IMG/VR virus record: IMGVR_UViG_3300009157_000002
Coordinates: 1-64,000 of that record
DNA from: a virus
Direction: 5' to 3' (one strand)
Length of the DNA: 64,000 bases
Positions 1 to 64,000 of the stretch are shown piece after piece. The position numbers and the translations under genes were made by a program. Below the pieces are notes generated by a model. The model saw only the letters and a program-made list of their open reading frames with translations. It made no database searches and was not told where the DNA came from. How positions within the stretch are numbered: position 1 is the first letter of the stretch; the number at the start of each line of letters is the position of its first letter.

Positions 1-1
1 T

Positions 2-1198
2 AAGCCGGTATCAACATACATTTATCCGCCAACTACAGGAATAATCAATTATAATCCATCGGACGGAAGGATAGCCGGGCATTTTGAAGGCGTGATTGGC
101 GCTTTAGATTTCGCCGACAACTACGCAAACATACGCCCCGATTACGATTATCTTAAAGCGACACTTGGCGGGCTATTTGATAATTTTGCTCAAAGTCTTG
201 CAGCGGCTACACCGGCTGGATTAACGGTGAGTTTTGGTGCAGGAAATTATTATATAGATGGTCAAAGAATTTATGTGCCTGCTGTTGGCCCTACAGCATT
301 AGTCGCATTTTGTGATAACTATATTGATATTACCGCTAACGGAGCATATATTAATAATTTCGTTCCAAATGGCAACCCAGCACCAGCGATAGTCACAGAC
401 ACGATAAGATTGTACAAACTTGTTACCAATGCTTTTGGCGCAACAAGCACTACGGTATTAGCACAGCTATATCCCTTTGGAACAACTTACTTCCAGGACC
501 AATCAGTAAATGCAAGATTAATTGCAGCCGGGGCCGTTGGGCCTGCACAGCTTGAAGATACATCGGTAATACCAGGATCTTACAATTTCCTATCCGCTAC
601 TATTGATCAGCAAGGACGTGTTACTGCGGCTGAATCCGCAGTGGACTTTACTTCGCTTGCCAATCTGGATTTAATGCAATACAACGCTGTAACAAGTAAA
701 TGGGTCAATATTCCTATTGTTGGAAGTATACTGCCAACCGGAAATATGGGTGACTATTTACGGTTCAATTCTTTTTACCAAGAATGGTATTCTGCTACGA
801 TGAACCTTGCTGAGTGGACTAATGCAGCGATTCCCTATAACGCATATACAGCAATGGGTGGATCCACAGGCTATGTGCTAAGAGGATTACCTTCTGGAGC
901 TATCATTACAGGCTATAAAATTAAGCATGACATCTCCTTTACAGGCGGCACTATTACCGCTGCGGTAATTCAACTTATTGATGCTAACGGCACTGATATT
1001 ACCGCAGGCGGTTTTGATGTGTTCCAGGCACCCGGTAACACAGTAGGAGTATTTAATTGCGCCTTGTCAGGATCAATTATACCACCACAGGCAGGAGCTA
1101 ACGACATTAAAATTCAATTAACGGTAACAGGTGATGTTCTCGCAAATCTCGTTGCTGGCGAGGCAACCGTATGGTATGAATATATCACATTAATTTAA
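2..1198 (+). CDS. Tail-fibre/appendage protein, 5' end cut by window edge
   Basis: The frame is open from base 2, so this gene begins before the window; the GTG at 92 is internal and need not be the start. The visible part is about 398 residues. A segment with NFLSATIDQQGRVTAAES resembles the repeated TVDxxGRVTAA element of phage tail fibres, and it follows a stretch typical of fibre shafts (SVNARLIAAGAVGPAQLED). The C-terminal half is Gly/Thr/Ile rich and looks like beta structure. It opens a run of virion appendage genes ending near 5.9 kb. A receptor-binding or fibre role is inferred from composition and context; the missing N-terminus probably carries the virion attachment domain. Confidence 0.7.
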   Translation, partial: KPVSTYIYPPTTGIINYNPSDGRIAGHFEGVIGALDFADNYANIRPDYDYLKATLGGLFDNFAQSLAAATPAGLTVSFGAGNYYIDGQRIYVPAVGPTALVAFCDNYIDITANGAYINNFVPNGNPAPAIVTDTIRLYKLVTNAFGATSTTVLAQLYPFGTTYFQDQSVNARLIAAGAVGPAQLEDTSVIPGSYNFLSATIDQQGRVTAAESAVDFTSLANLDLMQYNAVTSKWVNIPIVGSILPTGNMGDYLRFNSFYQEWYSATMNLAEWTNAAIPYNAYTAMGGSTGYVLRGLPSGAIITGYKIKHDISFTGGTITAAVIQLIDANGTDITAGGFDVFQAPGNTVGVFNCALSGSIIPPQAGANDIKIQLTVTGDVLANLVAGEATVWYEYITLI

Positions 1199-1216
1199 AA
1201 GTTAAAACGTATTATA

Positions 1217-2827
1217 ATGGCAAACCCAAAACTACCAAAGGTTAAAGGCGAGGAAATGAACTTCTTTTTAATAAGAAGAAGTGATGTAATTGCGAGAAGA
1301 AATTTAGGATTGTTAACGCCTGGACGTTATAGCATCTACGATGCTGCAATTCCTGTAATTGTTGAAGCTGTTGATGTTGACAAATTGGGGCCAACGGCTG
1401 TAAGCTTGACGGATGCCACAAAACTATATCTGTATAATATTGATACGGACACATTAACGCCTTTTAGTGGAGGTGGTATAAATGGCTCCGGTACAGCGAA
1501 TGTAATAACCACATGGCAGGATGTAGATTCGCTCAAGAACGGAACCTGGGCATTTGAGGGCAATGATATTTATCCATTAATAGATGGAGTTAATATCGGG
1601 ATTGATGGAACTAACCGGGTAGGAACCATTTTTATGAATGGCTCGATAGACTATACAGATAGTTTAATATTTAAGGAGGGAGGCGTAGAGACGGCACGAC
1701 TATTAGCGGGTGGACATTTTGGAATTAACAAAGCAGATCCCGGAGCATCCCTACACGTAGTAGGGGAAGATTCGAGCGTTGATAACTTTACAGCGCAATT
1801 TGATGATTCAAACGGAAATGTATTACTACACCTTAATAACGCAGGACATTTAGGGGTTGGCGTAGAAGGTCAATTATTTGCCAGGGTTTCAATCAAAGGA
1901 GGGTTTGCTTATGATCTTGGCATAACCACCGATGGAACCGCTAACGGGGATGGACTCCTATTTAAAGCGGAGGCAGGCAAGGCGAGAATTTTAGCCAATA
2001 ATAATATTCCTTTAATTATTGAACAGAACACAAGCCAGATCACAAAATTTTATAATGATGGGACTAATACATTTATTGGAATTGGTTTTAACTCTAATAG
2101 TAATCCTTCTGCTTTTTTAGGATCAGATGTTAATAGTATAGGTTACATACAATTAACCGATACAAACGATATTACCAAAGTTCAAATATTACCAGCGTCG
2201 GGAGAGGCTACATATTTTACAGGCCAGAGCTTTTTCGGGATTGGGCTTGCTAATCCGATTGCTCAATTTCATGTAAAAGGTAGCGGAGACACCCTCGCTA
2301 CATACACAGGTAGATTTCAAAACTCTAACGGTGATTATTCTTTAGTAGTACGAAACGATTTAGCTGTTGCTGTTGGCATAGCATCATTTGCATTAGAAGA
2401 TTTGGGGCTGGCCGCATTAACAGTCGCCAATCGAGCAAATTTTCCTCAAATTTTCAGGCTTTGGAGCCAGGGGTTAGCAACCCAAATGTATGTAAACAAT
2501 GACGGGTTTACATTTCACGGCACTTCCAATCCAGATCCTAATGCCCTGTCGATGCAGTTTACAGACAATTCTAACAACGCAAATTTTAGGCAGCAGGTAT
2601 CAGGAGAAACTGGCTTTGGATGGGGAATTCCAACTGGAGAATACTTCTCCATAATAAACAAGGCAAATCAATCAGTAGTCTTTTCTGTTTACCCCAATGC
2701 TGGAATCGCTTCATTATTTAATATCCAAGATAATGGAAGAATAAACATGTCGTCGCTTCCCACAAGTGCTGCTGGTCTTACGGCTGGTCATATTTGGAAT
2801 AATTCAGGAGTACTAAATATAATTTAA
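1217..2827 (+). CDS. Tail-fibre-like structural protein, repeat-containing
   Basis: A 536-residue protein starting 18 bases after the preceding fibre gene. From about residue 165 it carries degenerate repeats of the form GxFGIxxxxPxxxLHVxGxxxxxxxxxxFxxSNG (HFGINKADPGASLHVVGED, then FGIGLANPIAQFHVKGSGD). Such repeats are common in long fibre and adhesin-like proteins of Bacteroidetes phages. The C-terminal motif LPTSAAGLTAGHIWNNSGVLNII also resembles the ends of phage fibre proteins. No catalytic S74 chaperone motif is seen. Likely a distal appendage subunit contacting the host surface; partner proteins cannot be named from sequence. Confidence 0.7.
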   Translation: MANPKLPKVKGEEMNFFLIRRSDVIARRNLGLLTPGRYSIYDAAIPVIVEAVDVDKLGPTAVSLTDATKLYLYNIDTDTLTPFSGGGINGSGTANVITTWQDVDSLKNGTWAFEGNDIYPLIDGVNIGIDGTNRVGTIFMNGSIDYTDSLIFKEGGVETARLLAGGHFGINKADPGASLHVVGEDSSVDNFTAQFDDSNGNVLLHLNNAGHLGVGVEGQLFARVSIKGGFAYDLGITTDGTANGDGLLFKAEAGKARILANNNIPLIIEQNTSQITKFYNDGTNTFIGIGFNSNSNPSAFLGSDVNSIGYIQLTDTNDITKVQILPASGEATYFTGQSFFGIGLANPIAQFHVKGSGDTLATYTGRFQNSNGDYSLVVRNDLAVAVGIASFALEDLGLAALTVANRANFPQIFRLWSQGLATQMYVNNDGFTFHGTSNPDPNALSMQFTDNSNNANFRQQVSGETGFGWGIPTGEYFSIINKANQSVVFSVYPNAGIASLFNIQDNGRINMSSLPTSAAGLTAGHIWNNSGVLNII

Positions 2828-2847
2828 ACATTTAAAAAAATAAAAAA

Positions 2848-3165
2848 ATGGCTTTTTCAGATTCATATATTCTGGCAAACAATCCAATTTTTAAAGAAAA
2901 AGTGATTGTTGCAATAGCTAAGGTAGCTATTCAGGTTGGCGGCGAGGTGGTAGAGGTAGTGGGTGGTGTACCTCGATTAATAAAACATGAAAAAAGGGCA
3001 AGACTAAGTGTTAAAGTACTTGGCGATCCCAATTTAATGCTTATGCCTTTCTCCTATGCAATTGTATCAGGAGGGATATTAACAGCAGCAAGCTCGGATG
3101 CTGACATTGAATTTACTGTAATCTCTGTCTTTGATGATATTGCAGGGGTGATTATTACAGATTAA
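2848..3165 (+). CDS. Small protein in the tail-fibre operon
   Basis: 105 residues, ATG after an A-rich leader, no signal peptide or membrane segment. The sequence is rich in Val, Ile, Ala and Gly with alternating hydrophobic residues, suggesting a compact beta-rich domain. It lies between two fibre genes in one transcription unit, so a fibre accessory, adaptor or assembly-chaperone role is plausible. I do not recognise the family. Confidence 0.6.
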   Translation: MAFSDSYILANNPIFKEKVIVAIAKVAIQVGGEVVEVVGGVPRLIKHEKRARLSVKVLGDPNLMLMPFSYAIVSGGILTAASSDADIEFTVISVFDDIAGVIITD

Positions 3166-3210
3166 CCATACATAAACACTAAATAAATTTTAAACACTAA
3201 ATAGGTATTT

Positions 3211-3546
3211 ATGAAGCTTACAACAATTGATATGGGTATAGCCGAAAGGCTTACCCTTGGGCAGATTTGTCCTGCAACGGATGGAATTGACAGGTTAATT
3301 TTAAGAAAAGAAATTCTTGAAAAAACAGCAATCTCCGGATCAGAAGCGGAACTGATCGGGTTAAAAAGTGAAATGAAAGAAAAGGGAGGTTCAACATTAC
3401 AATGGAATTTGGAAAAGGCGGTAGATAAACCCATCCAATTTTCTGATGGAGAAATGACCTATATAAAAAGTGTGTTTCAAAAACTGAATGAAAAAAAGGA
3501 ATTGCATGCCAGTCAGGTAGATCTTTACCAAAAGTTTTGTAAATAA
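3211..3546 (+). CDS. Small helical protein in the tail-fibre operon
   Basis: 111 residues, strongly charged and predicted mainly helical, with Lys/Glu-rich segments and the motif FSDGEMTYIKSVFQKLNEKKEL near the C-terminus. It lies just before the third fibre gene (18-base gap). Small helical proteins in this place are often assembly chaperones, but nothing here proves that. A 111-codon reading frame on the opposite strand is a shadow. Family not recognised. Confidence 0.6.
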   Translation: MKLTTIDMGIAERLTLGQICPATDGIDRLILRKEILEKTAISGSEAELIGLKSEMKEKGGSTLQWNLEKAVDKPIQFSDGEMTYIKSVFQKLNEKKELHASQVDLYQKFCK

Positions 3547-3564
3547 AATAAGCTATTATAAATA

Positions 3565-5277
3565 ATGGCCTTTTTAACCGATGCACAAGTATTACACATT
3601 TATAATACCGCTTCCGCCAGACTAGGCGAACGCTATTATGATACGCATGGTAATATATATGCCGGTACTGCCGAAGGTTTATTGATTTTTATTAAAAAAG
3701 GAGAGATCAGTCCATTTACATTAGTAAATACCCAGTTCCTTGTTTTAAATCCAAGCCTTGCCGCTCCAATGGCAAAAAGCATAGAAGATTCACTGGATAT
3801 TACTATTAATAATCCCGGCCAAGGTAGTGATGTTACTTTTCTGTTAACACCTACCGGTGTTACTGCTGGGCAATACGGAAGCGCAAGCACTATACCACAG
3901 ATCACCGTTGATATAAAGGGACGTATTACAAATGTAAACGAAATCCCTTTTCCTGCAACCGGACTTGCTGATCCTGGGTCCAACGGTATTGTTATAAGAT
4001 ATGGATTAAATGTAACCATCGCCAGATCTATCTCAGGCACCGCAGGCAGAATAGATGTGACTAACGGATCTGGAGTGTCAGGAAATCCTACTATAGACCT
4101 TGCAGAAACATTGGTAAGCGCGGGAAACTACGGTTCTGCAACACAAACCGGAACCTTTACCGTAGATGCCTATGGGCGATTAACGGCAGCAAACAATGTA
4201 ACAATAACACCTGTAGCCTCAAATATAACAGGGGCACAAAATGTAATCGCTGGAAGTACAAAGATAGCTCTTGGTGGCACTCCAACAGGCGCAGCATTAC
4301 AAAGCTTTTCTATTGATGTAACCGAAGCAAATCTAAGCTTGAATAATATAGGCGGAATTCTTGGTTTGTCTAAGGGCGGGCTTAATGCTGCATTAATAGC
4401 ATCTGCCGGAGGTATATTTTATTCTTCTGCTACAGCAGCGGCTATACTTCCAGCAATAGCAGCGGGAAGCGTTCTAATTTCCGGGTCAACTCCCACTTGG
4501 TCTACGACCTTACCTTCTGCCGTAGATGCGCTTTATCTTTTAGCAAGCGGTGGAAGAATGTTAACAGGGAATTGGGCGGCTGGTAATTTTTCGATTACGG
4601 CAAACTCTGTGATTTTAGGAAGTGCCGCAAATACTATTGCGGGTGGAGATACATCGGGTGGCAATCTGAGGTTATTCTCTACTACTCACTCTATAAAAAG
4701 TAAAATATTATTTGGAACTTCTGGCTATGATGAAAATCAAGATTTTCTTGGAATTGGTACTCAAAATCCATCTTATCAAGTCCATTTGCAAAAAACAACA
4801 AACGGCCAAATATATTTTATTAGCGAAAACAAAAGCACTGGGACAAGTTCAATAGCATCAATAGGATCTATAAATAGCTCAGGAAAGGTTGCCCTCTTAT
4901 GTATAACTGGGGGAAGCCATACTTCTGGCTCTGCTCTTTATCAGACTCCAAACAGGGCTTGGCTTGAGTGTAATGGATCAGGAGGATTGCTCATTACTTG
5001 TGATGTGGCGGCTCCTTTAATTATAGCCATAGGAGGTATTGGCGCAGCCAACGAAGCATTTAGGTGGGACACAAGCGGGAACATGGTTCCTTTTGATGGT
5101 AAAAATATTATTGCAGGAACAACCACAGGGATAAAATTTGGAACAGCCACAGGTCAAAAAATTGGGTTTTGGAACGCTACACCGGTTGCACAACAGGTAT
5201 TAGCAACAGGAGCTGGAGCAACATCTGATAATATAATTACTCTTTTGCAAACACTAGGACTTTGTAAACAGTCATAA
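3565..5277 (+). CDS. Tail-fibre protein with tandem collar-type repeats
   Basis: 570 residues. Two copies of a fibre repeat are clear: TAGQYGSASTIPQITVDIKG and SAGNYGSATQTGTFTVDAYG, each followed by RxTxxN. This YGSAT...VDxxGR element is well known in phage tail fibres. A later stretch, FLGIGTQNPSYQVHLQKTT, matches the LGIGTxxPxxxLHL repeat also present in the 1217 gene, so the fibres share modules. The N-terminal 60 residues probably form the virion attachment part. The gene runs with a 3-base gap into the next gene at 5281. Confidence 0.75.
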   Translation: MAFLTDAQVLHIYNTASARLGERYYDTHGNIYAGTAEGLLIFIKKGEISPFTLVNTQFLVLNPSLAAPMAKSIEDSLDITINNPGQGSDVTFLLTPTGVTAGQYGSASTIPQITVDIKGRITNVNEIPFPATGLADPGSNGIVIRYGLNVTIARSISGTAGRIDVTNGSGVSGNPTIDLAETLVSAGNYGSATQTGTFTVDAYGRLTAANNVTITPVASNITGAQNVIAGSTKIALGGTPTGAALQSFSIDVTEANLSLNNIGGILGLSKGGLNAALIASAGGIFYSSATAAAILPAIAAGSVLISGSTPTWSTTLPSAVDALYLLASGGRMLTGNWAAGNFSITANSVILGSAANTIAGGDTSGGNLRLFSTTHSIKSKILFGTSGYDENQDFLGIGTQNPSYQVHLQKTTNGQIYFISENKSTGTSSIASIGSINSSGKVALLCITGGSHTSGSALYQTPNRAWLECNGSGGLLITCDVAAPLIIAIGGIGAANEAFRWDTSGNMVPFDGKNIIAGTTTGIKFGTATGQKIGFWNATPVAQQVLATGAGATSDNIITLLQTLGLCKQS

Positions 5278-5280
5278 AAA

Positions 5281-5652
5281 ATGGCACTACAGATAACAGG
5301 ACAATTAACAGGAAATGACGGAGTACCCTATAAGGACACGGTAAACTATGCTCGTCTTTACGTGGAGCCCAAGGATGATAATACATTAATCGTATTAGTA
5401 AGAATTTTTAGAAATAAACAATCATTCACAAGCGGAGGTAATCATATTGGATTTGTTAATGAAGTAGATAAGCGATATAAAATTGATGCTGTAACAATAT
5501 CAAGCCTTCCAACGAGCAACGCAAATATAAATGCCATGCTCGGAAAAAATGTATATGATAAACTTAGCTATTGGATCAATCAACAAATAATGGCTCAGAT
5601 TATAGTGGACAATCCAACTTTTTTAATTGAAATTAAAGATGTAAATATATGA
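5281..5652 (+). CDS. Conserved-type phage protein after the fibre genes
   Basis: 123 residues; the ATG follows the fibre stop by three bases and the stop overlaps the next start (ATGA), so translation is probably coupled on both sides. It has a beta-rich N-terminal half and a helical C-terminal half. No membrane segment, signal peptide or known catalytic motif. Position suggests a virion or tail-assembly accessory. Family not recognised. Confidence 0.6.
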   Translation: MALQITGQLTGNDGVPYKDTVNYARLYVEPKDDNTLIVLVRIFRNKQSFTSGGNHIGFVNEVDKRYKIDAVTISSLPTSNANINAMLGKNVYDKLSYWINQQIMAQIIVDNPTFLIEIKDVNI

Positions 5653-5945
5653 TACTAAATTTTAATTTCCAGATCCTAACCCTTGATGGAATTGAAGGAG
5701 GTGTTGCCTCTAAAAGTCTTGCGCATCATATCGCATTAGCTACGCAATGCCAGGAACCGTTAAAGTTTTATGGCTGGGCGAAAAAACTACACGACAACGG
5801 AATATTGGATCTTGATAATTCAGACGTAGACAAATTAAAATTATTTATTGAGACTTGTCCGGGAATGAATGTATTGGGTAAAGGAACTTTTTTAGGAGCC
5901 ATACGTGAAGCAGAGCTACATTCACTAAAAGAAAAAAATGAATAA
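5649..5945 (+). CDS. Small protein, translationally coupled
   Basis: 98 residues, start ATG sharing bases with the upstream TGA (ATGA). Mixed alpha/beta with the segment FYGWAKKLHDNGILDLDNSDVDK. No motif recognised. It is the last gene of the fibre block before the two small membrane proteins, so either a tail accessory or an early part of the lysis cluster. Confidence 0.55.
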   Translation: MILNFNFQILTLDGIEGGVASKSLAHHIALATQCQEPLKFYGWAKKLHDNGILDLDNSDVDKLKLFIETCPGMNVLGKGTFLGAIREAELHSLKEKNE

Positions 5946-5980
5946 CTAACTCTTTAATTTAAACTTTAAATTTTACTATT

Positions 5981-6166
5981 ATGAGCTTATTAACTATAAT
6001 TCTTACCATAGTTGTTATTGGGGTTTTACTATACCTGATCAATGTTTACATACCAATGGACGGAAAAATTAAAAAAATTCTGAACATCGTTATTGTTGTT
6101 GCTGTAACAATATGGCTTTTAAAAGCTATCGGAGCACTTACTTATTTGGGCAATGTTCGAATATGA
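5981..6166 (+). CDS. Two-helix small membrane protein (Thivi_2564-like), possible holin
   Basis: 61 residues with two hydrophobic helices, about residues 3-24 and 32-50, separated by the short loop PMDGKIKK. The pattern MSLLTIILTIVVIGVLLYLIN...IPMDGKIKKILNIVIVVA matches, from memory, the widespread Thivi_2564 membrane family. In phages such small two-helix proteins near a coiled-coil membrane protein often act in lysis. The endolysin candidate, however, is far away (51.1 kb). Stop overlaps the next start. Confidence 0.7.
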   Translation: MSLLTIILTIVVIGVLLYLINVYIPMDGKIKKILNIVIVVAVTIWLLKAIGALTYLGNVRI

Positions 6167-6567
6167 TGGACGAAAAAGACTGGAATATAAACACGTTGAT
6201 GAAATTTCTTGATGAAAGAGATAAGAGGTATGAGCAACGATTTGTTGCACAACAAGAGGCTACTCATGCGGCGCTTATCGCGGCAGAAAAAGCCGTTACA
6301 AAAGCGGAAACAGCAGCCGAAAAAAGATTAGATTCAGTGAATGAATTCAGGGGCCAATTAAGGGATCAGGCAGCTACATTTATACCCAGATCAGAGGTAC
6401 AAATAATGATTAATAACCTAACGACTAAAATCAATGACCTGGAAGCTTTTCAGGATAAAAATATTGGTTCCTCCCTGCAACACTCAAGGACGCAAATGCA
6501 AAATAATTGGTTTATTGGTACAATAATCGGGATTATTGGTTTGGCATTGGCATACTATTTAAAGTAA
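6163..6567 (+). CDS. Coiled-coil protein with C-terminal membrane anchor
   Basis: 134 residues from the ATG at 6163, which overlaps the previous stop; the longer upstream frame to 6112 lies inside the previous gene and is unlikely to be used. Residues 20-100 are a Glu/Ala/Arg-rich helix with EATHAALIAAEKAVTKAETA, then one hydrophobic helix at the extreme C-terminus (FIGTIIGIIGLALAYYL). This layout resembles XhlA-type and related phage membrane proteins. With the preceding gene it may form a holin/antiholin pair; that is inference from layout. Confidence 0.65.
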   Translation: MMDEKDWNINTLMKFLDERDKRYEQRFVAQQEATHAALIAAEKAVTKAETAAEKRLDSVNEFRGQLRDQAATFIPRSEVQIMINNLTTKINDLEAFQDKNIGSSLQHSRTQMQNNWFIGTIIGIIGLALAYYLK

Positions 6568-6600
6568 TTACATTCTACATTAAACCAAACGGTTAACAAT

Positions 6601-6700
6601 TTTTTTTCTGAAAAATTTGGAAATACTATTTTTTTGTGGTTGATTTGCCCGTATAATTTTTTCATTACCCAATTATTATTTTTCTAACTATCAAAAAAAT
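6601..6700 (+). promoter_or_regulatory. Probable promoter region for the lipoprotein/OMP pair
   Basis: The 144-base gap after the membrane gene is very AT rich and holds TTTG at 6616 and 6633 and TATAATTTT at 6652. No perfect TAnnTTTG box is seen and spacing is not ideal, so the exact promoter is uncertain. A gap of this size inside an otherwise packed block suggests the next two genes have their own start of transcription. Confidence 0.3.
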
Positions 6701-6711
6701 TAAAAAAACAC

Positions 6712-7650
6712 ATGAAACAAAAAAGTATGCACAGTTTAATTGTCGCTAGTACCCTTGCGGCAATGGTAGTGGTTACCTCTTGTAGAAAAGAGGATTTAAC
6801 TAAAGCAATGGATTTATCTACGGAATTAGGAACCGAACGGGGCCAGATCGCAGATCGCAAAATTGTATTTAAAACAATAGCAGATTACAGAAATCTAATT
6901 GACTCTAAGGACCCTAAATTAAAAAAAGCGTTTATTAAAAACGCAAACGCAGCTTCGTTATTCAAAACGTATGGATCAGCGAAAAACGGAAATGTACTTG
7001 ACGATGATTTAGTTCGTTGTTTTCTTGACAAAGACTCCTGTGTACAGATTGGAGAATGGGTCATAAAACTAAGTACAGGAACAGAAAGTGTTTATGTAGT
7101 TAATAAATCAAAAAAGAATTCTATTGGTGATTTATTAAAGCGCAACACCAACAACCAAGATGTTTTAAAGTACAGCTTTAACGATGATGTACTTGATCTT
7201 CTTGAGTCTGGTACTGCTCCTAGTAGGGCTTGCAACGAAACATCTCGTTCAACCTATCAACAAACATGGTGGCACTATTTTAATAACCAAGTAAATAAGT
7301 TTGTAATTGATGAAGTTAACTATAACGGAGGTGTTGTATTTTTTATGGAATATAGAGCCAAGCCCGAAATTTATTCAGGTGGAACATGGTCTGCGTATCA
7401 CAATACTAACTTTAGATACCGTTTGGAAGAAGGGTATAATGATCGCAAATTACGTTGTGCAGAATGGGAGCAAACGTATGAGGCCGGTACCGTAGAAAGT
7501 TGCGGAGGAGATTTTATAAGAAGACCTTACTATCGTTCAAGAGGACTTCATAAATATCACTTAAAGACTAGATGGTCTGCAAGCACCGACAACGGAGCTA
7601 CGTTTGAACCACCAAGTATAAATTTCATCATCCAAGCTAATTATCCTTAA
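6712..7650 (+). CDS. Phage-encoded lipoprotein with surface-export-like signal
   Basis: 312 residues. A signal peptide ends in a lipobox (VVVTSC, Cys24), so the mature protein starts with a lipidated Cys. The next residues are RKED; an X-K-(D/E)2 pattern after the Cys is the reported lipoprotein export signal for surface display in some Bacteroidetes. The mature part has six or more Cys residues and no domain I recognise. It is followed 9 bases later by an outer-membrane barrel gene. A lysogenic-conversion or superinfection-exclusion role is inferred from this pairing and from being accessory to the fibre block. Confidence 0.65.
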   Translation: MKQKSMHSLIVASTLAAMVVVTSCRKEDLTKAMDLSTELGTERGQIADRKIVFKTIADYRNLIDSKDPKLKKAFIKNANAASLFKTYGSAKNGNVLDDDLVRCFLDKDSCVQIGEWVIKLSTGTESVYVVNKSKKNSIGDLLKRNTNNQDVLKYSFNDDVLDLLESGTAPSRACNETSRSTYQQTWWHYFNNQVNKFVIDEVNYNGGVVFFMEYRAKPEIYSGGTWSAYHNTNFRYRLEEGYNDRKLRCAEWEQTYEAGTVESCGGDFIRRPYYRSRGLHKYHLKTRWSASTDNGATFEPPSINFIIQANYP

Positions 7651-7659
7651 TCTATTAAC

Positions 7660-9126
7660 ATGGCAAAACGGATGTTATTTTTTATAGTGCTCTTACCTTT
7701 AGGATTGATCGCGCAAACACGCATATCATTTCAAACAGGGTTAAGCAGTAGTTACAACTTGCAAGCCCAGCAGGGTTATGAAGTAACTGAATATAAAAAG
7801 AAACCTTTTACCAGTTACAGATTAACGGTTAGTAAAACAAGTAAGCAAAAATCGAACTCGGTGTTAAATACCGAGTTCGGTTTTTCTTTTTCAAGGGACG
7901 GCTACAGGGAGAATATATCTTATAGGGAAAACTTATTAGGAACGTGGAGTATTTTTGATATTAATACTGTTTCTAGTTATTACTTTTTGGAAGGACAAGG
8001 TGGGGTAAGAGTTAATTTTAAGGCACTACAAAAACGATTTTCAGCCTTAGTGTTTTTTACTCCAAGTTTTTTAATCGTGAATAAAATAACCACAAAAACA
8101 ATTAACCAGGATGGAATAAGTTTATTAAGTAAGATAACTTATTCGTTTTCCAGAAATCATTTTGGTCCGGGCTCAAACAATCAGGCAATAAATCTTTCTG
8201 GCGGGGTTACTATTGCCGCTCCGATAAAACTTACGGATAACTATACATTAAATATTGGTCCTCAATTCAGGACTTACTTTTTTAAAACGAACAAAGCAGC
8301 CGTGCCTTTTAATCGACAACTATATTCTATCGGACTAAATTTTGATTTACAGCATATTTCAAAGAATACTATTGAGCAAAGGCAAGCGGAGCCAAAAGAT
8401 ACGATTAAGCTAAAGAGTTTATTTTACAGAAACCATATTTCCATAGAAGCTGGGTACCTTTTTAAGCACACTAATTTTAAAACAATTTTAGTAGGCAGCG
8501 GAACGATTGCTCATTCATTTTCAAGTGGGTGGTTGTTTGGCGGGAACTACTTTTTTAACTTTCCAGATCGTTTCTCGTTATCCCTGGGATTAAATTATAC
8601 GGTACAACATTACATTATAAAATATGTGTTTTTCCCTTATAATGGACATGGCGCTGCCACCTCCAACGGGCAATTTTCAACACTTCAAATCCCTTTACGC
8701 GCGATACTGCGATTAAAGACCGGAGAGAAAACCTATATAACTCCCTTTGTAGGGATTAGAGGTGTTTATAATTTTACGAACATCGACACTCTAAATCATT
8801 ATGTTTCTGGTGCAGACAGTACCAATATCTATTATAATTTATGGGGTCCGGGCTGGCACAAAACCTTTAATCATGTTACAACATTTAAGGAAGTGATTAA
8901 CCCCGAACTAGGACTAGGAGTAAATTATGTATTAAGCAACAGGAATATAGTTAACCTGAATATACGTTGCACGTATGAGCGTAATCGTGTTAAAGGCACG
9001 TTTTCTTTTTATGAAAAGGCAACCAAAGGAAGCGGCTCCTTTTATGAACGTGGGTATTATTTTTCGTTAGATGTGAACTATATTTTTTCAAGAAGCAAAA
9101 ATCAATTGGTGGGTGCGCGTAGATAG
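7660..9126 (+). CDS. Outer-membrane beta-barrel protein
   Basis: 488 residues with a Sec signal peptide (MAKRMLFFIVLLPLGLIAQT) and then many amphipathic strands separated by polar loops and Tyr/Phe-rich strand ends, for example YTLNIGPQFRTYFF and YYFSLDVNYIF at the C-terminus. This is the pattern of Bacteroidetes outer-membrane beta-barrel proteins. It is encoded directly after a lipoprotein, so the two may act together in the outer membrane. Possible roles are receptor masking, phage exclusion or nutrient uptake; the sequence does not decide. An unusual cargo for a phage. Confidence 0.6.
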   Translation: MAKRMLFFIVLLPLGLIAQTRISFQTGLSSSYNLQAQQGYEVTEYKKKPFTSYRLTVSKTSKQKSNSVLNTEFGFSFSRDGYRENISYRENLLGTWSIFDINTVSSYYFLEGQGGVRVNFKALQKRFSALVFFTPSFLIVNKITTKTINQDGISLLSKITYSFSRNHFGPGSNNQAINLSGGVTIAAPIKLTDNYTLNIGPQFRTYFFKTNKAAVPFNRQLYSIGLNFDLQHISKNTIEQRQAEPKDTIKLKSLFYRNHISIEAGYLFKHTNFKTILVGSGTIAHSFSSGWLFGGNYFFNFPDRFSLSLGLNYTVQHYIIKYVFFPYNGHGAATSNGQFSTLQIPLRAILRLKTGEKTYITPFVGIRGVYNFTNIDTLNHYVSGADSTNIYYNLWGPGWHKTFNHVTTFKEVINPELGLGVNYVLSNRNIVNLNIRCTYERNRVKGTFSFYEKATKGSGSFYERGYYFSLDVNYIFSRSKNQLVGARR

Positions 9127-9129
9127 ATA

Positions 9130-9157
9130 GATGGTAGCGGCTCCTGTCGTTACCATC
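9130..9157. terminator. Inverted repeat between convergent genes
   Basis: GATGGTA and TACCATC form a 7-bp stem around a 14-base middle part, lying between the barrel gene (+) and the small membrane gene (-). It could end transcription from both sides, but there is no strong T-run on either strand. Confidence 0.35.
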
Positions 9158-9422
9158 TTCTATATCCATTTTTCATACGGATAAATATTTTTTTAAGCCA
9201 TATAAAAGCCAATACTGCCAGTAGTATAACTATGGAGACTAAAATCCAATCTCCATAAGCCTTCCATAGCATTGCCAGCATAAAACCGATAATTAAGCCT
9301 GTTCCTGGTTGCCTATATAAGAGCCAGGGAATAAAATCATATCCGCCTGTAAAATCATGGTCAACATAAACCGATTTGTCTATTTCGTGTTGCGACCGTC
9401 TTTTAAATAACTTTAAATTCAT
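9150..9422 (-). CDS. Small two-helix membrane protein
   Basis: 90 residues. A polar N-terminal 40 residues precede two hydrophobic helices (IIGFMLAMLWKAYG and WILVSIVILLAVLAFIWL) and a basic C-terminal tail, which places the tail on the cytoplasmic side. It is the only leftward gene in this part of the rightward block and is divergent from the late promoter at 9461. Isolated orientation suggests an independent accessory gene, such as a membrane-acting exclusion factor. Family not recognised. Confidence 0.6.
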   Translation of the reverse strand: MNLKLFKRRSQHEIDKSVYVDHDFTGGYDFIPWLLYRQPGTGLIIGFMLAMLWKAYGDWILVSIVILLAVLAFIWLKKIFIRMKNGYRRW

Positions 9423-9460
9423 TGTTTTAGCTTTATTTATAATTTAAAATACGCACCAAA

Positions 9461-9511
9461 GCGCGCGTTTTATATAGCGTTTTAATTGTTATGGGTTCAA
9501 TGTTCCTTTGT
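9461..9511 (+). promoter_or_regulatory. Late-type promoter module, copy 1
   Basis: Contains GCGCGCG, TTTTATATAGCGTTTTAA, exactly 14 unrelated bases, then ATGTTCCTTTGT. The same order and spacing recur at 52017-52065. TTCCTTTG at 9503-9510 is one base from the TAnnTTTG -7 box. The conserved GCG-flanked TATATA block would sit in the -33 region and may bind a phage activator. It lies 40 bases upstream of the Ig-like virion genes. Confidence 0.6.
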
Positions 9512-9553
9512 GAACCATCCATGAATTTTTAAACAATTTAAAACATATATAAA

Positions 9554-9874
9554 ATGATCGAAGTAAAAATTACCAACGAACAGAAAGTACTTGCCACGCT
9601 TGCACCAAAATCAGCCGCAGGTAAGCCAGCTAAAATTGATGGCGTTCCTACCTGGGAAGTTACATTAGGTGATGCAACTATAGAAGTAGTAGCAGGCGGT
9701 CTTTCCGCTTGGTTAATTAGTGGTGACGCTGCCGCTGAAAGCAAAATCCTTGTTAGCGCGGATGCTGACTTAGGTACAGGTGTTGAAAACATTACACAAG
9801 AAATATCTCTTGATGTATCGCTTTCTAAAACCACCGATCTCGGACTTACATTAGCTGCTCCCGTTGCCAAGTAG
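9554..9874 (+). CDS. Ig-like virion decoration-type protein
   Basis: 106 residues, beginning MIEVKITNEQKVLATLAPKS. The pattern GVPTWEVTLGDATIEVV...GLSAWLISGDAAAESKILVSADADLG is typical of small Ig/BIG-like beta-sandwich domains found in Bacteroidetes phage virions. It is read from the late promoter module at 9461, which supports an abundant structural role. Its 3' end overlaps the next frame, which has no ATG; see the 9864 entry for possible coupling or frameshift. Confidence 0.65.
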   Translation: MIEVKITNEQKVLATLAPKSAAGKPAKIDGVPTWEVTLGDATIEVVAGGLSAWLISGDAAAESKILVSADADLGTGVENITQEISLDVSLSKTTDLGLTLAAPVAK

Positions 9875-10208
9875 TCCTACTCTTAGAATAACGGCAGTCT
9901 TTGAAAGGGCTGCCGTTTATAATGTTTGGAGAATAGATACATATCCTGGAGAAGTGTTTAAGCTTCAGTTGGATCATTTTCCCGTTCCAGTAGATTGGTT
10001 TGCAAACCATGATTCTGTTTTAGAGATTAAAGAATCTCCTGATTCGAGCTTTATAACTGTTAAAGCTTTGGAAGTAGGAGAAAGTTATATTATTGTTCAA
10101 GGAGCAGGTGGTGCATCCAATAAAATTTTTATCGTTGTATTAGAAGATAAAAAGGAAGATAAAGCCAAAACCCTTGATGTTACCTTCGGGAAACCTATAC
10201 CGAAATAA
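9864..10208 (+). CDS. Ig-like domain in a second frame; TTG start or +1 frameshift product
   Basis: 114 codons counted from the TTG at 9864, overlapping the end of the previous gene by 11 bases. No ATG or GTG lies near the start, and the frame is closed by TAG at 9852. The middle (VDWFANHDSVLEIKESPDSS, then ITVKALEVGESYIIVQG) looks like a BIG2/Ig-like strand set. Two readings are possible: reinitiation at TTG coupled to the upstream stop, or a +1 frameshift in 9855-9872 that would fuse this domain to the previous Ig-like protein. Phages are known to append Ig domains to virion proteins by frameshift. Confidence 0.55.
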   Translation: MPSSPTLRITAVFERAAVYNVWRIDTYPGEVFKLQLDHFPVPVDWFANHDSVLEIKESPDSSFITVKALEVGESYIIVQGAGGASNKIFIVVLEDKKEDKAKTLDVTFGKPIPK

Positions 10209-10221
10209 CGCACCCTTTGTT

Positions 10222-10446
10222 TTATTTAAACAATTCGCTCTGTGGGAACAAATTGTTTTTGCTATATAAAACAACCAGTGTTTTATTAACCTGATCACAC
10301 CATACCTTATATGGGTGCATTGCTCTTTGCCCATAAGGATAAGCGTCTCTTAATTTTTTACGCATGGTTTTTTCATCGCAACCTTTATTTTCTTTTATCA
10401 CTTGCAGGATTACTTTTTTTGCATGATCTCTCCAGGTATGTCTCAT
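10222..10446 (-). CDS. Small protein at the end of the early operon
   Basis: 74 residues, Lys/Arg rich, with RHTWRDHAKKVILQVIKENKG and LRDAYPYGQRAMHPYKVWCDQV. Similar short proteins sit next to RusA genes in Bacteroidetes phages, but I cannot name a function. It starts one base after the stop of the RusA gene and is the last gene of the leftward early operon; it converges with the Ig-like genes. Confidence 0.6.
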   Translation of the reverse strand: MRHTWRDHAKKVILQVIKENKGCDEKTMRKKLRDAYPYGQRAMHPYKVWCDQVNKTLVVLYSKNNLFPQSELFK

Positions 10447-10447
10447 T

Positions 10448-10780
10448 TTATAAAAACTCTAAATGTTCAATATTAAATTCAAAGAACTCACATCCTTTAT
10501 CTGTTTTAACTTTGCGTACTACTGCCTCGAATATATCCCGATCATTAAAGCTGTACTTTTTCTGTAGAACATCTTGTAGCGGTTTTACGGGATTATCCCA
10601 ATCGCTTAAAGAATGGCTAAAGCCAAACTTATAGGTAACCTTATAAGGCGGTTCTGGCAATATTATTTTAGGCAATAAGAACAATAGATCTTTTTCATAT
10701 TGTTTATATTTAGGAGTTTTAAATCGCTCACCCTGCCAAGCTTCGTTAACACTTAACGGTTTAATTTGTATTCTTATCAT
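10448..10780 (-). CDS. rusA: RusA-family Holliday-junction resolvase
   Basis: 110 residues, the usual length of RusA. The motif SDWDNPVKPLQDVLQKKYSF, followed by NDRDIFEAVVRKVK, matches the family signature DxDNxxKxxxDxL...xxD with catalytic Asp residues that bind Mg2+. The N-terminal SVNEAWQGERFKTPKYKQYE is also typical. RusA cuts four-way DNA junctions during recombination and replication, and would resolve branched phage DNA before packaging. It overlaps the preceding HNH-like gene by four bases (ATGA) and belongs with RecT and the exonuclease of the same operon. Confidence 0.85.
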   Translation of the reverse strand: MIRIQIKPLSVNEAWQGERFKTPKYKQYEKDLLFLLPKIILPEPPYKVTYKFGFSHSLSDWDNPVKPLQDVLQKKYSFNDRDIFEAVVRKVKTDKGCEFFEFNIEHLEFL

Positions 10781-11157
10781 CTCTTAAAGGCTCTTATCGG
10801 GTATAATAATTTATACTCTTCGATAAGCTCCTTTTCCAATGCAAAAATTTTATCCCACCTTTCCAGCCCGACCAGTTCCTCTTTGTGATTATCCCACATG
10901 TGATGTTCATCGGGTCTCATTAACTTAATATTTCTTTTATCGAGCCTCATTTTAGGATACTGCGACTTTCGCAGAATATGAGCCATAAAAAAAACGCTCA
11001 TTATATTTCCAAGGTTGGTTTTAGACACCTCTGATTTTCGCTCCCGTTCGTCCCATATTTCCCTGAAAACTTTTCCTTCGCCTGTAGCTTTCCTTACTCT
11101 TCTTATCGACCCTTTAATACGTTTTTCAGCAATTTTTTTCTCATCCGGCCTAAACAT
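10777..11157 (-). CDS. HNH/NinG-like nuclease-family protein
   Basis: 126 residues. The segment MAHILRKSQYPKMRLDKRNIKLMRPDEHHMWD has the order H...N...L...EHH of the HNH fold, with the common phage form FSHILxKGxYPxxRLDxxNIxxMxxxEH. The Cys pairs that bind zinc in many relatives are missing; a VSKTNLG segment stands in that place. Proteins of this type lie beside RusA in many Bacteroidetes phages and are thought to act in recombination. Nuclease activity is therefore plausible but not proven. Confidence 0.65.
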   Translation of the reverse strand: MFRPDEKKIAEKRIKGSIRRVRKATGEGKVFREIWDERERKSEVSKTNLGNIMSVFFMAHILRKSQYPKMRLDKRNIKLMRPDEHHMWDNHKEELVGLERWDKIFALEKELIEEYKLLYPIRAFKR

Positions 11158-11159
11158 TA

Positions 11160-11417
11160 TTATTTTTGTTTTTTTATTTTTTTCGCAAGTCCTCCTTTGC
11201 GACCAATTTCTGCCATGTGCGCACGGTCATTACTAACCGTTGTACCTCCCTTACGGCCAATCTCCGCCATGTGATCTGTATCGGCACTTACTTTAGTACC
11301 ACCCTTTTTTCCAATCTCCGACATGTGTTTTTTATCCTGACTTATAGCCTTACCGCCCATTGTTGCTACTTTTTTTCTTGTTTCATCGGATGCTGATGCT
11401 AGTCCTCGTTTTGACAT
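11160..11417 (-). CDS. KGG-repeat (con-10-like) small basic protein
   Basis: 85 residues built of four tandem repeats ending in GKKGG, GRKGG and similar: TMGGKAISQD, EIGKKGGTKVSAD, EIGRKGGTTVSND, EIGRKGGLAKK. This is the KGG motif of stress-induced, disordered basic proteins such as YciG and con-10. The high Lys/Arg content would allow nucleic-acid binding. Why a phage carries it between an HNH-like gene and a beta-helix gene is unknown; DNA compaction or host-stress mimicry are both possible. Confidence 0.8.
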   Translation of the reverse strand: MSKRGLASASDETRKKVATMGGKAISQDKKHMSEIGKKGGTKVSADTDHMAEIGRKGGTTVSNDRAHMAEIGRKGGLAKKIKKQK

Positions 11418-11451
11418 ATTAGATTTAGATTTTAAAGTTTAGAATTGCGAC

Positions 11452-11781
11452 TTACTTATACTTATTAATATTGCCTGACATACTACTTATACTTCCGGAA
11501 ACATCTCGGCAGCCTACACTTCCACTCATAGTTTGTATGGAACCTTTTACATTTCCGTTTATCTCTATATCTCCGGACATGGTTTTTATGTTACCAACCT
11601 CGCCGGTTACATTTATTTTATTGCAATATTCAGCCTCGATCTTTTCAATATTTCCTTCCACAGTAATATTGATTTCTTTAGCATCCGGGGTAACATCTTG
11701 TCCGTTTACAATAACTTTGTTATTGCTAATGGTAATGGTGTTACCGTTAAAATTCATTCCATTTATATTAAATTTCGACAT
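11452..11781 (-). CDS. Small beta-helix/adhesin-like repeat protein
   Basis: 109 residues with short repeats typical of a right-handed beta solenoid: EGNIEKIEAEYC, GEVGNIKTMSGDIEING, NVKGSIQTMSGSVGCRDVSG, SISSMSGNINKYK. The alternation of G-x-I and TMSG turns resembles DUF4097/bactofilin-like proteins often found in Bacteroidetes and their phages. No signal peptide, so it acts inside the cell. Role in the early operon unknown. Confidence 0.65.
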   Translation of the reverse strand: MSKFNINGMNFNGNTITISNNKVIVNGQDVTPDAKEINITVEGNIEKIEAEYCNKINVTGEVGNIKTMSGDIEINGNVKGSIQTMSGSVGCRDVSGSISSMSGNINKYK

Positions 11782-11793
11782 TTTAGATAATTT

Positions 11794-12162
11794 TTATTTT
11801 GGCCCAACCAATATAGTTGGAGGAAGTGGTAAGATTATGCCTATGGGTCTCCATAGATGCAAGACAAATGGGTGACAGTTTACGTATTGAGATTTTGGAG
11901 GATGGTATTGTATAACCGTATCTTCCTCTTCCCAGAATAAACTTTTTATAAAACACATTTCAGCCCAGGTAGGTGTTCGTTTAGTGTTTCCTTTAGTGTG
12001 ATGGGCATGAACACTTACGTGCTCCCAGCCTCTGCCATCGGATGCAATTATAATAAACTGAACATCGTTTTGCGGAACGATAAAACCTCCAAAGTTTCCT
12101 GCGTTTGCAGGCGAAGCCATTGGACCATCTTTTATTCGGTATTGTTCGGGAACTTTAAACAT
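11794..12162 (-). CDS. DUF7694-type phage protein
   Basis: 122 residues with the recognisable pattern GRGWEHVSVHAHH...TPTWAEMCFIKSLFWEEEDTVIQYHPPKSQYVN and PFVLHLWRP. This block is common in phages of many hosts and is annotated as a domain of unknown function (DUF7694, from memory). The strongly conserved WExVSVH, W..M...K..FW.E.D and HPP motifs suggest an enzyme or a binding pocket, but no activity is known to me. It is encoded 17 bases upstream of the methyltransferase stop in the early operon. Confidence 0.65.
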   Translation of the reverse strand: MFKVPEQYRIKDGPMASPANAGNFGGFIVPQNDVQFIIIASDGRGWEHVSVHAHHTKGNTKRTPTWAEMCFIKSLFWEEEDTVIQYHPPKSQYVNCHPFVLHLWRPIGIILPLPPTILVGPK

Positions 12163-12179
12163 TTTATATATTTTAGTTT

Positions 12180-13412
12180 TTATTCAAATAAATTTATTTG
12201 CGTGTTTGGTGCTTTAGCCCTGCAAGCTGCAATCCTGGCCTCACTTATTTTACAATACTCTTGTTCTTTTTCTATCAGTACATAGTTAAACCCTTCTTCC
12301 TCACAAGCAATCCCTGTTGTACCACTCCCGGCAAAAGGATCCAGACATATACCGCCTGGAGGTGTAACAAGTCTTACCAGGTATCGCATAAGACTTACTG
12401 GCTTAACCGTTGGATGATGATTTGCAACTTCTCTGGATCTATTCTCCGGATTTCTATTATTGTGAATTAACCCTTCATCGGTATGAATACCATAGCTTGC
12501 GTGTTTATTGTCTTTTAACTCAAATCCTTCAAGTCCTTTATTCCTTTCGCTTTGTGATGCTTTGGCGCAATAAAAAAAACGTGAAGCTCCTACCTTGCCG
12601 CTTTGTTCATCTAACATTTTTGAAGCTTCTTCATTAAAAATTATATTGGCTGGAAAACGGCCATCTTTACTTAAAACCTGAACCTTATCTGCTTCATGGT
12701 CTTGCATGCCCCAACCATCATTAACCTCTCTTACGTTTCTGTTAATAACTCTTAGGTCTTTTTCGTCTTGTTTTTGCAGGTCAATCCTACACCCATCAAT
12801 ATTAATCCCTCCAACACCCCATTTTAAAAAATTATCTGCTACTGTTCCTTCTATTGGTTTTCTTGCTACACATATAGGCTCGTTGGCTGGCTTTAAGGAG
12901 GTACCCCAGCCAGCCCATTGTTTTGCTTTGTTGCAAAGGGGAATGTCTTGAGGTCTTGGACATTTACATGGATTACTAGAGCCAAACCATTTTCCACAAC
13001 TCAAACACTTCTGATTTCCTGTTATACCAATCTTTCTATCTAGGCCCTCAAAATTATTATCCCTTTCTGCCCCTGCCTCCTTATCAAGCGCCTTACTAAC
13101 ATCTAAGCTTTTAGGAAAGCCACTTCCATAAATCCATTGCATCTGATCTCTGATCTCAAAACCTGCATCTTCAATATTCACTACCATTCTATGATAGGTC
13201 CTGGTTCCTCCAAAACTTAAAACATGACCACCTGGCTTTAACACACGAAACACCTCTTTCCAAAATTCAATACTAGGTACTTGATGGTCCCACTTCTTAC
13301 CCATAAACGTCAACCCATACGGAGGATCTGTTACCACTGAATCGAAATAATTATCGGGGTAAGCTTTTAACACATCCATGTTGTTTCCTTCAGTAATGGT
13401 TTGTGTACTCAC
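12180..13412 (-). CDS. Orphan DNA methyltransferase (DPPY class)
   Basis: 410 residues from GTG at 13412, which overlaps the TGA of the upstream gene (GTGA); this start keeps the TITEGNNMDVL strand before the catalytic motif. TDPPYGL gives the catalytic motif IV and DPFAGSGTTGIAC gives the SAM-binding motif I; motif IV precedes motif I, the beta-class order of N6-adenine or N4-cytosine methyltransferases. A central insert has a zinc-binding pattern CLSCGKWF...CKCPRP. No restriction enzyme is next to it, so it probably protects phage DNA or alters regulation. The DNA further upstream in this frame belongs to the neighbouring gene. Confidence 0.85.
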   Translation of the reverse strand: MSTQTITEGNNMDVLKAYPDNYFDSVVTDPPYGLTFMGKKWDHQVPSIEFWKEVFRVLKPGGHVLSFGGTRTYHRMVVNIEDAGFEIRDQMQWIYGSGFPKSLDVSKALDKEAGAERDNNFEGLDRKIGITGNQKCLSCGKWFGSSNPCKCPRPQDIPLCNKAKQWAGWGTSLKPANEPICVARKPIEGTVADNFLKWGVGGINIDGCRIDLQKQDEKDLRVINRNVREVNDGWGMQDHEADKVQVLSKDGRFPANIIFNEEASKMLDEQSGKVGASRFFYCAKASQSERNKGLEGFELKDNKHASYGIHTDEGLIHNNRNPENRSREVANHHPTVKPVSLMRYLVRLVTPPGGICLDPFAGSGTTGIACEEEGFNYVLIEKEQEYCKISEARIAACRAKAPNTQINLFE

Positions 13413-14251
13413 GTGCTTTGTTTTTCTTTGATCAGTTCTTCGATACTTACTTCCATATCCTTGCAATCGATTTGAAATTGTTTCAATGCTAATCTTTTGG
13501 CATCGCATACGATCATCGCTTCTGTCTTAGGATCGTCACCAGACAGAATTTTTTTTGTGGTGTGGGCGAAGTCGATAGATTGTTGATAGTTTTCTGCGCG
13601 TTCGCTGGCGTACTGCACCTTTAAAAGGTGCCTGGCATGACCCATAAATTGTTTTTTAATTTCGCTGGTGAACGTTATCAGCCCTAGAGAATCCAGGTAG
13701 TCGTAAATAATATTACCGTAATCGAAAAATTTATACGTATCGGAAGTTACGAACAAATTGTGCGATTCGATAAAATTTTTAATGCAATCATTCTTGGCTT
13801 TTTGCTTTTCCTCTTCGGTTGGTCCTTTTGATTCTTCCAGTAGCATATATTTTTTATATTCGGACATAGCGGTGGGTTTTTTAGCCAGAAACACCGTAAT
13901 GCCCCTGTAAATTTCTTTTACACTTAAACCATGAAACTCCCCAAGCTGGCCTCTTACCAGCATCCTTATGGACATGGAAAGCTCTTCCAATGACATAAAT
14001 GAGAAATCACAAAACACATCATTGATCACTCTGGTCATAAGGATTTCTAAATCGGGCCTCTGCAAGTTAGAGCCACAATCAATATGCGCTGCATTGATCA
14101 TTTCCTTAATCCGATCTCCGGCAAAGCCTTTTCTGTGTGAGTTTATTTTACGTTGCATTGCAGCCCAAACAATCTGTCTGCTTTCCTCTTTCATCAAACA
14201 GTTTTCGGGAAGCGGGAGTTTTGAATCGTGGTATAGTTGCAGGCCAGTCAT
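13409..14251 (-). CDS. Probable replication accessory protein beside the DUF4373 gene
   Basis: 280 residues, mostly helical, soluble. The segment LVRGQLGEFHGLSVKEIYRGITVFL resembles a conserved R/YGEFGEYYGLNV block of phage proteins encoded next to replisome-organiser genes. Its place directly after the DUF4373 gene (overlap of four bases) is that of a helicase loader or partner, as in lambda O/P-type gene pairs. No Walker A motif is present, so it is not a DnaC-type ATPase. Function is inferred from place only. Confidence 0.55.
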   Translation of the reverse strand: MTGLQLYHDSKLPLPENCLMKEESRQIVWAAMQRKINSHRKGFAGDRIKEMINAAHIDCGSNLQRPDLEILMTRVINDVFCDFSFMSLEELSMSIRMLVRGQLGEFHGLSVKEIYRGITVFLAKKPTAMSEYKKYMLLEESKGPTEEEKQKAKNDCIKNFIESHNLFVTSDTYKFFDYGNIIYDYLDSLGLITFTSEIKKQFMGHARHLLKVQYASERAENYQQSIDFAHTTKKILSGDDPKTEAMIVCDAKRLALKQFQIDCKDMEVSIEELIKEKQST

Positions 14252-14973
14252 TTTTTACCTAATTTTTCGTAGTCAATTTTTATTTCCTGATTCGCCTCGA
14301 TCAACTTTTCAATTTTAGATTTGTTTTTATCCTCCGGATAGAATTTTTTATCGTTTCGCTTCCAAGTAACAAGCCGTCCGGCAATCTGGAATGTGCCCCC
14401 CTTTTTTTTGGCAATTTCCCATTTCATTTCATTTCCATTATTTTCGATCCAATGCCGGATAAAATCATTAAGCATTTCACGCGGGTACTGGTCCGAAAAT
14501 TTTTCCACTTCCGAACAAAAAAAATCTGATCTTTCTTGTATCGTTTCCTCTTTATTATTTACTTTACTTATCTTATCTTTACTTATCTTATCTTTAGAGG
14601 CGTTACGAACGTGTTCGTAACGCGTTACATTTTTTTCATTTCTCTGACATTCACGCCATTGCCGAATACGATCATTGTTTTTTTCATTTTTTATGTGGTA
14701 CTTTTCACTAAACTTTAGCAATTGTTCGTTGAAAGTTTCACCATTGTTTGACGAAATAAGTTCGATTTGTTCCATAAACTTCCAACATTTTTCAAGCTTT
14801 TTTCCGACTTTTAATTGTGATTTTAGTACCACCGTTTTAATCGGTTTTTCCTGTAATGCAACTTTTTCCAACAGCGTATAAAACAACCCTAATCCTTCGT
14901 AACCAAATTCTAAAAACAGCTCTGCTATTTTCTCGTCCTGAAAGGATGTAGTACTGTGGAGGTAATACTTCAT
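14248..14973 (-). CDS. DUF4373-type replisome-organiser-like protein
   Basis: 241 residues. The N-terminus MKYYLHSTTSFQDEKIAELF and FGYEGLGLFYTLLEKVA is the Lin1244/Lin1753-like DUF4373 winged-helix domain of phage replication initiators. A Lys/Asn-rich linker with KDKISKDKISK follows (a short tandem repeat), then a helical domain with the DFIRHWIENN motif. Such proteins bind the phage origin and recruit the host helicase. It lies in the early leftward operon next to a probable partner gene at 13409. Confidence 0.75.
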   Translation of the reverse strand: MKYYLHSTTSFQDEKIAELFLEFGYEGLGLFYTLLEKVALQEKPIKTVVLKSQLKVGKKLEKCWKFMEQIELISSNNGETFNEQLLKFSEKYHIKNEKNNDRIRQWRECQRNEKNVTRYEHVRNASKDKISKDKISKVNNKEETIQERSDFFCSEVEKFSDQYPREMLNDFIRHWIENNGNEMKWEIAKKKGGTFQIAGRLVTWKRNDKKFYPEDKNKSKIEKLIEANQEIKIDYEKLGKK

Positions 14974-15617
14974 AATCTACTACGCTCCTTATTTATGCTA
15001 AACTTAACCACCCATAACCAGGGATTTTTTTTTAAACTTTCACTTCCATTTATGTCAATCCAAATATTAAAAAATCCTTCCCGGTAACTCACTTCAGAAA
15101 TTTTACCAAAACCCAATAAACCGCCCAATGAAACCCCTTCGGCCATTGCGCTTTCTTCGGTAAGATCATGCAATCGTTCTACACTAATTTCGTTTACTGT
15201 AAGCCATAGTCGGGAATGTTCTTTTTTAAGATGGATAGAAGGTTTCCATTTAACCCCTCCCATTATCAGATCAATAGCCAATGTCAGATCTGATCTTTCA
15301 GCATAATAGATAATACCATCTGTGCTGGGCGAAAACGGTAAAATATTAGCCCAGCTTTCCCGTACATAAAGGAGATCTCCTGGACTGCCATACGGACATT
15401 TAATGGTAAACATTTTATCATCATTTTTATTACGAAACACAGCACAGGAGCGACCAATATCAATCGTATCAACCTCTCGCGCGCACAACGCAAGCTCCCA
15501 TTGATCCGGGTTTAGATTTATCATCTGTAAACCCGCAAGTCTCCTGGTCTGTGTTTTTATTTCTTTACAGATTGCCTGCACCATTTCTGTTTGGAAGAGT
15601 ATCGGGTATTCTTTCAT
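14970..15617 (-). CDS. ASCH-domain protein
   Basis: 215 residues. The N-terminal PILFQTEMVQAICKEIKTQTRR and CPYGSPGDLLYVRESWA are the hallmark of phage ASCH-fold proteins (PxLFSxxMVxAIxxGxKTxTRR...GDxLWVRE). The fold binds or modifies RNA; some members are amidohydrolases acting on modified cytidine. It is the first gene downstream of the structured non-coding block at 15618-15989, which would form its 5' leader. Its stop overlaps the next start by four bases. Confidence 0.8.
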   Translation of the reverse strand: MKEYPILFQTEMVQAICKEIKTQTRRLAGLQMINLNPDQWELALCAREVDTIDIGRSCAVFRNKNDDKMFTIKCPYGSPGDLLYVRESWANILPFSPSTDGIIYYAERSDLTLAIDLIMGGVKWKPSIHLKKEHSRLWLTVNEISVERLHDLTEESAMAEGVSLGGLLGFGKISEVSYREGFFNIWIDINGSESLKKNPWLWVVKFSINKERSRL

Positions 15618-15796
15618 TTTTATTTATTTGTTAATCCCTTTCGGGAGCCGTCTTTCCGTGCTGTCATTAGGTGTACCTAAAATCATAAGCTCTATATGTG
15701 GGGTTTTAGAGCCTCTTTAAACCTCGGCCTCCACTAGCCGCCGCTTCCTGGTGTTTCCACTTCTGCGGGCTTTCGCATTACATCGCTTAGGGGTTG
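15618..15796 (-). ncRNA. Structured GC-rich leader between the tRNA-like element and the ASCH gene
   Basis: 179 bases without an open reading frame. On the minus strand it has several stem-loops: TGCGAAAGC and GTGGAAACAC and CCCGAAAGGG with GAAA loops, GCTCTA/TAGAGC around a 12-base loop, and TTAGGT/ACCTAA. The clear rise in G+C against AT-rich neighbours and the GNRA-type loops suggest a folded RNA, either a second domain of the tRNA-like RNA upstream or a regulatory leader. Not matched to a known family. Confidence 0.5.
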
Positions 15797-15989
15797 TTCC
15801 GGTGGCAGGGTTCGAACCTGCATGATTGAGTTTTATCCGGGATCCCGCCTTTAAGACTTCGGACACTTTGCGCTTGCACCGTCCACCGTTTGGCCTACCA
15901 ACTCTGCGCCTAATGCGAGTTGCTCAATCTATCCGATAAGCGTCTACAATGAGATTGGTGCCCAGCCAATCCCTTCCGCCACACCGGAA
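15797..15989 (-). ncRNA. Structured RNA with tRNA-like acceptor, D and T arms (193 nt)
   Basis: The ends pair perfectly over 8 bp (TTCCGGTG at 15989-15982 with CACCGGAA at 15804-15797). Directly inside the 3' strand is a full T arm, GCAGG-TTCGAAC-CCTGC. Inside the 5' strand, TGGCGGAA and GTAGACGC resemble a tRNA-Leu D arm split by a hairpin (GATTGG/CCAATC). The middle 100 bases also pair: CAACTC/GAGTTG, GATTGAG/CTCAATC, GGAC/GTCC. No normal 7-base anticodon loop can be placed and CCA is not encoded. A plain tRNA would be about 75-90 nt, so this is either a tRNA with large insertions or a tRNA-like ncRNA. It lies in the early operon. Confidence 0.6.
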
Positions 15990-15993
15990 ATTT

Positions 15994-16704
15994 TTAATGT
16001 TCGATCACTACTAAATCATCCTCAAAAAGGGTTACTTCTGCATCGATCAGTTTTCCACCTTCGGTAACGATTAACTCTTCGAGCTCCTGGCTTTCTAAAT
16101 AAACACGGATGGTTGAATCGGTAGCATCCGTACCTATTTCAATCCGAAAGGTGCAAGCTGGTTGTCCTACAAAAATTGGCATAGTAAGCACGAACTCTAG
16201 TTGGATATTGGAGGTAACTTTTTTATCAATAAGCTTCCTTTCGTTTCCTTTGATGTCCTGCTTCTGTTCTAAATCAGTTTCAACTTTAGCGGTCATGGTA
16301 TTAAGCGCGGTAACCACATCCATATTTTGCTCTTTTTTCGCAAAAAGATGTTTCCGCATCTTTAAAAACTGTGCAAGATCTTTTGGAGTGCGGTATGTTT
16401 TGGTGTTCACCGAAAAGTCTACCAGGTCCGGGTTAATAATTAGCCTTCCGGTAATGGTATCGCAGAAGTAATCCCTTTCGTTAATATTTAAAATGATCTC
16501 CCTGGTTTTTTTGGAAAAGGTTACATGCGCCTTTTGTTTATCAATAAGTTCATGCCTTTTGTTATAAAATGCGCTAGGGCTGGTAATAGAGCCAACAATA
16601 TTCAACGGAATTGGCTCACGAACAGGCAAAGCCACACCATGTCGAATAACAACCTCGTTGGTGTCCGGATATAAATTGAGATTAAGTTTTTCCTGATTTT
16701 CCAT
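15994..16704 (-). CDS. Conserved-type early phage protein (DUF2303-like context)
   Basis: 236 residues, soluble, beta-rich with a helical middle. The segment IVGSITSPSAFYNKRHELIDK and the long charged helix around residues 125-160 stand out. Its place between recombination genes and replication genes recalls DUF2303-type early proteins of other phages, but I see no decisive motif. It ends four bases before the tRNA-like RNA. Function unknown. Confidence 0.6.
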   Translation of the reverse strand: MENQEKLNLNLYPDTNEVVIRHGVALPVREPIPLNIVGSITSPSAFYNKRHELIDKQKAHVTFSKKTREIILNINERDYFCDTITGRLIINPDLVDFSVNTKTYRTPKDLAQFLKMRKHLFAKKEQNMDVVTALNTMTAKVETDLEQKQDIKGNERKLIDKKVTSNIQLEFVLTMPIFVGQPACTFRIEIGTDATDSTIRVYLESQELEELIVTEGGKLIDAEVTLFEDDLVVIEH

Positions 16705-16731
16705 ATATAAATAATTAAACTGGTTAAATGA

Positions 16732-17160
16732 TTAAGCTGTTTTAGACTGATCGATAGAAAACACCCTGGCTTGTCCGGTGCGTTCATGCGGAAGTAATGG
16801 CCGGCTTTGTATTTCTATTCCGTTACGATCATAGTAGATCATTTTACGATTTTCCTGATCATCGAACAGGTACACTTCGCCTTCTTCCTCTTCGTACTTA
16901 CGCTTAATTCGAGTGTGAATACCTTTCGCCTCTGTTTGCAGCTCTTTAATCTCTGCTTTAAAGGGGGCTGCTGCTTCCTGTAGCAGATCTTCTTTTTCTG
17001 AAATTACGATTGACTTATCGGCGAACTCAATCTTAAAAGTTTGGATTTCCTCTTCGGTAAACGGTCTGCGGATCTTCATCACTTCTTTTTTAAAGCAATT
17101 TGTTTCCAGTAATTGCAGGCGTTCTTCCGGTGACTCCTGTGGTCTGAATTGATTTTCCAT
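16732..17160 (-). CDS. Small early protein with a coiled-coil segment
   Basis: 142 residues, highly charged, with a probable coiled coil at about residues 55-90 (LLQEAAAPFKAEIKELQTEAKG). The C-terminal part has beta-like YLFDDQENRKMIYYDRNG. No enzyme motif. It is in the RecT operon and may be a partner of one of the recombination or replication proteins. Family not recognised. Confidence 0.6.
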   Translation of the reverse strand: MENQFRPQESPEERLQLLETNCFKKEVMKIRRPFTEEEIQTFKIEFADKSIVISEKEDLLQEAAAPFKAEIKELQTEAKGIHTRIKRKYEEEEGEVYLFDDQENRKMIYYDRNGIEIQSRPLLPHERTGQARVFSIDQSKTA

Positions 17161-17184
17161 AGATTAAAATTTAATTGTTAGTAA

Positions 17185-17538
17185 TTAGTTAACTGGACCC
17201 TTTGTGGTAGTTTGTGTTTTTATTTCTTTTTGATCATTCATAATACTCATTAGTATTGTTTCTTTTAACCTTGAAACCATATCATTCTTCTCTATTTGAT
17301 TAACTACTCTATAAAGTGTATAAAAAATAAAGGCGGCTTCTCGTTGGTTTTGTAAAACAAAACCATTTTGTTCCATTAAGGTTAAAGCATAGAGTTGGTT
17401 TGTACCAGATTTATCCAACGCCTCTTCCATTGAAGCAGAAAGCATTTGGAGAATATCATCTACTCTTTCTTTAACTATGCCAAAGGCTTCGAACATATCG
17501 TCTGTGTGAACATCTTTGATGTATTCGGTAAGTTTCAT
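17185..17538 (-). CDS. Small helical early protein
   Basis: 117 residues, mostly helical, with no membrane segment and no Cys cluster. Starts MKLTEYIKDVHTDDMFEAFG. Encoded 39 bases downstream of RecT in the same direction. I see no known motif; a role in recombination or replication is only suggested by location. Confidence 0.55.
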   Translation of the reverse strand: MKLTEYIKDVHTDDMFEAFGIVKERVDDILQMLSASMEEALDKSGTNQLYALTLMEQNGFVLQNQREAAFIFYTLYRVVNQIEKNDMVSRLKETILMSIMNDQKEIKTQTTTKGPVN

Positions 17539-17577
17539 GTGTTATTCGTTTTTAATTTGTTTAACAATTGATTGAGT

Positions 17578-18447
17578 TTAGCTTGCCTCTTCGAATGTTG
17601 TTTCTTCTCCAAAAGTGTCTGCTATCGATTTTTTATTTTTGGGGATAGTTTCAAACCCCTCATTATTATTTTCAATTTCTAGCACGGCAGAAAGCTTTTC
17701 GTTTTTATCGGCGCTTCCGGAAACAAGTGTTTTAAAATCTTTTTTGATCTTTGTTTTGCAGATCATTTCTTCCCGCCAATTTTTCCAGGGACTAAAAGAA
17801 CTCGTTGCTGACTGGCTACTTTTTTCTGCTTTTAGTATCTGCCAGTAAGGAGTAAATTGAGTATAGATAACCGTGTTATCCATTAAAAGAACCTGACTAT
17901 AAACTCCCTTATACTCACGCTTCTTTTGCTCCTCTTCGGTTTTAGCATAAATCTTAATATGATTAGGAGCCAGAACAGGAGAATTTGATTCTTCAAAAAC
18001 CTCGTCCTCGTACACAATGATTGCCTGAATGTCTTTAAGACAGCCGTAATCTTTAAGAATCTTAACTAAGCCTTTATAGTCAAAATCAAGAATACATTCA
18101 GTAATGTATTGTTCACCGATCTTCTTTTTTCGCGGGATAAGATGAGCTAGTTTCATAATTGGGTTAAGCGTAATTCCTGTGCGCGCTACGTTAACCACTG
18201 CGTTTACAATACTGTCAAGAGTACATTTTTGTAAGTCCTGACTTTGTTGAATTAGCTGGCTTGCAAATCCCATTTCAACTTTAGTTCGTTCTGGATTTAT
18301 TGCTAAGAATTTATTTTCAGCCTTGATTAATGCGTTTTGCCAAGGCTTATAATTCTTTGCAACTTGTTCAGTAACTTTTGGTTCTTCCGGCTTGGCAGGA
18401 ACATTCCCGCTATTATCGGTCAGCGATAATTGTTTTTTTTCAGTCAT
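17578..18447 (-). CDS. recT: RecT-family single-strand annealing protein
   Basis: 289 residues. The core SIVNAVVNVARTGITLNPIM, followed by KLAHLIPRKKK, and later LDFDYKGLVKILKDYG and WREEMICKTKIKKDF are family hallmarks. RecT coats ssDNA and anneals it to complementary strands, working with an exonuclease that makes the ssDNA; that exonuclease is the next upstream gene (9-base gap). The pair would carry out recombination of phage DNA and help form concatemers. The Ser/Glu-rich C-terminal tail is variable in the family. Confidence 0.88.
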   Translation of the reverse strand: MTEKKQLSLTDNSGNVPAKPEEPKVTEQVAKNYKPWQNALIKAENKFLAINPERTKVEMGFASQLIQQSQDLQKCTLDSIVNAVVNVARTGITLNPIMKLAHLIPRKKKIGEQYITECILDFDYKGLVKILKDYGCLKDIQAIIVYEDEVFEESNSPVLAPNHIKIYAKTEEEQKKREYKGVYSQVLLMDNTVIYTQFTPYWQILKAEKSSQSATSSFSPWKNWREEMICKTKIKKDFKTLVSGSADKNEKLSAVLEIENNNEGFETIPKNKKSIADTFGEETTFEEAS

Positions 18448-18456
18448 AAGTTTTGA

Positions 18457-19383
18457 TTAAATGATCAGATGGTTTGCCTTGTATTTAGCGTATTCGGGAA
18501 GGATGAGAGGCAAGATTCCATCTTCACGTTCACTTTGAATATCGTAGCCCTTGTAAACATTTGTTTCACGGGCTTCTTTTAAACGGAGCAGGGCCATATT
18601 TACTAAGAAATTTCCGACCTCTAAAAAATCGGAAACCATGTTAACTTCGAACTCACTATTAATGTCGTAAATAGTACAGAGATATGGGCGCTTAGTTTCG
18701 ATAGTAATCATATAACCGGTTTTTGGTCTGTATTTTACCGGCAGCACTTTATGCAAAACTCGCATATAAAAAGCTTCGGAAACATGATAGTTTAAATTCG
18801 CTGCATGTTTTGAAAACCCTTCCGGTGAGCCGTCCTGTGTAGATTTAACAGAAACGTAATATTGTTTTTCCAAATTTATTGCATCTGGCCGTACTCGTAC
18901 TTTAACAGCGAAAGATTCATCAACCTGTAGCTCCGAATAGAAACTATGTTCCACCAGGGTACCTTGCATAAGCTCCATCGCTTTTTTATTACTGCGAATG
19001 GATTCACCCATAATTATAAGCTCTTCCATCATTTTATCAGAAACAAGGGATCTTCCTTGTTGCATAGCTAATTCCATTGTAGCTGCGCGATGTCGTTTGT
19101 TTTGAGTGTTCCTAAAATCCTTATCAGGATAAGGTTTCATCTCGTTTGTGTAATGAAGGAAGCGTTTATGGAATTGGTCGGGTTCCAGCAGCAGACAATG
19201 AATTGCGGAGCCTTTGATAAAGTGTTCTTTTTCTTCTTCATCATCCTCTTCTTCCAGTGCTGACTTATAATGTTGCGTACTGTTAAGAAGCTGCTTTACC
19301 TGGCTACTTGAGAGGTAATCTTTTTTTTCCAGGTATTCCTCAAAGCTATCCTGAATACCAAAGTCGGGGGTATTAACGGCCAT
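18457..19383 (-). CDS. PD-(D/E)XK exonuclease, RecE/exonuclease VIII-like
   Basis: 308 residues. SSQVKQLLNSTQHYK and FIKGSAIHCLLLEPDQF are the N-terminal signature of the DUF3799/exonuclease VIII-like family. The catalytic part is VRVRPDAINLEKQYYVSVKS, with the metal-binding Asp in RPD and the Lys in VKS, followed by the conserved NYHVSEAFY helix. It would resect linear double-stranded DNA to give 3' tails for the adjacent RecT. It overlaps the preceding small membrane gene by 11 bases. Confidence 0.82.
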   Translation of the reverse strand: MAVNTPDFGIQDSFEEYLEKKDYLSSSQVKQLLNSTQHYKSALEEEDDEEEKEHFIKGSAIHCLLLEPDQFHKRFLHYTNEMKPYPDKDFRNTQNKRHRAATMELAMQQGRSLVSDKMMEELIIMGESIRSNKKAMELMQGTLVEHSFYSELQVDESFAVKVRVRPDAINLEKQYYVSVKSTQDGSPEGFSKHAANLNYHVSEAFYMRVLHKVLPVKYRPKTGYMITIETKRPYLCTIYDINSEFEVNMVSDFLEVGNFLVNMALLRLKEARETNVYKGYDIQSEREDGILPLILPEYAKYKANHLII

Positions 19384-19606
19384 TAATATAATTGATTGAG
19401 TCTGTTAAACATTTAATTTGTTCGTTCTTTGATTTGATTGTTTTATCCTGGGAGTAACATGTGTAACAAAGAATAGCAACCACTAATAGTAGTAGCTTAA
19501 ACCCATATTTATAGGGCCTGTATCTTTTAGTGATCCGGTGATACTCCATTGAATACGGTAATCCCGTATCAAGATCATTTATCATTCTACTTGTTCTCGT
19601 ATACAT
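19373..19606 (-). CDS. Small single-span membrane protein
   Basis: 77 residues from the ATG at 19606 (two bases after the upstream stop; a longer form would need TTG at 19621). A basic N-terminus is followed by one hydrophobic helix, FKLLLLVVAILCYTCY, and a short coiled tail QDKTIKSKNEQIKCLTDSI. The layout is that of a spanin- or Rz-like or a small inhibitory membrane protein, but it sits among early recombination genes, which argues against lysis. Unknown function. Confidence 0.55.
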   Translation of the reverse strand: MYTRTSRMINDLDTGLPYSMEYHRITKRYRPYKYGFKLLLLVVAILCYTCYSQDKTIKSKNEQIKCLTDSINYINGR

Positions 19607-19607
19607 T

Positions 19608-19814
19608 TTATTCGATTTCAATGATAACTGCTGTAGGACAAATAGCCCTGATTTTAGCTTGTATAGATCGTACAGAACCGCGAAGTACTTCTGTATGCGT
19701 TTGATCGTAAGCTTTGAATCTTACAACCCTTACGTCCTGGTCTGCCTTTTCCATTTCATGTTGAATTTTCTTTTCCATTTTGTCCTCCATTTCTTCCTTT
19801 TCAAATGGATTCAT
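19608..19814 (-). CDS. Small charged early protein
   Basis: 68 residues. An acidic/basic helical N-terminus (MNPFEKEEMEDKMEKKIQHE) precedes a beta-like part VRVVRFKAYDQTHTE and RAICPTAVIIEIE. No known motif. It is packed tightly with its neighbours in the leftward early operon. Confidence 0.5.
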   Translation of the reverse strand: MNPFEKEEMEDKMEKKIQHEMEKADQDVRVVRFKAYDQTHTEVLRGSVRSIQAKIRAICPTAVIIEIE

Positions 19815-19818
19815 GGAA

Positions 19819-19941
19819 TTATTTTTTTTTAAATTTCCTGTCTGTTTTTTTAGTGTATTCGGGGTGCTTTGATTTCATCGCTGAATAATATTCTCGTTTA
19901 GCAATCTTAATTTTATCCTTTTCGGATTCAGGGATTTTCAT
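19819..19941 (-). CDS. 40-residue basic peptide gene
   Basis: Start ATG at 19941 shares bases with the TGA of the HTH gene upstream (ATGA), and the frame runs 40 codons to TAA. The product begins MKIPESEKDKIKIAKREYYS and is Lys rich throughout, ending KFKKK. The coupled start and the exact filling of an otherwise empty 120-base gap support a real gene. Possible nucleic-acid-binding peptide. Confidence 0.55.
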   Translation of the reverse strand: MKIPESEKDKIKIAKREYYSAMKSKHPEYTKKTDRKFKKK

Positions 19942-20234
19942 GGATTTAATTTTTTATTTGATTTCCCAATCAGATAAGCATGAAGTGAGCTTTTGAGATA
20001 TAGAACATCTTTGCCGGGTTTACTTGCTATGATCGGACTTCCAGGTTCGTCCCTGTATTTTGTAAGTGTAGTAACGCTTATATTCATAAATTCACATGCT
20101 TGGTCTGCTACTAACCATATTTCTTTTTGTCCTTGCATTTCTTCCATAACAACCTTAATAGTGTTTATAGCTACGCTTTTTACAAGCTCATCAAATGCAG
20201 GTGTGTTTACTTCAAGGAGATTAATAGTTGACAT
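19938..20234 (-). CDS. Excisionase-like helix-turn-helix protein
   Basis: 98 residues. The C-terminal part IWLVADQACEFMNISVTTLTKYRDEPGSPI, followed by KDVLYLKSSLHAYL, matches the HTH_17/MerR-like excisionase pattern (xxxAAxxLxVSxxTLxxYRxxGxIxxxKxGxxxxYxxxDLxxYL). Such proteins bend DNA or act as small regulators. It is the second gene of the early operon, 1.6 kb from the integrase, so it is one candidate for the recombination directionality factor; a plain early regulator is equally possible. Confidence 0.7.
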   Translation of the reverse strand: MSTINLLEVNTPAFDELVKSVAINTIKVVMEEMQGQKEIWLVADQACEFMNISVTTLTKYRDEPGSPIIASKPGKDVLYLKSSLHAYLIGKSNKKLNP

Positions 20235-20236
20235 GA

Positions 20237-20509
20237 TTATTTTTTTAGGATTAATTCCTTTTCGCTTTTTAGAAGATCAACCATTTGTTCAAGCTTTTCG
20301 GTGATTTCCTCGTTTGCAGATTGGGTTTGCAGACAAAGGCGAAAATCCTTTTTTATCTCATCTGTATTATCATCTGGAAAATACCGCTTAAAGAAGGTCC
20401 AGGTGTCTCTTATTTGCATACTCCTTAATGCTACCTTTGTAAGGATCACTCTAATCTTTAAATATTCGCTTTCCGTTAGATGGTCTGATTGTATTATTAT
20501 TTTTGACAT
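20237..20509 (-). CDS. First gene of the early leftward operon; unknown helical protein
   Basis: 90 residues, mainly helical, with RSMQIRDTWTFFKRYFPDD in the centre. It is directly downstream of the TAATTTTG promoter overlapped by the repressor operator at 20558, so it would be the first product made on induction. First early genes often encode anti-repressors or regulators; the sequence does not tell. Confidence 0.55.
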   Translation of the reverse strand: MSKIIIQSDHLTESEYLKIRVILTKVALRSMQIRDTWTFFKRYFPDDNTDEIKKDFRLCLQTQSANEEITEKLEQMVDLLKSEKELILKK

Positions 20510-20552
20510 AACCGATATTATTATTATCTTTACACGTGTACATTGCGTGGTG

Positions 20553-20575
20553 CAAAATTACATTTAAAAATGTAA
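20553..20575 (-). promoter_or_regulatory. Early leftward promoter with CI-type operator OA1
   Basis: The operator at 20558-20575 is a perfect TTACATTT-AA-AAATGTAA palindrome. On the minus strand TAATTTTG (20560-20553) is a perfect TAnnTTTG box sharing three bases with it, 44 bases before the first early gene. Binding of the repressor would block this promoter. A second half-like site (ACATTTAAA) lies just to the right, and TACACGTGTA at 20531-20540 is a perfect 10-bp palindrome in the expected leader. Confidence 0.7.
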
Positions 20576-20671
20576 CACATTTAAAATATTTTTAAAAATT
20601 TTTTAAAAACGCGATGGAAAGCCCTAAAATCGCAGACTTCTCAAACGGACAACAATTATTGTGTATAAGGA

Positions 20672-20689
20672 TTACATTTTAAACTGTAA
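20672..20689 (+). promoter_or_regulatory. Operator OA2 upstream of the repressor gene
   Basis: TTACATTT-TA-AACTGTAA, one mismatch from the family A palindrome, ending 4 bases before the ATG of the repressor gene at 20694. TACATTTT inside it is one base from a TAnnTTTG box. This layout suggests the repressor controls its own synthesis. Confidence 0.65.
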
Positions 20690-20693
20690 CAGT

Positions 20694-21242
20694 ATGGAAA
20701 ACCCCCTTAAAATGGACATCAATGAGCGCATCAATGAGCTTATAAAAGTTTTAGGATTAAATATAAATAGTTTTGCTAGGGGATTAGGAATGCCACGTAG
20801 TACGGTTATCAGTCAAATTGTAAAAGGCATTATAAAAAATGGCGCTCTAACATTCACAAAGCCAAGCTACGAGACGATTATCGCTATCGTTACATTTTAT
20901 AAAGTAAGTCCCTCTTGGTTATTATTGGGCGAAGGGCCTATGTTTAGTGTAGATGTAAGTATTGTAGATACTAAATTTTTAAAGGAAAAAGATGAACGAA
21001 TAGCTATGCTTCAAAAAGCTTTAGCAGAAATGGTATTTCAGCAGGAGTTACTTGAAAAGACGATAGCGCAGATAGGAGGCGGGCAAGACCAACATGAAGT
21101 GATTGATATTATAAGGGCACGATTTGAAACTTTTGCAAAAACAACAGCGCAGATACCACAGGGACAAAAAGTTGCTATTAACAGACAAAACCCGTTACGC
21201 GATCACATTGAAAAAAACATAAAAAAGCCAAAGACAAGTTAA
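20694..21242 (+). CDS. CI-like phage repressor (XRE helix-turn-helix)
   Basis: 182 residues from ATG 20694; the frame continues upstream to a GTG at 20661 but that would place the operator inside the gene. NERINELIKVLGLNINSFARGLGMPRSTVISQIVKG is an HTH, and the following SPSWLLLGEGPMF is the signature seen in Bacteroidetes phage repressors after the DNA-binding domain. A coiled-coil helix (residues about 95-125) probably dimerises it. There is no S24 self-cleavage domain, so induction must work by another route. It is divergent from the early operon, with operators TTACATTT-NN-AAATGTAA on both sides. Confidence 0.8.
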   Translation: MENPLKMDINERINELIKVLGLNINSFARGLGMPRSTVISQIVKGIIKNGALTFTKPSYETIIAIVTFYKVSPSWLLLGEGPMFSVDVSIVDTKFLKEKDERIAMLQKALAEMVFQQELLEKTIAQIGGGQDQHEVIDIIRARFETFAKTTAQIPQGQKVAINRQNPLRDHIEKNIKKPKTS

Positions 21243-21634
21243 TTTTCAAAAGACACTCCAAGGACACAGATAAATTTTGAAATTTGTTCGTTGTTTAGCG
21301 TATAGAATCGAATAAGGGTATGATAGTGAATATTATGGTTATCATCTACAAGAAACCAGAACCTAAAAATGGACTCTAAAAACAGCTTACTCATCATAAG
21401 ACAATCAGTGGTCCTACTTTCTATAATCACAGGATAATTTTCATATTTTAAAAGCCCAATAATTTTAATCATTTTCGAAATATTCTCTATCTCTCTTTTT
21501 GTCTTTTTATCTGGCTCTTTAATAGAAGTTTGGTACAATTCAAGGATGTAATTCAAGGCATCGGAAACTACATCATAACCACCTGTTTTTTTAATAATAA
21601 CATGGTCGAAAAAACTGTTGTTATTGCTTCTCAT
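21239..21634 (-). CDS. Unknown protein convergent with the repressor, operator-controlled
   Basis: 131 residues, soluble, helical. It lies between the repressor and the integrase, and overlaps the repressor 3' end by four bases on the opposite strand. Its upstream region holds a TACGTTTG box and a family A operator (21715-21744), so it should be silent in the lysogen. A role in excision or in antagonising the repressor fits the place, but no motif confirms it. Confidence 0.55.
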   Translation of the reverse strand: MRSNNNSFFDHVIIKKTGGYDVVSDALNYILELYQTSIKEPDKKTKREIENISKMIKIIGLLKYENYPVIIESRTTDCLMMSKLFLESIFRFWFLVDDNHNIHYHTLIRFYTLNNEQISKFICVLGVSFEN

Positions 21635-21714
21635 CTTGATTTTTAATAATGGTTAAATAATATGATCGGTGAAATCAGTGTACAAAGGAAGGTACAGAAA
21701 GAAAGCTGTTGTGG

Positions 21715-21744
21715 TTACATTTAAAAATGCAAAATGCAAACGTA
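21715..21744 (-). promoter_or_regulatory. Promoter and operator OA3 between the integrase and the 21239 gene
   Basis: On the minus strand TACGTTTG (21744-21737) is a perfect TAnnTTTG box, followed five bases later by an operator, TTACATTT-AA-AAATGCAA on the plus strand (21715-21732; one mismatch). The operator would cover the transcription start for the gene at 21239-21634, about 80 bases away. Confidence 0.6.
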
Positions 21745-21854
21745 CAACTTTTTTGCAAAGATGTACAAAAAAACACACACGAAAAAAGATTAAAAGACAG
21801 AGATTGTCTTCATGTAAGATAAGTGTGAAAATAGATTGGTTTTGAATAGAAGGA

Positions 21855-23243
21855 TTAGCTTGGTTTTTTTTCTTCGAAATGCAAATGCTCTACCACCCTT
21901 TTGTTTATCAGAAGTGAATCTTCGTAATGATCTCCAATTATTTTATCGGTAGTATGTCCGGTAATTTCTTTAGCCCGATCACCAGAAATAGCTTTGAGAT
22001 AAGTGATATAAGTTTTACGTAAACTCTTAAAACTTATCTTTGGTCTTGGATTTTCGATTTGCAAATAGTAATGTTTAAATCCTTTACACATACTATTATT
22101 TACGTAAGCTCTATTCGTTATTTGTGGAGCAATAATATATTCATCTTTCCCTTTCTTTTCTTTCCAGCCAATTTCTAATAAGAGGGTAGCCAATTGTGGG
22201 GTAATTGGAATTTCTATTGGTTCCTTTTCATCCCCTAACTTTTTATTTAAGATACGCTCAACCTTGTAATCATTATAGGATAGTAAGCCACCAAGTAGTT
22301 CTCCGGTTTCTTTATATGGCAAAACATCAATCCATTTTAGCATGACAAGTTCTTCTGCTCTTCGGCCTCCGCCTAACAAAGCTAGTTTAATGGCTGTTTT
22401 TAACCAGGGACGATACATATTTTTATTTAATACTCTAGGGCTTTGGGCTCTGGTATTATAATGAATGGAACAAATATGGTTACCATTGTCGATCTTATCT
22501 AATACTTGATGATACTCTTCCATGAGTGCCATTTTGGGTTTTGTTTTAGATGATCTGCGCTCAATATGTTTGAATGGGTTTTTACAAGGGTAATCGGCAT
22601 TAACAAGGAATTCAAAGAATCTACTTACGCAGTCTACATAGGCATTGTATCTGTATGAAGTAATTGTTTTACCATCTTTTTTCTTCTTATTAATAACGAA
22701 CGTATAATATTTACCTGCATGTGAATCTGTGATTAAACGGATAGGAGTATCTTTTCCTATACATACTTTTAAAACGTCTAATATTGCATAGTTATCTTTG
22801 AGCCAGCGAGGATTGCGGTTATGCTGCCTATGCTCTGGTACATTTTCATTGCGCAAAAACTTTTCATAAAACTCAATCGCTGTGCCTATGGTAATATCTT
22901 TATCTGTAGGCTGATTGTTTTCTTTGTTAGGGTCATACTTTTCTATTTCATCCCTTAATTGTTTACATGTAATGAATGGCAATCTTTTTTCATTCGCATT
23001 AATATAGTTTATAGCTCTATCTTTTAAATTACTTATTTTTTGATTGGCCTCCGCACAATTTGGAAAAGGATCTTTTTTTAGAGTTTTAATAGAAAGCTTG
23101 CCTTCATCCCATTGAGGGATTGTACAAGAAAGTTTTGTTTTGATTGGTAAAGTATCTCCAAGGTGGCAGATACGAATTAAGATTGGATAGGTCTGATCCT
23201 CTTTGGAGCGACGTTTATCAAAGTAGATATATGCTGAAGCCAT
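21855..23243 (-). CDS. int: Tyrosine recombinase/integrase
   Basis: 462 residues. The N-terminal Arm-like domain (residues 1-90) is the type that binds arm sites; the SAM-like core-binding domain spans about 115-225. Catalytic residues: Arg in GGGRRAEE (about 294/295), Arg409 in KSLRK (the usual His two residues before it is Ser), His/Gly in ITGHTT (430), His439 and the nucleophile Tyr440 in GDHYED. It would integrate the phage at a tRNA-Arg gene, since attP lies immediately upstream of its start. This domain order is common to Bacteroidetes phages and integrative elements. Confidence 0.9.
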   Translation of the reverse strand: MASAYIYFDKRRSKEDQTYPILIRICHLGDTLPIKTKLSCTIPQWDEGKLSIKTLKKDPFPNCAEANQKISNLKDRAINYINANEKRLPFITCKQLRDEIEKYDPNKENNQPTDKDITIGTAIEFYEKFLRNENVPEHRQHNRNPRWLKDNYAILDVLKVCIGKDTPIRLITDSHAGKYYTFVINKKKKDGKTITSYRYNAYVDCVSRFFEFLVNADYPCKNPFKHIERRSSKTKPKMALMEEYHQVLDKIDNGNHICSIHYNTRAQSPRVLNKNMYRPWLKTAIKLALLGGGRRAEELVMLKWIDVLPYKETGELLGGLLSYNDYKVERILNKKLGDEKEPIEIPITPQLATLLLEIGWKEKKGKDEYIIAPQITNRAYVNNSMCKGFKHYYLQIENPRPKISFKSLRKTYITYLKAISGDRAKEITGHTTDKIIGDHYEDSLLINKRVVEHLHFEEKKPS

Positions 23244-23244
23244 C

Positions 23245-23560
23245 GTTTATTAATTTGCCAGTAATTTGCCAGTAAAATGTTATTTCATCTTGTTTCATCT
23301 TGTTTCATCCGAGATAAAATCTTTGAAATTTTAGTAAATTTAAGTGTTTGGGCAAAGATGAAAGTAGTAATTTCTAGTTTAGAAAACTGTTGCTCTATCC
23401 AGTTGAGCTAAGGGATCAAAACTTATATATCCTTATCTAGTGCTGTGTTGCACGAATTTGGCAAATTTGATTTACCAAAATAAATACTTCCATTTGCCAG
23501 TAATTTGCCAGTAAAGTATAAAATTGGTTCATTTTGGTTCATTTTGGTTCATTTATATGA
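23245..23560. other. attP: attP: integrase arm repeats flanking a tRNA-Arg core
   Basis: Left arm: ATTTGCCAGTA twice in tandem (23253-23274), then TTTCATCTTG two and a half times (23283-23310). Core: the 5' half of a tRNA-Arg on the minus strand (23377-23417). Right arm: ATTTGCCAGTA twice again (23492-23513), then GTTCATTTTG two and a half times (23527-23555). Both arms carry the same two repeat types in the same direction, as expected for arm sites of a lambda-type integrase. The presence of both arms around the core means this copy is not split into attL and attR. Confidence 0.8.
23377..23417 (-). other. 5' half of tRNA-Arg(UCU), the attachment core
   Basis: On the minus strand GATCCCT is the acceptor strand, followed by TA, a D arm GCTC-AACTGGATA-GAGC, A, then anticodon stem ACAGT and loop TTTCTAA with anticodon TCT. 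The pairing ACT follows but the match to a tRNA then stops, and there is no T arm. It is a partial gene carried by the phage that can restore the host tRNA on integration. Confidence 0.8.
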
Positions 23561-23636
23561 TTATCGAGTGCAAAGTTAATAAATCTATTTACATACACGT
23601 GGATCAACATTATACTAATTTGTTTTTTGAATGTTT

Positions 23637-24056
23637 TCATTTTCTTATTATTGAATGAAAGTACCAGTGCTGTGCTTTGTTTTTAATTTTCTCTATTTCT
23701 TCCGCTGTTGGAGTTGATTGCCCTGGCAGCACGGCAAAAAAATCCAGATAATTTCCTCTGTTTACACTAAAAATCATTAAGGGCTGTTTTTTTAAACAAA
23801 TAACAAATTTAGCTCCCGGTAGGGTTGGCACATTATCGGAGAAAATAAAATTCGGAAATGGATTATTAGATTTAATTTTAGCAATCATTTTTAGTAATTC
23901 AGGATCTTTAAATAACTCTTCAATTTCCTGATCGGAGGCTTTTGTAAGCCGTTGATCTATCTCAATTAAAATAGCTTTACAGTAAACACAAACGTGCAGC
24001 TTATCGCTTACCTGTGATTCAGGAGTTACGATCCTTTTGCAATTGGGACACATCAT
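23637..24056 (-). CDS. Zinc-ribbon protein
   Basis: 139 residues. The N-terminal MMCPNCKRI...LHVCVYCKAIL gives two CxxC pairs that should bind zinc; the rest is a small mixed alpha/beta domain. Four bases separate it from the small HTH gene upstream, so the two form an operon. This pair lies just beyond the right arm of attP, a usual place for regulators of integration or lysogeny functions. Function unknown. Confidence 0.6.
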   Translation of the reverse strand: MMCPNCKRIVTPESQVSDKLHVCVYCKAILIEIDQRLTKASDQEIEELFKDPELLKMIAKIKSNNPFPNFIFSDNVPTLPGAKFVICLKKQPLMIFSVNRGNYLDFFAVLPGQSTPTAEEIEKIKNKAQHWYFHSIIRK

Positions 24057-24061
24057 ACTTT

Positions 24062-24271
24062 TTATATTTCAGGCTTGTTTAAAAATTTTTCGCAGGCTTC
24101 TTTTATGGCTTTAATTTTCTTTGTGATATTTTTTAGTTGTTCCGGTGTAAATCTTTCATTTACTAAATTCTGGTTAAGTTTATTTTGAAGTTCCCCCCTG
24201 CTTATTCCAATTGATTTGGCAAAATTAGATTTCTTTATGTCGGCTAATTTTAATAGCTCTGTTAGTTTCAT
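24062..24271 (-). CDS. Small HTH protein near attP (Cro/Xis candidate)
   Basis: 69 residues. LTELLKLADIKKSNFAKSIGISRGELQNKLNQ is an XRE-type HTH with the second helix FAKSIGIS; the rest is a helix that may dimerise. TATATTTG lies at 24302-24295 on the minus strand, about 25 bases before the ATG, a perfect -7 box. Being next to attP and small, it could be the directionality factor or a Cro-like regulator. Confidence 0.6.
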   Translation of the reverse strand: MKLTELLKLADIKKSNFAKSIGISRGELQNKLNQNLVNERFTPEQLKNITKKIKAIKEACEKFLNKPEI

Positions 24272-24347
24272 TTTTCTTCCCTTTATTAACGTTCAAATAT
24301 ACAGTTATTTTTATTTTACGTTTGATTGCTTTTTTAAATTTCTTTAT

Positions 24348-24468
24348 TACATTTGTCCTGAGTCCAATGACTTGTTATTGAAGCCCTAATTTTGTAGGGT
24401 ATGTATAACAAAATTGTGATTTGCTTTCAAAATGTAGTCCCCGGCATATACCGGGGACTTTTTTATTT
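24348..24468 (+). ncRNA. Candidate small RNA with its own promoter and terminator
   Basis: TACATTTG at 24348-24355 is a perfect -7 box, with TTTG at 24321 in the -33 area (spacer 23, a little long). About 75 bases further on is a strong intrinsic terminator: AGTCCCCGG, loop CATATA, CCGGGGACT, then TTTTTT (24436-24465). Between them is another hairpin, CCCTA-ATTTTG-TAGGG. There is no open reading frame and the neighbours on both sides read the other way, so a free-standing transcript of about 100 nt is likely. Confidence 0.55.
24436..24465 (+). terminator. Strong rho-independent terminator
   Basis: Nine perfect base pairs (AGTCCCCGG/CCGGGGACT) around a six-base loop, followed by six T on the plus strand. 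On the minus strand there is no T-run, so it stops rightward transcription. Confidence 0.85.
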
Positions 24469-24546
24469 GTCTTTTAAAATTTGTATGGCATAGTCTAAAA
24501 TTTTGCCTCAGTATAAATGTGTAATATTTGTTACTTCTAGTTCGGT

Positions 24547-24897
24547 TTACTTTTTGGTTCGTTCTAAAAATTCTCTTGCAAAAGTAACAGCGGCTTCTCT
24601 TGCCATTTGAAGTGTAGGCATTTGGATTGTTTCCTCAATCTGGAACCCGTGTTTTTTCACTCGACAATAAAATGTATCTGATAATTTATGATCTGAAATG
24701 ATAACCTTATAAGGGATAAATTCTAAAAAAATTGCAGCCCAGGTTTCAGCGGCTTGCCGGGCAAGCTCAGGGGCTTCATAGGGGTATGAGTTATGAATTC
24801 TTGTTGCATTGTCCCATATACTGCATTTGTACTCATCTCGTACTGGATGATATTTTTCAATAAACTTAAAAGCATGAGCATTCTTTGAGTTTTTCAT
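24547..24897 (-). CDS. Accessory protein with repeated 5' leader
   Basis: 116 residues, soluble, with two similar halves (EAPELARQAAETWAAIFLEF and LQMAREAAVTFAREFLER), suggesting internal duplication of a short domain. Its leader contains the sequence element also present upstream of the 29831 gene. Function unknown; belongs to the small accessory genes transcribed leftward from 30 kb. Confidence 0.55.
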   Translation of the reverse strand: MKNSKNAHAFKFIEKYHPVRDEYKCSIWDNATRIHNSYPYEAPELARQAAETWAAIFLEFIPYKVIISDHKLSDTFYCRVKKHGFQIEETIQMPTLQMAREAAVTFAREFLERTKK

Positions 24898-24902
24898 TTG
24901 GC

Positions 24903-24945
24903 TTTACCGTTACTGTGGTTCTCAGGTTCTTAAATGATGGTTAAT
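24903..24945 (-). repeat. Leader repeat, copy 1
   Basis: TTTACCGTTRCTGTGGYTCTCAG on the plus strand, then a less conserved part ending GGTTAA; a second copy lies at 30019-30060. Both stand directly upstream of leftward start codons of unrelated genes. Confidence 0.55.
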
Positions 24946-24997
24946 TATTACAAACTTTTGGGCTGAAATTTTGCCTCATTGTAAGCGTTCGATACGT

Positions 24998-25070
24998 TTG
25001 GCGCTTGGCACAAGTGGCATTTGTGGCATTTTATTCGTGTCGTTTGTGCCATTAGTGCCACAAACGCCAA
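24998..25070. repeat. Imperfect inverted repeat, TGGCA/TGCCA-rich
   Basis: TTGGCG...GGCAC...TGGCA on the left (24998-25020) is matched on the right by TGCCA...GTGCC...CGCCAA (25046-25070), with small loops and a central 25 bases. It lies in a 214-base gap upstream of the 24547 gene. No T-run follows, so it is not a clear terminator; it may fold in the leader RNA or bind a protein. Confidence 0.45.
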
Positions 25071-25111
25071 TACTATTTGTTAGTAGTTAAGTTTATTCAT
25101 TTCTCATTGGT

Positions 25112-25450
25112 TTATTTTGCAATGCTATTTATAAGCTCCAATAATTTAGCGGCGGATTTCGCTTTAGGATCAAAGCATTTACCCCCTATATGCCAATTGT
25201 ATTTTGATTTCCTGAACTCTTCTACTTCTGGGTATCGGCTATGATACAAATTAGTTGATTTGTAATCGTATATTGTAACGATTTCCCCTGTTTCGGTATC
25301 TTCCAAAACCCATTCGGTAGAAACTTTGTCCCCGCTTTCCCCATTAGGCTCTCCAAATACCTCTACTAACTGGTTAAAAGTTATTGGTTTTGTCTCTCCA
25401 AATAACCCCGTGTTAAGAGGTTTATTTGTTGGTTTAAATGTGTGTTTCAT
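25112..25450 (-). CDS. Small accessory phage protein
   Basis: 112 residues. The pattern FNQLVEVFGEPNGESGDKVSTEWVLEDTETGEIVTIYDYK is a recurring type in phage and plasmid hypothetical proteins: a compact alpha/beta domain with a GEP turn. The leader ends AACTAACTACC before the ATG, the same as the next gene upstream. No function known to me. Confidence 0.55.
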   Translation of the reverse strand: MKHTFKPTNKPLNTGLFGETKPITFNQLVEVFGEPNGESGDKVSTEWVLEDTETGEIVTIYDYKSTNLYHSRYPEVEEFRKSKYNWHIGGKCFDPKAKSAAKLLELINSIAK

Positions 25451-25565
25451 GGTAGTTAGTTTTTTTGTGGTTAATTACTAAATTTCGCCTTATAATAGAG
25501 GGCTGATAAGGTTTATTTTCAGTTACGTTTAATTCTTTTGCTCTTCTTTCCAGGTTGCTTCAAAA

Positions 25566-25883
25566 TCAAATTGTTATATAGTAGTAATTTTTTGTTTCGG
25601 ATATTTCTACAGCAAAATCTACCGTAGTCCTACAAACAAACGCTTTCTTAATTCGATCTTTATATTCAAAAATGGCATAACATTTACCGTTTTTAATCAT
25701 ATAATCTGTGTAAAATGTTCCTATAGGCTTTTCTATTTTATATTTTTCAGGCCCATGTTTATATGCGTCAATCATTGCTTGTTTTGCATCTTTAAAAGTT
25801 ACCGGAGTATCTATATTTAACTTTTTCATGCAGGCCCAAAATTTTACTTGTTCCTTAGTTGGATCAAATGGTTTCTTTTTCAT
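25566..25883 (-). CDS. Small accessory protein
   Basis: 105 residues. Helical N-terminal half (TPVTFKDAKQAMIDAYKHGP) and beta-rich C-terminal half (CYAIFEYKDRIKKAFVC). No signal or membrane segment. Shares the AACTAACTACC leader with the 25112 gene, which suggests a common translation context. Unknown function. Confidence 0.5.
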   Translation of the reverse strand: MKKKPFDPTKEQVKFWACMKKLNIDTPVTFKDAKQAMIDAYKHGPEKYKIEKPIGTFYTDYMIKNGKCYAIFEYKDRIKKAFVCRTTVDFAVEISETKNYYYITI

Positions 25884-25894
25884 GGTAGTTAGTT

Positions 25895-26374
25895 TTAAAT
25901 TTTTGCAAGAGTTTCACTTATTTCTTTTAAATCGTTTTCGTGTTTTTCATCCCAAAAATCCGGTGCATCGTACTTTAAATTTGTAAGCGCGGCGGCGGCT
26001 CTGAGTAAAGCAAGTTTCATTTCTGGTGCTGCTTTTAATAATGGAGCAATAGCGGTTAAATTTTTAGTATTTTGTTTTGCCGGAAATTCGCCGCCGTCTT
26101 CATTATGATCCTCTTGTGCTGCAATTTCTTCGTATGCGAGGGTTATTAAATCTTCAATAATTTGTTTTTGTTTTTTAATGGATACGTTTTTCTCTTTTTT
26201 AAACGGGGCTTTTTCTATTTTACCTCCGAACATTCGAGCCTTTTTAATAGCCTCCCCCCTTGTATACTCAATTGGATTATCTTCGTGCGGATAACCTAAA
26301 TATCCGTTTTTATGTTGATCTTCCTTTGCTGTGTGACCTATGAGTAATTTTACTCTGTACATTTGATTTTTCAT
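25895..26374 (-). CDS. Accessory protein downstream of RadC
   Basis: 159 residues from ATG 26374; the longer frame to 26446 would run inside RadC. The N-terminal KLLIGHTAKEDQHKNGYLGYPHEDNP and the C-terminal Ala/Leu-rich helix resemble single-strand-binding or anti-restriction accessory proteins only loosely. Function unknown. Confidence 0.5.
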   Translation of the reverse strand: MKNQMYRVKLLIGHTAKEDQHKNGYLGYPHEDNPIEYTRGEAIKKARMFGGKIEKAPFKKEKNVSIKKQKQIIEDLITLAYEEIAAQEDHNEDGGEFPAKQNTKNLTAIAPLLKAAPEMKLALLRAAAALTNLKYDAPDFWDEKHENDLKEISETLAKI

Positions 26375-26405
26375 GTTGTTTGTTTTAAATTTGGTTAAAT
26401 TATTT

Positions 26406-26873
26406 TTATATTTTTCCTTGGTCTGCAAAACTGTAAAAACTTTCATTTGTTAAAATAATGTGATCTAAAAGGTTTATTTCTAAAAGTAGCGCAGCTTGTT
26501 TTAATTTTTCTGTTAATTTTATATCTGCATTGCTTGGTTCATAATTTCCCGACGGGTGGTTATGGCATAGAATTATAGCGTGTGCGTTCATTAGTAATGC
26601 AGCTTGTAAAACAATTTTGGTATCAACTACGGTTGCTGCTGTTCCTCCAATGGATATTTTAAAAAACCCAATAACCTTGCACCCTCTGTTTAATCCTATC
26701 ATTGTCATTTCCTCTATGTAGTCCATTTTATTAGACCACATAGCGCGAAAGATTTCTACTGATTCGGTGGAGTTGCTAATTTTTTTCATTTGACTGAGCG
26801 GCCTCTTTGATTTATAATTTAGTTCAACCTCTGAAACTAAATTTCCTGCGAATAAATTTGTCTGGTTTTCCAT
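26406..26873 (-). CDS. radC: RadC/JAB-domain protein
   Basis: 155 residues: the JAMM/MPN+ domain only, without the N-terminal HhH of cellular RadC. AIILCHNHPSGNYEPSNAD is the zinc-binding HxHPSGxxxPSxxD motif, and LDHIILTNESFYSFADQG is the family end. Such short RadC proteins are frequent on mobile elements and phages of Bacteroidetes; their role is unclear, with proposed links to recombination or to metalloprotease-type processing. Confidence 0.85.
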   Translation of the reverse strand: MENQTNLFAGNLVSEVELNYKSKRPLSQMKKISNSTESVEIFRAMWSNKMDYIEEMTMIGLNRGCKVIGFFKISIGGTAATVVDTKIVLQAALLMNAHAIILCHNHPSGNYEPSNADIKLTEKLKQAALLLEINLLDHIILTNESFYSFADQGKI

Positions 26874-26900
26874 CTTGTATATATTGGTTAAAAATTTCGC

Positions 26901-27419
26901 CTATTCATTTCTCATTGTTCCATCTTCTTCAAACGTATAACCGTTCGCCTCAATTGTTTCAATTATAGATGTATCACTTTGTAGATATTCAGATTCCTTT
27001 TGTAACATCATGGAATAATCTTCCAAAAGAGATTTTAAAAAATCCTCTTCCATTTCGTTCGCCTTTTCGTCAAAATCTTGCGTATCGCCGTTATCAATTT
27101 GTTGCTGGTATTCGCTTACAAGTTTATCCCAATCCTCGATAAAAGAAGCGGCTGTTTTATATGTTTCGCAATGTTTCCCGTGATTCTCTTTTATCTTATG
27201 GGCTACTTCATAAGCATTTAATAAAAATTCTCCTTCTGCGTGCCTATTCCTATCAAGTCCGAAGTATGTAATTTTCAAACCAATATTTTTAGCGTCTTCG
27301 TAAGTAGTGTTCCACCAATCATAATAAACATTTAAATCTCTTAAATTGTTTAATGCGTTTTCCTTTGCGTCTTCGCTTAATTCTTTAAACTCGTAAATAT
27401 TTGTTTTTATAGTTTTCAT
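26901..27419 (-). CDS. Conserved phage/plasmid accessory protein
   Basis: 172 residues. The N-terminus MKTIKTNIYEFKELSEDAKE, followed by WWNTTYEDAKNIGLKI and GLDRNRHAEGEF, is a pattern I recognise from many phage and plasmid accessory regions; some database entries describe it as related to antitoxins, which I cannot verify. The second half is an acidic helix (EMEEDFLKSLLEDYSMMLQ). No toxin gene is obvious next to it. Confidence 0.6.
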   Translation of the reverse strand: MKTIKTNIYEFKELSEDAKENALNNLRDLNVYYDWWNTTYEDAKNIGLKITYFGLDRNRHAEGEFLLNAYEVAHKIKENHGKHCETYKTAASFIEDWDKLVSEYQQQIDNGDTQDFDEKANEMEEDFLKSLLEDYSMMLQKESEYLQSDTSIIETIEANGYTFEEDGTMRNE

Positions 27420-27424
27420 GTTAT

Positions 27425-27709
27425 TTATTTTTTAAGGGTTAAAGATTTATTATGTGCATTTAATGTGTGACCATATCCGGCATAACAACAATAGCATAAA
27501 CTATTATATTTTATATTTTCGGATATACTGGAAGACAAATCCGTTATTCCGTCACACATAACACTTTCAAGTGTTTCTTCCCCTGTTCTTTTAGATTTCC
27601 ATAGATCCATTCGAAAAAAGCTATTATCTACCGGAAAATAGTATTTAGGCGTGCTAAATCCGTATGTACATTCGAAAGGTTCAGCGAAGGGGATAATTAT
27701 GTTTTTCAT
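27425..27709 (-). CDS. Small accessory protein, Cys-rich C-terminus
   Basis: 94 residues from ATG 27709 (MKNIIIPFAEPFECTYG); an upstream ATG at 27769 lies in the repeated leader motif and is unlikely to be used. The C-terminal SLCYCCYAGYGHTLNAHN has three closely spaced Cys and a His that could bind metal. Function unknown. Confidence 0.5.
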   Translation of the reverse strand: MKNIIIPFAEPFECTYGFSTPKYYFPVDNSFFRMDLWKSKRTGEETLESVMCDGITDLSSSISENIKYNSLCYCCYAGYGHTLNAHNKSLTLKK

Positions 27710-27821
27710 TTTTGTAGGGGTTTTTAAAGGTTTAAAAATCATTATTAATAAGTTGAATTTTTGCCTCATTGTAGAGGGGTGTATGGTTTTACTATTTGTT
27801 AGCGTTAATTAGTTCTTTCCA

Positions 27822-28028
27822 TTATTTGTGATAAATTCCATTATTAGGATGTGGGTAAAAGCTGCCTTTATCCCCCTGTTTAGTGAATCCCATTGAACTA
27901 TCATTTAACACAGTATCAAATAAGTGGTTTATATTTAGTGCGTTCCTGTGGCTTCTTAAATTGATTCGCTGGTGTACATTAAACTTCTTACACAGGCTTT
28001 CAAATGAATGTTTGGTTATACTTTTCAT
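27822..28028 (-). CDS. Small basic accessory protein
   Basis: 68 residues, basic, His/Asn rich, with one helical part (FESLCKKFNVHQRINLRSHR). Too short for family assignment. It fits between two same-strand genes with short gaps, which supports it as real. Confidence 0.4.
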   Translation of the reverse strand: MKSITKHSFESLCKKFNVHQRINLRSHRNALNINHLFDTVLNDSSMGFTKQGDKGSFYPHPNNGIYHK

Positions 28029-28039
28029 AGCAGCTATCT

Positions 28040-28303
28040 TTAATTTTTAGTTTTTAAGAAAACAGTACTTTTAATACCTCTTTCATTTCCGGGGAGACTT
28101 TTAATTTTATTCCATTGTTCTATATATTCCTCTGTAAGCCTTCTACGTTTAATTAGCCGATGCGGGGATGGTTCATTATCATTATAGCATTTAAGTTGCA
28201 CCTTTGCGGCTTTAAATGTTTCCTCTGTGGTTGCATCTTCCCAGCCTTGACCGTAATACCCCTGTATTACATAATCGAATGTCCATTTATTTATCTTTTT
28301 CAT
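28040..28303 (-). CDS. Small accessory protein
   Basis: 87 residues. WTFDYVIQGYYGQGWEDATTE and the basic RLIKRRRLTEEYIEQW stand out; the first phrase is a recurring type in phage proteins (YVIQGxYGxGWED). Soluble, no known function. Confidence 0.55.
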   Translation of the reverse strand: MKKINKWTFDYVIQGYYGQGWEDATTEETFKAAKVQLKCYNDNEPSPHRLIKRRRLTEEYIEQWNKIKSLPGNERGIKSTVFLKTKN

Positions 28304-28324
28304 GTCTTAAATTATTACTGTTAG

Positions 28325-28855
28325 TTAAATCATATCATAATTAACACCCGCATATTTTTTCTTTAACTCACTATTCCAGGGAAGATTTAAAAACAATGGT
28401 ATCCAATGCGCTCCATAAAAAGAATATCCGCAGCCCCTTACAAATAAGATTTGGTTAAAGTCTCCTAGCCCTTCAATAATCCCGAACCCCGCTTCAATAG
28501 CTGCGTTTATAACGTTATCATATTCTTTCTGTTTAAACTCGAAACAAGTGTTCCACATTGGATAATTCCTTTGCTCTATCTCTTCTCTTGCTGTTTCATA
28601 TTCTGGGCACTCCTCAACGGTTTTATACTTTCTTTTCAATTGCTTTGCTGTTAAATTTGAATATTCGGCGATATTATCGAAAGTCAATTTCTCTTGCCTT
28701 ATACATTCCATCAAACTGGTATTTTCTTTTTCTGCTACTATATTTAATACATCTAATTGTATAAAATTAAATGTCTCTACCCATTTAGATGTAAGGCTTC
28801 GTAATTCATTTGCAAGATTTAAATTTTCTTGTTCTGTTAATTTTTTAGTTTTCAT
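28325..28855 (-). CDS. Accessory protein with helical N-terminus
   Basis: 176 residues. The first 80 residues are helical; the C-terminal part FGIIEGLGDFNQILFVRGCGYSFYGAHWIPLF is hydrophobic and aromatic but not long enough for a membrane span. Not recognised. Confidence 0.5.
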   Translation of the reverse strand: MKTKKLTEQENLNLANELRSLTSKWVETFNFIQLDVLNIVAEKENTSLMECIRQEKLTFDNIAEYSNLTAKQLKRKYKTVEECPEYETAREEIEQRNYPMWNTCFEFKQKEYDNVINAAIEAGFGIIEGLGDFNQILFVRGCGYSFYGAHWIPLFLNLPWNSELKKKYAGVNYDMI

Positions 28856-28882
28856 ATTTTGTTTTTTAAGGTTATTATTTAA

Positions 28883-29065
28883 TTAGCTTCTTTTTTTATT
28901 ATAATTAAACATAAGTTCATAGTTTATATACAAGTCTCTTTTAGTGTATGAGCGAAAACCAAAAACAACATGCTCAATATCCCAGCCTTGTATTACCATA
29001 CTTTCGATTAAATAAACTATCATTTTTCGTCTGGTTAATTTTTTAAATTCGTTTAATGTTTTCAT
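28883..29065 (-). CDS. Short accessory protein
   Basis: 60 residues, basic, with VYLIESMVIQGWDIEHVVFG. Single short domain; no function assigned. Its length, start context and same-strand spacing agree with the neighbouring genes. Confidence 0.4.
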   Translation of the reverse strand: MKTLNEFKKLTRRKMIVYLIESMVIQGWDIEHVVFGFRSYTKRDLYINYELMFNYNKKRS

Positions 29066-29151
29066 AGCTACAGTTTAATAAATGTTAATACCAAATGTTG
29101 TTGAACAAAACAATAGAACGGCAATAAAAATAGACAAAATAAAACTTACAA

Positions 29152-29817
29152 TTAGCTGCGGATACGTGTATAAGGTTTTCTTGTTAATTCCTTGTAATTA
29201 TCATACTTTCTAAATTCGCGCCTCACTCCATTTACTTCTACTATTATAGCCGTCCCTTTTGATTCCCATATAAGTAAGCCCGTTACTATTTCGATTCCTT
29301 GAAAGTTATACCTCTGACCTTTTCCCTTTCTCCACAAATTATGCTCTAACTGAACCCAGATTTTTTTATTTTTTATTTTTTTTGCACGTTCTGAATCTTT
29401 ACGCTTTTTGCAAATATTATATAATCGTTCTATTCTTGTTTTCTTTTTAACCTCCAAAAAATCCGCGAAATTTTTAGCTTCAGTTCTTTTATTATGCAAT
29501 TCCAATGCTGTAAAATCTTTAACATCTATTGAAATAACTTCATAAATTTCATTGCTTGCATTATATTTTGCCACTACCCAGCCGGTTAGCTTATTATTAG
29601 GCACATCTGTAATGCAATGGTAACTGCCTTGACTGTAAAAATTCCAATGATCTGAAACACGTATAATATTATCAGGTGTATTGTTCCATGTTTTACCCTC
29701 CTTAGAGTAAAATGAGCCGCTTGCATAGCGGTTATAAGGCGAAGCACTTACGCAAGTGTTTAATACGTAATTTCGCAGTTCTGCGGGCATTGCTAAAATT
29801 CCTGTTTCTATTTTCAT
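29152..29817 (-). CDS. Accessory protein with basic centre
   Basis: 221 residues. An aromatic N-terminal domain (SDHWNFYSQGSYHCITDVPN) is followed by a Lys/Arg-rich segment (KKKTRIERLYNICKKRKDSE) suited to nucleic-acid binding, then a short beta-rich end. No catalytic motif. Unknown function. Confidence 0.5.
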   Translation of the reverse strand: MKIETGILAMPAELRNYVLNTCVSASPYNRYASGSFYSKEGKTWNNTPDNIIRVSDHWNFYSQGSYHCITDVPNNKLTGWVVAKYNASNEIYEVISIDVKDFTALELHNKRTEAKNFADFLEVKKKTRIERLYNICKKRKDSERAKKIKNKKIWVQLEHNLWRKGKGQRYNFQGIEIVTGLLIWESKGTAIIVEVNGVRREFRKYDNYKELTRKPYTRIRS

Positions 29818-29830
29818 TTTTTTTGGTCTA

Positions 29831-30013
29831 TTATATTAAATTTAAATTTGGTTTTAATTTGTTAATACATTTTCCCGAAGGGAACCAGGCACACGAAACC
29901 CATTTTTTCCCATTCCAAATAAGTCCAACCCAAATTTTTGCAGTTGCATTAAATATTAGGTTATGAACCTTTACACCTGTTTTCGTTTCTATTGTATTTT
30001 TAAAGTTTTTCAT
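29831..30013 (-). CDS. Short accessory protein with repeated leader
   Basis: 60 residues, with IWVGLIWNGKKWVSCAWFPSGKC. It has the second copy of the leader repeat found at the 24547 gene, although the proteins are unrelated. Unknown function. Confidence 0.45.
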   Translation of the reverse strand: MKNFKNTIETKTGVKVHNLIFNATAKIWVGLIWNGKKWVSCAWFPSGKCINKLKPNLNLI

Positions 30014-30018
30014 TATTA

Positions 30019-30060
30019 TTTACCGTTGCTGTGGCTCTCAGTTTTTTAGTGTTGGTTAAA
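30019..30060 (-). repeat. Leader repeat, copy 2
   Basis: Matches 24903-24945 with a few substitutions and one length difference, and has the same distance relation to the start codon. Suggests leader exchange by recombination or a shared regulatory RNA element. Confidence 0.55.
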
Positions 30061-30063
30061 TTT

Positions 30064-30222
30064 TTAGTTTTTAATAATGATTTTATAAAGGTCATTTAGT
30101 CTTGTTGTTGCCTTCAATATATCCGCTTGTTTTTTTGCCTCTTTTTTATTTTCCGCAGTAATATTTATTGTTTGTAATTCATTCCCTTCTTTATCTTCTA
30201 AAATCAGTTTGAAGTTTTTCAT
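30064..30222 (-). CDS. Short charged peptide gene
   Basis: 52 residues from ATG 30222 (MKNFKLILEDKEGNELQTIN); the frame extends to 30345 but the upstream part has no similarity to a protein and contains the promoter boxes. The product is a beta strand plus a Lys/Ala helix (AENKKEAKKQADILK). Two TAnnTTTG boxes lie upstream on the minus strand: TACGTTTG at 30309-30302 and TAAATTTG at 30327-30320. Confidence 0.45.
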   Translation of the reverse strand: MKNFKLILEDKEGNELQTINITAENKKEAKKQADILKATTRLNDLYKIIIKN

Positions 30223-30301
30223 GTTATTAGTTTTATATCTTATTACGCTACTTTTTTTAAAAGGTTTCAAGATAGTTGTTATTATTGAATACGAATCTAC
30301 A

Positions 30302-30327
30302 CAAACGTATTGACATAGCAAATTTAA
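30302..30327 (-). promoter_or_regulatory. Promoter boxes for the 30-kb accessory operon
   Basis: TAAATTTG (30327-30320) and TACGTTTG (30309-30302) on the minus strand both fit TAnnTTTG. They are 80-105 bases before the first leftward gene of this block and are followed by no operator of family A or B. Confidence 0.5.
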
Positions 30328-30835
30328 TACATTGTATTGTAACACGTGCAGGCAAAGGGTTTTATAATATACACTATCTTGAAAGCCTTACTACCAAAGG
30401 ACAATAACAGAATGAAAATAAATATTTAAATAAATTATTAAAAAACAATGAAACACAATGAAAAGCAATGCAGTAAAGGGATTGAGCTATATATAATATA
30501 TTTGAAGGTTAAAAGATTAGTAAGCTTAGTAAGAACTAAAGTATGAGTAAAAACTAAAGTAAGACTAAGAATAAAACGAACAGCTTTAGATCAAATCAAA
30601 ACAATCCAGCGGTTGCACCCCCGAAGGGGAAGATAACACCCACCCAAACCAAACAAAGAATTAACAGCAGCTTAAACAAGATCAAAAAAAAAACAACCTA
30701 ACTAAATAACAATACATCATATATATTAAACGTAAATACTATAATTAAAAGCAAAGGCGCGCAAACGTAAGCGGGTGATACATTACCATTACCATACATG
30801 AGATCGTTCGCCATATCAATGCTAATGCAGCCATA

Positions 30836-30858
30836 TTATTTAGAATCATTCTAAATAA
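30836..30858. promoter_or_regulatory. Family B operator in the gene-free region
   Basis: Perfect 23-bp palindrome with arms TTATTTAGAAT and ATTCTAAATAA around a central C. Unlike the other copies it has no TAnnTTTG box beside it, so it may act on DNA organisation or on a promoter of different form. Confidence 0.65.
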
Positions 30859-30882
30859 GGTTAAAAAGCTGTTTTAAGTGCA

Positions 30883-30974
30883 TCTACGTTCAAATGGCTT
30901 CATTTGGTTGACTTTTTGAGTAAATAAAAAAAAAGGTAATCATATTGAACCATTACTCAATAGATGAACGTAGA
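30883..30974. repeat. Nested inverted repeat
   Basis: TCTACGTTCA (30883-30892) pairs with TGAACGTAGA (30965-30974); inside it TGAGTAA pairs with TTACTCA near the right arm, and GTAAT with ATTAC. The centre contains a run of nine A. It could form a cruciform or a long RNA hairpin. Confidence 0.5.
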
Positions 30975-31294
30975 ATAGGGTAAATTCCTGAATTATAGAA
31001 ATTAACTTTCCTTTTAGCTCAAAATAAAGCTCAAAAACCCTCAAATTGAACGAATTTTACCGGCTGGAGACAAAAATACATAGCCGCTTATACTTGTCTT
31101 ATAATTATTATTATGTTAAATAGAATTGAACTATCAATGTTTTCTTGCCCATTTAGGCAGTATTTAGCTTATCCCCTACCCTATCGCTTTCCTTTTACAG
31201 TTGTAGAAATATAAGATCCCCTATAAGGCAAAATATATAAGGCATGAATAAATAAGCTAATGAATAATAGATCGTGGAACTAAGCGCAGGAAAA

Positions 31295-31330
31295 GCCCCT
31301 AAAAAAAGCATTCTTTTTTGTACAGGGGGC
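31295..31330. terminator. Hairpin with G/C base and A/T stem
   Basis: GCCCCT (31295-31300) pairs with AGGGGGC (31324-31330) and AAAAAAG with CTTTTTT inside it. The T-rich arm would allow termination, in either direction, of transcripts entering the gene-free region. Confidence 0.4.
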
Positions 31331-31390
31331 CGCCTTGATTCAAAAATACATTCTCTTTTTACTGACCGGCAGGGGTCATATTATACCATT

Positions 31391-31610
31391 ATACTCCTAC
31401 TAAGACAAATCCACTTTGGTTATTGGTATTGTTGATTGATTCCTGCTAGTACCTTTTCAATTTAGGATTGGTATTGTTGTTAGATTGTATTCTTACTAAC
31501 ATAATCTTTCTCTTGGTTATAGGGAACAATAGTTGGTTGTTGGGTGTTACTCTTTACTAAGACATTTCTGGTTTATGTAGTAGAATAATTGTCTTTTGTT
31601 TGTTATATAA
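31391..31610. repeat. Degenerate ~50-bp tandem repeats
   Basis: Four units start near 31391, 31440, 31490 and 31550. Each opens with TYCYTRCTAAGACA-like sequence and continues to TTTGGTTATTGGTATTGTTG-like sequence; the last two are more diverged. Iteron-like arrays of this kind occur at origins and partition sites. Confidence 0.5.
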
Positions 31611-31631
31611 TCTTGGTAGGGTTAACGAGGG

Positions 31632-31916
31632 TTATGGTCCCTTTTCACAGTCCCTTTGTTCTTTTAATTCAAATCGTTTAACCATTCTGTTATACATTTT
31701 GAGTTCAAAGGAAAGATCTTCTTCATATCGGATAGCTCGTGTTTGCCATTCTTGAAAGCAGGTTTTACAGTAGTAAGAATTTAACACGGCGATATAAAAT
31801 CCAGTGGTGGGTTTTTCAATACAGGAGTCGCAGAAACCGGGACCAATTTGCATGATTTCCTGATCTGACATTTCCAAAATGAGGAATCCGGAAGAGTGGA
31901 TGATTTGTTTAGCCAT
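31632..31916 (-). CDS. Small protein with a C-x2-C pair site
   Basis: 94 residues. FCDSCIEKPTTGFYIAVLNSYYCKTCF has two CxxC pairs and should bind zinc. A helical, charged tail follows. It is the last gene of the 31.6-36.5 kb leftward block, preceded by a pair of 18-bp near-palindromes (31954-32010). Function unknown. Confidence 0.55.
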   Translation of the reverse strand: MAKQIIHSSGFLILEMSDQEIMQIGPGFCDSCIEKPTTGFYIAVLNSYYCKTCFQEWQTRAIRYEEDLSFELKMYNRMVKRFELKEQRDCEKGP

Positions 31917-31953
31917 GTATATTTTTTATATCCGAGCCATCTTAGATACTCCC

Positions 31954-32010
31954 TATATGTGATCGCATATAATTTCGTGTTTTTGCCCAAAATCGATGCG
32001 ATCACATATA
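31954..32010. promoter_or_regulatory. Pair of 18-bp near-palindromes (candidate third operator)
   Basis: TATATGTGATCGCATATA at 31954-31971 is a near-perfect palindrome, and its inverse TCGATGCGATCACATATA is at 31993-32010, spaced 39 bases centre to centre. Both lie upstream of the leftward zinc-pair gene. The shared core is TGYGATCRCA. No other copy was found in the window. Confidence 0.45.
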
Positions 32011-32016
32011 ATAAAC

Positions 32017-32217
32017 TTAGGTTATTGTGTTTCTTTGATCAATTTCTGCCTTTATCATAGCACATATTTCAAAGTTTTCTGCTTGCTCGTTGGTTATGAG
32101 CATATTTTCCAGCCAATCTGTCGGACATGATCTAAATAATAAGGGATAGTTATTACAAAATAGTTTCATCTCAAATTCTTCGGCGAAACAATTGTGTTCA
32201 GGTAGAAATACTTTCAT
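32017..32217 (-). CDS. Short accessory protein
   Basis: 66 residues, acidic, with FCNNYPLLFRSCPTDWLENM and NAMIKAEIDQR-like helical end. Two Cys in the middle. Unrecognised; supported by tight packing with its neighbours. Confidence 0.45.
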   Translation of the reverse strand: MKVFLPEHNCFAEEFEMKLFCNNYPLLFRSCPTDWLENMLITNEQAENFEICAMIKAEIDQRNTIT

Positions 32218-32226
32218 TGGTTGGGA

Positions 32227-32763
32227 TCATAGTAGTTGAATTCTCATAGTCATGTCATGCTGGGCGGGTTGATCACCGCCAGCATAGGGAAAGTTATACC
32301 TGCCAAAAATAGGAACCCCTGAAAAGTCAAAGGGTACTGCTCTAAGTTTGGCATTTGTTGTTTCTGTATCTGAAATAACTAATACTTGATTCTTTTTCCT
32401 GTTAAAAAGCAAATCAAAACGGTGTGGTTCACCTGGCGGAGCTTCAAATAATAATGCTTTTCCAGGATCTTCATTAGGTCCAGGATCTCTTACACCGTGA
32501 TTATGGGCGTAGTAATGATACTGGAGGAGGCCATTTTGTTTGTAGCAATTCCAGCCGGACCTAAAGCTATTATTATCTGGGTCCCAACCCCAGGTTACGC
32601 CAAAGAATTTATTGATGTCCTGGTTGTTTGCGTTTCCAAGATTATATACACAGTTGGCATCCGGTGTAACTATAAAGGACAGGCTCTCTAATCCAAAATG
32701 AGTTTTGAAGTTTATTCCACTTGCGTAGAAGTTTCCTTCTTTTATTGTGTAGAGTTCTTTCAT
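32227..32763 (-). CDS. Beta-sandwich phage protein of unknown role
   Basis: 178 residues. The segment NKFFGVTWGWDPDNNSFRSGWNCYKQNGLL resembles a phage/plasmid family with NKxFGFSxGxHHxNSxRxGWRC, and the C-terminal half has alternating beta strands (HRFDLLFNRKKNQVLVI). Probably a carbohydrate- or ligand-binding sandwich with no signal peptide. The same-strand neighbours overlap it by a few bases. Confidence 0.55.
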   Translation of the reverse strand: MKELYTIKEGNFYASGINFKTHFGLESLSFIVTPDANCVYNLGNANNQDINKFFGVTWGWDPDNNSFRSGWNCYKQNGLLQYHYYAHNHGVRDPGPNEDPGKALLFEAPPGEPHRFDLLFNRKKNQVLVISDTETTNAKLRAVPFDFSGVPIFGRYNFPYAGGDQPAQHDMTMRIQLL

Positions 32764-32927
32764 GGCATTTTATTTATTGCTTCGATTATACCTTTAAATG
32801 TTAACAACAATACTTCTTTCTTTGCAGATGGATCTATTTGCACGTAAACATCATAAACATCGTTTCCTTCCTCCGATTTTTTTATTGATGGATGTAGTTC
32901 AACTTTTGCAATCAATTTTACACTCAT
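32760..32927 (-). CDS. Short protein, coupled to the sandwich gene
   Basis: 55 residues from ATG 32927 (MSVKLIAKVELHPSIKK); the open frame reaches 32981 but that part overlaps the upstream gene. Its stop overlaps the next ATG (ATGA). Beta-rich, no motif recognised. Confidence 0.45.
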   Translation of the reverse strand: MSVKLIAKVELHPSIKKSEEGNDVYDVYVQIDPSAKKEVLLLTFKGIIEAINKMP

Positions 32928-32937
32928 AGTCCTTTTG

Positions 32938-33321
32938 TTATTTTTTATCATTATTAAACCAATCTGCCAATTCTTGCTCACTGTATGAGCTTAGAACCTC
33001 GATTGCTTTTTTCTTTAGTGTTGCATAGTCCAACGTTTTTATTTCTTCCTTCTCTTCTTTCTCCTTTGAGGTGAGGGCTTTATATTCCTCCAATACTTGC
33101 GAAAAAGTGTTATATGGCAATACTCCTGCTCTATAAAAATAACGACCTATTTTCTCTATCTCTTCGTCCGTTATTGATTGAGTAGGTAGTGCTTGTTTAA
33201 AACCATCTATAAATGAATCTTTAAAATTAACTTGATTTGTATTTGTATACCCTTTCAGCTTTGGATATTTAACTAAAACATAATCAATCGCTAAATTCTC
33301 TATTTCTTCTTCCGTTTTCAT
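32938..33321 (-). CDS. Small helical accessory protein
   Basis: 127 residues. NQVNFKDSFIDGFKQALP and SITDEEIEKIGRYFY are typical of short phage accessory proteins with a helix-loop-helix layout; the C-terminal half is strongly charged. One-base overlap with the membrane gene upstream. Function unknown. Confidence 0.5.
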   Translation of the reverse strand: MKTEEEIENLAIDYVLVKYPKLKGYTNTNQVNFKDSFIDGFKQALPTQSITDEEIEKIGRYFYRAGVLPYNTFSQVLEEYKALTSKEKEEKEEIKTLDYATLKKKAIEVLSSYSEQELADWFNNDKK

Positions 33322-33614
33322 TATGTTTTTGTTATTATTAACCAGGTTGAAAATACTACAAATGCAATAGCGATTATCCCTACAACAATTGCCTCTACCT
33401 TTTTTCCATCAAACACCCATGTATTCCTAATTCCAGCAAAAACAGCTAATAGAACAGATCCTCCAAGTAGAGAGAATATAATTAAGGGCAGGATTCCTAC
33501 GTCTATATTGAATAGCTTTCCTGCCGTTATTCCAAGGACTAGCAAGACAATTAACGTGATGGTGTAGTATTTATATTTCTTTAACGCTTCCCAAATTCGT
33601 TTTAACGTTTTCAT
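33321..33614 (-). CDS. Three-helix membrane protein
   Basis: 97 residues with hydrophobic helices at about 17-33, 40-62 and 74-94 and a basic N-terminus (MKTLKRIWEALKKYKYY). Inner-membrane protein of unknown function in an accessory block; exclusion or abortive-infection functions are often of this kind but nothing proves it. Confidence 0.6.
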   Translation of the reverse strand: MKTLKRIWEALKKYKYYTITLIVLLVLGITAGKLFNIDVGILPLIIFSLLGGSVLLAVFAGIRNTWVFDGKKVEAIVVGIIAIAFVVFSTWLIITKT

Positions 33615-33627
33615 AGGTTTGGTTTAT

Positions 33628-33939
33628 TTAGTTTTGTTGCGTTTTTTCATAATCAATAGCTTTATTCAAATCTGGCTCGTAAGTTCCTGCTTTGCAAGGT
33701 ATTTCCATGACAATCTCGTCATTTACGTGCAGATAGCCGGCGTTAATTTTACACCATTTAATAGCCAATTGTTTTGTTGGAGCCTCAACATTTTCTCCAG
33801 CAAATTCAACCAACTCGCCTGTTATATTATGAATTGCAAAAATTGATGTTCCCCAAACTTTCATAGGTTGATTATTACAATAAAGATAAATATTTATTCC
33901 GTGTCTAAACCATAGCCCATAGCAGGTTGTCTGCCGCAT
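33628..33939 (-). CDS. Accessory protein, unknown
   Basis: 103 residues from ATG 33939; a start at MKVWGTSIFAIHN (33864) is also possible because the first 25 residues have odd composition. The core FAIHNITGELVEFAGENVEAPTKQLAIKW is mixed alpha/beta. No function. Confidence 0.45.
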   Translation of the reverse strand: MRQTTCYGLWFRHGINIYLYCNNQPMKVWGTSIFAIHNITGELVEFAGENVEAPTKQLAIKWCKINAGYLHVNDEIVMEIPCKAGTYEPDLNKAIDYEKTQQN

Positions 33940-33947
33940 TGATTTCT

Positions 33948-34196
33948 CTAATCCTGCTCGTAAACCTTTAATTCATTTTCATCGAGATCGCTTTTGGTTA
34001 TAGGTTTGAAGTTTAATTTTTCATAGTTGTTAAGGTCCTGTAATATACAAGAATGTGCTATTTTTAATAGGTTTACTACTTTCGTTATAAACTTTGACCC
34101 ACCCTCTTTAACGTGCTCGTTTCCTTCCTTAATAAGAGATTCAAATCTTTTTAAGTGAGAGCGTTCAAACTGGTATCCTTCTTCGTTGAGTATCAT
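33948..34196 (-). CDS. Small helical accessory protein
   Basis: 82 residues, helical (FITKVVNLLKIAHSCILQDL), start overlapping the upstream stop by four bases. Unrecognised. Confidence 0.45.
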   Translation of the reverse strand: MILNEEGYQFERSHLKRFESLIKEGNEHVKEGGSKFITKVVNLLKIAHSCILQDLNNYEKLNFKPITKSDLDENELKVYEQD

Positions 34197-34444
34197 TTTT
34201 TAATAGTTTTTTGTTCGCCAGGAGTTCTTCTTCTTATAATTATTTCGAAATCTCCACTTATTTCCATTGTATTCAACATTAGAATATCCGTTTCTATGGT
34301 TATGTTATTATACCTAAACCCATCTCCAAAAATAGTATTCTCGAAAGTTATTCCAAACCGTTGATTTTTAAATAGCCGTTGTAGTAGCTCCATTAGTTTC
34401 TTATCTTTAGCATTGGCTAATGTAATTGGCGTTTTTTTCTTCAT
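34193..34444 (-). CDS. Small accessory protein
   Basis: 83 residues, with a helical basic N-terminus and a beta-rich C-terminal half (YNNITIETDILMLNTMEISGD). Coupled by ATGA overlaps at both ends. Unrecognised. Confidence 0.45.
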   Translation of the reverse strand: MKKKTPITLANAKDKKLMELLQRLFKNQRFGITFENTIFGDGFRYNNITIETDILMLNTMEISGDFEIIIRRRTPGEQKTIKK

Positions 34445-34821
34445 AGCTTTATTGTGTTAATTGTTTCTTCATACTCTTTTACATTTTCTAGCAGGAAGTT
34501 ATTAGCCGCTTGCAGCTTTTTTAGTTTTTCTACTTGTTGATTTTCCGCCCCAATGCTATTATTGTAAGAGATAATTGCATTTCCCTTTTCAATAAGCTTT
34601 TGAGTGTTTTTTATTAGCGTAAGGCAGTGCTGGTATTGCTCTTCATTCTGTATCATTTGGAAGTTTTTTGTTTGTATCAGGGTCATAAAATCATCATCGA
34701 CTATGGCATCGGCAAGTACTATATATTTTTCAACATCCTTAGAATTTGTTGCTTTTAAAAGTTTGCCTAGCACATACCCTCTCCAAAAAGCTGCGTATGC
34801 GTTGTCTGTCGTATTATTCAT
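34441..34821 (-). CDS. Helical accessory protein
   Basis: 126 residues, all helical, with a coiled-coil-like second half (ENQQVEKLKKLQAANNFLLE). Coupled to the downstream gene by a four-base overlap. Unrecognised. Confidence 0.5.
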   Translation of the reverse strand: MNNTTDNAYAAFWRGYVLGKLLKATNSKDVEKYIVLADAIVDDDFMTLIQTKNFQMIQNEEQYQHCLTLIKNTQKLIEKGNAIISYNNSIGAENQQVEKLKKLQAANNFLLENVKEYEETINTIKL

Positions 34822-34847
34822 AGAGTGATAGTGTTGGTTTTAAATTA

Positions 34848-35330
34848 TTATTCCGTAATATCATCTAACGAATAACCCATAGATTCTAGGAGTTTTTGAA
34901 TGATGGTTATGGTAACATCTGCTTTGCCGTTTTCTATTCTGTGGATAGTTTGAGAAAGTATGCCAGACAAGGCATGTAAATCGTTGATGCTGATCTTCTT
35001 TTTTTCACGCAGTTGTCTTAGCTTTTTACCCATTTTTATTCGCTGCCCTTTCGAATGTTCATTAAAGAGCAATTGTAATTCCGGATGTGTGCCTCTTAAA
35101 ATATCCCAAGGAATTATTATTCTAGTTGGCTTTGCAGGAACCGTTATCTCAAACGGATCAAAGCTTAAATTTAACCAGCGAACATCGGTATATCCAGGAG
35201 GAATAAATCGGTAAATATCATTGAATTGCACCATCTCCCCATTCTCAAAATAAATTTTAAGGCTGCCGTCAACCATTTTTGCATTTTCAATGCGTTGGTA
35301 GGCCGGATCATCCCAAGGGTTTTTTTTCAT
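34848..35330 (-). CDS. DUF2442-XRE fusion, antitoxin-like
   Basis: 160 residues. The first 85 residues (DGSLKIYFENGEMVQFNDI, DVRWLNLSFDPFEITVPAKP, IIIPWDILRGTHPEL) are of the DUF2442 type, and residues 97-160 are a full XRE HTH (MGKKLRQLREKKKISINDLH and SQTIHRIENGKADVT). The family is common among toxin-antitoxin-associated regulators. The adjacent gene at 35308 (overlap of 23 bases) is not a recognised toxin. Could be an autoregulator or a DNA-binding antitoxin. Confidence 0.65.
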   Translation of the reverse strand: MKKNPWDDPAYQRIENAKMVDGSLKIYFENGEMVQFNDIYRFIPPGYTDVRWLNLSFDPFEITVPAKPTRIIIPWDILRGTHPELQLLFNEHSKGQRIKMGKKLRQLREKKKISINDLHALSGILSQTIHRIENGKADVTITIIQKLLESMGYSLDDITE

Positions 35331-35580
35331 CTTGCTTTTTTAATTCGTTCTGTACGTAATTGTTTACCTGATCGAGTAAGTTTTGCAATGTTGAATTAAT
35401 TTGATCCTTTTCTAATTTAAAAACTTCATCAAAAAGTAGTAATAACATTTGTGAGGATGCAATCATAAAAACGTGTTTTAGCTGCTTGCGCTGTGTCGGC
35501 GGCATCTCTTCCTCAGTAAGATTCTTTCTTTTTAAGAAAAGCGAATACTGATATTCTAAATTAAAAATCTCTTTTTTCAT
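35308..35580 (-). CDS. Helical phage protein upstream of the DUF2442-HTH gene
   Basis: 90 residues. The pattern NLEYQYSLFLKRKNLTEEEMPPTQRKQ, followed by FMIASSQMLLLLFDEVFKL, is a recurring type in Bacteroidetes phages. Helical, amphipathic, no signal. It is the gene directly after the methyltransferase at 35637. Function unknown. Confidence 0.55.
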   Translation of the reverse strand: MKKEIFNLEYQYSLFLKRKNLTEEEMPPTQRKQLKHVFMIASSQMLLLLFDEVFKLEKDQINSTLQNLLDQVNNYVQNELKKQDEKKPLG

Positions 35581-35636
35581 TTTTTTTATGGTTTGTTTAT
35601 ACTAAATAATTTTACTTCTTTTTACTCCATCCCATA

Positions 35637-36494
35637 TTAGACAAAGAGATTTTGTTGCGAAACATAAGGAGTAAGCCTCTTTATAGTCATTTCGCAATAC
35701 TCTTTGCTTATTTCGGACATCACACATTTTCTATTCATTAAATGACACATTTTTGCAACCGTTCCACTCCCACCGAAAGGCTCATAAATAACATCACCTT
35801 CGTTGCTCCAACTGTAAATATGGTCCTGTGCTAACTCTTCTGGAAAAGGAGCAGGATGCCCTGTTGGATTGCTTCCCGTTCCATAGCACCATAAATTCGC
35901 TCTGCGGCTAAATTCTGGAGTGGTGAAAAACTCATTCTTTTTAACGTTTGCCCCTTTATTTATAACCGCATCCTTTTTTCTTTTTGTCCCTACTGTCTTA
36001 TTTACATGGTCGCATATAAAATTTATCGTTTTCGGTTTCCCTTTACTTAGAACAAACATATACTCAATCACATTGTAGTATCTTCCTTCTGTTGGTATTC
36101 TTGATGCTTTCTCGTAAAACATGGTATCATATAAGTTAAAGCCAATTTCTTTAAAGTATAAAGCCTGTTTAAATGAACTTCCTGTTTCGCTTCCATTTAT
36201 AGTAGCATCACCCACAACCCATATTACTACGCCGCCTTCTTTTGTAATTCTAAATAAGTTATCCGCCACATTTTTAAAAAAGAATGAATACCCATTATAT
36301 ATCCTCATTTGATCATACGGCGGTGAAGTCACCGTTAAATCAATGCAGTTATTCGGCATCCTAATCATAGTATCAAGGTTACTCTCATTATAAATCTCAA
36401 TGCCGGAGTGCTTCCAAAAAGGCTCTGTATAAATTTGCATTGGCAATATGCCTGCATGATGATCTAATTTCAATTTGTCACTTTGCATTGTCAT
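35637..36494 (-). CDS. Second orphan DNA methyltransferase (TSPPY class)
   Basis: 285 residues. TVTSPPYDQMRIY is catalytic motif IV of the N4-cytosine type, and the C-terminal VIYEPFGGSGTVAKM is the SAM-binding motif, again in beta-class order. No adjacent restriction enzyme. It is the first gene of the leftward block from the divergent promoter at 36.6 kb, so its expression should be under the repressor. With the 12180 gene the phage would modify two different sequences. Confidence 0.82.
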   Translation of the reverse strand: MTMQSDKLKLDHHAGILPMQIYTEPFWKHSGIEIYNESNLDTMIRMPNNCIDLTVTSPPYDQMRIYNGYSFFFKNVADNLFRITKEGGVVIWVVGDATINGSETGSSFKQALYFKEIGFNLYDTMFYEKASRIPTEGRYYNVIEYMFVLSKGKPKTINFICDHVNKTVGTKRKKDAVINKGANVKKNEFFTTPEFSRRANLWCYGTGSNPTGHPAPFPEELAQDHIYSWSNEGDVIYEPFGGSGTVAKMCHLMNRKCVMSEISKEYCEMTIKRLTPYVSQQNLFV

Positions 36495-36604
36495 TTTTAT
36501 AACTCTTCTTTAATTTTATTTATGTCTACAGTTTTAAGCCACAATACAAAAAGATTGCTGCTCCTTTGCCTGGACTAACTTTCGCGCGATTGCAGAAAAT
36601 TATT

Positions 36605-36646
36605 TTACATTTTTAAATGTAAATGTAATATGAAAGTTTACATTTG
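36605..36646. promoter_or_regulatory. Divergent promoter region with CI-type operator OA4
   Basis: A perfect TTACATTT-TT-AAATGTAA palindrome at 36605-36622. Downstream on the plus strand TACATTTG (36639-36646) is a perfect -7 box about 60 bases before the 36708 gene. Extra half-sites (AAATGTAA and TTTACATTT) fill the space between. On the minus strand TAATTTTC, one base from TAnnTTTG, serves the methyltransferase gene. Confidence 0.65.
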
Positions 36647-36707
36647 TACCAATTTTTTCGAAATAATAGTTTACTTTTTTAAAATCTAAAATAAAACTAA
36701 CTTTTTA

Positions 36708-37031
36708 ATGATAAAAACCTCACAAGAAATACTGGATGAAATAAGCATCAAAAAAACCGGAGAGAGTTTTTACTTCGCGTGGCAGAAAGTAGGTGGCAGT
36801 TTAATGTCTCAAATTGTAACTGAAGCGATGGAAAAATTTAGATCTCTTTCCTTTTGGACCGAATATGATTGGAATAAACTAGAGAGTAGACCACCGGAAT
36901 ACGGAAAATATTTTGTTCATCGTAAAGATGGCAAGGTTCATTGGGAAACATGGAACGGTAGCGGATGGGCCTATAACAAAAAAGTTATTACTCATTATGC
37001 GATAATTAAACCTGTTGAAAATAAAGCATGA
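36708..37031 (+). CDS. DUF551-like early protein
   Basis: 107 residues. The C-terminal half LESRPPEYGKYFVHRKDGKV, then WETWNGSGWAYNKKVITHYAI, follows the DUF551 pattern (LPxxGxxVLV...G...VTHWMPLP), a small domain frequent in phages of gut and other bacteria. First gene of the rightward block, directly behind an operator-controlled promoter. Function unknown. Stop overlaps the next start (ATGA). Confidence 0.6.
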   Translation: MIKTSQEILDEISIKKTGESFYFAWQKVGGSLMSQIVTEAMEKFRSLSFWTEYDWNKLESRPPEYGKYFVHRKDGKVHWETWNGSGWAYNKKVITHYAIIKPVENKA

Positions 37032-37237
37032 CCGACCCAAGAATCATAGAGGCACGCAGACTTTTAATGGAAGTCACTAAAGAGCAACGAGCTAAAAGAA
37101 AAAAAGAATCGGATAATACTTTGTGTATGTGCGGTCATAAGTTTAAAGATCATTCCATTAGGTATAGTGTTAATTATACTGCTGGAATGTGCGGGAAGTG
37201 TGATTGCCAAAATTATTTAGAAACAAATAAAAAATGA
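37028..37237 (+). CDS. Small Cys-rich protein
   Basis: 69 residues. CMCGHKFKDHS...GMCGKCDCQN gives six Cys and two His in the C-terminal half, able to bind one or two metal ions; the N-terminal half is a basic helix. Overlaps neighbours by ATGA on both sides. May be a nucleic-acid- or protein-binding zinc adaptor. Confidence 0.55.
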   Translation: MTDPRIIEARRLLMEVTKEQRAKRKKESDNTLCMCGHKFKDHSIRYSVNYTAGMCGKCDCQNYLETNKK

Positions 37238-37434
37238 GCGAGGTAAGCGAGCAAATAATTTTTTTACGAAAAACAAAAAAAATATCACAGGCAAAACTTG
37301 CCAAGGTATTAGGGATAAGTCGGGGATACTATATAAGAATGGAGAGTAATGACGACCTGTTTACAAAAAAAAGGATCAAACAGATCGGGGAGTATTTTGG
37401 TAAAAAAGTTTTAATATTATTTATAGATGAGTAA
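37234..37434 (+). CDS. Small XRE helix-turn-helix regulator
   Basis: 66 residues, a single HTH domain: QIIFLRKTKKISQAKLAKVL and GISRGYYIRMESNDDLFTKK. Its position as third gene of the derepressed rightward block recalls Cro-type or middle-gene regulators. It ends inside the start of the next gene. Confidence 0.7.
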   Translation: MSEVSEQIIFLRKTKKISQAKLAKVLGISRGYYIRMESNDDLFTKKRIKQIGEYFGKKVLILFIDE

Positions 37435-38059
37435 ATACCAATTAACAGAACAACTTAACGGGCGCGTTGATGTGTGTTTAAAAGAAAAAAGGCATAGCTA
37501 TATAAATACCATAAGGGCTGGATTGGATCACTATATTGAAGAATATAAAAGAGCCTTGAAGTATGAAGAACCTCAAAATGTAGCCTGCGGCTTTTACGGA
37601 TTGGTTGATGAAAAGTTAAAAGAACAGAGTGTATCGGATTTTGCAAGCTGTAAAAAATCCTGTAATTTTTGTTGCAGAATAGCCGTTAATATAAGCAAAG
37701 AAGAGGCTTATCTATTAAGAAATGAATTTAAGGATATAGTTAATGAAAAGCAGTCACAACTAGCTATTCAGAAATCCTGTAAAACTGCGGAGGATTGGAA
37801 TAAACTCTCTTATAAGGACAAGGCTTGTATTTTTCTTGGAGATGATGGAGCTTGCAGAGTTTACCAATACAGACCTATTAGTTGTAGAAAATATCATGTT
37901 GCATCACCAGCAGAACGGTGTGATAATGAAATAAATCCTGAAGGCATAGTAGCTGGTTTAGTTCACGACGAAGTTGAAATTATCGCTTCCGCTATTATTA
38001 ATGTAAGCGAAGTTAAATTACTTCCTGAAATGATTTTAAAAGCAGAACTAGAAAAATGA
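37427..38059 (+). CDS. YkgJ-type Cys-cluster protein
   Basis: 210 residues. SCKKSCNFCCRIAVNISKEEA and CIFLGDDGACRVYQYRPISCRKYHVA, then ERCD, form the CxxxCxxCC...C...C...RPxxCR pattern of the YkgJ family, which coordinates iron or zinc. Cellular members are proposed Fe/Zn chelators or oxidoreductase-like proteins. In a phage early block it may sequester a metal or modify a host factor. Confidence 0.75.
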   Translation: MSKYQLTEQLNGRVDVCLKEKRHSYINTIRAGLDHYIEEYKRALKYEEPQNVACGFYGLVDEKLKEQSVSDFASCKKSCNFCCRIAVNISKEEAYLLRNEFKDIVNEKQSQLAIQKSCKTAEDWNKLSYKDKACIFLGDDGACRVYQYRPISCRKYHVASPAERCDNEINPEGIVAGLVHDEVEIIASAIINVSEVKLLPEMILKAELEK

Positions 38060-38084
38060 CACACACTTAAAATTAGTTAAAAAA

Positions 38085-38303
38085 ATGGAAACAGTAAAAA
38101 AAAAGACGGTAAAAAAGCAATGGCGAAAAATAGGTAGCGATATCCTATTTTATGTTAGCGGAATCTTGTTTATGTATTACGCCTTTTTAACAAAAGACGT
38201 TCATAGTACGGTTGTGTCTGGATTTAGTCTATCCATATTCACGATTACCACAATCTATTTTGAAATTATAGACGCTTTAATAAAATGGAAAAATAATGGA
38301 TAA
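38085..38303 (+). CDS. Two-helix membrane protein
   Basis: 72 residues. Basic N-terminus (METVKKKTVKKQWRK), then two hydrophobic helices, ILFYVSGILFMYYAFL and GFSLSIFTITTIYFEII. Its stop overlaps the next gene, which is also a two-helix membrane protein, so the two may form one complex. Unknown function. Confidence 0.6.
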   Translation: METVKKKTVKKQWRKIGSDILFYVSGILFMYYAFLTKDVHSTVVSGFSLSIFTITTIYFEIIDALIKWKNNG

Positions 38304-38682
38304 ACTAAAAAATTATTTTAAAAGACTTTTTAGGAAATATAAGCAAGAAAAATCTAAAGATTCATTCGAAGACCTGGTTAAAGGGTATCGTAAACGAAAA
38401 GATTTATCTGAGAAGTATTTACGATGGGCGATAATTGCGAATATGATCTTCCAATTTTTATCTCTCGTTACAATGCTGTATTATGGATTATGGAAAAAGG
38501 ACATCTGTTTAACTATAATTTGGGGAGTTAATTATGTATATAGCCATATTACTGATACCAGGCATGGTATTTATAAAAAGATAGAGCAATCAGATGAGGC
38601 TAATGAATTTTTAATTACAAAAGTATATGAATTACAAATAGAAAAATTAAAAAAAGACGATGAAAAAAACAACCGATTTTAA
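38296..38682 (+). CDS. Membrane protein with charged flanks
   Basis: 128 residues. Long basic N-terminal part, two hydrophobic helices in the middle (WAIIANMIFQFLSLVTMLYYG and LTIIWGVNYVYSHI), charged C-terminal coil. Overlaps both neighbours. Unknown role; partner of the preceding membrane gene is likely. Confidence 0.6.
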   Translation: MDKLKNYFKRLFRKYKQEKSKDSFEDLVKGYRKRKDLSEKYLRWAIIANMIFQFLSLVTMLYYGLWKKDICLTIIWGVNYVYSHITDTRHGIYKKIEQSDEANEFLITKVYELQIEKLKKDDEKNNRF

Positions 38683-38899
38683 GATTGGAACACCGGTATG
38701 TTATATTTCAAAAACAGCACTTAAGGGAGAAAGCGGAAAAATGGTTGAAACAAAAAATCTTGGCAGGGTTACATCCGTTAATGATAAATTTGTTTTTGTT
38801 CGATATAATAGCAGCAATACATCACAGGCTACAGACCCAGAGGATCTGTTTTTTTTAAACAACAGACCTGATTTAGTAGCTTTAATTAAAGAAAAATAA
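38660..38899 (+). CDS. Small beta-rich protein
   Basis: 79 residues. FKIGTPVCYISKTA...GRVTSVNDKFVFVRYN resembles a small SH3/KOW-like barrel of phage proteins. Overlaps the preceding gene by 23 bases. Function unknown. Confidence 0.55.
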   Translation: MKKTTDFKIGTPVCYISKTALKGESGKMVETKNLGRVTSVNDKFVFVRYNSSNTSQATDPEDLFFLNNRPDLVALIKEK

Positions 38900-38900
38900 C

Positions 38901-39278
38901 ATGCAATACTCACCAAAATTAAAAATTGCGATGGAGGAAATCAAGGCCATCCTAAAAAAACATGACATAGCTGCCTCCGTTGTCCTTCATACACCAGGGC
39001 ATAGCGAATACCTGCTAAAAATCAATCCATCGTATTCCTGCGCTTTTTGTGAAGGGAATCATATACGAATTAGAGCCAAATTACAGCAAGATTTTAATGG
39101 AGACAAAAATGCCTGGTCACAAAAAGTAAGTGATACTTATAATATGATTGATTTATTGGGAAAGGTTAGCGGTGAAACTGCTTTATCGCTTTTTGATATT
39201 ATGGACCTTTTAAATAAAGTCGTAGAGGCAGAGAGCTTTGACGGAGGTCATACTTCCCATACCACACAAAATAATTAA
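38901..39278 (+). CDS. Conserved-type phage protein
   Basis: 125 residues. The block DIAASVVLHTPGHSEYLLKINPSYSCAF, followed by RIRAKLQQDFNGDK, is a recognisable recurring pattern in Bacteroidetes phages. Mixed alpha/beta, soluble. Function not known to me. Confidence 0.6.
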   Translation: MQYSPKLKIAMEEIKAILKKHDIAASVVLHTPGHSEYLLKINPSYSCAFCEGNHIRIRAKLQQDFNGDKNAWSQKVSDTYNMIDLLGKVSGETALSLFDIMDLLNKVVEAESFDGGHTSHTTQNN

Positions 39279-39279
39279 C

Positions 39280-39606
39280 ATGGAAGGCATGAAAAAAAGT
39301 ACAAATAAAGAACTGGTCGAAGAGCTAACTGCTCTTAATGTTAACGGAAAATATGACCATATTATAAAAGAGGCAATGGATGGTGAGTACCATGACTTTA
39401 AGAATGAAAAATACGTATGCGGCAAAGTACAATTAGTTAATGAACTTTCTTTATTTCCGGAGCTTTCCAGTATCCGCGCCGCTGTTATTGATGGTAAATA
39501 CGATGAATCTCCCGATGAAGAAGATAAAAAAAAGATGCGCCAGGAAATTATTGAAAATACATCGCCTGAAAAAGTAGATGCATTTTTAAAAATGCTAGGG
39601 CTATGA
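39280..39606 (+). CDS. Conserved-type phage protein
   Basis: 108 residues from ATG 39280; the frame extends to a TTG at 39238 inside the preceding gene. NKELVEELTALNVNGKYDHI and FKNEKYVCGKVQLVNELSLF are a repeating type in phage genomes. Acidic and helical. Function unknown. Confidence 0.55.
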   Translation: MEGMKKSTNKELVEELTALNVNGKYDHIIKEAMDGEYHDFKNEKYVCGKVQLVNELSLFPELSSIRAAVIDGKYDESPDEEDKKKMRQEIIENTSPEKVDAFLKMLGL

Positions 39607-39848
39607 TGATTAGCGATTATAAAGAATTATTGGCTGGAGTAACCTGTAGATGGTGTGATCACAAGGTCGAGTTAACCGGACCAGTAGAAGGCTCTAATCA
39701 TTCCGGCGGCTTTGTTGTAGAAGGATACAAAGAAAAACAATGGTTGTTTACCGTTTGTCCAGGTTGCGGTTATGGATGGTCCCTAATTAAACTGGCACGA
39801 ATGATTAACAAAGGAGAAGATAAAAAAATCACAAAATTTTTAATATAG
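39603..39848 (+). CDS. Zinc-ribbon protein
   Basis: 81 residues. VTCRWCDHKVELTG...FTVCPGCGYGWS has two CxxC pairs 45 residues apart, a zinc-ribbon pattern. Start overlaps the previous stop (ATGATG). May bind nucleic acid. Confidence 0.6.
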   Translation: MMISDYKELLAGVTCRWCDHKVELTGPVEGSNHSGGFVVEGYKEKQWLFTVCPGCGYGWSLIKLARMINKGEDKKITKFLI

Positions 39849-39854
39849 ATTAAG

Positions 39855-40103
39855 ATGGGAAATATCGTAACCGCTCCAAGCGAAAAAATGAATGATTTAG
39901 AATTAAGTTTTAAAATATCTTATAAAACTGGCAAAGAAGAAACTTTGGTGTTTAATATAAGAACCAATATTAAACCTGACGACATGGAGGTTGTAATGGA
40001 GAACTGGTTGGTAAGAACGGAAGAGTACACCGTAGAGTCCCTGGTTGAATACATAAACAGTAAATCAAAATTTGGTTTTATTGCATTAGCAATACGTAAA
40101 TGA
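39855..40103 (+). CDS. Small acidic protein
   Basis: 82 residues, beta-rich N-terminal half and helical C-terminal half (YTVESLVEYINSKSKFG). No motif. Stop shared with the next ATG. Confidence 0.5.
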   Translation: MGNIVTAPSEKMNDLELSFKISYKTGKEETLVFNIRTNIKPDDMEVVMENWLVRTEEYTVESLVEYINSKSKFGFIALAIRK

Positions 40104-40243
40104 AATTGAAAAAGAAAACAATTTTTAGTCTTGTTATAATTATTATTTTAATTGGAACGGCTAAGTACACACCTCCAACCATAATACTTCCGATGGCTTG
40201 TTTTGTATTCGGTTTTTTAGCAGCAAAAGGACTTAAGAATTAA
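40100..40243 (+). CDS. 47-residue membrane peptide
   Basis: ATG at 40100 overlaps the preceding TGA (ATGA) and the frame runs 47 codons to TAA. The product has a basic start (MKLKKKT) and two hydrophobic stretches, IFSLVIIIILIGTA and IILPMACFVFGFLAA. It fills the gap exactly, which supports a real gene. Small membrane effector of unknown role. Confidence 0.55.
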   Translation: MKLKKKTIFSLVIIIILIGTAKYTPPTIILPMACFVFGFLAAKGLKN

Positions 40244-40255
40244 TAGATATAAAAA

Positions 40256-40642
40256 ATGAGACCACTTATTATTAATCAGCAGATCATAGACATAATACAG
40301 GGAATTATTAAGCATGCAGAGCGCAATCCATTTTCGATGGATGATTTGTTAGATAGGATGAATAAACAAGTACCCCAGCCTGGAGACATGGATGAATTTA
40401 GATGTATTATTCCATTTGGTTATCAGGTTGTTTTCTCTATTGAGGATCAGGTTCGATCTAAAGTACGGCATCTTTCTGTATCAGTTCCAGTCAAAGGAGC
40501 CTTGCCAAGCGTTGAATCGGTAAGAGAAATTATAACCCTATTCGGGTTTAAAAATAAACTTGAAGACTGTATGGTAAAAACATTCGACAATTTTGAAGAC
40601 TGCGAATACGGGGGGGTTGATGTTTTAGAAATTATTGAATAA
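40256..40642 (+). CDS. Unknown soluble protein
   Basis: 128 residues. FRCIIPFGYQVVFSIEDQVRSKVRHLSVSV has beta-strand character, flanked by helices. A similar layout is seen in short phage proteins of unknown function. Not recognised. Confidence 0.5.
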   Translation: MRPLIINQQIIDIIQGIIKHAERNPFSMDDLLDRMNKQVPQPGDMDEFRCIIPFGYQVVFSIEDQVRSKVRHLSVSVPVKGALPSVESVREIITLFGFKNKLEDCMVKTFDNFEDCEYGGVDVLEIIE

Positions 40643-40699
40643 TCAGATGATAAAAAACTCATAATTTAAACCAAAAACTAAACTAAAAAACAGAAAAAA

Positions 40700-41641
40700 A
40701 TGGAAAGAATTGCAGTAAAAACAAATCATCAAGAAAAAAATGGCTCACCTGTAATAAGGAAGATTTTTAAATTAAATTCAGATGGGAGTGTTTCACTCGT
40801 AATGGCGAAATTTCTTAAATTGGAACCATTGCCAACGCTGGCATTTGAAGAGATTACTCCAGACATCGCAAAAAAAATGTTAGATCATGGTAGAGGCCGC
40901 AATAGACCGATAACAAAATCTAATCTTGCTTCCATTACAACAGATATGCTTGCCGACAAATATGCTATTACTGGTGAGACTGTTATTGTAGCAGTAAGTG
41001 GAAAACTACTGGACGGCCAACATCGCTTATATTCTATTATTGAATCTAAGAAATCACAGGTGATTGCAGTTGCAAGGAATATCCCAGATAATTCGTTTCA
41101 ATTTATTGATACAGGAAGAACACGAAGAGCCTCTGATGTGTTAGGAATTCAAGGAATTGATAAACCAACAAGGGTCGCGGCTGTCGTTAAATTTATTATC
41201 TATTTTCAAAATGCACGCTATGGTTCAACTGTTAAAGGTGTGGGCTCCGGAGATAAATTTCGTGTAAACAATGATCAGGTGGCTAAATTTGCAATCAAAC
41301 ATGAAAAATCTATTTTTGAATCTCTTCCGGTTGGTTTTCATAAAGGGGTTAAGCTTGTTACACCTGTATCGTTATCCGCACTTCATTATATATTTAAGCA
41401 GATAAATGAACAACAAGCCGATGATTTTTGCTGGAAGGTAACCGTTGGTGAAAGCTTAACAAAAACCAATCCGATACATTTATTACGAAATGAACTTATT
41501 GCAGATATGCGCTCGAAGAGACCAATGAGAGGACTTGAAAAAATAGGTCTGATATGCAAAACATGGAATTTGTACCGGACAAAGAAAACAGTTTCCGTGT
41601 TAGAGTGGAATCCTAAAGAAGAGTTTCCGAAACCAATATAG
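40700..41641 (+). CDS. ParB-like (DGQHRL-motif) phage protein
   Basis: 313 residues. RGRNRPITKSNLASITTDML and KLLDGQHRLYSIIESKK, followed by FQFIDTGRTRRASDVL, match a phage family with the ParB/sulfiredoxin-like N-terminal fold; the DGQHRL motif is the nucleotide-binding or catalytic site in ParB-type proteins. The C-terminal half is helical. Family members are widespread in large phages, but their activity is not settled: a CTPase/nuclease or a DNA-binding role are options. No ParA gene is next to it, so classical partition is doubtful. Confidence 0.7.
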   Translation: MERIAVKTNHQEKNGSPVIRKIFKLNSDGSVSLVMAKFLKLEPLPTLAFEEITPDIAKKMLDHGRGRNRPITKSNLASITTDMLADKYAITGETVIVAVSGKLLDGQHRLYSIIESKKSQVIAVARNIPDNSFQFIDTGRTRRASDVLGIQGIDKPTRVAAVVKFIIYFQNARYGSTVKGVGSGDKFRVNNDQVAKFAIKHEKSIFESLPVGFHKGVKLVTPVSLSALHYIFKQINEQQADDFCWKVTVGESLTKTNPIHLLRNELIADMRSKRPMRGLEKIGLICKTWNLYRTKKTVSVLEWNPKEEFPKPI

Positions 41642-41644
41642 AAA

Positions 41645-41824
41645 ATGTCAGAAGGATATAAATTAATCCCGATGGCTGATATTCATCCGGAGATACGCAA
41701 GATTGCAGTAGAATGGGGAGAGAACGCCCCCTACTACTTTCATCTATGGGACAAACACAAACTAGCCTCTGATATACAAAACGCATGTTTAATAATGATT
41801 AAAGAAAACAATAAAATAAAATGA
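41645..41824 (+). CDS. 59-residue protein
   Basis: ATG at 41645, four bases after the ParB-like gene, with TGA at 41822 overlapping the next ATG. Product begins MSEGYKLIPMADIHPEIRKI and continues with an aromatic part APYYFHLWDKHK. Typical of short phage proteins that extend a coupled gene chain. Unknown function. Confidence 0.55.
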   Translation: MSEGYKLIPMADIHPEIRKIAVEWGENAPYYFHLWDKHKLASDIQNACLIMIKENNKIK

Positions 41825-42216
41825 AAGACGATAAAAAAACAGAAGAATCTAAAACACACCCTGACTATCCAGGCTATTTATTCTATAATGATGGCAGGGT
41901 ACAAAACATTAAAGAACCGGAGCTCTACAAATTCAAGTCAAAACACACCATGCACTCTGGAAAATTCGTGACACAATTTACACGCAAAAGTGGTCTTATC
42001 GCTGTTGGAATATTTAATAAAAATAACATACGGACTACTGTAAAATTAGCAAAAGTTATAGCGGAGCTTTTTGTTGAAAATCCGGAAGGAAAAAAATTTG
42101 CAGTCCCTAAAGACGGAAACAAAAGCAACATCCACTATACCAATTTGGAATGGAGTGATGCCAAAACTTCAATTGAAGAAAATATTAAAAAATGGGATAA
42201 GTTTTTAAAGGAATAG
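41821..42216 (+). CDS. NUMOD4-like DNA-binding protein
   Basis: 131 residues. YPGYLFYNDGRVQNIKEPEL is a NUMOD4-type opening, and later VKLAKVIAELFVENPEGKKF and VPKDGNKSNIHYTNLEWSDA are the strand-helix part of an HNH homing-endonuclease core. The catalytic His residues are lacking (the HxxxN motif is reduced to NKSNIHYTNLEW), so it may bind DNA without cutting. Confidence 0.65.
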   Translation: MKDDKKTEESKTHPDYPGYLFYNDGRVQNIKEPELYKFKSKHTMHSGKFVTQFTRKSGLIAVGIFNKNNIRTTVKLAKVIAELFVENPEGKKFAVPKDGNKSNIHYTNLEWSDAKTSIEENIKKWDKFLKE

Positions 42217-42219
42217 AAA

Positions 42220-42471
42220 ATGGAAAAAGATTTTAAAGCGTTTAATCACGGAAAAAAAAAGATAGATCTAAGCGAGTACCATCCAATACTAATGCGACCA
42301 ATCGAAATTCATTTAAAAGAAGACGGCAGTATTACTAACGAACCCACCCTGACAATTGTTATGATACACCCTTCAATGGACTATTTTGTAATAGCAGGAG
42401 AGGTCTCATTGAAGATGTTTAATGATGGTATTAAAGACATTGGATACGAACTAAAAAAAATTGAAACATAA
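42220..42471 (+). CDS. Small unknown protein
   Basis: 83 residues with beta-rich centre (EPTLTIVMIHPSMDYFVIAG). Its stop overlaps the next ATG by one base. Not recognised. Confidence 0.5.
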   Translation: MEKDFKAFNHGKKKIDLSEYHPILMRPIEIHLKEDGSITNEPTLTIVMIHPSMDYFVIAGEVSLKMFNDGIKDIGYELKKIET

Positions 42472-42845
42472 TGGAACTAACAGTAGAAAATTTAGAATCG
42501 GTCGTAAGTGATTGCTTGTTTAAAAAAGATGAAGATAGAGGCAATTACGTAGAAGGCAGCGGAGTTATACTTCGCTTTGGCTTTCATCCGGAACGATTGG
42601 AAAAACATAGAGCAGATATTGAGGACATGCTTAACCAATTACCCGATGAGTTTAAAAAGAATAGTGGCGGCGGCTACTCTTTTGGAATGGCTTATAGAAG
42701 AAAGGACGGAGTTCATTGGGGCGAACATCGGCATATTGATACGTTACTTTGCCTGGGTATAGCTATTGGTAAAGCCAGGACACAATTTCCAAGGGATATG
42801 TGGAATATATTTCCTGGAGGTTTACCTTATTTTGTTATTAATTAA
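42471..42845 (+). CDS. Phage protein with Gly-rich core motif
   Basis: 124 residues. ILRFGFHPERLEKHRADIED and NQLPDEFKKNSGGGYSFGMA, followed by GEHRHIDTLLCLGIAIGKAR and PRDMWNIFPGGLPYF, match a family of hypothetical proteins seen in large phages of very different hosts. The conserved LPxxF...GGG and GLPYF turns suggest a common fold, function unknown. Confidence 0.6.
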   Translation: MELTVENLESVVSDCLFKKDEDRGNYVEGSGVILRFGFHPERLEKHRADIEDMLNQLPDEFKKNSGGGYSFGMAYRRKDGVHWGEHRHIDTLLCLGIAIGKARTQFPRDMWNIFPGGLPYFVIN

Positions 42846-42855
42846 AAATTAAGCC

Positions 42856-43197
42856 ATGTATTATATATTAGATGGGAAAACACCGAAGCGTGTTGATTTG
42901 ATGGAATGGGCTAAGTTTATAGAAACCAACTGTAATCGTCATATTGGCGATACTCTTTTGAAGGTGAATAGGCATGTAAGAGTACGCATATCAACCATAT
43001 TTTTAGGACTTGATTATTCTTCCTTTATTGGAGGACCGCCAATACTTTTTGAAACCATGATATTCGGAATTAAGGATGATAGCTACCAATGGCGATACAC
43101 CACCTGGGAAGCGGCAGAGAAGGGCCACAAGTATGCTGTAAACCTTGCTAAAAACCATATTAAATGGATGCAAAAAACAATTAAGACCAAGGGTTAA
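42856..43197 (+). CDS. Phage protein of unknown function
   Basis: 113 residues. VRISTIFLGLDYSSFIGGPP and ILFETMIFG, then WRYTTWEAAEKGHKYAVNLA follow a widespread phage pattern (VSTVFLGxDH...PxLFETMVF...RYxTWxEAxxGHxxxV). The function is unknown although the family is common. It ends against the convergent gene at 43194. Confidence 0.65.
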   Translation: MYYILDGKTPKRVDLMEWAKFIETNCNRHIGDTLLKVNRHVRVRISTIFLGLDYSSFIGGPPILFETMIFGIKDDSYQWRYTTWEAAEKGHKYAVNLAKNHIKWMQKTIKTKG

Positions 43198-43427
43198 TCC
43201 TCCTGCTCTTCCAAATTTTTTTCCTCTTCTTTCATATCCCTGGTTTCCTTCATCTGCTTATAAGCAATATTCGAAAGTATCCGTATTTCTGTTCTAAGAA
43301 CAAGGTATTGTTTTCTTAGCCGGGTAAGGTTTACGTAACTGTTAGCCACGTCAACCGAAGCTGCCGCATGATCCATAGCCACAATAAGTTTGATAAGCTC
43401 TTTGTGTTTTTCTAAAAAGAATCCCAT
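43194..43427 (-). CDS. Helical protein under a family B promoter
   Basis: 77 residues, helical (LEKHKELIKLIVAMDHAAAS) with an acidic C-terminal tail. It is read leftward from TATTTTTG at 43448-43441, whose upstream edge is a family B operator. Possibly a small regulator or packaging-related protein, as the same promoter arrangement serves the terminase gene. Confidence 0.55.
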   Translation of the reverse strand: MGFFLEKHKELIKLIVAMDHAAASVDVANSYVNLTRLRKQYLVLRTEIRILSNIAYKQMKETRDMKEEEKNLEEQED

Positions 43428-43440
43428 ATCTATTTTTAGA

Positions 43441-43509
43441 CAAAAATAACTTATTTAGAATGATTCTAAATAATGTATTATATTTGTTATTTAGAATCAT
43501 TCTAAATAA
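43441..43509. promoter_or_regulatory. Bidirectional promoter with two family B operators
   Basis: Left operator 43451-43473 and right operator 43487-43509 are both perfect 23-bp palindromes (centres G and C), 36 bases apart centre to centre. TATATTTG (43479-43486) directly abuts the right operator and drives the HTH gene at 43515; on the minus strand TATTTTTG (43448-43441) lies two bases beyond the left operator and drives the 43194 gene. Binding would cover both transcription starts or spacers. Confidence 0.8.
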
Positions 43510-43514
43510 GAGAT

Positions 43515-43784
43515 ATGGAAACAGCTACAGAAAAAAAGCCCTGGGTATCAGAAGGCATAACAGAAAAAGATCTCTGCAATCTCACCAAATATTTTCGAAC
43601 GCATATCTTAAAAGTAGAAGTTGCTGACTTCGCAAAAAAGGCGGGAATTCCGAGTTATCGAATTTCAAATTGGGAAGCACATAAAGTCACCTCAACACCA
43701 TCGGATAAAATCGGACTAGCCGCAATACGAAAGATCGCAGACGCTTACGGATATGATGCTGAAATAGTTCTCACTAAAAAATAA
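43515..43784 (+). CDS. XRE-type HTH regulator, autoregulated by family B operators
   Basis: 89 residues. LTKYFRTHILKVEVADFAKK and AGIPSYRISNWEAHKV form the HTH, continued by KIGLAAIRKIADAYGYDAEI, the helix seen in repressors of Xre type. The start codon lies only five bases beyond a perfect family B operator, so the protein may bind it. It is one of two HTH candidates for the family B regulator; the other is at 51723. Confidence 0.7.
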   Translation: METATEKKPWVSEGITEKDLCNLTKYFRTHILKVEVADFAKKAGIPSYRISNWEAHKVTSTPSDKIGLAAIRKIADAYGYDAEIVLTKK

Positions 43785-43788
43785 TCCA

Positions 43789-44100
43789 ATGATCCCAGTA
43801 AGTTATATCGATAAAAGCTCTTCAGTAAACGCTTTAATCACTGGCAAAATAGCCATTTCATCGGACGGCGTAACTTGGGAATATCTCACTACTGACGACA
43901 TGAGTATTGGAAAAATTTTTTCCGGAGCTCCCGGATTAAACTATCCATTTCTTACAAAAACTATTGTAGTACTAAGATACACAGATGGTCCTTCTTACGC
44001 CTTTGACATTCAGACCGTAAAAAACCAACCCACCTGGCAGGGAGGCACTCAGGCCGAATTAAAGATAGCAGTTGACGACATCGCAGCATGGTTGAACTAA
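43789..44100 (+). CDS. Small protein, possible structural
   Basis: 103 residues, beta-rich, with SSSVNALITGKIAISSDGVT and YPFLTKTIVVLRYTDGPSYA. Encoded with the HTH gene. The layout resembles small virion or tail accessory proteins, but no family is recognised. Overlaps the next gene by 13 bases. Confidence 0.5.
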   Translation: MIPVSYIDKSSSVNALITGKIAISSDGVTWEYLTTDDMSIGKIFSGAPGLNYPFLTKTIVVLRYTDGPSYAFDIQTVKNQPTWQGGTQAELKIAVDDIAAWLN

Positions 44101-44276
44101 GCGAAGGAAGAGGATTCCTGTTTTTTATAAAGAACAAAAAAAATGCCCGTTCACCGGACATTCACTTGCGCTTGATCGAAGGTGGAAAGGAAGTAAAAAT
44201 GGTAGGTTGGAAAAAGCTTGATCAAAACAAAGATGTCTACTACACACTGGAAAAATCTATTGAAAAACCCAAATAA
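44088..44276 (+). CDS. Short basic protein
   Basis: 62 residues, Lys rich, with FLFFIKNKKNARSPDIHLRL. Overlaps the previous gene. May be a real short gene, as the following gap is only 35 bases. Not recognised. Confidence 0.4.
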   Translation: MVELSEGRGFLFFIKNKKNARSPDIHLRLIEGGKEVKMVGWKKLDQNKDVYYTLEKSIEKPK

Positions 44277-44311
44277 GTTACTTACAAAAGAAAGAGTAAA
44301 CACCTAGCATT

Positions 44312-44746
44312 ATGGAACTAACGAAACAGGAAGCACAGAATTTATTTAACGACATTCAACCATTAACCAAAGCACCCATTGGAGCGCTTTACCCAATATC
44401 GGCGGTTGTTGCAGAAAATTATATGATATTAAAACGCGGTGTTATAGAAGATATAAAGCGCCGCCACGCTAAAATTATATTTGAACTGGCAAAAAAAGAT
44501 GAGAAAGGTAAACCCATAGAAAACCCTAAAGGTGTTTATGATTTTGCCGATAACACGGAAGAAGCCGAAAAACGGTATACTGAAATGATGGATGAAGTTA
44601 TTGACATCAAGTTTGCAACCATTACCGAACGTTATGCGTTAGAATGCAAAGCTCCTTCCGAATATTTATTTCCGCTTTACAAATACATCATTATACCAAC
44701 GCACCCACAAACGGTTATCTCAGAACCTCAACGGGTACAAGTATAG
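44312..44746 (+). CDS. Unknown protein convergent with terminase
   Basis: 144 residues, helical, with EAEKRYTEMMDEVIDIKFAT. The 3' end overlaps the terminase gene end by 32 bases on the opposite strand. Conserved-looking but unrecognised. Confidence 0.5.
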   Translation: MELTKQEAQNLFNDIQPLTKAPIGALYPISAVVAENYMILKRGVIEDIKRRHAKIIFELAKKDEKGKPIENPKGVYDFADNTEEAEKRYTEMMDEVIDIKFATITERYALECKAPSEYLFPLYKYIIIPTHPQTVISEPQRVQV

Positions 44747-47135
44747 TGTTCCAGTTAGTAGATTTATTGCACACATATCGCATTTGAGTGGTCTTTGCAG
44801 CCGATTCAGAGGTGTTAATTGGCTTAAGGTGTGAGAAGCAAATGGAAGCGATATATGCGTATGTAATAGAGTCGATCACATCATCGAAATAATACTTGGG
44901 ATCATCAACCTTAAATACCTCAATTCCGCTCTGTGTAGTTTTACGGACAAATGTTTTTAGCTGAATAAAAAACTCATTAACACGAATATTGCCAGCGTGC
45001 ATTTCCATAAGCTCCAGTAGCTTATTTGTTATATACCGGGAGGTTCCGGCCTTTTTACCGATCCCAATAGGTTCGGCACTATTCATTTGCAGATAATCAG
45101 GGAGCATAGTCTGAGGGATAAGTGTATTATAAAGCCCAAGCTCATCCACCATATTTATATATTCTCCACCAACGTTAAACTCTGGTAGTTCTTGAGGATG
45201 TCCGTAATAAACTCCGAGTAAAACAGATTGCAGATAATCATACCTGTAATCGTGTGTACGGTGATTAAGACATGCGGAAACAGTGTTTTCTTTAGCATCC
45301 CATATAGCACTGGAAAACTTAGAGTGCCCACTTTTCGCAAAAATAGGATCCGTACCTTTATAGTAACGATTCAACCATTTTTGTTCCGGATGATTAACAA
45401 TTACGGTAGTGGTACGATCATCAATATCGGAAGTAGGAATAAAATTAGCACCTCTTATCCGGAAGGGCACATATCCGGTAAGCTTAACACTGGTATCGTA
45501 GATTGGCTCAAAGTATCCGTACTGCGGCTTCTGTTTAACAGGAAGTAAATTGATACGTTTTATATGATCATTAAGAGTGTCAAGGGGGATAATGGTTTCT
45601 GCATTTCTTAAAAACATATCCTCAATGGTAATGGGATGATGCTGGTGAAACTGAACCTTAAATTTTATCTGGCCGCTGATTTTCCACTTCTCATAGTAAA
45701 TCGCTTTTTGTTCATCGTAGTATTCCTGGGTTACACCGGGTCGGGCAAAAAAATCAAAGAACACGGGCACCACGCCGCTACTAAACTTCCGTTCGCTCCA
45801 CATATTAAGCGCGGCACGAAATTCCGTTTCAAAAGCGTCTCCGCCTTTTTCCATATCGCCACCAGTACCCCAGCCGATTAACTGACGAACTAATTTTAAC
45901 CTTTTAAGCTCATAATCGTAAGCGTATAAAGTTGGCAGTACTTCATTGATCATACTGGAGAGATTGTTGATCATACCTACCTCATCGAGCAATACCATTG
46001 TTGGTGAACCACCATTTATCTCAATCTCGTTGGGAACTCCAACCAATATCCTGCTATCGGCTCCACCTCTGGTTCCTTTTTTACCATCTATCTTTCGGGA
46101 AATTTTAAATAATCCATCCCTGTCATTACTTACCGAACACTTGATCCAGTCAGGCAACGAGTAAAAAGAGAATTTAATCTTATCCTCAAAAATTTCCTCT
46201 CCCTTCTTTTTATCGTGTGTAATAAATTTAATAAAATGTGACCGATGGAAATTTGTTTTTTTGATCATAATGGCACCCATCGTAGTGGTAAAAAAGATCT
46301 GGCGACCTTTCCCGATCATTAAATTATACCCCGAATCGGTTAGGAATAAAAGTACCTGTTGCGCATCGTAAGCGATATACTTCCGGGAACCACCTGTAGA
46401 TTTATCATCTTTAAAGCGCACATATTTATCAAGAAAATAAAGTGTGTTTTGCTGAATCCTGTTTTTTTCGCGCACCACGAATTCCCAACGTTCATCCCTG
46501 GTTTTACAATTTTCATAAAGATCATTTTTCGCGATCCATATTTTAGACTGGAGCACATACTTGTTAAATCTTTCGTATGGAATCCGATTTAAAAAGCCTG
46601 AATTGATCGAATCAATCCAGCGTATAAATTCATCCGGATAGTTTTTTTCTTCAATCGGCAAGGGCATCCATTCGCGACTATCAATCTCATCCTTTTCGAC
46701 TAGCTTGGCAAGTTCTTTCTTTCGTTCCTTTTCCCTTTTATAAAGCTCCTTTGTAACATCATCAATGCTTTTTATGATCTTGCCATTATTAAGCTTAACC
46801 CTTTGTTTGGATTCTTTGATAAATCCAGCATCAATAAGTTCCATTTTTTTTTGTGATCCTATCTCATAACCTGCCGAATAGAGATCGAATAACCAGGTTA
46901 ACCGCTCTTCATTAACCAAAGGCTGTGCTGCCTGAACCCTGATACCCGGATCAACAGTAGATATAACCGGCAGGTAGTTTTCACGGACACCGCTTTTATA
47001 TTTTAGTACAGATTCCTCATCATACTCATAGCGCCCATCTGCCTGTAAAGTACCACCAATATAACCTGTGGCATAAAGATTATAAAGCTTAACCCTGTCA
47101 ATTCCTAGAATAGCACGAACTTCTTTTGCTTTCAT
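44715..47135 (-). CDS. terL: Large terminase subunit with N-terminal HTH
   Basis: 806 residues, longer than most TerL. Residues 1-50 (EVRAILGIDRVKLYNLYATG and GRYEYDEESVLKYK) look like a MerR-type winged HTH, a DNA-recognition part normally in the small subunit. ATPase: Walker A-like MIGKGRQIFFTT (about 273-284), Walker B VLLDE (381-385), then coupling motif GWGTGGD. Nuclease: Asp596 in YYKGTDPI and the late acidic VDDPKYYFDDVIDSITY. It packages DNA into the capsid. It is transcribed against the other virion genes, from a family B promoter 50 bases upstream. Confidence 0.85.
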   Translation of the reverse strand: MKAKEVRAILGIDRVKLYNLYATGYIGGTLQADGRYEYDEESVLKYKSGVRENYLPVISTVDPGIRVQAAQPLVNEERLTWLFDLYSAGYEIGSQKKMELIDAGFIKESKQRVKLNNGKIIKSIDDVTKELYKREKERKKELAKLVEKDEIDSREWMPLPIEEKNYPDEFIRWIDSINSGFLNRIPYERFNKYVLQSKIWIAKNDLYENCKTRDERWEFVVREKNRIQQNTLYFLDKYVRFKDDKSTGGSRKYIAYDAQQVLLFLTDSGYNLMIGKGRQIFFTTTMGAIMIKKTNFHRSHFIKFITHDKKKGEEIFEDKIKFSFYSLPDWIKCSVSNDRDGLFKISRKIDGKKGTRGGADSRILVGVPNEIEINGGSPTMVLLDEVGMINNLSSMINEVLPTLYAYDYELKRLKLVRQLIGWGTGGDMEKGGDAFETEFRAALNMWSERKFSSGVVPVFFDFFARPGVTQEYYDEQKAIYYEKWKISGQIKFKVQFHQHHPITIEDMFLRNAETIIPLDTLNDHIKRINLLPVKQKPQYGYFEPIYDTSVKLTGYVPFRIRGANFIPTSDIDDRTTTVIVNHPEQKWLNRYYKGTDPIFAKSGHSKFSSAIWDAKENTVSACLNHRTHDYRYDYLQSVLLGVYYGHPQELPEFNVGGEYINMVDELGLYNTLIPQTMLPDYLQMNSAEPIGIGKKAGTSRYITNKLLELMEMHAGNIRVNEFFIQLKTFVRKTTQSGIEVFKVDDPKYYFDDVIDSITYAYIASICFSHLKPINTSESAAKTTQMRYVCNKSTNWNTILVPVEVLR

Positions 47136-47186
47136 TATTTCTATTTAACAATCGATTATAAGCTCAAAAACAGATATTTAATATAA

Positions 47187-47258
47187 CAAAAATAACTTAT
47201 TTAGAATGATTCTAAATAAGGAATTTTTAATTATATTTGTTTTCTAGTATTCTAAATA
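47187..47258. promoter_or_regulatory. Bidirectional promoter with family B operators (terminase / 47313)
   Basis: 47187-47219 is identical over 33 bases to 43441-43473: CAAAAATAAC (minus-strand TATTTTTG box) followed by a perfect 23-bp palindrome (47197-47219). On the plus strand TATATTTG (47232-47239) is followed directly by a degenerate operator (CTAGTATTCTAAATA, 47244-47258). It would drive terL leftward and the first virion gene rightward. Confidence 0.8.
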
Positions 47259-47312
47259 CTCTTTTTTGATTGGGAAATAGGGAGAAAACCATAAACCTAA
47301 AACAACTACAGC

Positions 47313-48062
47313 ATGCACTACTATAAACCAGCGAACCTACTAGGCTCCGTCGTTTACAATCCCCTTTTAGTAAGCGGGGGAGATGTATCCATATCAAAAG
47401 GAAGAATATTTTTTGGTGGTCTGCCAGATGGGATTAAACTCTCTGATATAAAAAGTTATACAAGGACTGTTTATGCTGCGGGTACGCAAGAGGTAAGAAC
47501 CTTGGATTTAACAGGTATAGCCGTAGCCAACAGCACTCAGTACAGAATTATCATACAACGATTAGATACAGGGGAAAGAAAAACCTACCTTATTTTTACA
47601 GAGCCTTCCGGAAATACCGCTTCAACCATAGCTGAACAGATAAGACTTGCGATCAACAACGATCCAAGCAGAATTGCAACCGCTACGGGAGCAACAGATG
47701 TCGTAATACTAACAGAAATAAACACCGATACAAAGGGATTTATTTTTACAGAAATCCCAATTGGGGCTACTGACGTAGATACCACTCCGCATGTTGAGCC
47801 AAGCGGTACATATCCAGAAGCTTTTGCTTATGACCCTATCAATTCCGTTCCGGCAGGACAATACACCAAGTATACCATCGTGTATAAAAAAGATGTAAAC
47901 AATGCAGGGAATTCAGGAGGCGGATACGCATGGGTAGTAGCTGTTATTTTCGCAGACGAGGGAGATGCTAACTATGGCGATTTTGATGATGCTTTAACAG
48001 CTATTGTAACCGCATCCGGTGTTACCGATGCAGTAGCAGAGCCTTACGTACAGATCGCGTAA
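47313..48062 (+). CDS. Virion protein at the start of the structural block
   Basis: 249 residues, beta-rich, with TRTVYAAGTQEVRTLDLTGI and repeated Thr/Ile/Asp strands. GTYPEAFAYDPINSVPAGQY resembles capsid-auxiliary or Ig-like coat proteins of crAss-like phages. No signal or membrane segment. It is read from the family B promoter at 47232 and ends just before a terminator, so it may be made in large amounts on its own. Assignment by place and composition. Confidence 0.55.
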   Translation: MHYYKPANLLGSVVYNPLLVSGGDVSISKGRIFFGGLPDGIKLSDIKSYTRTVYAAGTQEVRTLDLTGIAVANSTQYRIIIQRLDTGERKTYLIFTEPSGNTASTIAEQIRLAINNDPSRIATATGATDVVILTEINTDTKGFIFTEIPIGATDVDTTPHVEPSGTYPEAFAYDPINSVPAGQYTKYTIVYKKDVNNAGNSGGGYAWVVAVIFADEGDANYGDFDDALTAIVTASGVTDAVAEPYVQIA

Positions 48063-48073
48063 TAAAAAAATAA

Positions 48074-48110
48074 AGACGTACCCTGCTTGAATGCGGGGTG
48101 CGTCTTTTTA
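48074..48110 (+). terminator. Intrinsic terminator after the 47313 gene
   Basis: AGACGTACCC...GC pairs with GCGGGGTGCGTCT (12 pairs including two G-T) around a six-base loop, followed by TTTTT. It separates the 47313 gene from the portal operon. Confidence 0.75.
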
Positions 48111-48116
48111 CTATAT

Positions 48117-48674
48117 ATGGGAAAAGTCTATCTATTTAGGCCGCGTAACCAACACTCTTTGTTGACCGACTATCCGGAACTTAAAGGGATTAAGGAGTTT
48201 AGGCTTTCGTCTAAACAGATGGCATTTGTTAATCTATATGCTAATCCAACAAGCGAGTATAATGATGTTAAGCCAGAAAGAACACGACTGGAAAAATGTA
48301 TAAAGAAAGCTTTTGGAAATTCACTTCCAGAGAACGAAAAAGCAAAGTACTTGGTTGGCGAATTCCCTTCGTACATCATATCGGCTATCAATAAGATGAA
48401 GAGTTTTAACCCTGATGCCAGGTTTAGATCCAGAGCCATTATCAATAAAGTGTTTGATAAGCTGGAAGGACTCGTTGATATGGAGGATGAGGAAATGAAA
48501 AAATTGCAGATTGAGGATAAAAAAAGATATGCCGAACTCTTAATAAAAATAGCCGAAGGGCAACAAGGATTAATAAGTCAACTCGAAGGTGGTTATGGAA
48601 TAACAGAGGACGAAGACAATGGCCCTGGTGATGGGTCTGCAATGATGGAACAGGCACTAGAGCAAGAGATATGA
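48117..48674 (+). CDS. Protein upstream of portal, small-terminase candidate
   Basis: 185 residues from ATG 48117 (the frame to 48087 would need a TTG inside the terminator). Helical throughout: FRLSSKQMAFVNLYANPTSE, NEKAKYLVGEFPSYIISAIN, then an acidic tail ending EQALEQEI. The Lys/Arg-rich helical N-terminal domain and acidic tail fit a small terminase or portal-associated assembly protein; no HTH is clear. The stop overlaps the portal start. Confidence 0.5.
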   Translation: MGKVYLFRPRNQHSLLTDYPELKGIKEFRLSSKQMAFVNLYANPTSEYNDVKPERTRLEKCIKKAFGNSLPENEKAKYLVGEFPSYIISAINKMKSFNPDARFRSRAIINKVFDKLEGLVDMEDEEMKKLQIEDKKRYAELLIKIAEGQQGLISQLEGGYGITEDEDNGPGDGSAMMEQALEQEI

Positions 48675-50905
48675 ACACGAACCTGATAGATCAAACGATT
48701 AGGCCAAATCGTCTTGAGACAAAAGACAAGGGTAAGGAATACCACGCCCAATATGGCAGGTGGGGTGTGGCTTCTGCGATTAACCATCCGCTTCATCGTG
48801 CTTTTGTTATAAACACTATTATATACTGGCGCTTTTATTCTAACGACCAATGGATACTTGATGATGATCTGGAAGGATTTTTATCTGACGAAACCGGGTT
48901 TGCCAGAAACCGCTTAAAGCTACGGGAAAACATTATCATGCCGATGGTTAACCAATTTGAAGGTAATGCCATACGTCTTGATTTTAATGCCAAGGCTGTA
49001 AACGTATCACCCTATGTAATTAACAGGCGTGAGAACCAGCTTAGGGAAAAATTGATGATGAATGATGTCGCGGAGGCGGCACCTTCAATGAAAGAGCACA
49101 TAAAAAACAAATACGGTATCGGTGATACCAAGGCTGAAACAGAACAGCTATTTAACCATTCCTTTGTTGATGAGCACACCCGCGATATCAATGAACTTTT
49201 AGTATGGTCTAAAGGCCGGAATAATTTCGAAGACAACCTGACAAGAATTGCCACACACATGGCAATCAGCGGAATCGGTATACATAAAGGCTATGAGCAG
49301 GCAGGAGAACAACAGTGGGAGGTAACGGATTCCCTCTTTTATTTTTTTGATCGCGGCGCAAAAAGACCGGACCTGAAAGATGCAGGGTATATGGGAGAAC
49401 TACTTTTTGGAAACCCGGCAGAGGTGTTTGAAAAATATCAGGACTTAACACATGATGAACGCAAAAGGATTGAAAACTATTGCATAAACAATTATGATCA
49501 CATCGGGTACCTCTGGCACTTGTTTATGGCAAACAAAGATAGGGTTCCTATGTACGAAATATACTGGAAAGATATTGAACGACAAGAATATGGATATGTG
49601 ATGGATGATTACGGGTATGAGTTTTTTACGCAGATCAACGCAGAAGGAATAAAATATACTGATAAAGATCTGATCATACCCAAAGGCGAAAATTATAAAA
49701 AGGTTCTTGGCAAAAAAAACAAAACAAAAAAAACAGTAAAGTTTGTTGACGTGCTAAGATTTTGTGTTTTTACGCCATCCGAAATTATTGGCGGGGCAAC
49801 CGGAGAAGATATTGTTTATGACTATGGTATTGCAAGATATCAGGAAACCTATAATCTGGACCCATCGTTAGTTGAATATCCATATAAAGCAAGATGTGTG
49901 CATTACCATAATGGGGAAATATTAAGTCCGATACAAAATGTAATAGATCCACAACGGATGCTAAACCGTACCCTGTCAGTACTTGATAGTCACATGAATA
50001 ATGCGATGGGTTTCGGGCCTATTATAGATACCAGTGTAGTGAGTGCCCAGGGTGCGCAAAATGAAGTGATCCGGAACATGAATTTAAGCAAGCCTGTATT
50101 TGTTGACGCTAAACGCGGAGGTGTGCAAAACATGACGGGGAACTACGGCTCTAACGCAAGTCAGCAAATGGGAGCATTTATGCAAATGGCCCAACTAATG
50201 CGAACCGTTGCACAAAATACAAGTGGTGTAAATGAATCCATGCAAGGCACAGCCGGCGGCTCCAATAAGCTTGTAGGAGTTGAACAGCTTAAAATAGACA
50301 GGGGCTCTTTACAACAGGAGGGCTTTTATTATTGCCTTAACAATATTATGCTACAAACATTTCAGTCAGTAGCTACCCAGGGAAAACGTATTTATGCGGA
50401 TAGCCCGCGAAGGCTGTCAATGATTGTTGGAGATGTTGGAGCTAAAGAGATTCGCATTACCAAGGAAATGAACAACGAAGATTTCCGGGTATTCGTTAAG
50501 AAATCTATTCCAGATAATGAGGAAAAGATGCAGGTAAACGCTTTAATCTTGCAGCTTAAACAATTTGACCTGATCGGCGAAAAACAAGCAGCGGATTTAT
50601 TTAATCGTGGCGACATGGAATTGGTTGCGGAGAAAATGCGTGAGTACTTTAATGAGAAACAAATCGCTGCCGTTCTGGAATCTAAAAAAGCAGAGGCGCA
50701 AAATCAGGAAGTTATGGCTGCTGCATCACAGGATAGTGAGCAGGCTAAAATCGAAATGGAAGAACAAAAACGTTATCAGGAATATTTAATAAACAAAGAA
50801 GCCGAGAATAAAGATCAAAATCAAATGGTTAAGGATGCCGGGAAGCTACAGCAGATTGCAAAAAAGCAAGAAGGAGAAATGCTGAACAATCAGTTTAAAG
50901 TGTAA
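48671..50905 (+). CDS. Portal protein
   Basis: 744 residues. The segments RNRLKLRENIIMPMVNQFEG, AISGIGIHKGYEQAGEQQWE, and LVGVEQLKIDRGSLQQEGFYY correspond to portal proteins of crAss-like and related podoviruses by pattern and size. The C-terminal 150 residues are a Gln/Glu-rich helix typical of the portal barrel region. The portal forms the dodecameric vertex through which DNA enters with terminase. It begins inside the preceding gene (ATGA overlap). Confidence 0.72.
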   Translation: MNTNLIDQTIRPNRLETKDKGKEYHAQYGRWGVASAINHPLHRAFVINTIIYWRFYSNDQWILDDDLEGFLSDETGFARNRLKLRENIIMPMVNQFEGNAIRLDFNAKAVNVSPYVINRRENQLREKLMMNDVAEAAPSMKEHIKNKYGIGDTKAETEQLFNHSFVDEHTRDINELLVWSKGRNNFEDNLTRIATHMAISGIGIHKGYEQAGEQQWEVTDSLFYFFDRGAKRPDLKDAGYMGELLFGNPAEVFEKYQDLTHDERKRIENYCINNYDHIGYLWHLFMANKDRVPMYEIYWKDIERQEYGYVMDDYGYEFFTQINAEGIKYTDKDLIIPKGENYKKVLGKKNKTKKTVKFVDVLRFCVFTPSEIIGGATGEDIVYDYGIARYQETYNLDPSLVEYPYKARCVHYHNGEILSPIQNVIDPQRMLNRTLSVLDSHMNNAMGFGPIIDTSVVSAQGAQNEVIRNMNLSKPVFVDAKRGGVQNMTGNYGSNASQQMGAFMQMAQLMRTVAQNTSGVNESMQGTAGGSNKLVGVEQLKIDRGSLQQEGFYYCLNNIMLQTFQSVATQGKRIYADSPRRLSMIVGDVGAKEIRITKEMNNEDFRVFVKKSIPDNEEKMQVNALILQLKQFDLIGEKQAADLFNRGDMELVAEKMREYFNEKQIAAVLESKKAEAQNQEVMAAASQDSEQAKIEMEEQKRYQEYLINKEAENKDQNQMVKDAGKLQQIAKKQEGEMLNNQFKV

Positions 50906-50922
50906 ACTAAAAAATAATTACC

Positions 50923-51120
50923 ATGATGAAAGTACTGATCATTATACTCGAATGGATTAAAGCACATCCTGAAATAGTTACTACTCAATTAGCTGTTCTT
51001 TGGGAGATTATATTTCGGGTAAAGCCCACAGAAAAAGACTGGTCAATTATTAACCTAATCAAAAGAATTTTAGATAAAATTTTCAAGAATAAAAAAACTA
51101 TAGGCGGATGTCACCTTTAA
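50923..51120 (+). CDS. Small hydrophobic protein before the endolysin
   Basis: 65 residues. ILIIILEWIKAHPEIVTTQLAV-like N-terminal half (with an ILII stretch) and a basic C-terminal half (LIKRILDKIFKNKKT). The hydrophobic helices and the endolysin right after it suggest a holin or a membrane-associated lysis helper, but the helices are weak. The stop overlaps the endolysin start by 13 bases. Confidence 0.5.
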   Translation: MMKVLIIILEWIKAHPEIVTTQLAVLWEIIFRVKPTEKDWSIINLIKRILDKIFKNKKTIGGCHL

Positions 51121-51473
51121 AGAGTATTAGGGAAAGACAATCAGTATTCGTGCTTAATATTGCATTACTTATTCAACATACCTACTCAATAGGTTACGAA
51201 CTTACTTTTGGGGAGGCGCTAAGAACACCAGAACAACAAGCTATTTATATAAAAAACGGCAGATCAAAAACAATAAACAGTAAGCACCTTACCAGACTAG
51301 CAATTGATTTAAACCTATTTAAAGATGGGGTGTATCTTACAGCTACCGAAGATTACAGACTACTTGGCGATTACTGGAAAAACCTAAACCAGGAGAATGT
51401 TTGGGGTGGAGACTTTGGCGATGGAAATCATTTTCAAATGACTAAAATAGAAATGAAAGTTACAGCGGCTTAA
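51108..51473 (+). CDS. M15-type endolysin (L-alanyl-D-glutamate/D-Ala-D-Ala peptidase)
   Basis: 121 residues, the size of small phage M15 peptidases. GEALRTPEQQAIYI is the substrate-side helix; SKHLTRLAIDLNLF holds the metal-binding His and Asp (SxHxxGxAxD variant), and GDFGDGNHFQM the last His ligand. It would cut peptidoglycan stem peptides at the end of the lytic cycle. No signal peptide, so export needs a holin. It sits between portal and scaffold genes, away from the other membrane genes at 6 kb. Confidence 0.8.
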   Translation: MSPLKSIRERQSVFVLNIALLIQHTYSIGYELTFGEALRTPEQQAIYIKNGRSKTINSKHLTRLAIDLNLFKDGVYLTATEDYRLLGDYWKNLNQENVWGGDFGDGNHFQMTKIEMKVTAA

Positions 51474-51720
51474 TTGACAAGCCGTATTCCATTACATTTT
51501 TTATAAATGCAGTAACTTCGGAAAGGCATTTCAATAGATACTCTTTTGTTAATTTATCCTTTTTTACTCGATTAACGTAAGCCTCAAAAATCATAAATTC
51601 TATATCAGTACAATGCTCAGTAATAGTAAACCAGCCAAAAGTATTTTCCTCGTGTGTATAATCATCTAAATGAAAAAATTGTTGTTTTTCATTAAACTCT
51701 AATCTGTAAGTTGGTTCCAT
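51460..51720 (-). CDS. Unknown protein downstream of the HTH regulator
   Basis: 86 residues, acidic, beta-rich N-terminal half and a helical C-terminal half (TKEYLLKCLSEVTAFIKNVM). It lies two bases after the HTH gene at 51723 on the same strand, so it should be under the same operator. A partner or antagonist of the regulator is conceivable. Not recognised. Overlaps the endolysin end by 14 bases on the other strand. Confidence 0.5.
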   Translation of the reverse strand: MEPTYRLEFNEKQQFFHLDDYTHEENTFGWFTITEHCTDIEFMIFEAYVNRVKKDKLTKEYLLKCLSEVTAFIKNVMEYGLSIKPL

Positions 51721-51722
51721 TT

Positions 51723-51953
51723 TTAAAGTTTGGTGTTAAGAACTCTGGCAATATTTAATAAAGTGGAAAGCGTTGGATTGTAAGTGGGATCATTTTCGAT
51801 GTGTTGAATAATTCTGGTAGAGGTATCAATATAAAAAGCAAGTTCAGATTGCGACCATTTTCTTTTTTTCCTCACCTCCTTAACCAAGGGCCCGATCAAC
51901 GCCATTCTCTCCATAAGAAATCCTTTTTTTTCTTCACGGGTCAATTGTTCCAT
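51723..51953 (-). CDS. Small XRE regulator with its own family B operator
   Basis: 76 residues from ATG 51953; the long open frame upstream of it is non-coding promoter DNA. VKEVRKKRKWSQSELAFYID and TSTRIIQHIENDPTYNPTLS form an XRE HTH, and STLLNIARVLNTKL is the last helix. Directly upstream is a 21-base variant of the family B palindrome, then TATATTTG, so autoregulation is likely. It lies in the middle of the virion genes, reading the opposite way, and is the strongest candidate for the family B regulator. Confidence 0.75.
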   Translation of the reverse strand: MEQLTREEKKGFLMERMALIGPLVKEVRKKRKWSQSELAFYIDTSTRIIQHIENDPTYNPTLSTLLNIARVLNTKL

Positions 51954-51957
51954 GTTT

Positions 51958-51986
51958 TTATTTAGTGATTCTAAATAACAAATATA
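51958..51986 (-). promoter_or_regulatory. Promoter and shortened family B operator of the 51723 gene
   Basis: On the minus strand TATATTTG (51986-51979) is followed at once by a palindrome variant at 51978-51958 with arms TTATTTAG and ATTCTAAATAA and two bases fewer in the centre. The start codon follows four bases later. The same box-operator junction is found at 43479, 47232 and 62786. Confidence 0.75.
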
Positions 51987-52016
51987 AAAATAAAATTTCA
52001 AAATGTGCGGTTTAAG

Positions 52017-52065
52017 GCGCGCTTTATATAGCGTTTTAAATACGATGTATGGGATGTTCCTTTGT
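52017..52065 (+). promoter_or_regulatory. Late-type promoter module, copy 2
   Basis: GCGCGC, TTTATATAGCGTTTTAA, exactly 14 unrelated bases, then ATGTTCCTTTGT: the same order and spacing as 9461-9511. TTCCTTTG at 52057-52064 is one base from TAnnTTTG. It directly precedes the scaffold and capsid genes. Confidence 0.65.
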
Positions 52066-52082
52066 ATAAAAGCAATAGCGCC

Positions 52083-53294
52083 ATGCCAGAAACAGCCGAG
52101 CAACAAGTAACAGCAGCAACTACCGAAACAGAAAATAAAGAGCCAATTACTGCCGAAAATCAGCCACCGGTTCAAGAGGTTCAACAGATTCAGCAAGAAC
52201 CTCTAACACCGCAAGGCCAGCAACTTGCAGAGCTGTTGAACTTTGTAAAAGCCAATCCGGAGGCAGCAAAAACACCCGAAGTAAAAGCCTTACTTGATGA
52301 TCTGGAAAAATTTAAAGCTGCAAAAAATAAAACTAATGTCCAAACGGATGCTGCAATTCCTTCTGAACCTCTTAAGCAAGAGGAAGCGCCACAAACAGAG
52401 CCAGAAGTTAAAAAACCAGAAATCAAATCTGCCTTTTTCGGGGCACCAGCCTCCAACAAAGTAGAATTTAAAACTCCGGAAGAATGGAAAGGCTACATCG
52501 ACAAAAAATTTTCTATTAAAGACGAATCTACTTTTTTTGATTCTGTTGAAAAGTGGAGAAAAGACAGCCAGGAAAAAGGCGACCTGGAAAGAGACAAAAA
52601 TAATTACGACAGGTTATTTGAAGAAATACCAGAGCCCATTTACAATGCAATAGAAAGCTGGGGCAAAGGAGAAGATTGGATCGATAAATTAAAAAAAACG
52701 ATACCAAGTATTGACTATAACAAAGATTTTGAATCGCAAAGTATATACGAAATAGTGAACAACTATTTCCCTGATAAATTTGAAAGGGAGGAACTATCAG
52801 GCTCCTACAAAGATTTCGACATTACCGTACAGAAAGCAGTAGACGTTGCAAAAGAGAAGTACAACTTTGAAAGACAGCAGTTCAGTAACAGACGTGCTGA
52901 GGTTCAGAAAAAAGCGGATGAGCAAATTCAGAAGCTTCGAAATTCTGCACTCAGTTCCGTAAAAAAACTAGAACAATCATTTCCTGATTTTGACAAAAAC
53001 GAGATCGCGCAGATCTCTAAAGTCCTAAACAGTGGTGACACAAGCAGCCTGATCCAGAACAAAGATGGAACCTACAAAGAAGATGCGGCGGAACGGGTTG
53101 CATATATGCTTTTCGGTAAAAGAGAGATCAGCAATTTGAAGCAGTTAATGGGAGCTTCGCAGCAACAGTTACAAGATACTGTTACCAGAAAAAGTGACAC
53201 CCCGCGTATTCACGGCAACCAGGACTCCACAATTACACCTGAGAAAAAAGCGGCGGAAAATCTTCAAAGGCTAGTCCCTAAAACCTACTACTAA
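52083..53294 (+). CDS. Putative scaffolding protein
   Basis: 403 residues from ATG 52083 (a longer reading would need TTG within the promoter). The first 110 residues are Pro/Gln/Glu/Thr rich and probably disordered; the rest is charged helix with coiled coil (KEKYNFERQQFSNRRAEVQK) and the motif SVKKLEQSFPDFDKNEIAQI. Position directly before the capsid gene, charge pattern and length are those of phage scaffolding proteins, which guide capsid assembly and are then removed. Confidence 0.6.
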   Translation: MPETAEQQVTAATTETENKEPITAENQPPVQEVQQIQQEPLTPQGQQLAELLNFVKANPEAAKTPEVKALLDDLEKFKAAKNKTNVQTDAAIPSEPLKQEEAPQTEPEVKKPEIKSAFFGAPASNKVEFKTPEEWKGYIDKKFSIKDESTFFDSVEKWRKDSQEKGDLERDKNNYDRLFEEIPEPIYNAIESWGKGEDWIDKLKKTIPSIDYNKDFESQSIYEIVNNYFPDKFEREELSGSYKDFDITVQKAVDVAKEKYNFERQQFSNRRAEVQKKADEQIQKLRNSALSSVKKLEQSFPDFDKNEIAQISKVLNSGDTSSLIQNKDGTYKEDAAERVAYMLFGKREISNLKQLMGASQQQLQDTVTRKSDTPRIHGNQDSTITPEKKAAENLQRLVPKTYY

Positions 53295-53312
53295 TCTTCT
53301 AAAAAATAACTA

Positions 53313-54566
53313 ATGTCACAAATATATACCCCCACCATACCCCCTTCCAATGCGTTAAGCAATATTGACTTAAACGCATTTGGCTCTAACTATGCAAGCT
53401 CCTATGGTCACAACGTAACCGGTCTAATCAGACGAGAAGTACAGCGTGTAATTTACGATGCCGCTCCCAAGGGATACTTTACGGATTTGCAACTTCTAAT
53501 GCAAAAACCAAGAGAAAAATGGCCGACCGATGAAGCATATTATGACGAACGCACCTTTGGGCGCAAGCCTATTGTTGCAACCGCTAACGTAGCAGGTGGA
53601 ACTCAAACACAGGTAATTCCTGTTACTAACCTGAGCACCTCTGCTGTCTCTTTAAATTTTATTGTTGTTTATCCGAATAACCAAAAAGGAACGGTAATAG
53701 CAATTGATCAGACTCTTAATACGATCACCGTAAAAGCATATACCAATCAGGTACTACCTGCTGTAACGGCGACCGATGTTATTTCTCTTCAATCAAGTAT
53801 GCTTGGCGACAGCAGAAACAGAATCGACACCTATTCACGTATTGACGTAATTGAACGTTACAACTTTATCCAACAATTTGCCCGTGCAACACGCTTCGGA
53901 AAAATGGAGTTGTATAAATACAAAAACGTAGGCACTACCAACTTCCTGGATGAAAACAAAAGGGATGTAATGGATCAGTACCGAATAGATCTTTCTAACT
54001 CTTGGTGGAACGGAGAACGCGGTGAAGCTATTATGGACGATGGTACCCCGACCAAAACAATGGGTGGAATATTTCCAAGCATGACAGCGGCAGGATCACC
54101 AAGCACGATCACTACTATTGCCACTATCGGAGATGCGATGGAAGATATTGTTTTGGCAACTCAATTCGGAACATCTTCTCAGCGTAAATTCTTGTTTGCT
54201 ACTCCTACACTTTTACACGGTTTATCCAAGTTTTATAAGAGCGCTCTTACCCGTTACACTCCGAATGATATGATCGCTAAACTAGAGCTGAACCAAATAG
54301 AAATGCAAGGTGGTATCGTTGTTTTAGTTCCTATGCAACGCTTCCAGGAAATTTCCTGCTTCCCTGCATCATTCGCAAACAGAATGATCCTGGTTGATAT
54401 GGAAAATATAAGCTGTGCTGAAACCTGGGGAGAAGACATTGTAGATGAGACTCCGGATATTTCTTCCGGAATCAATCAGAACACTTACAAAGACTTCTGG
54501 ATCACAGGTCAGTTAAGTATGAAAATGCCTAACCCATTATCAAATGGATGGATTGATGTAGTTTAA
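53313..54566 (+). CDS. Major capsid protein
   Basis: 417 residues following the scaffold gene at 18 bases. IPPSNALSNIDLNAFGSNYA, VTGLIRREVQRVIYDAAPKG, and the later DMENISCAETWGEDIVDETP with FKDFWITGQLSMKMPNPLSN-like end recall crAss-like and related podovirus coat proteins of HK97 fold. An inserted domain (about residues 88-155; TQTQVIPVTNLSTSAVSLNF) is beta-rich and may be a surface Ig-like insertion. It is followed by a strong terminator, as expected for an abundant product. Confidence 0.7.
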   Translation: MSQIYTPTIPPSNALSNIDLNAFGSNYASSYGHNVTGLIRREVQRVIYDAAPKGYFTDLQLLMQKPREKWPTDEAYYDERTFGRKPIVATANVAGGTQTQVIPVTNLSTSAVSLNFIVVYPNNQKGTVIAIDQTLNTITVKAYTNQVLPAVTATDVISLQSSMLGDSRNRIDTYSRIDVIERYNFIQQFARATRFGKMELYKYKNVGTTNFLDENKRDVMDQYRIDLSNSWWNGERGEAIMDDGTPTKTMGGIFPSMTAAGSPSTITTIATIGDAMEDIVLATQFGTSSQRKFLFATPTLLHGLSKFYKSALTRYTPNDMIAKLELNQIEMQGGIVVLVPMQRFQEISCFPASFANRMILVDMENISCAETWGEDIVDETPDISSGINQNTYKDFWITGQLSMKMPNPLSNGWIDVV

Positions 54567-54578
54567 GTTTGATGGTTA

Positions 54579-54609
54579 AAAGGATTCCGTTAGGCCGGAA
54601 TCCTTTTTT
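54579..54609 (+). terminator. Strong terminator after the capsid gene
   Basis: AAAGGATTCCG pairs with CGGAATCCTTT over 11 base pairs, six-base loop TTAGGC, followed by a run of T. It would limit read-through from the capsid gene into the next genes. Confidence 0.85.
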
Positions 54610-54630
54610 ATAAATCTAAAAATAAATAGT

Positions 54631-55515
54631 ATGCTAAAAACCTCTGAGAACGGCGACACAAAGCCAAATATTGAAATTAATGGGGAGGCGATAAATGTTC
54701 CCCTGGCAAAAACAATAACGGAACAGGCTAAAGGTCCACAGGTCACACCACCTGTTCCAAATTTAGAGCCAGAGCCTATGATTAAACTTTCACAGGTTGA
54801 CGAGATGATTAATAACCGTCTGAGTGAACTTAAAAAAGAACTAACTAAAAAGTCAGGAGGAGATTTTAACGCGAAAGATCTTACTCAGGTGCTTTCAGAA
54901 GCATTATCCAGGGATCGAGGACAGAATGGATCTACAGCATTAGTCAAAGAAGAAGATATTGACATTAATGATGTGCTTGCCGAGGATGTTATTTTCTGGA
55001 GCTATGGACATACATTCGGGATTAACAGCGAAAAGCGGAACGGACATAATGTAATACCTCCTTACGGAAGAGCGATCCATTTTACACACAGTTGGACTGA
55101 TATCCGGGGAATGGGAAAAAACAAAACTGTTTTTAAAGTGAACACTTTTAAAACAAGTTCAAAAAAAGTTGCTGATTGGTTGAGAAAAAGTCCACTGTAT
55201 AAAACAAGGATTTTTGAAAACATTAAATCAGTAGCCAATATTGATATGTACTTCGCACAGAAATTAACCGATGCCGCTAATACCATTTCAGGTCTTGAGC
55301 CACCACAGGTATTACAACGGGCGCAAAACGCAGGTCTTGAAATCACATCGGATTATGATTCTATTAGAAATCAGTTGATTCAAAAAATAGCGATGGAAGA
55401 ATATGAAAAATCTAAACAAATAAGCTTAGATGCTGCGGCTCCAACGGATCTTTCGCCTGATAAGATAATAAAGCGAACAGTTAGCAAGTCTACGACTCCA
55501 GCACCTATCTATTAA
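54631..55515 (+). CDS. Virion-associated protein, unknown
   Basis: 294 residues. A flexible N-terminal 90 residues with a Lys/Glu helix (QVDEMINNRLSELKKELTKK) is followed by a globular part with HTFGINSEKRNGHNVIPPYG and TVFKVNTFKTSSKKVADWL. Between capsid and ring-like proteins this is a candidate head or neck protein. It stands alone between two terminators. Confidence 0.5.
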   Translation: MLKTSENGDTKPNIEINGEAINVPLAKTITEQAKGPQVTPPVPNLEPEPMIKLSQVDEMINNRLSELKKELTKKSGGDFNAKDLTQVLSEALSRDRGQNGSTALVKEEDIDINDVLAEDVIFWSYGHTFGINSEKRNGHNVIPPYGRAIHFTHSWTDIRGMGKNKTVFKVNTFKTSSKKVADWLRKSPLYKTRIFENIKSVANIDMYFAQKLTDAANTISGLEPPQVLQRAQNAGLEITSDYDSIRNQLIQKIAMEEYEKSKQISLDAAAPTDLSPDKIIKRTVSKSTTPAPIY

Positions 55516-55538
55516 AAAATCTGTGTTGTTTGTTAAAG

Positions 55539-55567
55539 ACCCTCGGCTTTGTTCGGGGGTTTTTATT
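55539..55567 (+). terminator. Terminator after the 54631 gene
   Basis: ACCCTCG pairs with CGGGGGT (seven pairs, one G-T) around GCTTTGTT, followed by TTTT. Confidence 0.75.
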
Positions 55568-55584
55568 AATAAATAAAAAACAAA

Positions 55585-56343
55585 TTGATAATCACAAACA
55601 CTATACGCGATAAGGTAAAAGCGGATTTAGATGCTGAAGGGTCGGACTATTATACCGACTTACAGGATTACATACCAGCTATCAACAAATCAATTGACTG
55701 GTGCGTAGCTGTAGTTAACATGGCATACGCCCAGAAAAAAATATCGGAAGAGGCTTTTGTTGATCTTACGCGTGTACGTATTTACCAGACAAATACTTTT
55801 TCAAGAATATTGTTACCCGGCGCAACGCAAACAGATACGATATGGACTATACTTTCCGTGCTTCCGTTGCCTGTTACCTATCCAAACAATAGTATAACAC
55901 CTACCGCCTCGGATGTCGAATCGTTCTTTCGTGAAGATCTTTCTTTCAGGTCATGTCCAAACACCTGTGAAAGACTTACTGTTGAAGAATGGGAACAAAA
56001 TGCGAATAACCCGTTTGAGGCGGGACATAACGTAGAGATCGGAGAAACGGCGAAGGTTTACGGATATCTGGCTCCGCAGGATTATACCAGTAGTGGTTAC
56101 GTAGTACCAGGATCAGAAATAGAAATAAGACCCGCCCTATCAAAACAATTATGTGCGATACGGTACGCAAAGGTGCCGGCACAAATAGTTACTATTTTAG
56201 ATAACATTGAATTTCCGCAAAGCATGGCGGATATTATTTATTTAAAAACACTTGCGAACATAGGAATTAAACAGGGCGATCAGAGTACCATCATCGGGAA
56301 CGCTGACAAAGATTTAAAGATATTATTATCAGCATTTATGTAA
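55585..56343 (+). CDS. Probable neck/ring protein 1 (TTG start)
   Basis: 252 residues. The reading frame is closed by TAA at 55570 and there is no ATG or GTG before well-conserved-looking sequence, so translation must begin at TTG 55585 (MIITNTIRDKVKADLDAEGS). YIPAINKSIDWCVAVVNMAY resembles head-tail connector proteins of crAss-like phages. A beta-rich domain follows. It would sit between portal and tail. Confidence 0.55.
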   Translation: MIITNTIRDKVKADLDAEGSDYYTDLQDYIPAINKSIDWCVAVVNMAYAQKKISEEAFVDLTRVRIYQTNTFSRILLPGATQTDTIWTILSVLPLPVTYPNNSITPTASDVESFFREDLSFRSCPNTCERLTVEEWEQNANNPFEAGHNVEIGETAKVYGYLAPQDYTSSGYVVPGSEIEIRPALSKQLCAIRYAKVPAQIVTILDNIEFPQSMADIIYLKTLANIGIKQGDQSTIIGNADKDLKILLSAFM

Positions 56344-56350
56344 TTAATAC

Positions 56351-57064
56351 ATGGCAACATACCGGTATTTAGCGAATGATATTCTTAAAGAACATAAGCA
56401 AGTTAATGTAACCTCCTCATTAAAAATTGCCCAGGTGGTTTTTTGGCTCAATACCATTGCAAACAGATATCGCGGAAAGCATATTGAGAAAGGCTATTTA
56501 ACAGGGGCTTACCTGAATATTTTTCCAAACATTCCCGTGCTATCTGCTATTACAAACACTACGAAGAATATTATAAAAACCAGAAAATATTTTGTACTGC
56601 CGACTAATATCTATGATTTTAGAAATGAAAAAGCCATTGATTACATCACGTATGAAAACTTTACTGTTGAAGGATTCCGGCGTATTAAGTTCCAGCCGAC
56701 CACGCCGGACAAAGCCGAGATCCTGGAATACACCAATTACGAACGTCCAAGTCCAAGCAATCCCTATTTCTATAGAGTGCATGAGTACGTCTACTTATTG
56801 GGGGTAGAAGGTATAGCAGTCCCCAGAGTGGAGGTCGGATTATATTCTGCGCTTTTAACTAAAACAAATTTAGTAAACCTGGACGATGAAATTGATCTCG
56901 ACGAGCAAAGCATATCGCAATTAAGGATTGAAGTTTTATCGTTAGGGAAATTTATGATGGTAGCCCCTACATCGGATCGCGAAAATGATGGCTCCGAAAA
57001 CATTAATGCGGCACCACTGGAAAGAGCAAGAACACCACAACCACCACCTGAACAACAAGAATAG
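56351..57064 (+). CDS. Probable ring/connector protein 2
   Basis: 237 residues, following 7 bases after the previous gene. SSLKIAQVVFWLNTIANRYR and ENFTVEGFRRIKFQPTTPDK, then a Pro/Gln tail (RTPQPPPEQQE). Size and order match the ring-protein set of crAss-like podoviruses (three proteins of 240-280 residues after the capsid). Family not proven. Confidence 0.5.
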   Translation: MATYRYLANDILKEHKQVNVTSSLKIAQVVFWLNTIANRYRGKHIEKGYLTGAYLNIFPNIPVLSAITNTTKNIIKTRKYFVLPTNIYDFRNEKAIDYITYENFTVEGFRRIKFQPTTPDKAEILEYTNYERPSPSNPYFYRVHEYVYLLGVEGIAVPRVEVGLYSALLTKTNLVNLDDEIDLDEQSISQLRIEVLSLGKFMMVAPTSDRENDGSENINAAPLERARTPQPPPEQQE

Positions 57065-57066
57065 CC

Positions 57067-57903
57067 ATGCAACAAGGAGCGAATGATTTTGTAAGTATCA
57101 ATATTTTACTGGCAGACATACTTCGGTTCTGCAATGATGAAGATCTGCGAAGTGGATACACGAAAGGATTTTATATTTCTTCGATTCAATCTGCATTGGA
57201 GGCGCTCGCTTATGATACTTTTTTCCTGCAACTCGTTATTGATGTTCCGATGGATAACCATAAGCTCCAGGTAGAAATCCCTAACAATATTTTCAATATA
57301 CGGGAATTATATCTATGGAGTGGAGAATGTTGCGGTCCTACAAATTCTGTTGCAGTCCACTATAAAAGATTATTTAATAACATGAATAGCGGAGGCATTG
57401 GATATAGCTCAAGAATAAAAGGAGGGGGCACTACTTCTGATCCAATTTATCCGGTACATTATAACACAGACCCTATACATACCATTGATAACAATCATCC
57501 TTCGGATCCCTTGTACCCAAGGCACTACAATGGCTTTGGAGGAAGCAGTCTGAGATGGGCCAATATTCAAAATGGCATTTTAATGTTTAGTTCCGGTTGT
57601 GGTGGTTACCAGAATGTGCGGATTGTTGCCAATGGAACCGCTGGAGCAATAGGAGATGCCCCGATCATACCACGCTATTTCAGAGAGGCAATTATTGATT
57701 ATGTATGCGAACAATATTTCCGTGTGCAAATGGCAAAAGATCCAAGAATTTTTGCACCAATGCAGCAAATGTATGAACTGCGGCTAAACGGTAAACGTGG
57801 AAACGGTACAGATGGAAGCTGGTGCACCGCAGAGAACAGAGTAAAAACAATGGATAGCTGGGAGCGGGATGAATTGATTGAATATATGTCAAAAAAATGG
57901 TAA
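57067..57903 (+). CDS. Probable ring/connector protein 3
   Basis: 278 residues, two bases after the previous gene. INILLADILRFCNDEDLRSG and GFYISSIQSALEALAYDTFF at the N-terminus, a Gly/His-rich loop in the middle, and YFREAIIDYVCEQYFRVQMA near the C-terminus are typical of crAss-like ring proteins by pattern. Third of three similarly sized neck proteins. Confidence 0.5.
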   Translation: MQQGANDFVSINILLADILRFCNDEDLRSGYTKGFYISSIQSALEALAYDTFFLQLVIDVPMDNHKLQVEIPNNIFNIRELYLWSGECCGPTNSVAVHYKRLFNNMNSGGIGYSSRIKGGGTTSDPIYPVHYNTDPIHTIDNNHPSDPLYPRHYNGFGGSSLRWANIQNGILMFSSGCGGYQNVRIVANGTAGAIGDAPIIPRYFREAIIDYVCEQYFRVQMAKDPRIFAPMQQMYELRLNGKRGNGTDGSWCTAENRVKTMDSWERDELIEYMSKKW

Positions 57904-57913
57904 ACGAAATAAC

Positions 57914-60900
57914 ATGCCGCAATTACAACATTTTAAGTGGTTATTAAAACACTTCTTTCGTGGTGCAGAGCCGGATAATAACAAAGAGTTAAGCGGCGAA
58001 AAAGATAGCGGGGCTTATATTGACGCTAATAATATGCGTTATGATAACGAGGCTGGAGAAAACTATGTCCTAAAAAAAATAAACGGGGAAGAAAACAAAT
58101 ATCCAAATGTAGATAATGCCTGCACAACAAATACTATGCTGCCTTTATCTACTTCTTACAAATGTATTGGCATTGCTAAATTTTTTTCGCAGGAAGATAA
58201 ACGTTATCACGAAATCGAATTTTGGGCTGATACCTTAGCCGTTGATCCATCACTAATCAGAATAGACGGTAAGATCGTTTTAAGAAGCGTAAGATTTCCA
58301 ATTGACACCGATCACCCTTTGCAGATTGCTGTTAATGATTCCTGTATAGGTGGAGAAATTTATACTGTTGATTTCCTTCATTCCCCAATGCTATTCAACC
58401 TAAAGGACTTGATGGTAAATAGCAGTATGCTTCCGGATGAGAGCGGAAACCTGATTTGCACTCAAAAATATTTTAATGAATTTAATATTTCAGAATTTTT
58501 ACTGGAACTTAATTTACCTGTGGACCATCCGGTATTTGTGCAACTTTCTACCTCCGCTCCATTTGGTGAAGATTCTACACATTTAGTATTTCTCAACCCT
58601 TCAGGAGGATTTAAGGTCGGACAAGTTCAATACGCTATTCGTTTTGTAACCTCTCAGGGAGATAAAACAGCCTGGAGTATGGCTACTCCTTTAATAGCTA
58701 TTCCTTTCCGCTTAACTACGGAAAACCCACCGTATCCCTGGGTGAGATCAATTGGAGCGCCACCTACTACAGTAACTCCATACGGAGTTCATTTTAGATT
58801 CCGTTGTGTAAATATTTTAAATTACGATTTTATACAAGTTAAGCGGATCAGTTATGTTACCAATAGCGCGCTTGGAACATTGGGTATTGAAGAACAGTTA
58901 GCAACCAATATTGATATTACAAATGGTCAGATTGGTATTATTGATGTATATGACCGTGCCTCTATCGGGATCCCTTTAAGCGACAACCAGGCTATAACGG
59001 GATTAGCAGGCATTGAGACTGCAAAAGCAATCAGGTATCTTAACCAACGGTTATTTCTGCTGAACGTAAAATACTCCACCCGCGACCTGGACAATACGGT
59101 AATATTTAAAACCATTAATGGAGAAGAAACATTTCCTGTTATCCAGAACATTGACAAGGGTGGACATAATGATCCCTATACCCGCTCGTATTACAAATCA
59201 GAAATACGTGGAGAAAAGGCCAGTCATTCCGTAACGTTTTTTGATAATAAAGGTATTAGCTCCTTTGCGGTTCCATTAACAACTAATTATCAATTCCCCA
59301 ATAGAAGAGATGAGTTAGCTGCTGGTTCAAATTCCGAAACGTATTCGCAGGATGGAGTAGTAAAAGCTGCAAACGTAAATGGCAGTGTAACCAATACCTT
59401 TGAAGTCTTTGACCTGAGCAATGCGATCACAAAAACGGATGCGTGCTCATTTAAAAATATTCTTAAAGATATTACTGTATTAGGTGTGCATGTGGCTGGA
59501 AAAGGAGTAGATAAAGTAAATGCCGTAGATTGTAATCCAGTATCAGCATCACATCCCCCTAGCAACCTGTATACAACAGATTCAGTAGGATACCAGCCGT
59601 TTCGTCCAACCGGCCAGGGAGACAGCGGCACAACCAGCCATGACTATTGGATCAATACTAAAGTACGCCGCACAGGAGGCACAGATGATATTGATTATAA
59701 CCCGAAAGGATTCGCGCCAACCTATTATTCAATGGGTCTTGGTATGGCCGGGGTAGATGTTAATTCATTACCGTATTGGGTACAATCATTTTCCATTAAC
59801 CGTTCCAAATCTGCGAAACGAGTTTTTTGCCAGGGGCTTGGTTACTACAAATTAGTAACGGCGACTGGTCTCTCAACCAACACCTCAAAAGTATTAGAAC
59901 AAATCTGGTTTCACAGTCCGGATATTCACCAACAAGCTCTTGCATTCATACAAACAGTGGTTGACGATGTTGCAGCCGGAGGAACCAGGTTTAAATTACA
60001 ACTTGTATCACCGTTGGGATTTTTTAGCGAAGTATACAACGGGGATCTGGCAACAACAGGAGCTTCCAATCAGATAGACATGATCAACTATTGCCGGATC
60101 ATTAGGGAGAACGGCGACATTAATACAGGCGATGGAGATGGTAATGTAGGTATTAATGGTGGCGACGGTTACGGATACGTAGCCTATGGCAAATGGAGAA
60201 ATCCTAATAAACCAAATAATGTCCAACGGTTTGCAGAATGCGGTGATGGAAATCAGTTATTCGATATAACCTCCATTGCTTCCACGATGGTTGGAAGACA
60301 AGAGTTTTACACGATTGCAACATCCATTACGATGTTTAACCATCAGCTTGTAGGAGGCACAGCACATGATTTTGATGATGAGAACGTAAAAAAATTCCAC
60401 GAGCCTGTGTACATGGTAAACATCATTGACACCCAAGCGGATATTCCAAATACCAATATTAATGATTACTTAGAGACCAGTCACTATCAAAAAATTGATG
60501 CCATTATTGGCAAAAGCAACGCATCTAAATTACAGGTGTTTCCACTGGTCGATGAACGAAGAGAAGACTGCATTCCGGATGTTGGAAACAGCGCACAAAA
60601 TTGTATAGCCTTCGTTAAGTTTAATGGAAGTGTATCCGCCTGGCTCAACGTAGTGGAAAAAAGCCCAGCACAACTTTTAGTTATTCTGAATGGAATCCAG
60701 GCGGGAACATTAACTGTTACATTTAATGGTGTTGTTTATACGATCAAAGGAGTTTACACCAGCACAAAAACTACAATCAGTATTGTACAGTCAGAATATG
60801 AAATTGTTTTTGATGCAGCTTTAAACCCCGGATTATTGTATCCGCCTTCCATGTTTGTGCCTTTACTCGATAGTTTTATAACAGTAAAATATGACTCTTC

Positions 60901-62785
60901 CATACCGATAAAAGTATTTGGGGGCGAAGGAATTATAGGAGAATCGGTATTTGCTCCCCTGGATCTAACCAATAACGATGAGGGAACGATGGACACAACC
61001 TTTTCCATTAACATAGGCTGGCCGTATCGGGCTTTTCAAATCAACCCGCGCGTGTATATTGTTAACCGTGCAAACGGGGTAAGTAATTTTATTAACGACA
61101 ATAACGAAGTAAAGCTTTTTGCTTCCTCAAGTGTTTTAGGTGGGAAAATGAGACAGTTATTAGCAATGTACACCTGCGAAAGCAGGATAGATATGTGTTA
61201 CGCCTATAACCTTGAAACGGGTTCACTAAGCCATGATATGTACTTCCCGCAAGTCCATTACATTATGCGGCCAAACCAGTGGAGTAACCCCGATAACATA
61301 CAGGCACAGTATTTTGTTGATTATCCATCGGAAGAAACAATTTGGGGAAACGGAGGTTTTCGCTTTCTTCCTCAAACGCTACTTGACTATTCACACCTTC
61401 CTGAAACACAAACGGCCACCGGAAAACCGAAGATTGGGTTTAAAGAAGAAACGGATTTTTGTACACGCATTATCTGGAGCGAACTAAGACCAATCAACAT
61501 TGTAAATGCACCAGGAGTAAGGTCATTTAACCCACTTAACTTTTTTGATATTTCCGATAATACAGGGCAAATAAAATATGCCTATGATGATCGGACGGAT
61601 AAGAACGGTGCCAATCTATATGCGTTTACCAATAGCGGAGTTTGTTTGTTAATGACAGACAAAAGAGTTTTACATGAACTTACAGGTTCTCAACTTGCTG
61701 CAATGGGATCGGATGAGACAAGTGTGATCCTTCAACAAATATGGATGTCGAAAGTGATTGGGATGGACGATGAAATGTGGAGAAGTGCGGCAGAACACAG
61801 TAATGTGATCTGGTGGACGAACTACGATTCAGTATATCAACTGGAAGACGGCAAGATCACAGACATTGCCAGAGCCTCTCATTATCACAGCAAAATTTAT
61901 AACGAATTTATTGATACCATTCAGCCAGGATATCAGGATGATGTGATGGCTATTTTCGACACCTTAAATAACGAATATTGGGTTGGAGGTAGAAGGCATG
62001 CCCCGCTTAAAAGAAGCTTTTCATTTGCTACAAACTTAGTTTCTGTCAAAGATATATTTATTGAGTACACTTCCCTGGTACCATTGGGAGTACTAACGGT
62101 GTTACCAGGAACACTGGTGCCAGGAGATTCTATTTATATAGAAGTTTCTTTAGCATCCGAAAGTTTCAAGATTATTTTTATTGGTCCCTCCATTTTGATC
62201 GATGCAGAGCCGGGAGACATCTGGAAGATTACACTTGGAGTTGGTAGCGTTTTTCAACCTTATCCATTTTCGGCCACCAAAGTAAATGGCAAAATGTATG
62301 TTTATTCAAACGCGGAAGACAAAAAACATTTTGTAGGAACATTCGATTATAGCTACGACAAATTTGTTTGCGTAGATAATATTGTGCTTGGAGCAAGGCG
62401 TATGGAAACAGATACGCTTAACGAAGGATTTGTAATAAATGGGACCGACATCTTTGGATATTCAACACAGGTTTATTCGCCAGAACAATTTAAAGATAAA
62501 GAATTTATCCGATACCGTGCCAATACCGACACCAAGCCATCGCGGGTAGAATTCTTTTATAATATGGACGAGTATCACAGCGAATCACCCATCTGTATTC
62601 TGGATACTACAGCAAACGATTTTGCCTTACGTAACCGGAACGGTTGGGAACAATATATCAATCGTGAAGATGCGGTAACAAGGAAACGCGCGCAAGGCAG
62701 ATCGCTTATTGTAAAGACTATACATGACCGTCCAGAGGATTACAAAATGATCGACGAAGGAATTCAGTTCAAGGTTATTAAATAG
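57914..62785 (+). CDS. Large virion protein of 1,623 residues (muzzle/stabilisation-type)
   Basis: From ATG 57914 (the open frame to 57878 overlaps the preceding gene). The N-terminal NKELSGEKDSGAYIDANNMR is typical of the very large virion proteins encoded after the ring proteins in crAss-like phages (stabilisation or muzzle protein of the tail). Many beta-rich segments, no transmembrane helix, no enzyme motif. The C-terminal segment (FKDKEFIRYRANTDTKPS) also fits. It would form the tail tube cap or muzzle of a short tail; function by analogy. Confidence 0.6.
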   Translation: MPQLQHFKWLLKHFFRGAEPDNNKELSGEKDSGAYIDANNMRYDNEAGENYVLKKINGEENKYPNVDNACTTNTMLPLSTSYKCIGIAKFFSQEDKRYHEIEFWADTLAVDPSLIRIDGKIVLRSVRFPIDTDHPLQIAVNDSCIGGEIYTVDFLHSPMLFNLKDLMVNSSMLPDESGNLICTQKYFNEFNISEFLLELNLPVDHPVFVQLSTSAPFGEDSTHLVFLNPSGGFKVGQVQYAIRFVTSQGDKTAWSMATPLIAIPFRLTTENPPYPWVRSIGAPPTTVTPYGVHFRFRCVNILNYDFIQVKRISYVTNSALGTLGIEEQLATNIDITNGQIGIIDVYDRASIGIPLSDNQAITGLAGIETAKAIRYLNQRLFLLNVKYSTRDLDNTVIFKTINGEETFPVIQNIDKGGHNDPYTRSYYKSEIRGEKASHSVTFFDNKGISSFAVPLTTNYQFPNRRDELAAGSNSETYSQDGVVKAANVNGSVTNTFEVFDLSNAITKTDACSFKNILKDITVLGVHVAGKGVDKVNAVDCNPVSASHPPSNLYTTDSVGYQPFRPTGQGDSGTTSHDYWINTKVRRTGGTDDIDYNPKGFAPTYYSMGLGMAGVDVNSLPYWVQSFSINRSKSAKRVFCQGLGYYKLVTATGLSTNTSKVLEQIWFHSPDIHQQALAFIQTVVDDVAAGGTRFKLQLVSPLGFFSEVYNGDLATTGASNQIDMINYCRIIRENGDINTGDGDGNVGINGGDGYGYVAYGKWRNPNKPNNVQRFAECGDGNQLFDITSIASTMVGRQEFYTIATSITMFNHQLVGGTAHDFDDENVKKFHEPVYMVNIIDTQADIPNTNINDYLETSHYQKIDAIIGKSNASKLQVFPLVDERREDCIPDVGNSAQNCIAFVKFNGSVSAWLNVVEKSPAQLLVILNGIQAGTLTVTFNGVVYTIKGVYTSTKTTISIVQSEYEIVFDAALNPGLLYPPSMFVPLLDSFITVKYDSSIPIKVFGGEGIIGESVFAPLDLTNNDEGTMDTTFSINIGWPYRAFQINPRVYIVNRANGVSNFINDNNEVKLFASSSVLGGKMRQLLAMYTCESRIDMCYAYNLETGSLSHDMYFPQVHYIMRPNQWSNPDNIQAQYFVDYPSEETIWGNGGFRFLPQTLLDYSHLPETQTATGKPKIGFKEETDFCTRIIWSELRPINIVNAPGVRSFNPLNFFDISDNTGQIKYAYDDRTDKNGANLYAFTNSGVCLLMTDKRVLHELTGSQLAAMGSDETSVILQQIWMSKVIGMDDEMWRSAAEHSNVIWWTNYDSVYQLEDGKITDIARASHYHSKIYNEFIDTIQPGYQDDVMAIFDTLNNEYWVGGRRHAPLKRSFSFATNLVSVKDIFIEYTSLVPLGVLTVLPGTLVPGDSIYIEVSLASESFKIIFIGPSILIDAEPGDIWKITLGVGSVFQPYPFSATKVNGKMYVYSNAEDKKHFVGTFDYSYDKFVCVDNIVLGARRMETDTLNEGFVINGTDIFGYSTQVYSPEQFKDKEFIRYRANTDTKPSRVEFFYNMDEYHSESPICILDTTANDFALRNRNGWEQYINREDAVTRKRAQGRSLIVKTIHDRPEDYKMIDEGIQFKVIK

Positions 62786-62816
62786 TATATTTGTTATTTA
62801 GAATGATTCTAAATAA
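62786..62816 (+). promoter_or_regulatory. Promoter with family B operator before the internal-protein genes
   Basis: TATATTTG (62786-62793) begins one base after the preceding stop codon and is followed directly by a perfect 23-bp family B palindrome (62794-62816). The next gene starts 38 bases later. The operator would overlap the transcription start, as at 43479. Confidence 0.8.
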
Positions 62817-62854
62817 GGAAATATGGATAGCGTAGTTTTTTAATCATACCACAA

Positions 62855-63637
62855 ATGGGAAAAATCGGATCAATAATAGGAAGTACGCTCGGTGGCGCAC
62901 TGGGAACATTGGTCGCTCCTGGATTTGGTACTACTATTGGGGCATCGTTAGGCGGAGCTCTTGGTGGATCAGTTGGAAAAAATGGTGGTAGCGGTGATAC
63001 TGGCGGTGGCGGCGGTGGTAGTACTACTGGTACCGGAGGAGCAAGCAGTCCTGGAGCTGGTATAGCTGGTGGCGCACTTGGCGCACTCCAATTAATACAA
63101 GGAATGGCTCAACAACGGAAAGCCAATAAGCTAAGGCCGGGATTGGAAGATCCGGAACAACGGATGTTTCTTAACGAAATAAACCAACGCAGAAAAGCGA
63201 TGCGAAGTGGCAGTGCTTATACAGAAGATTTAAGACTGCTTGGAGGCCAGCAAGCTTCCACAAATCAGGGACTAGTTAGTGCAGGTGGCGGAGCTGGAGG
63301 CGCAACGATAAACGCATTACTTAAATCGCAAAGAGGAACAGGTGCCGCTTATGGTGGCATACTGGCAAACGCAGAAAAAACAGCAAGCGCCTACGATTCC
63401 ATGTATGAAGGAGTGTTGGAGAAAGTAGCAAGCCGAAAGCTGGATCTGCAAACCTTTGAATATAATCGGGCTTTAGCAAACGCAGCTAAAAACAAACAAG
63501 CCGGAGAATCTAATATACTTGCAGCACTCGCCAGACAGGGGCCGATAACAATGCCTGGGGCACAAAACAATACGCAGGAAGTACCAGATGAAAATGCTCC
63601 AGATGAAGGAATAATACAATATGGTGATTCTGGTTAA
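62855..63637 (+). CDS. Gly-rich internal virion/injection-type protein
   Basis: 260 residues. The first 70 residues are a Gly/Ala/Ser-rich stretch with hydrophobic repeats (IGSIIGSTLGGALGTLVAPG) of the glycine-zipper kind seen in membrane-inserting injection proteins. The rest is helical (ANKLRPGLEDPEQRMFLNEI). Proteins of this type at the end of the podovirus structural block are ejected into the host envelope with the DNA. Confidence 0.6.
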   Translation: MGKIGSIIGSTLGGALGTLVAPGFGTTIGASLGGALGGSVGKNGGSGDTGGGGGGSTTGTGGASSPGAGIAGGALGALQLIQGMAQQRKANKLRPGLEDPEQRMFLNEINQRRKAMRSGSAYTEDLRLLGGQQASTNQGLVSAGGGAGGATINALLKSQRGTGAAYGGILANAEKTASAYDSMYEGVLEKVASRKLDLQTFEYNRALANAAKNKQAGESNILAALARQGPITMPGAQNNTQEVPDENAPDEGIIQYGDSG

Positions 63638-63657
63638 CAGTAATTGCAACAACTACA

Positions 63658-64000
63658 ATGACAGAAGAGATCTATGACAACCCGGACGCGCCGGAAGAAA
63701 GAAGCCTTGAGGAAGAGCAAGCCGCTGAAGCTGAAAGACTAGCTAATCAGCCTATTGTTACAGCCGGAGGTGTGGTTTTGCCTACACGGACCAACCGAAG
63801 TACTCCTATTGCTTCATTGATCGGAAAAAAAGATTTTGGAATAGAGCCTCTGGGCTTAAAAGATTACTATCCTACTGCCGGAGATCCGATACTGGTAGGA
63901 CATTCGGCAGGAAGATATATAGGAAATCAGCCGATATATTCCGGTGCAGGAGCTTTGTATCCGTATGCTATTGTAGATGCCAGAAGAAGGGCTCTTGAAC
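63658..64000 (+). CDS. Virion protein gene, 3' end cut by window edge
   Basis: ATG at 63658, 20 bases after the preceding stop, with an open frame to the window end (114 codons). Begins MTEEIYDNPDAPEERSLEEE, an acidic segment, then GVVLPTRTNRSTPIASLIGK and GHSAGRYIGNQPIYSGAGAL. Likely the next internal or cargo protein, possibly large, in the same unit as the glycine-zipper protein. Confidence 0.6.
   Translation, partial: MTEEIYDNPDAPEERSLEEEQAAEAERLANQPIVTAGGVVLPTRTNRSTPIASLIGKKDFGIEPLGLKDYYPTAGDPILVGHSAGRYIGNQPIYSGAGALYPYAIVDARRRALE

Follow-up and report, generated by a model that had tools for sequence, protein, structure and literature searches.

Anticodon-less tRNA-Leu-like RNAs of phages: a candidate natural tRNA scaffold

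What can an RNA with both ends of a tRNA and no anticodon be doing in a phage? The usual explanations for phage tRNA genes are codon supply and the evasion of anticodon nucleases. The question is raised by a locus of a gut-type phage, found in a 64,000-nt stretch (the window) of a 73,948-nt IMG/VR virus record. An earlier note, made from the letters of the window alone, had pointed to a 193-nt RNA with a tRNA-like acceptor and T arm around an expanded body. The element sits on the minus strand, in a gap of 376 nt that contains no ORF of at least 60 aa. Recombination genes are present in the window phage and an integrase lies about 6 kb from the element; other tRNA genes were not found in this phage.

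The element in the window

The element, its parts and its two neighbouring genes are listed below.

15994 to 16704, minus: upstream gene, phrog_11501, DUF2303-like, with its stop codon 4 nt before the element
15797 to 15989, minus: whole anticodon-less tRNA-Leu-like RNA, recovered by the family extraction script under the same rules
15989/15797, minus: extra U-A pair beyond the 7-bp acceptor stem, using discriminator A73
15982 to 15988, minus: acceptor stem 5' strand, TCCGGTG (sequence and family-wide acceptor covariation)
15940 to 15979, minus: D arm, GCGGAA...TAGACGC, stem GCG/CGC (comparison with relatives)
15951 to 15973, minus: 8-bp hairpin in the D loop, GGGATTGG/CCAATCTC (similar inserts in L143, L147-L149 and L153)
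15822 to 15939, minus: 118-nt insert (cargo) where the anticodon and variable arms would be, with U48 (15822) as its last nucleotide
15930 to 15936, minus: helix A 5' strand, TCGGATA, pairing with 15859-15865; predicted to form an H-type pseudoknot with helix B, which it crosses
15923 to 15929, minus: helix B 5' strand, GATTGAG (folding and helix search)
15899 to 15922, minus: hairpin CAACTC/GAGTTG within the cargo (folding and helix search)
15859 to 15865, minus: helix A 3' strand, TGTCCGA (helix search)
15824 to 15830, minus: helix B 3' strand, CTCAATC, separated from the T stem by 2 nt, which is the positional signature of the family
15805 to 15821, minus: perfect T arm, GCAGG-TTCGAAC-CCTGC (sequence)
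15798 to 15804, minus: acceptor stem 3' strand, CACCGGA (sequence)
15797, minus: discriminator A73 (A73 in 175 of 206 unique relatives)
14970 to 15617, minus: downstream gene, phrog_874 (gene calling and family match)

Read as a tRNA, the element has a 7-bp acceptor stem followed by U8 and G9, a D arm whose loop holds a hairpin, and further on U48, a T arm and A73; it runs TTCCGGTG-TG-GCGGAA[GGGATTGGCTGGGCACCAATCTC]ATTGTAGACGC, 118 nt, GCAGG-TTCGAAC-CCTGC-CACCGGA-A. The predicted mature RNA extends from 15988 to 15797 (minus strand, 192 nt), and CCA is not encoded. The T arm is as canonical as the earlier note had it. The closing helix, described there as having 8 bp, is present and is better counted as the acceptor stem TCCGGTG/CACCGGA plus the additional U-A pair with A73, while the tRNA-Leu-like D arm stands as part of a Leu-like shell, with the refinement that its loop (TGGCGGAA...TAGACGC) holds an 8-bp hairpin insert. 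It is worth pointing out that the D loop reads ATTG-TAGACGC, and because one G of the usual GG is lost, the elbow and the Leu identity of the window copy are less certain. A GG directly before (N)AGACGC is usual in the class, is kept in the other D-loop-hairpin variants and is not needed for membership. The Leu-type D arm, U48, the T arm and a pairing acceptor stem are all present in the window copy, as is an insert helix that ends 2 nt before the T stem.

Taken alone, this copy leaves few traces in the usual programs. ARAGORN calls neither a tRNA nor a tmRNA gene at the element, no anticodon arm is found in it, and Rfam gives no match at gathering cut-offs. At E<=10 the tRNA family (RF00005) is the only one to respond, with a partial match of 13.2 bits (E = 9.4) against a gathering score of 29; the models for tmRNA, GOLLD, ROOL and the group I intron are unmatched, and the first opinion that no tmRNA tag or intron core fits was right. 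Plain free-energy folding does not detect the element (MFE z = -0.46 against shuffles). Since Rfam, ARAGORN and folding are all weak, the window sequence by itself is no proof of an RNA gene, and it is the sequence comparison with relatives that makes the case solid and confirms the RNA element at 15989 to 15797 as real. The remaining 179 nt of the gap (15618-15796, minus), also without an ORF of at least 60 aa, contain several hairpins (z = -1.24) and might include another RNA or a regulatory element.

Relatives and the tRNA shell

Phages of Bacteroides, Phocaeicola and Flavobacterium were found by tblastn with the upstream gene. In Bacteroides phage BS-TP2, an element reading GGTATCG-TG-GCGGAATTGGTAGACGC-57 nt-GCAGGTTCGAATCCTGC-CGATACC-A begins 26 nt after the orthologue of that gene; Rfam scores it as a tRNA with 40.1 bits, yet leaves a 43-nt stretch unaligned. 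LoVEphage/PV4-TP1 has a 164-nt version (GAATAAG...CTTATTC) in a gap a few genes downstream of the upstream-gene orthologue, and the LoVEphage version is common to six records. In MW660583.1 (L358:1525-1727) this element is annotated as tRNA-His in two pieces with the note tRNA-Undet, which is probably a misannotation of an anticodon-less RNA. Another element comes straight after the orthologue of the upstream gene on contig L084, where two similar hairpin-like repeats (GTGCCGGCATGGTGGCCGG / GTGCCGGTATGGTAGCCGG) are located downstream of it at 12640-12710. At this locus the homologous phages retain the closing helix, in sequences that differ and still pair, so that its absence from them, which the earlier note had named as grounds for refutation, is not what is seen. 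The D-arm pattern was unmatched in Versailles and in Flavobacterium phage 1/32, and no near relatives of the window were found by exact DNA-pattern scans, close-protein scans or megablast of 24 kb of the window.

A much larger set was collected with the pattern TGGCGGAATTGGNAGACGC-N50-80-GGTTCGAATCC, the ordinary tRNA spacing being about 37-42 by our count. At least 120 stretches matched in IMG/VR, which includes near-duplicates, whereas 84,980 prokaryote genomes yielded only 16; one of the 16, in Sphingobacterium cellulitidis, adjoins a tape-measure-like gene (our reading of the protein) and would therefore lie in a prophage. A scan for longer inserts gave at least 120 more stretches, a sizeable share of them two adjacent ordinary tRNAs, and an acceptor-pairing filter was meant to drop these paired neighbours. 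D-loop-hairpin variants resembling the window copy numbered 15, several of them genuine. Among the matches listed, 263 elements passed an extraction script that demanded pairing in both the acceptor and the T stem, and these had 215 unique inserts; a further shell scan brought the IMG/VR total to about 360 distinct elements. The class counts are minimum figures and favour the Leu type, the patterns having prescribed the greater part of the D arm and of the T loop. Cultured carriers include BS-TP2, the LoVEphage relatives PV4-TP1 and BI-TP1, and Leuconostoc phage phiLM33_01. The class is partly visible to tRNA finders and not recognised as such by them (40 bits for BS-TP2; one LoVEphage record labelled tRNA-His/tRNA-Undet). 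The 'tRNA-Undet' of Microbacterium phage Librie, a 70-nt gene that is not expanded, was rejected as a member.

Genuine tRNAs, by ARAGORN or Rfam, adjoin the elements in large phages with tRNA arrays, and where canonical tRNA-Leu genes occur at the loci of the elements, their acceptors are different ones (mostly GCC- or GTC-). An 8,534-nt virus fragment (L111) carries 24 ordinary tRNA genes and three elements with an AGTCAGG shell and unrelated inserts. In phiLM33_01, a Firmicutes phage isolate, an unannotated anticodon-less Leu-type element (L364:301-420) lies beside an annotated tRNA-Trp. A second, rarer flavour of the architecture has a Ser-type D arm and expanded inserts (L278, L284, L291, L302, L303; L288, L299, L304; L279, L286, L295, L301), with C48, a discriminator A or G and no recognisable anticodon arm.

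The evidence for a folded tRNA core comes from pairing. The acceptor pairs at 6 or 7 of 7 positions in 107 of the 117 unique matches, unfiltered. Half of the Leu-type set has the acceptor AGTCAGG/CCTGACT in common, with unrelated inserts; with this group left out, 55 of 59 acceptors pair, compared with 5.7 after shuffling of the 3' strands. Three or more Watson-Crick pair types occur at every acceptor position among the relatives, in which both the 7-bp acceptor stem and the T arm covary. Position 48, which was free in the pattern, is T in 111 of the 117 relatives having A15, and it is C wherever listed in the Ser-type and class-I-type control matches, which have G15. Within the AGTCAGG shell, where 15 and 48 were both free, the two are complementary in 166 of 185 elements, G-C/T-A exchanges included (Fisher p = 5e-5); the tertiary 15-48 Levitt pair covaries. 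Conservation of the D arm and T loop is not independent evidence, as the search patterns fixed most of both.

These results bear on the notion of a decaying tRNA pseudogene or attachment-site remnant, which would suit a score under the Rfam tRNA cut-off and an integrase at about 6 kb. However, both tRNA halves are present, pairing is kept despite sequence change in the orthologous phages and in the family, the tertiary contact covaries, and the element recurs in unrelated phages; decay is in our opinion very improbable. Covariation without an Rfam match had been proposed as support for a new class, and this is what is seen for the window copy. The element belongs to a large, covarying phage class and is not a singleton, with the reservation that some relatives score as tRNA in Rfam (40 bits). 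Literature searches, which barely covered bioRxiv, found no published description of such RNAs, and a preprint may exist.

The insert

Across the class the insert is 48-150 nt long and highly diverse: 206 inserts fall into 122 groups at 66% identity, with 102 singletons, and copies in one record have a common shell with inserts only 38-64% identical. In minimal members, such as L388, the cargo is a single hairpin. A search for a common motif gave only weak k-mer enrichment, and antisense matches of the inserts to their own locus showed no excess. The inserts of six anticodon-less elements with a class-I shell (L309, L320, L337, L345, L348, L352) do have a motif in common, around GGTRAAGGACC.

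In 55 inserts, against 18.8 in shuffles, there is a helix with a gap of precisely 2 nt between its 3' strand and the T stem, and other gaps to the T stem showed no comparable excess. At the 2-nt gap, strong crossing (H-type pseudoknot) helix pairs occur in 28% of inserts and in 5% of shuffles, and crossing helices are stronger than in shuffles across the inserts overall. The two strongest cargo helices of the window, 15930-15936/15859-15865 and 15923-15929/15824-15830, cross each other (p = 0.013 with the gap fixed at 2; p = 0.06 with the gap free), and the 'several hairpins' first described in the body are better read as an H-type pseudoknot in which helices A and B cross. Crossing helices are likewise predicted in BS-TP2 (p = 0.003 with the gap fixed) and in LoVEphage (p = 0.01, only with a free gap). 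In 14 clusters of relatives, two-sided changes were counted in 17 of 147 predicted cargo pairs compared with 2.5 in slid controls; 8 of 506 cargo-pair cells are broken, a figure biased by the derivation of the structures from the same alignments. Five pairs have cargos 82-93% identical and acceptor stems that are largely different. An L-shaped tRNA shell closed around a structured, often pseudoknotted insert is the architecture that these sequence comparisons strongly support.

Such an insert could in principle be a small intron or a split anticodon arm, the removal of which would leave an ordinary decoding tRNA-Leu. Perfect split anticodon arms do exist in some of the class-I-type control matches, 37% of which score >=6.5 in an excision test against 0% in shuffles. 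The Leu-type inserts, in contrast, contain no split arm (mean best single-excision score 5.03 vs 4.96 shuffled). If a hidden intron is meant by it, the idea of a 'tRNA with insertions' is thereby excluded for the Leu type, an ordinary tRNA-Leu is hardly credible at the window locus, and the absence of a usable anticodon, already suspected from the window, extends to the Leu-type family. Phage class-I tRNA genes with intron-like inserts (L318, L319, L323, L326, L329, L331, L341; Lys UUU, Ile UAU and Asn GUU types) form a separate observation. They become perfect tRNAs once a 42-54-nt stretch between nt 28 and 29 is removed; these stretches start with TA, mostly contain a hairpin and an ACAGCAA/GCAGCAA-like motif, and are far smaller than group I introns.

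A tmRNA-like device for ribosome rescue or A-site entry has also been considered. As in tmRNA, tRNA-like ends without an anticodon and pseudoknots occur in the same molecule, and on virus contig L014 (2992-3315 and 3472-3564) a complete tmRNA gene adjoins an anticodon-less Leu-type element. Unlike tmRNA, the element has no coding part and no Rfam tmRNA match at E<=10, and it has a Leu-type D arm with a D stem; the class shows no conserved reading frame or common cargo, and its shell is of the Leu and not the Ala type. We consider such a device quite improbable. The RNA is neither a functional tRNA nor a tmRNA, and it cannot decode.

Possible roles of shell and cargo

According to the review by Giege and Eriani (PMC9976931), E. 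coli LeuRS cannot do without A73, A15-U48, G18G19 and A20a for leucylation, and tRNA-Leu variants without anticodon and variable arms are still leucylated by this enzyme. These determinants recur in the class, and leucylation is plausible on both grounds. The elements are co-directional with the upstream gene in 152 cases against 37 and with the downstream gene in 159 against 31, and for a quarter of them the distance to the upstream stop is no more than 14 nt; this arrangement suggests that the elements are co-transcribed and processed. No neighbour gene family is constant across the class; the neighbours include two Acb2/Tad1 anti-defence sponges and single RNA ligases, too few for inference.

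The best reading, offered tentatively and at somewhat less than an even chance, is that of a phage-encoded non-decoding tRNA-Leu-like RNA, that is, a natural tRNA scaffold whose variable cargo is functional. Judging from what is known of tRNA enzymes, host RNase P and 3' processing would release the shell from the transcript of an early operon; it would receive CCA and would probably be charged by host LeuRS, which needs neither the anticodon nor the variable arm. It might keep the insert stable and disguised as a tRNA, with the insert acting as a variable effector. The likeliest targets, at a guess, would be host factors in phage conflict, for example tRNA-directed or RNA-binding defence proteins, and inserts would vary among phages and among copies in one genome because of such targets. 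We infer the effector role only, since the cargos have no common motif, no antisense target at their own locus and no constant neighbour.

It is also possible, at around a third of our belief, that a leucylatable, CCA-ended shell is the functional part and the insert a filler, there to close the fold and to do away with the anticodon. Such a mimic might draw off LeuRS, EF-Tu or tRNA-attacking defence enzymes, in the manner of a decoy or sink, or might donate Leu for uses other than translation, and the loss of the anticodon would confer immunity to anticodon nucleases; phage tRNAs are known to evade those of the host (background in PMC13015707). The recurrence of the Leu determinants fits this well, and mutually unrelated inserts, down to the one hairpin of L388, suit an inert filler better. 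On the other hand, cargos of up to about 150 nt would be a costly filler, and it is because cargos outlast the replacement of the acceptor stem, show compensatory changes in their helices and occur several to a genome that the scaffold is favoured. A bolder form of the scaffold reading is a general natural system of one conserved, leucylatable shell and unrelated, fast-changing effector domains, with several of these to a genome, which would make it the RNA equivalent of anti-defence protein islands; we regard it as conceivable and rather unlikely.

Several known systems resemble the element in part. With bacterial tRNA-Leu (RF00005) it has in common the acceptor stem, the UGGCGGAAUUGGUAGACGC-type D arm, the T arm, U48 and A73, but it lacks an anticodon arm and a normal variable arm and has instead the class's 48-150-nt insert and, in the window, the D-loop hairpin. 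GOLLD and ROOL are likewise large structured phage RNAs, whereas this element is much smaller, is closed by a tRNA acceptor stem and does not match their Rfam models. Plant-virus 3' tRNA-like structures are aminoacylatable tRNA mimics with pseudoknots at the ends of genomic RNAs; the phage RNA, in contrast, comes from an internal gene in a DNA phage genome and has an ordinary helix as its acceptor. The closest plan is that of the engineered tRNA scaffold of Ponchon and co-workers, in which the acceptor, T and D arms are kept and the anticodon arm is the insertion site (PMC3753655). That scaffold is man-made and based on human tRNA-Lys3, while the phage RNA is natural, of the Leu type and has evolved cargos.

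The class may thus be a natural counterpart of the tRNA scaffold made by RNA engineers, one which tRNA finders miss or call 'undetermined' and which, with carriers among cultured phages, is open to direct testing. A widespread class that keeps everything but the anticodon would mean that the decoding role of phage tRNAs is separable from their other uses.
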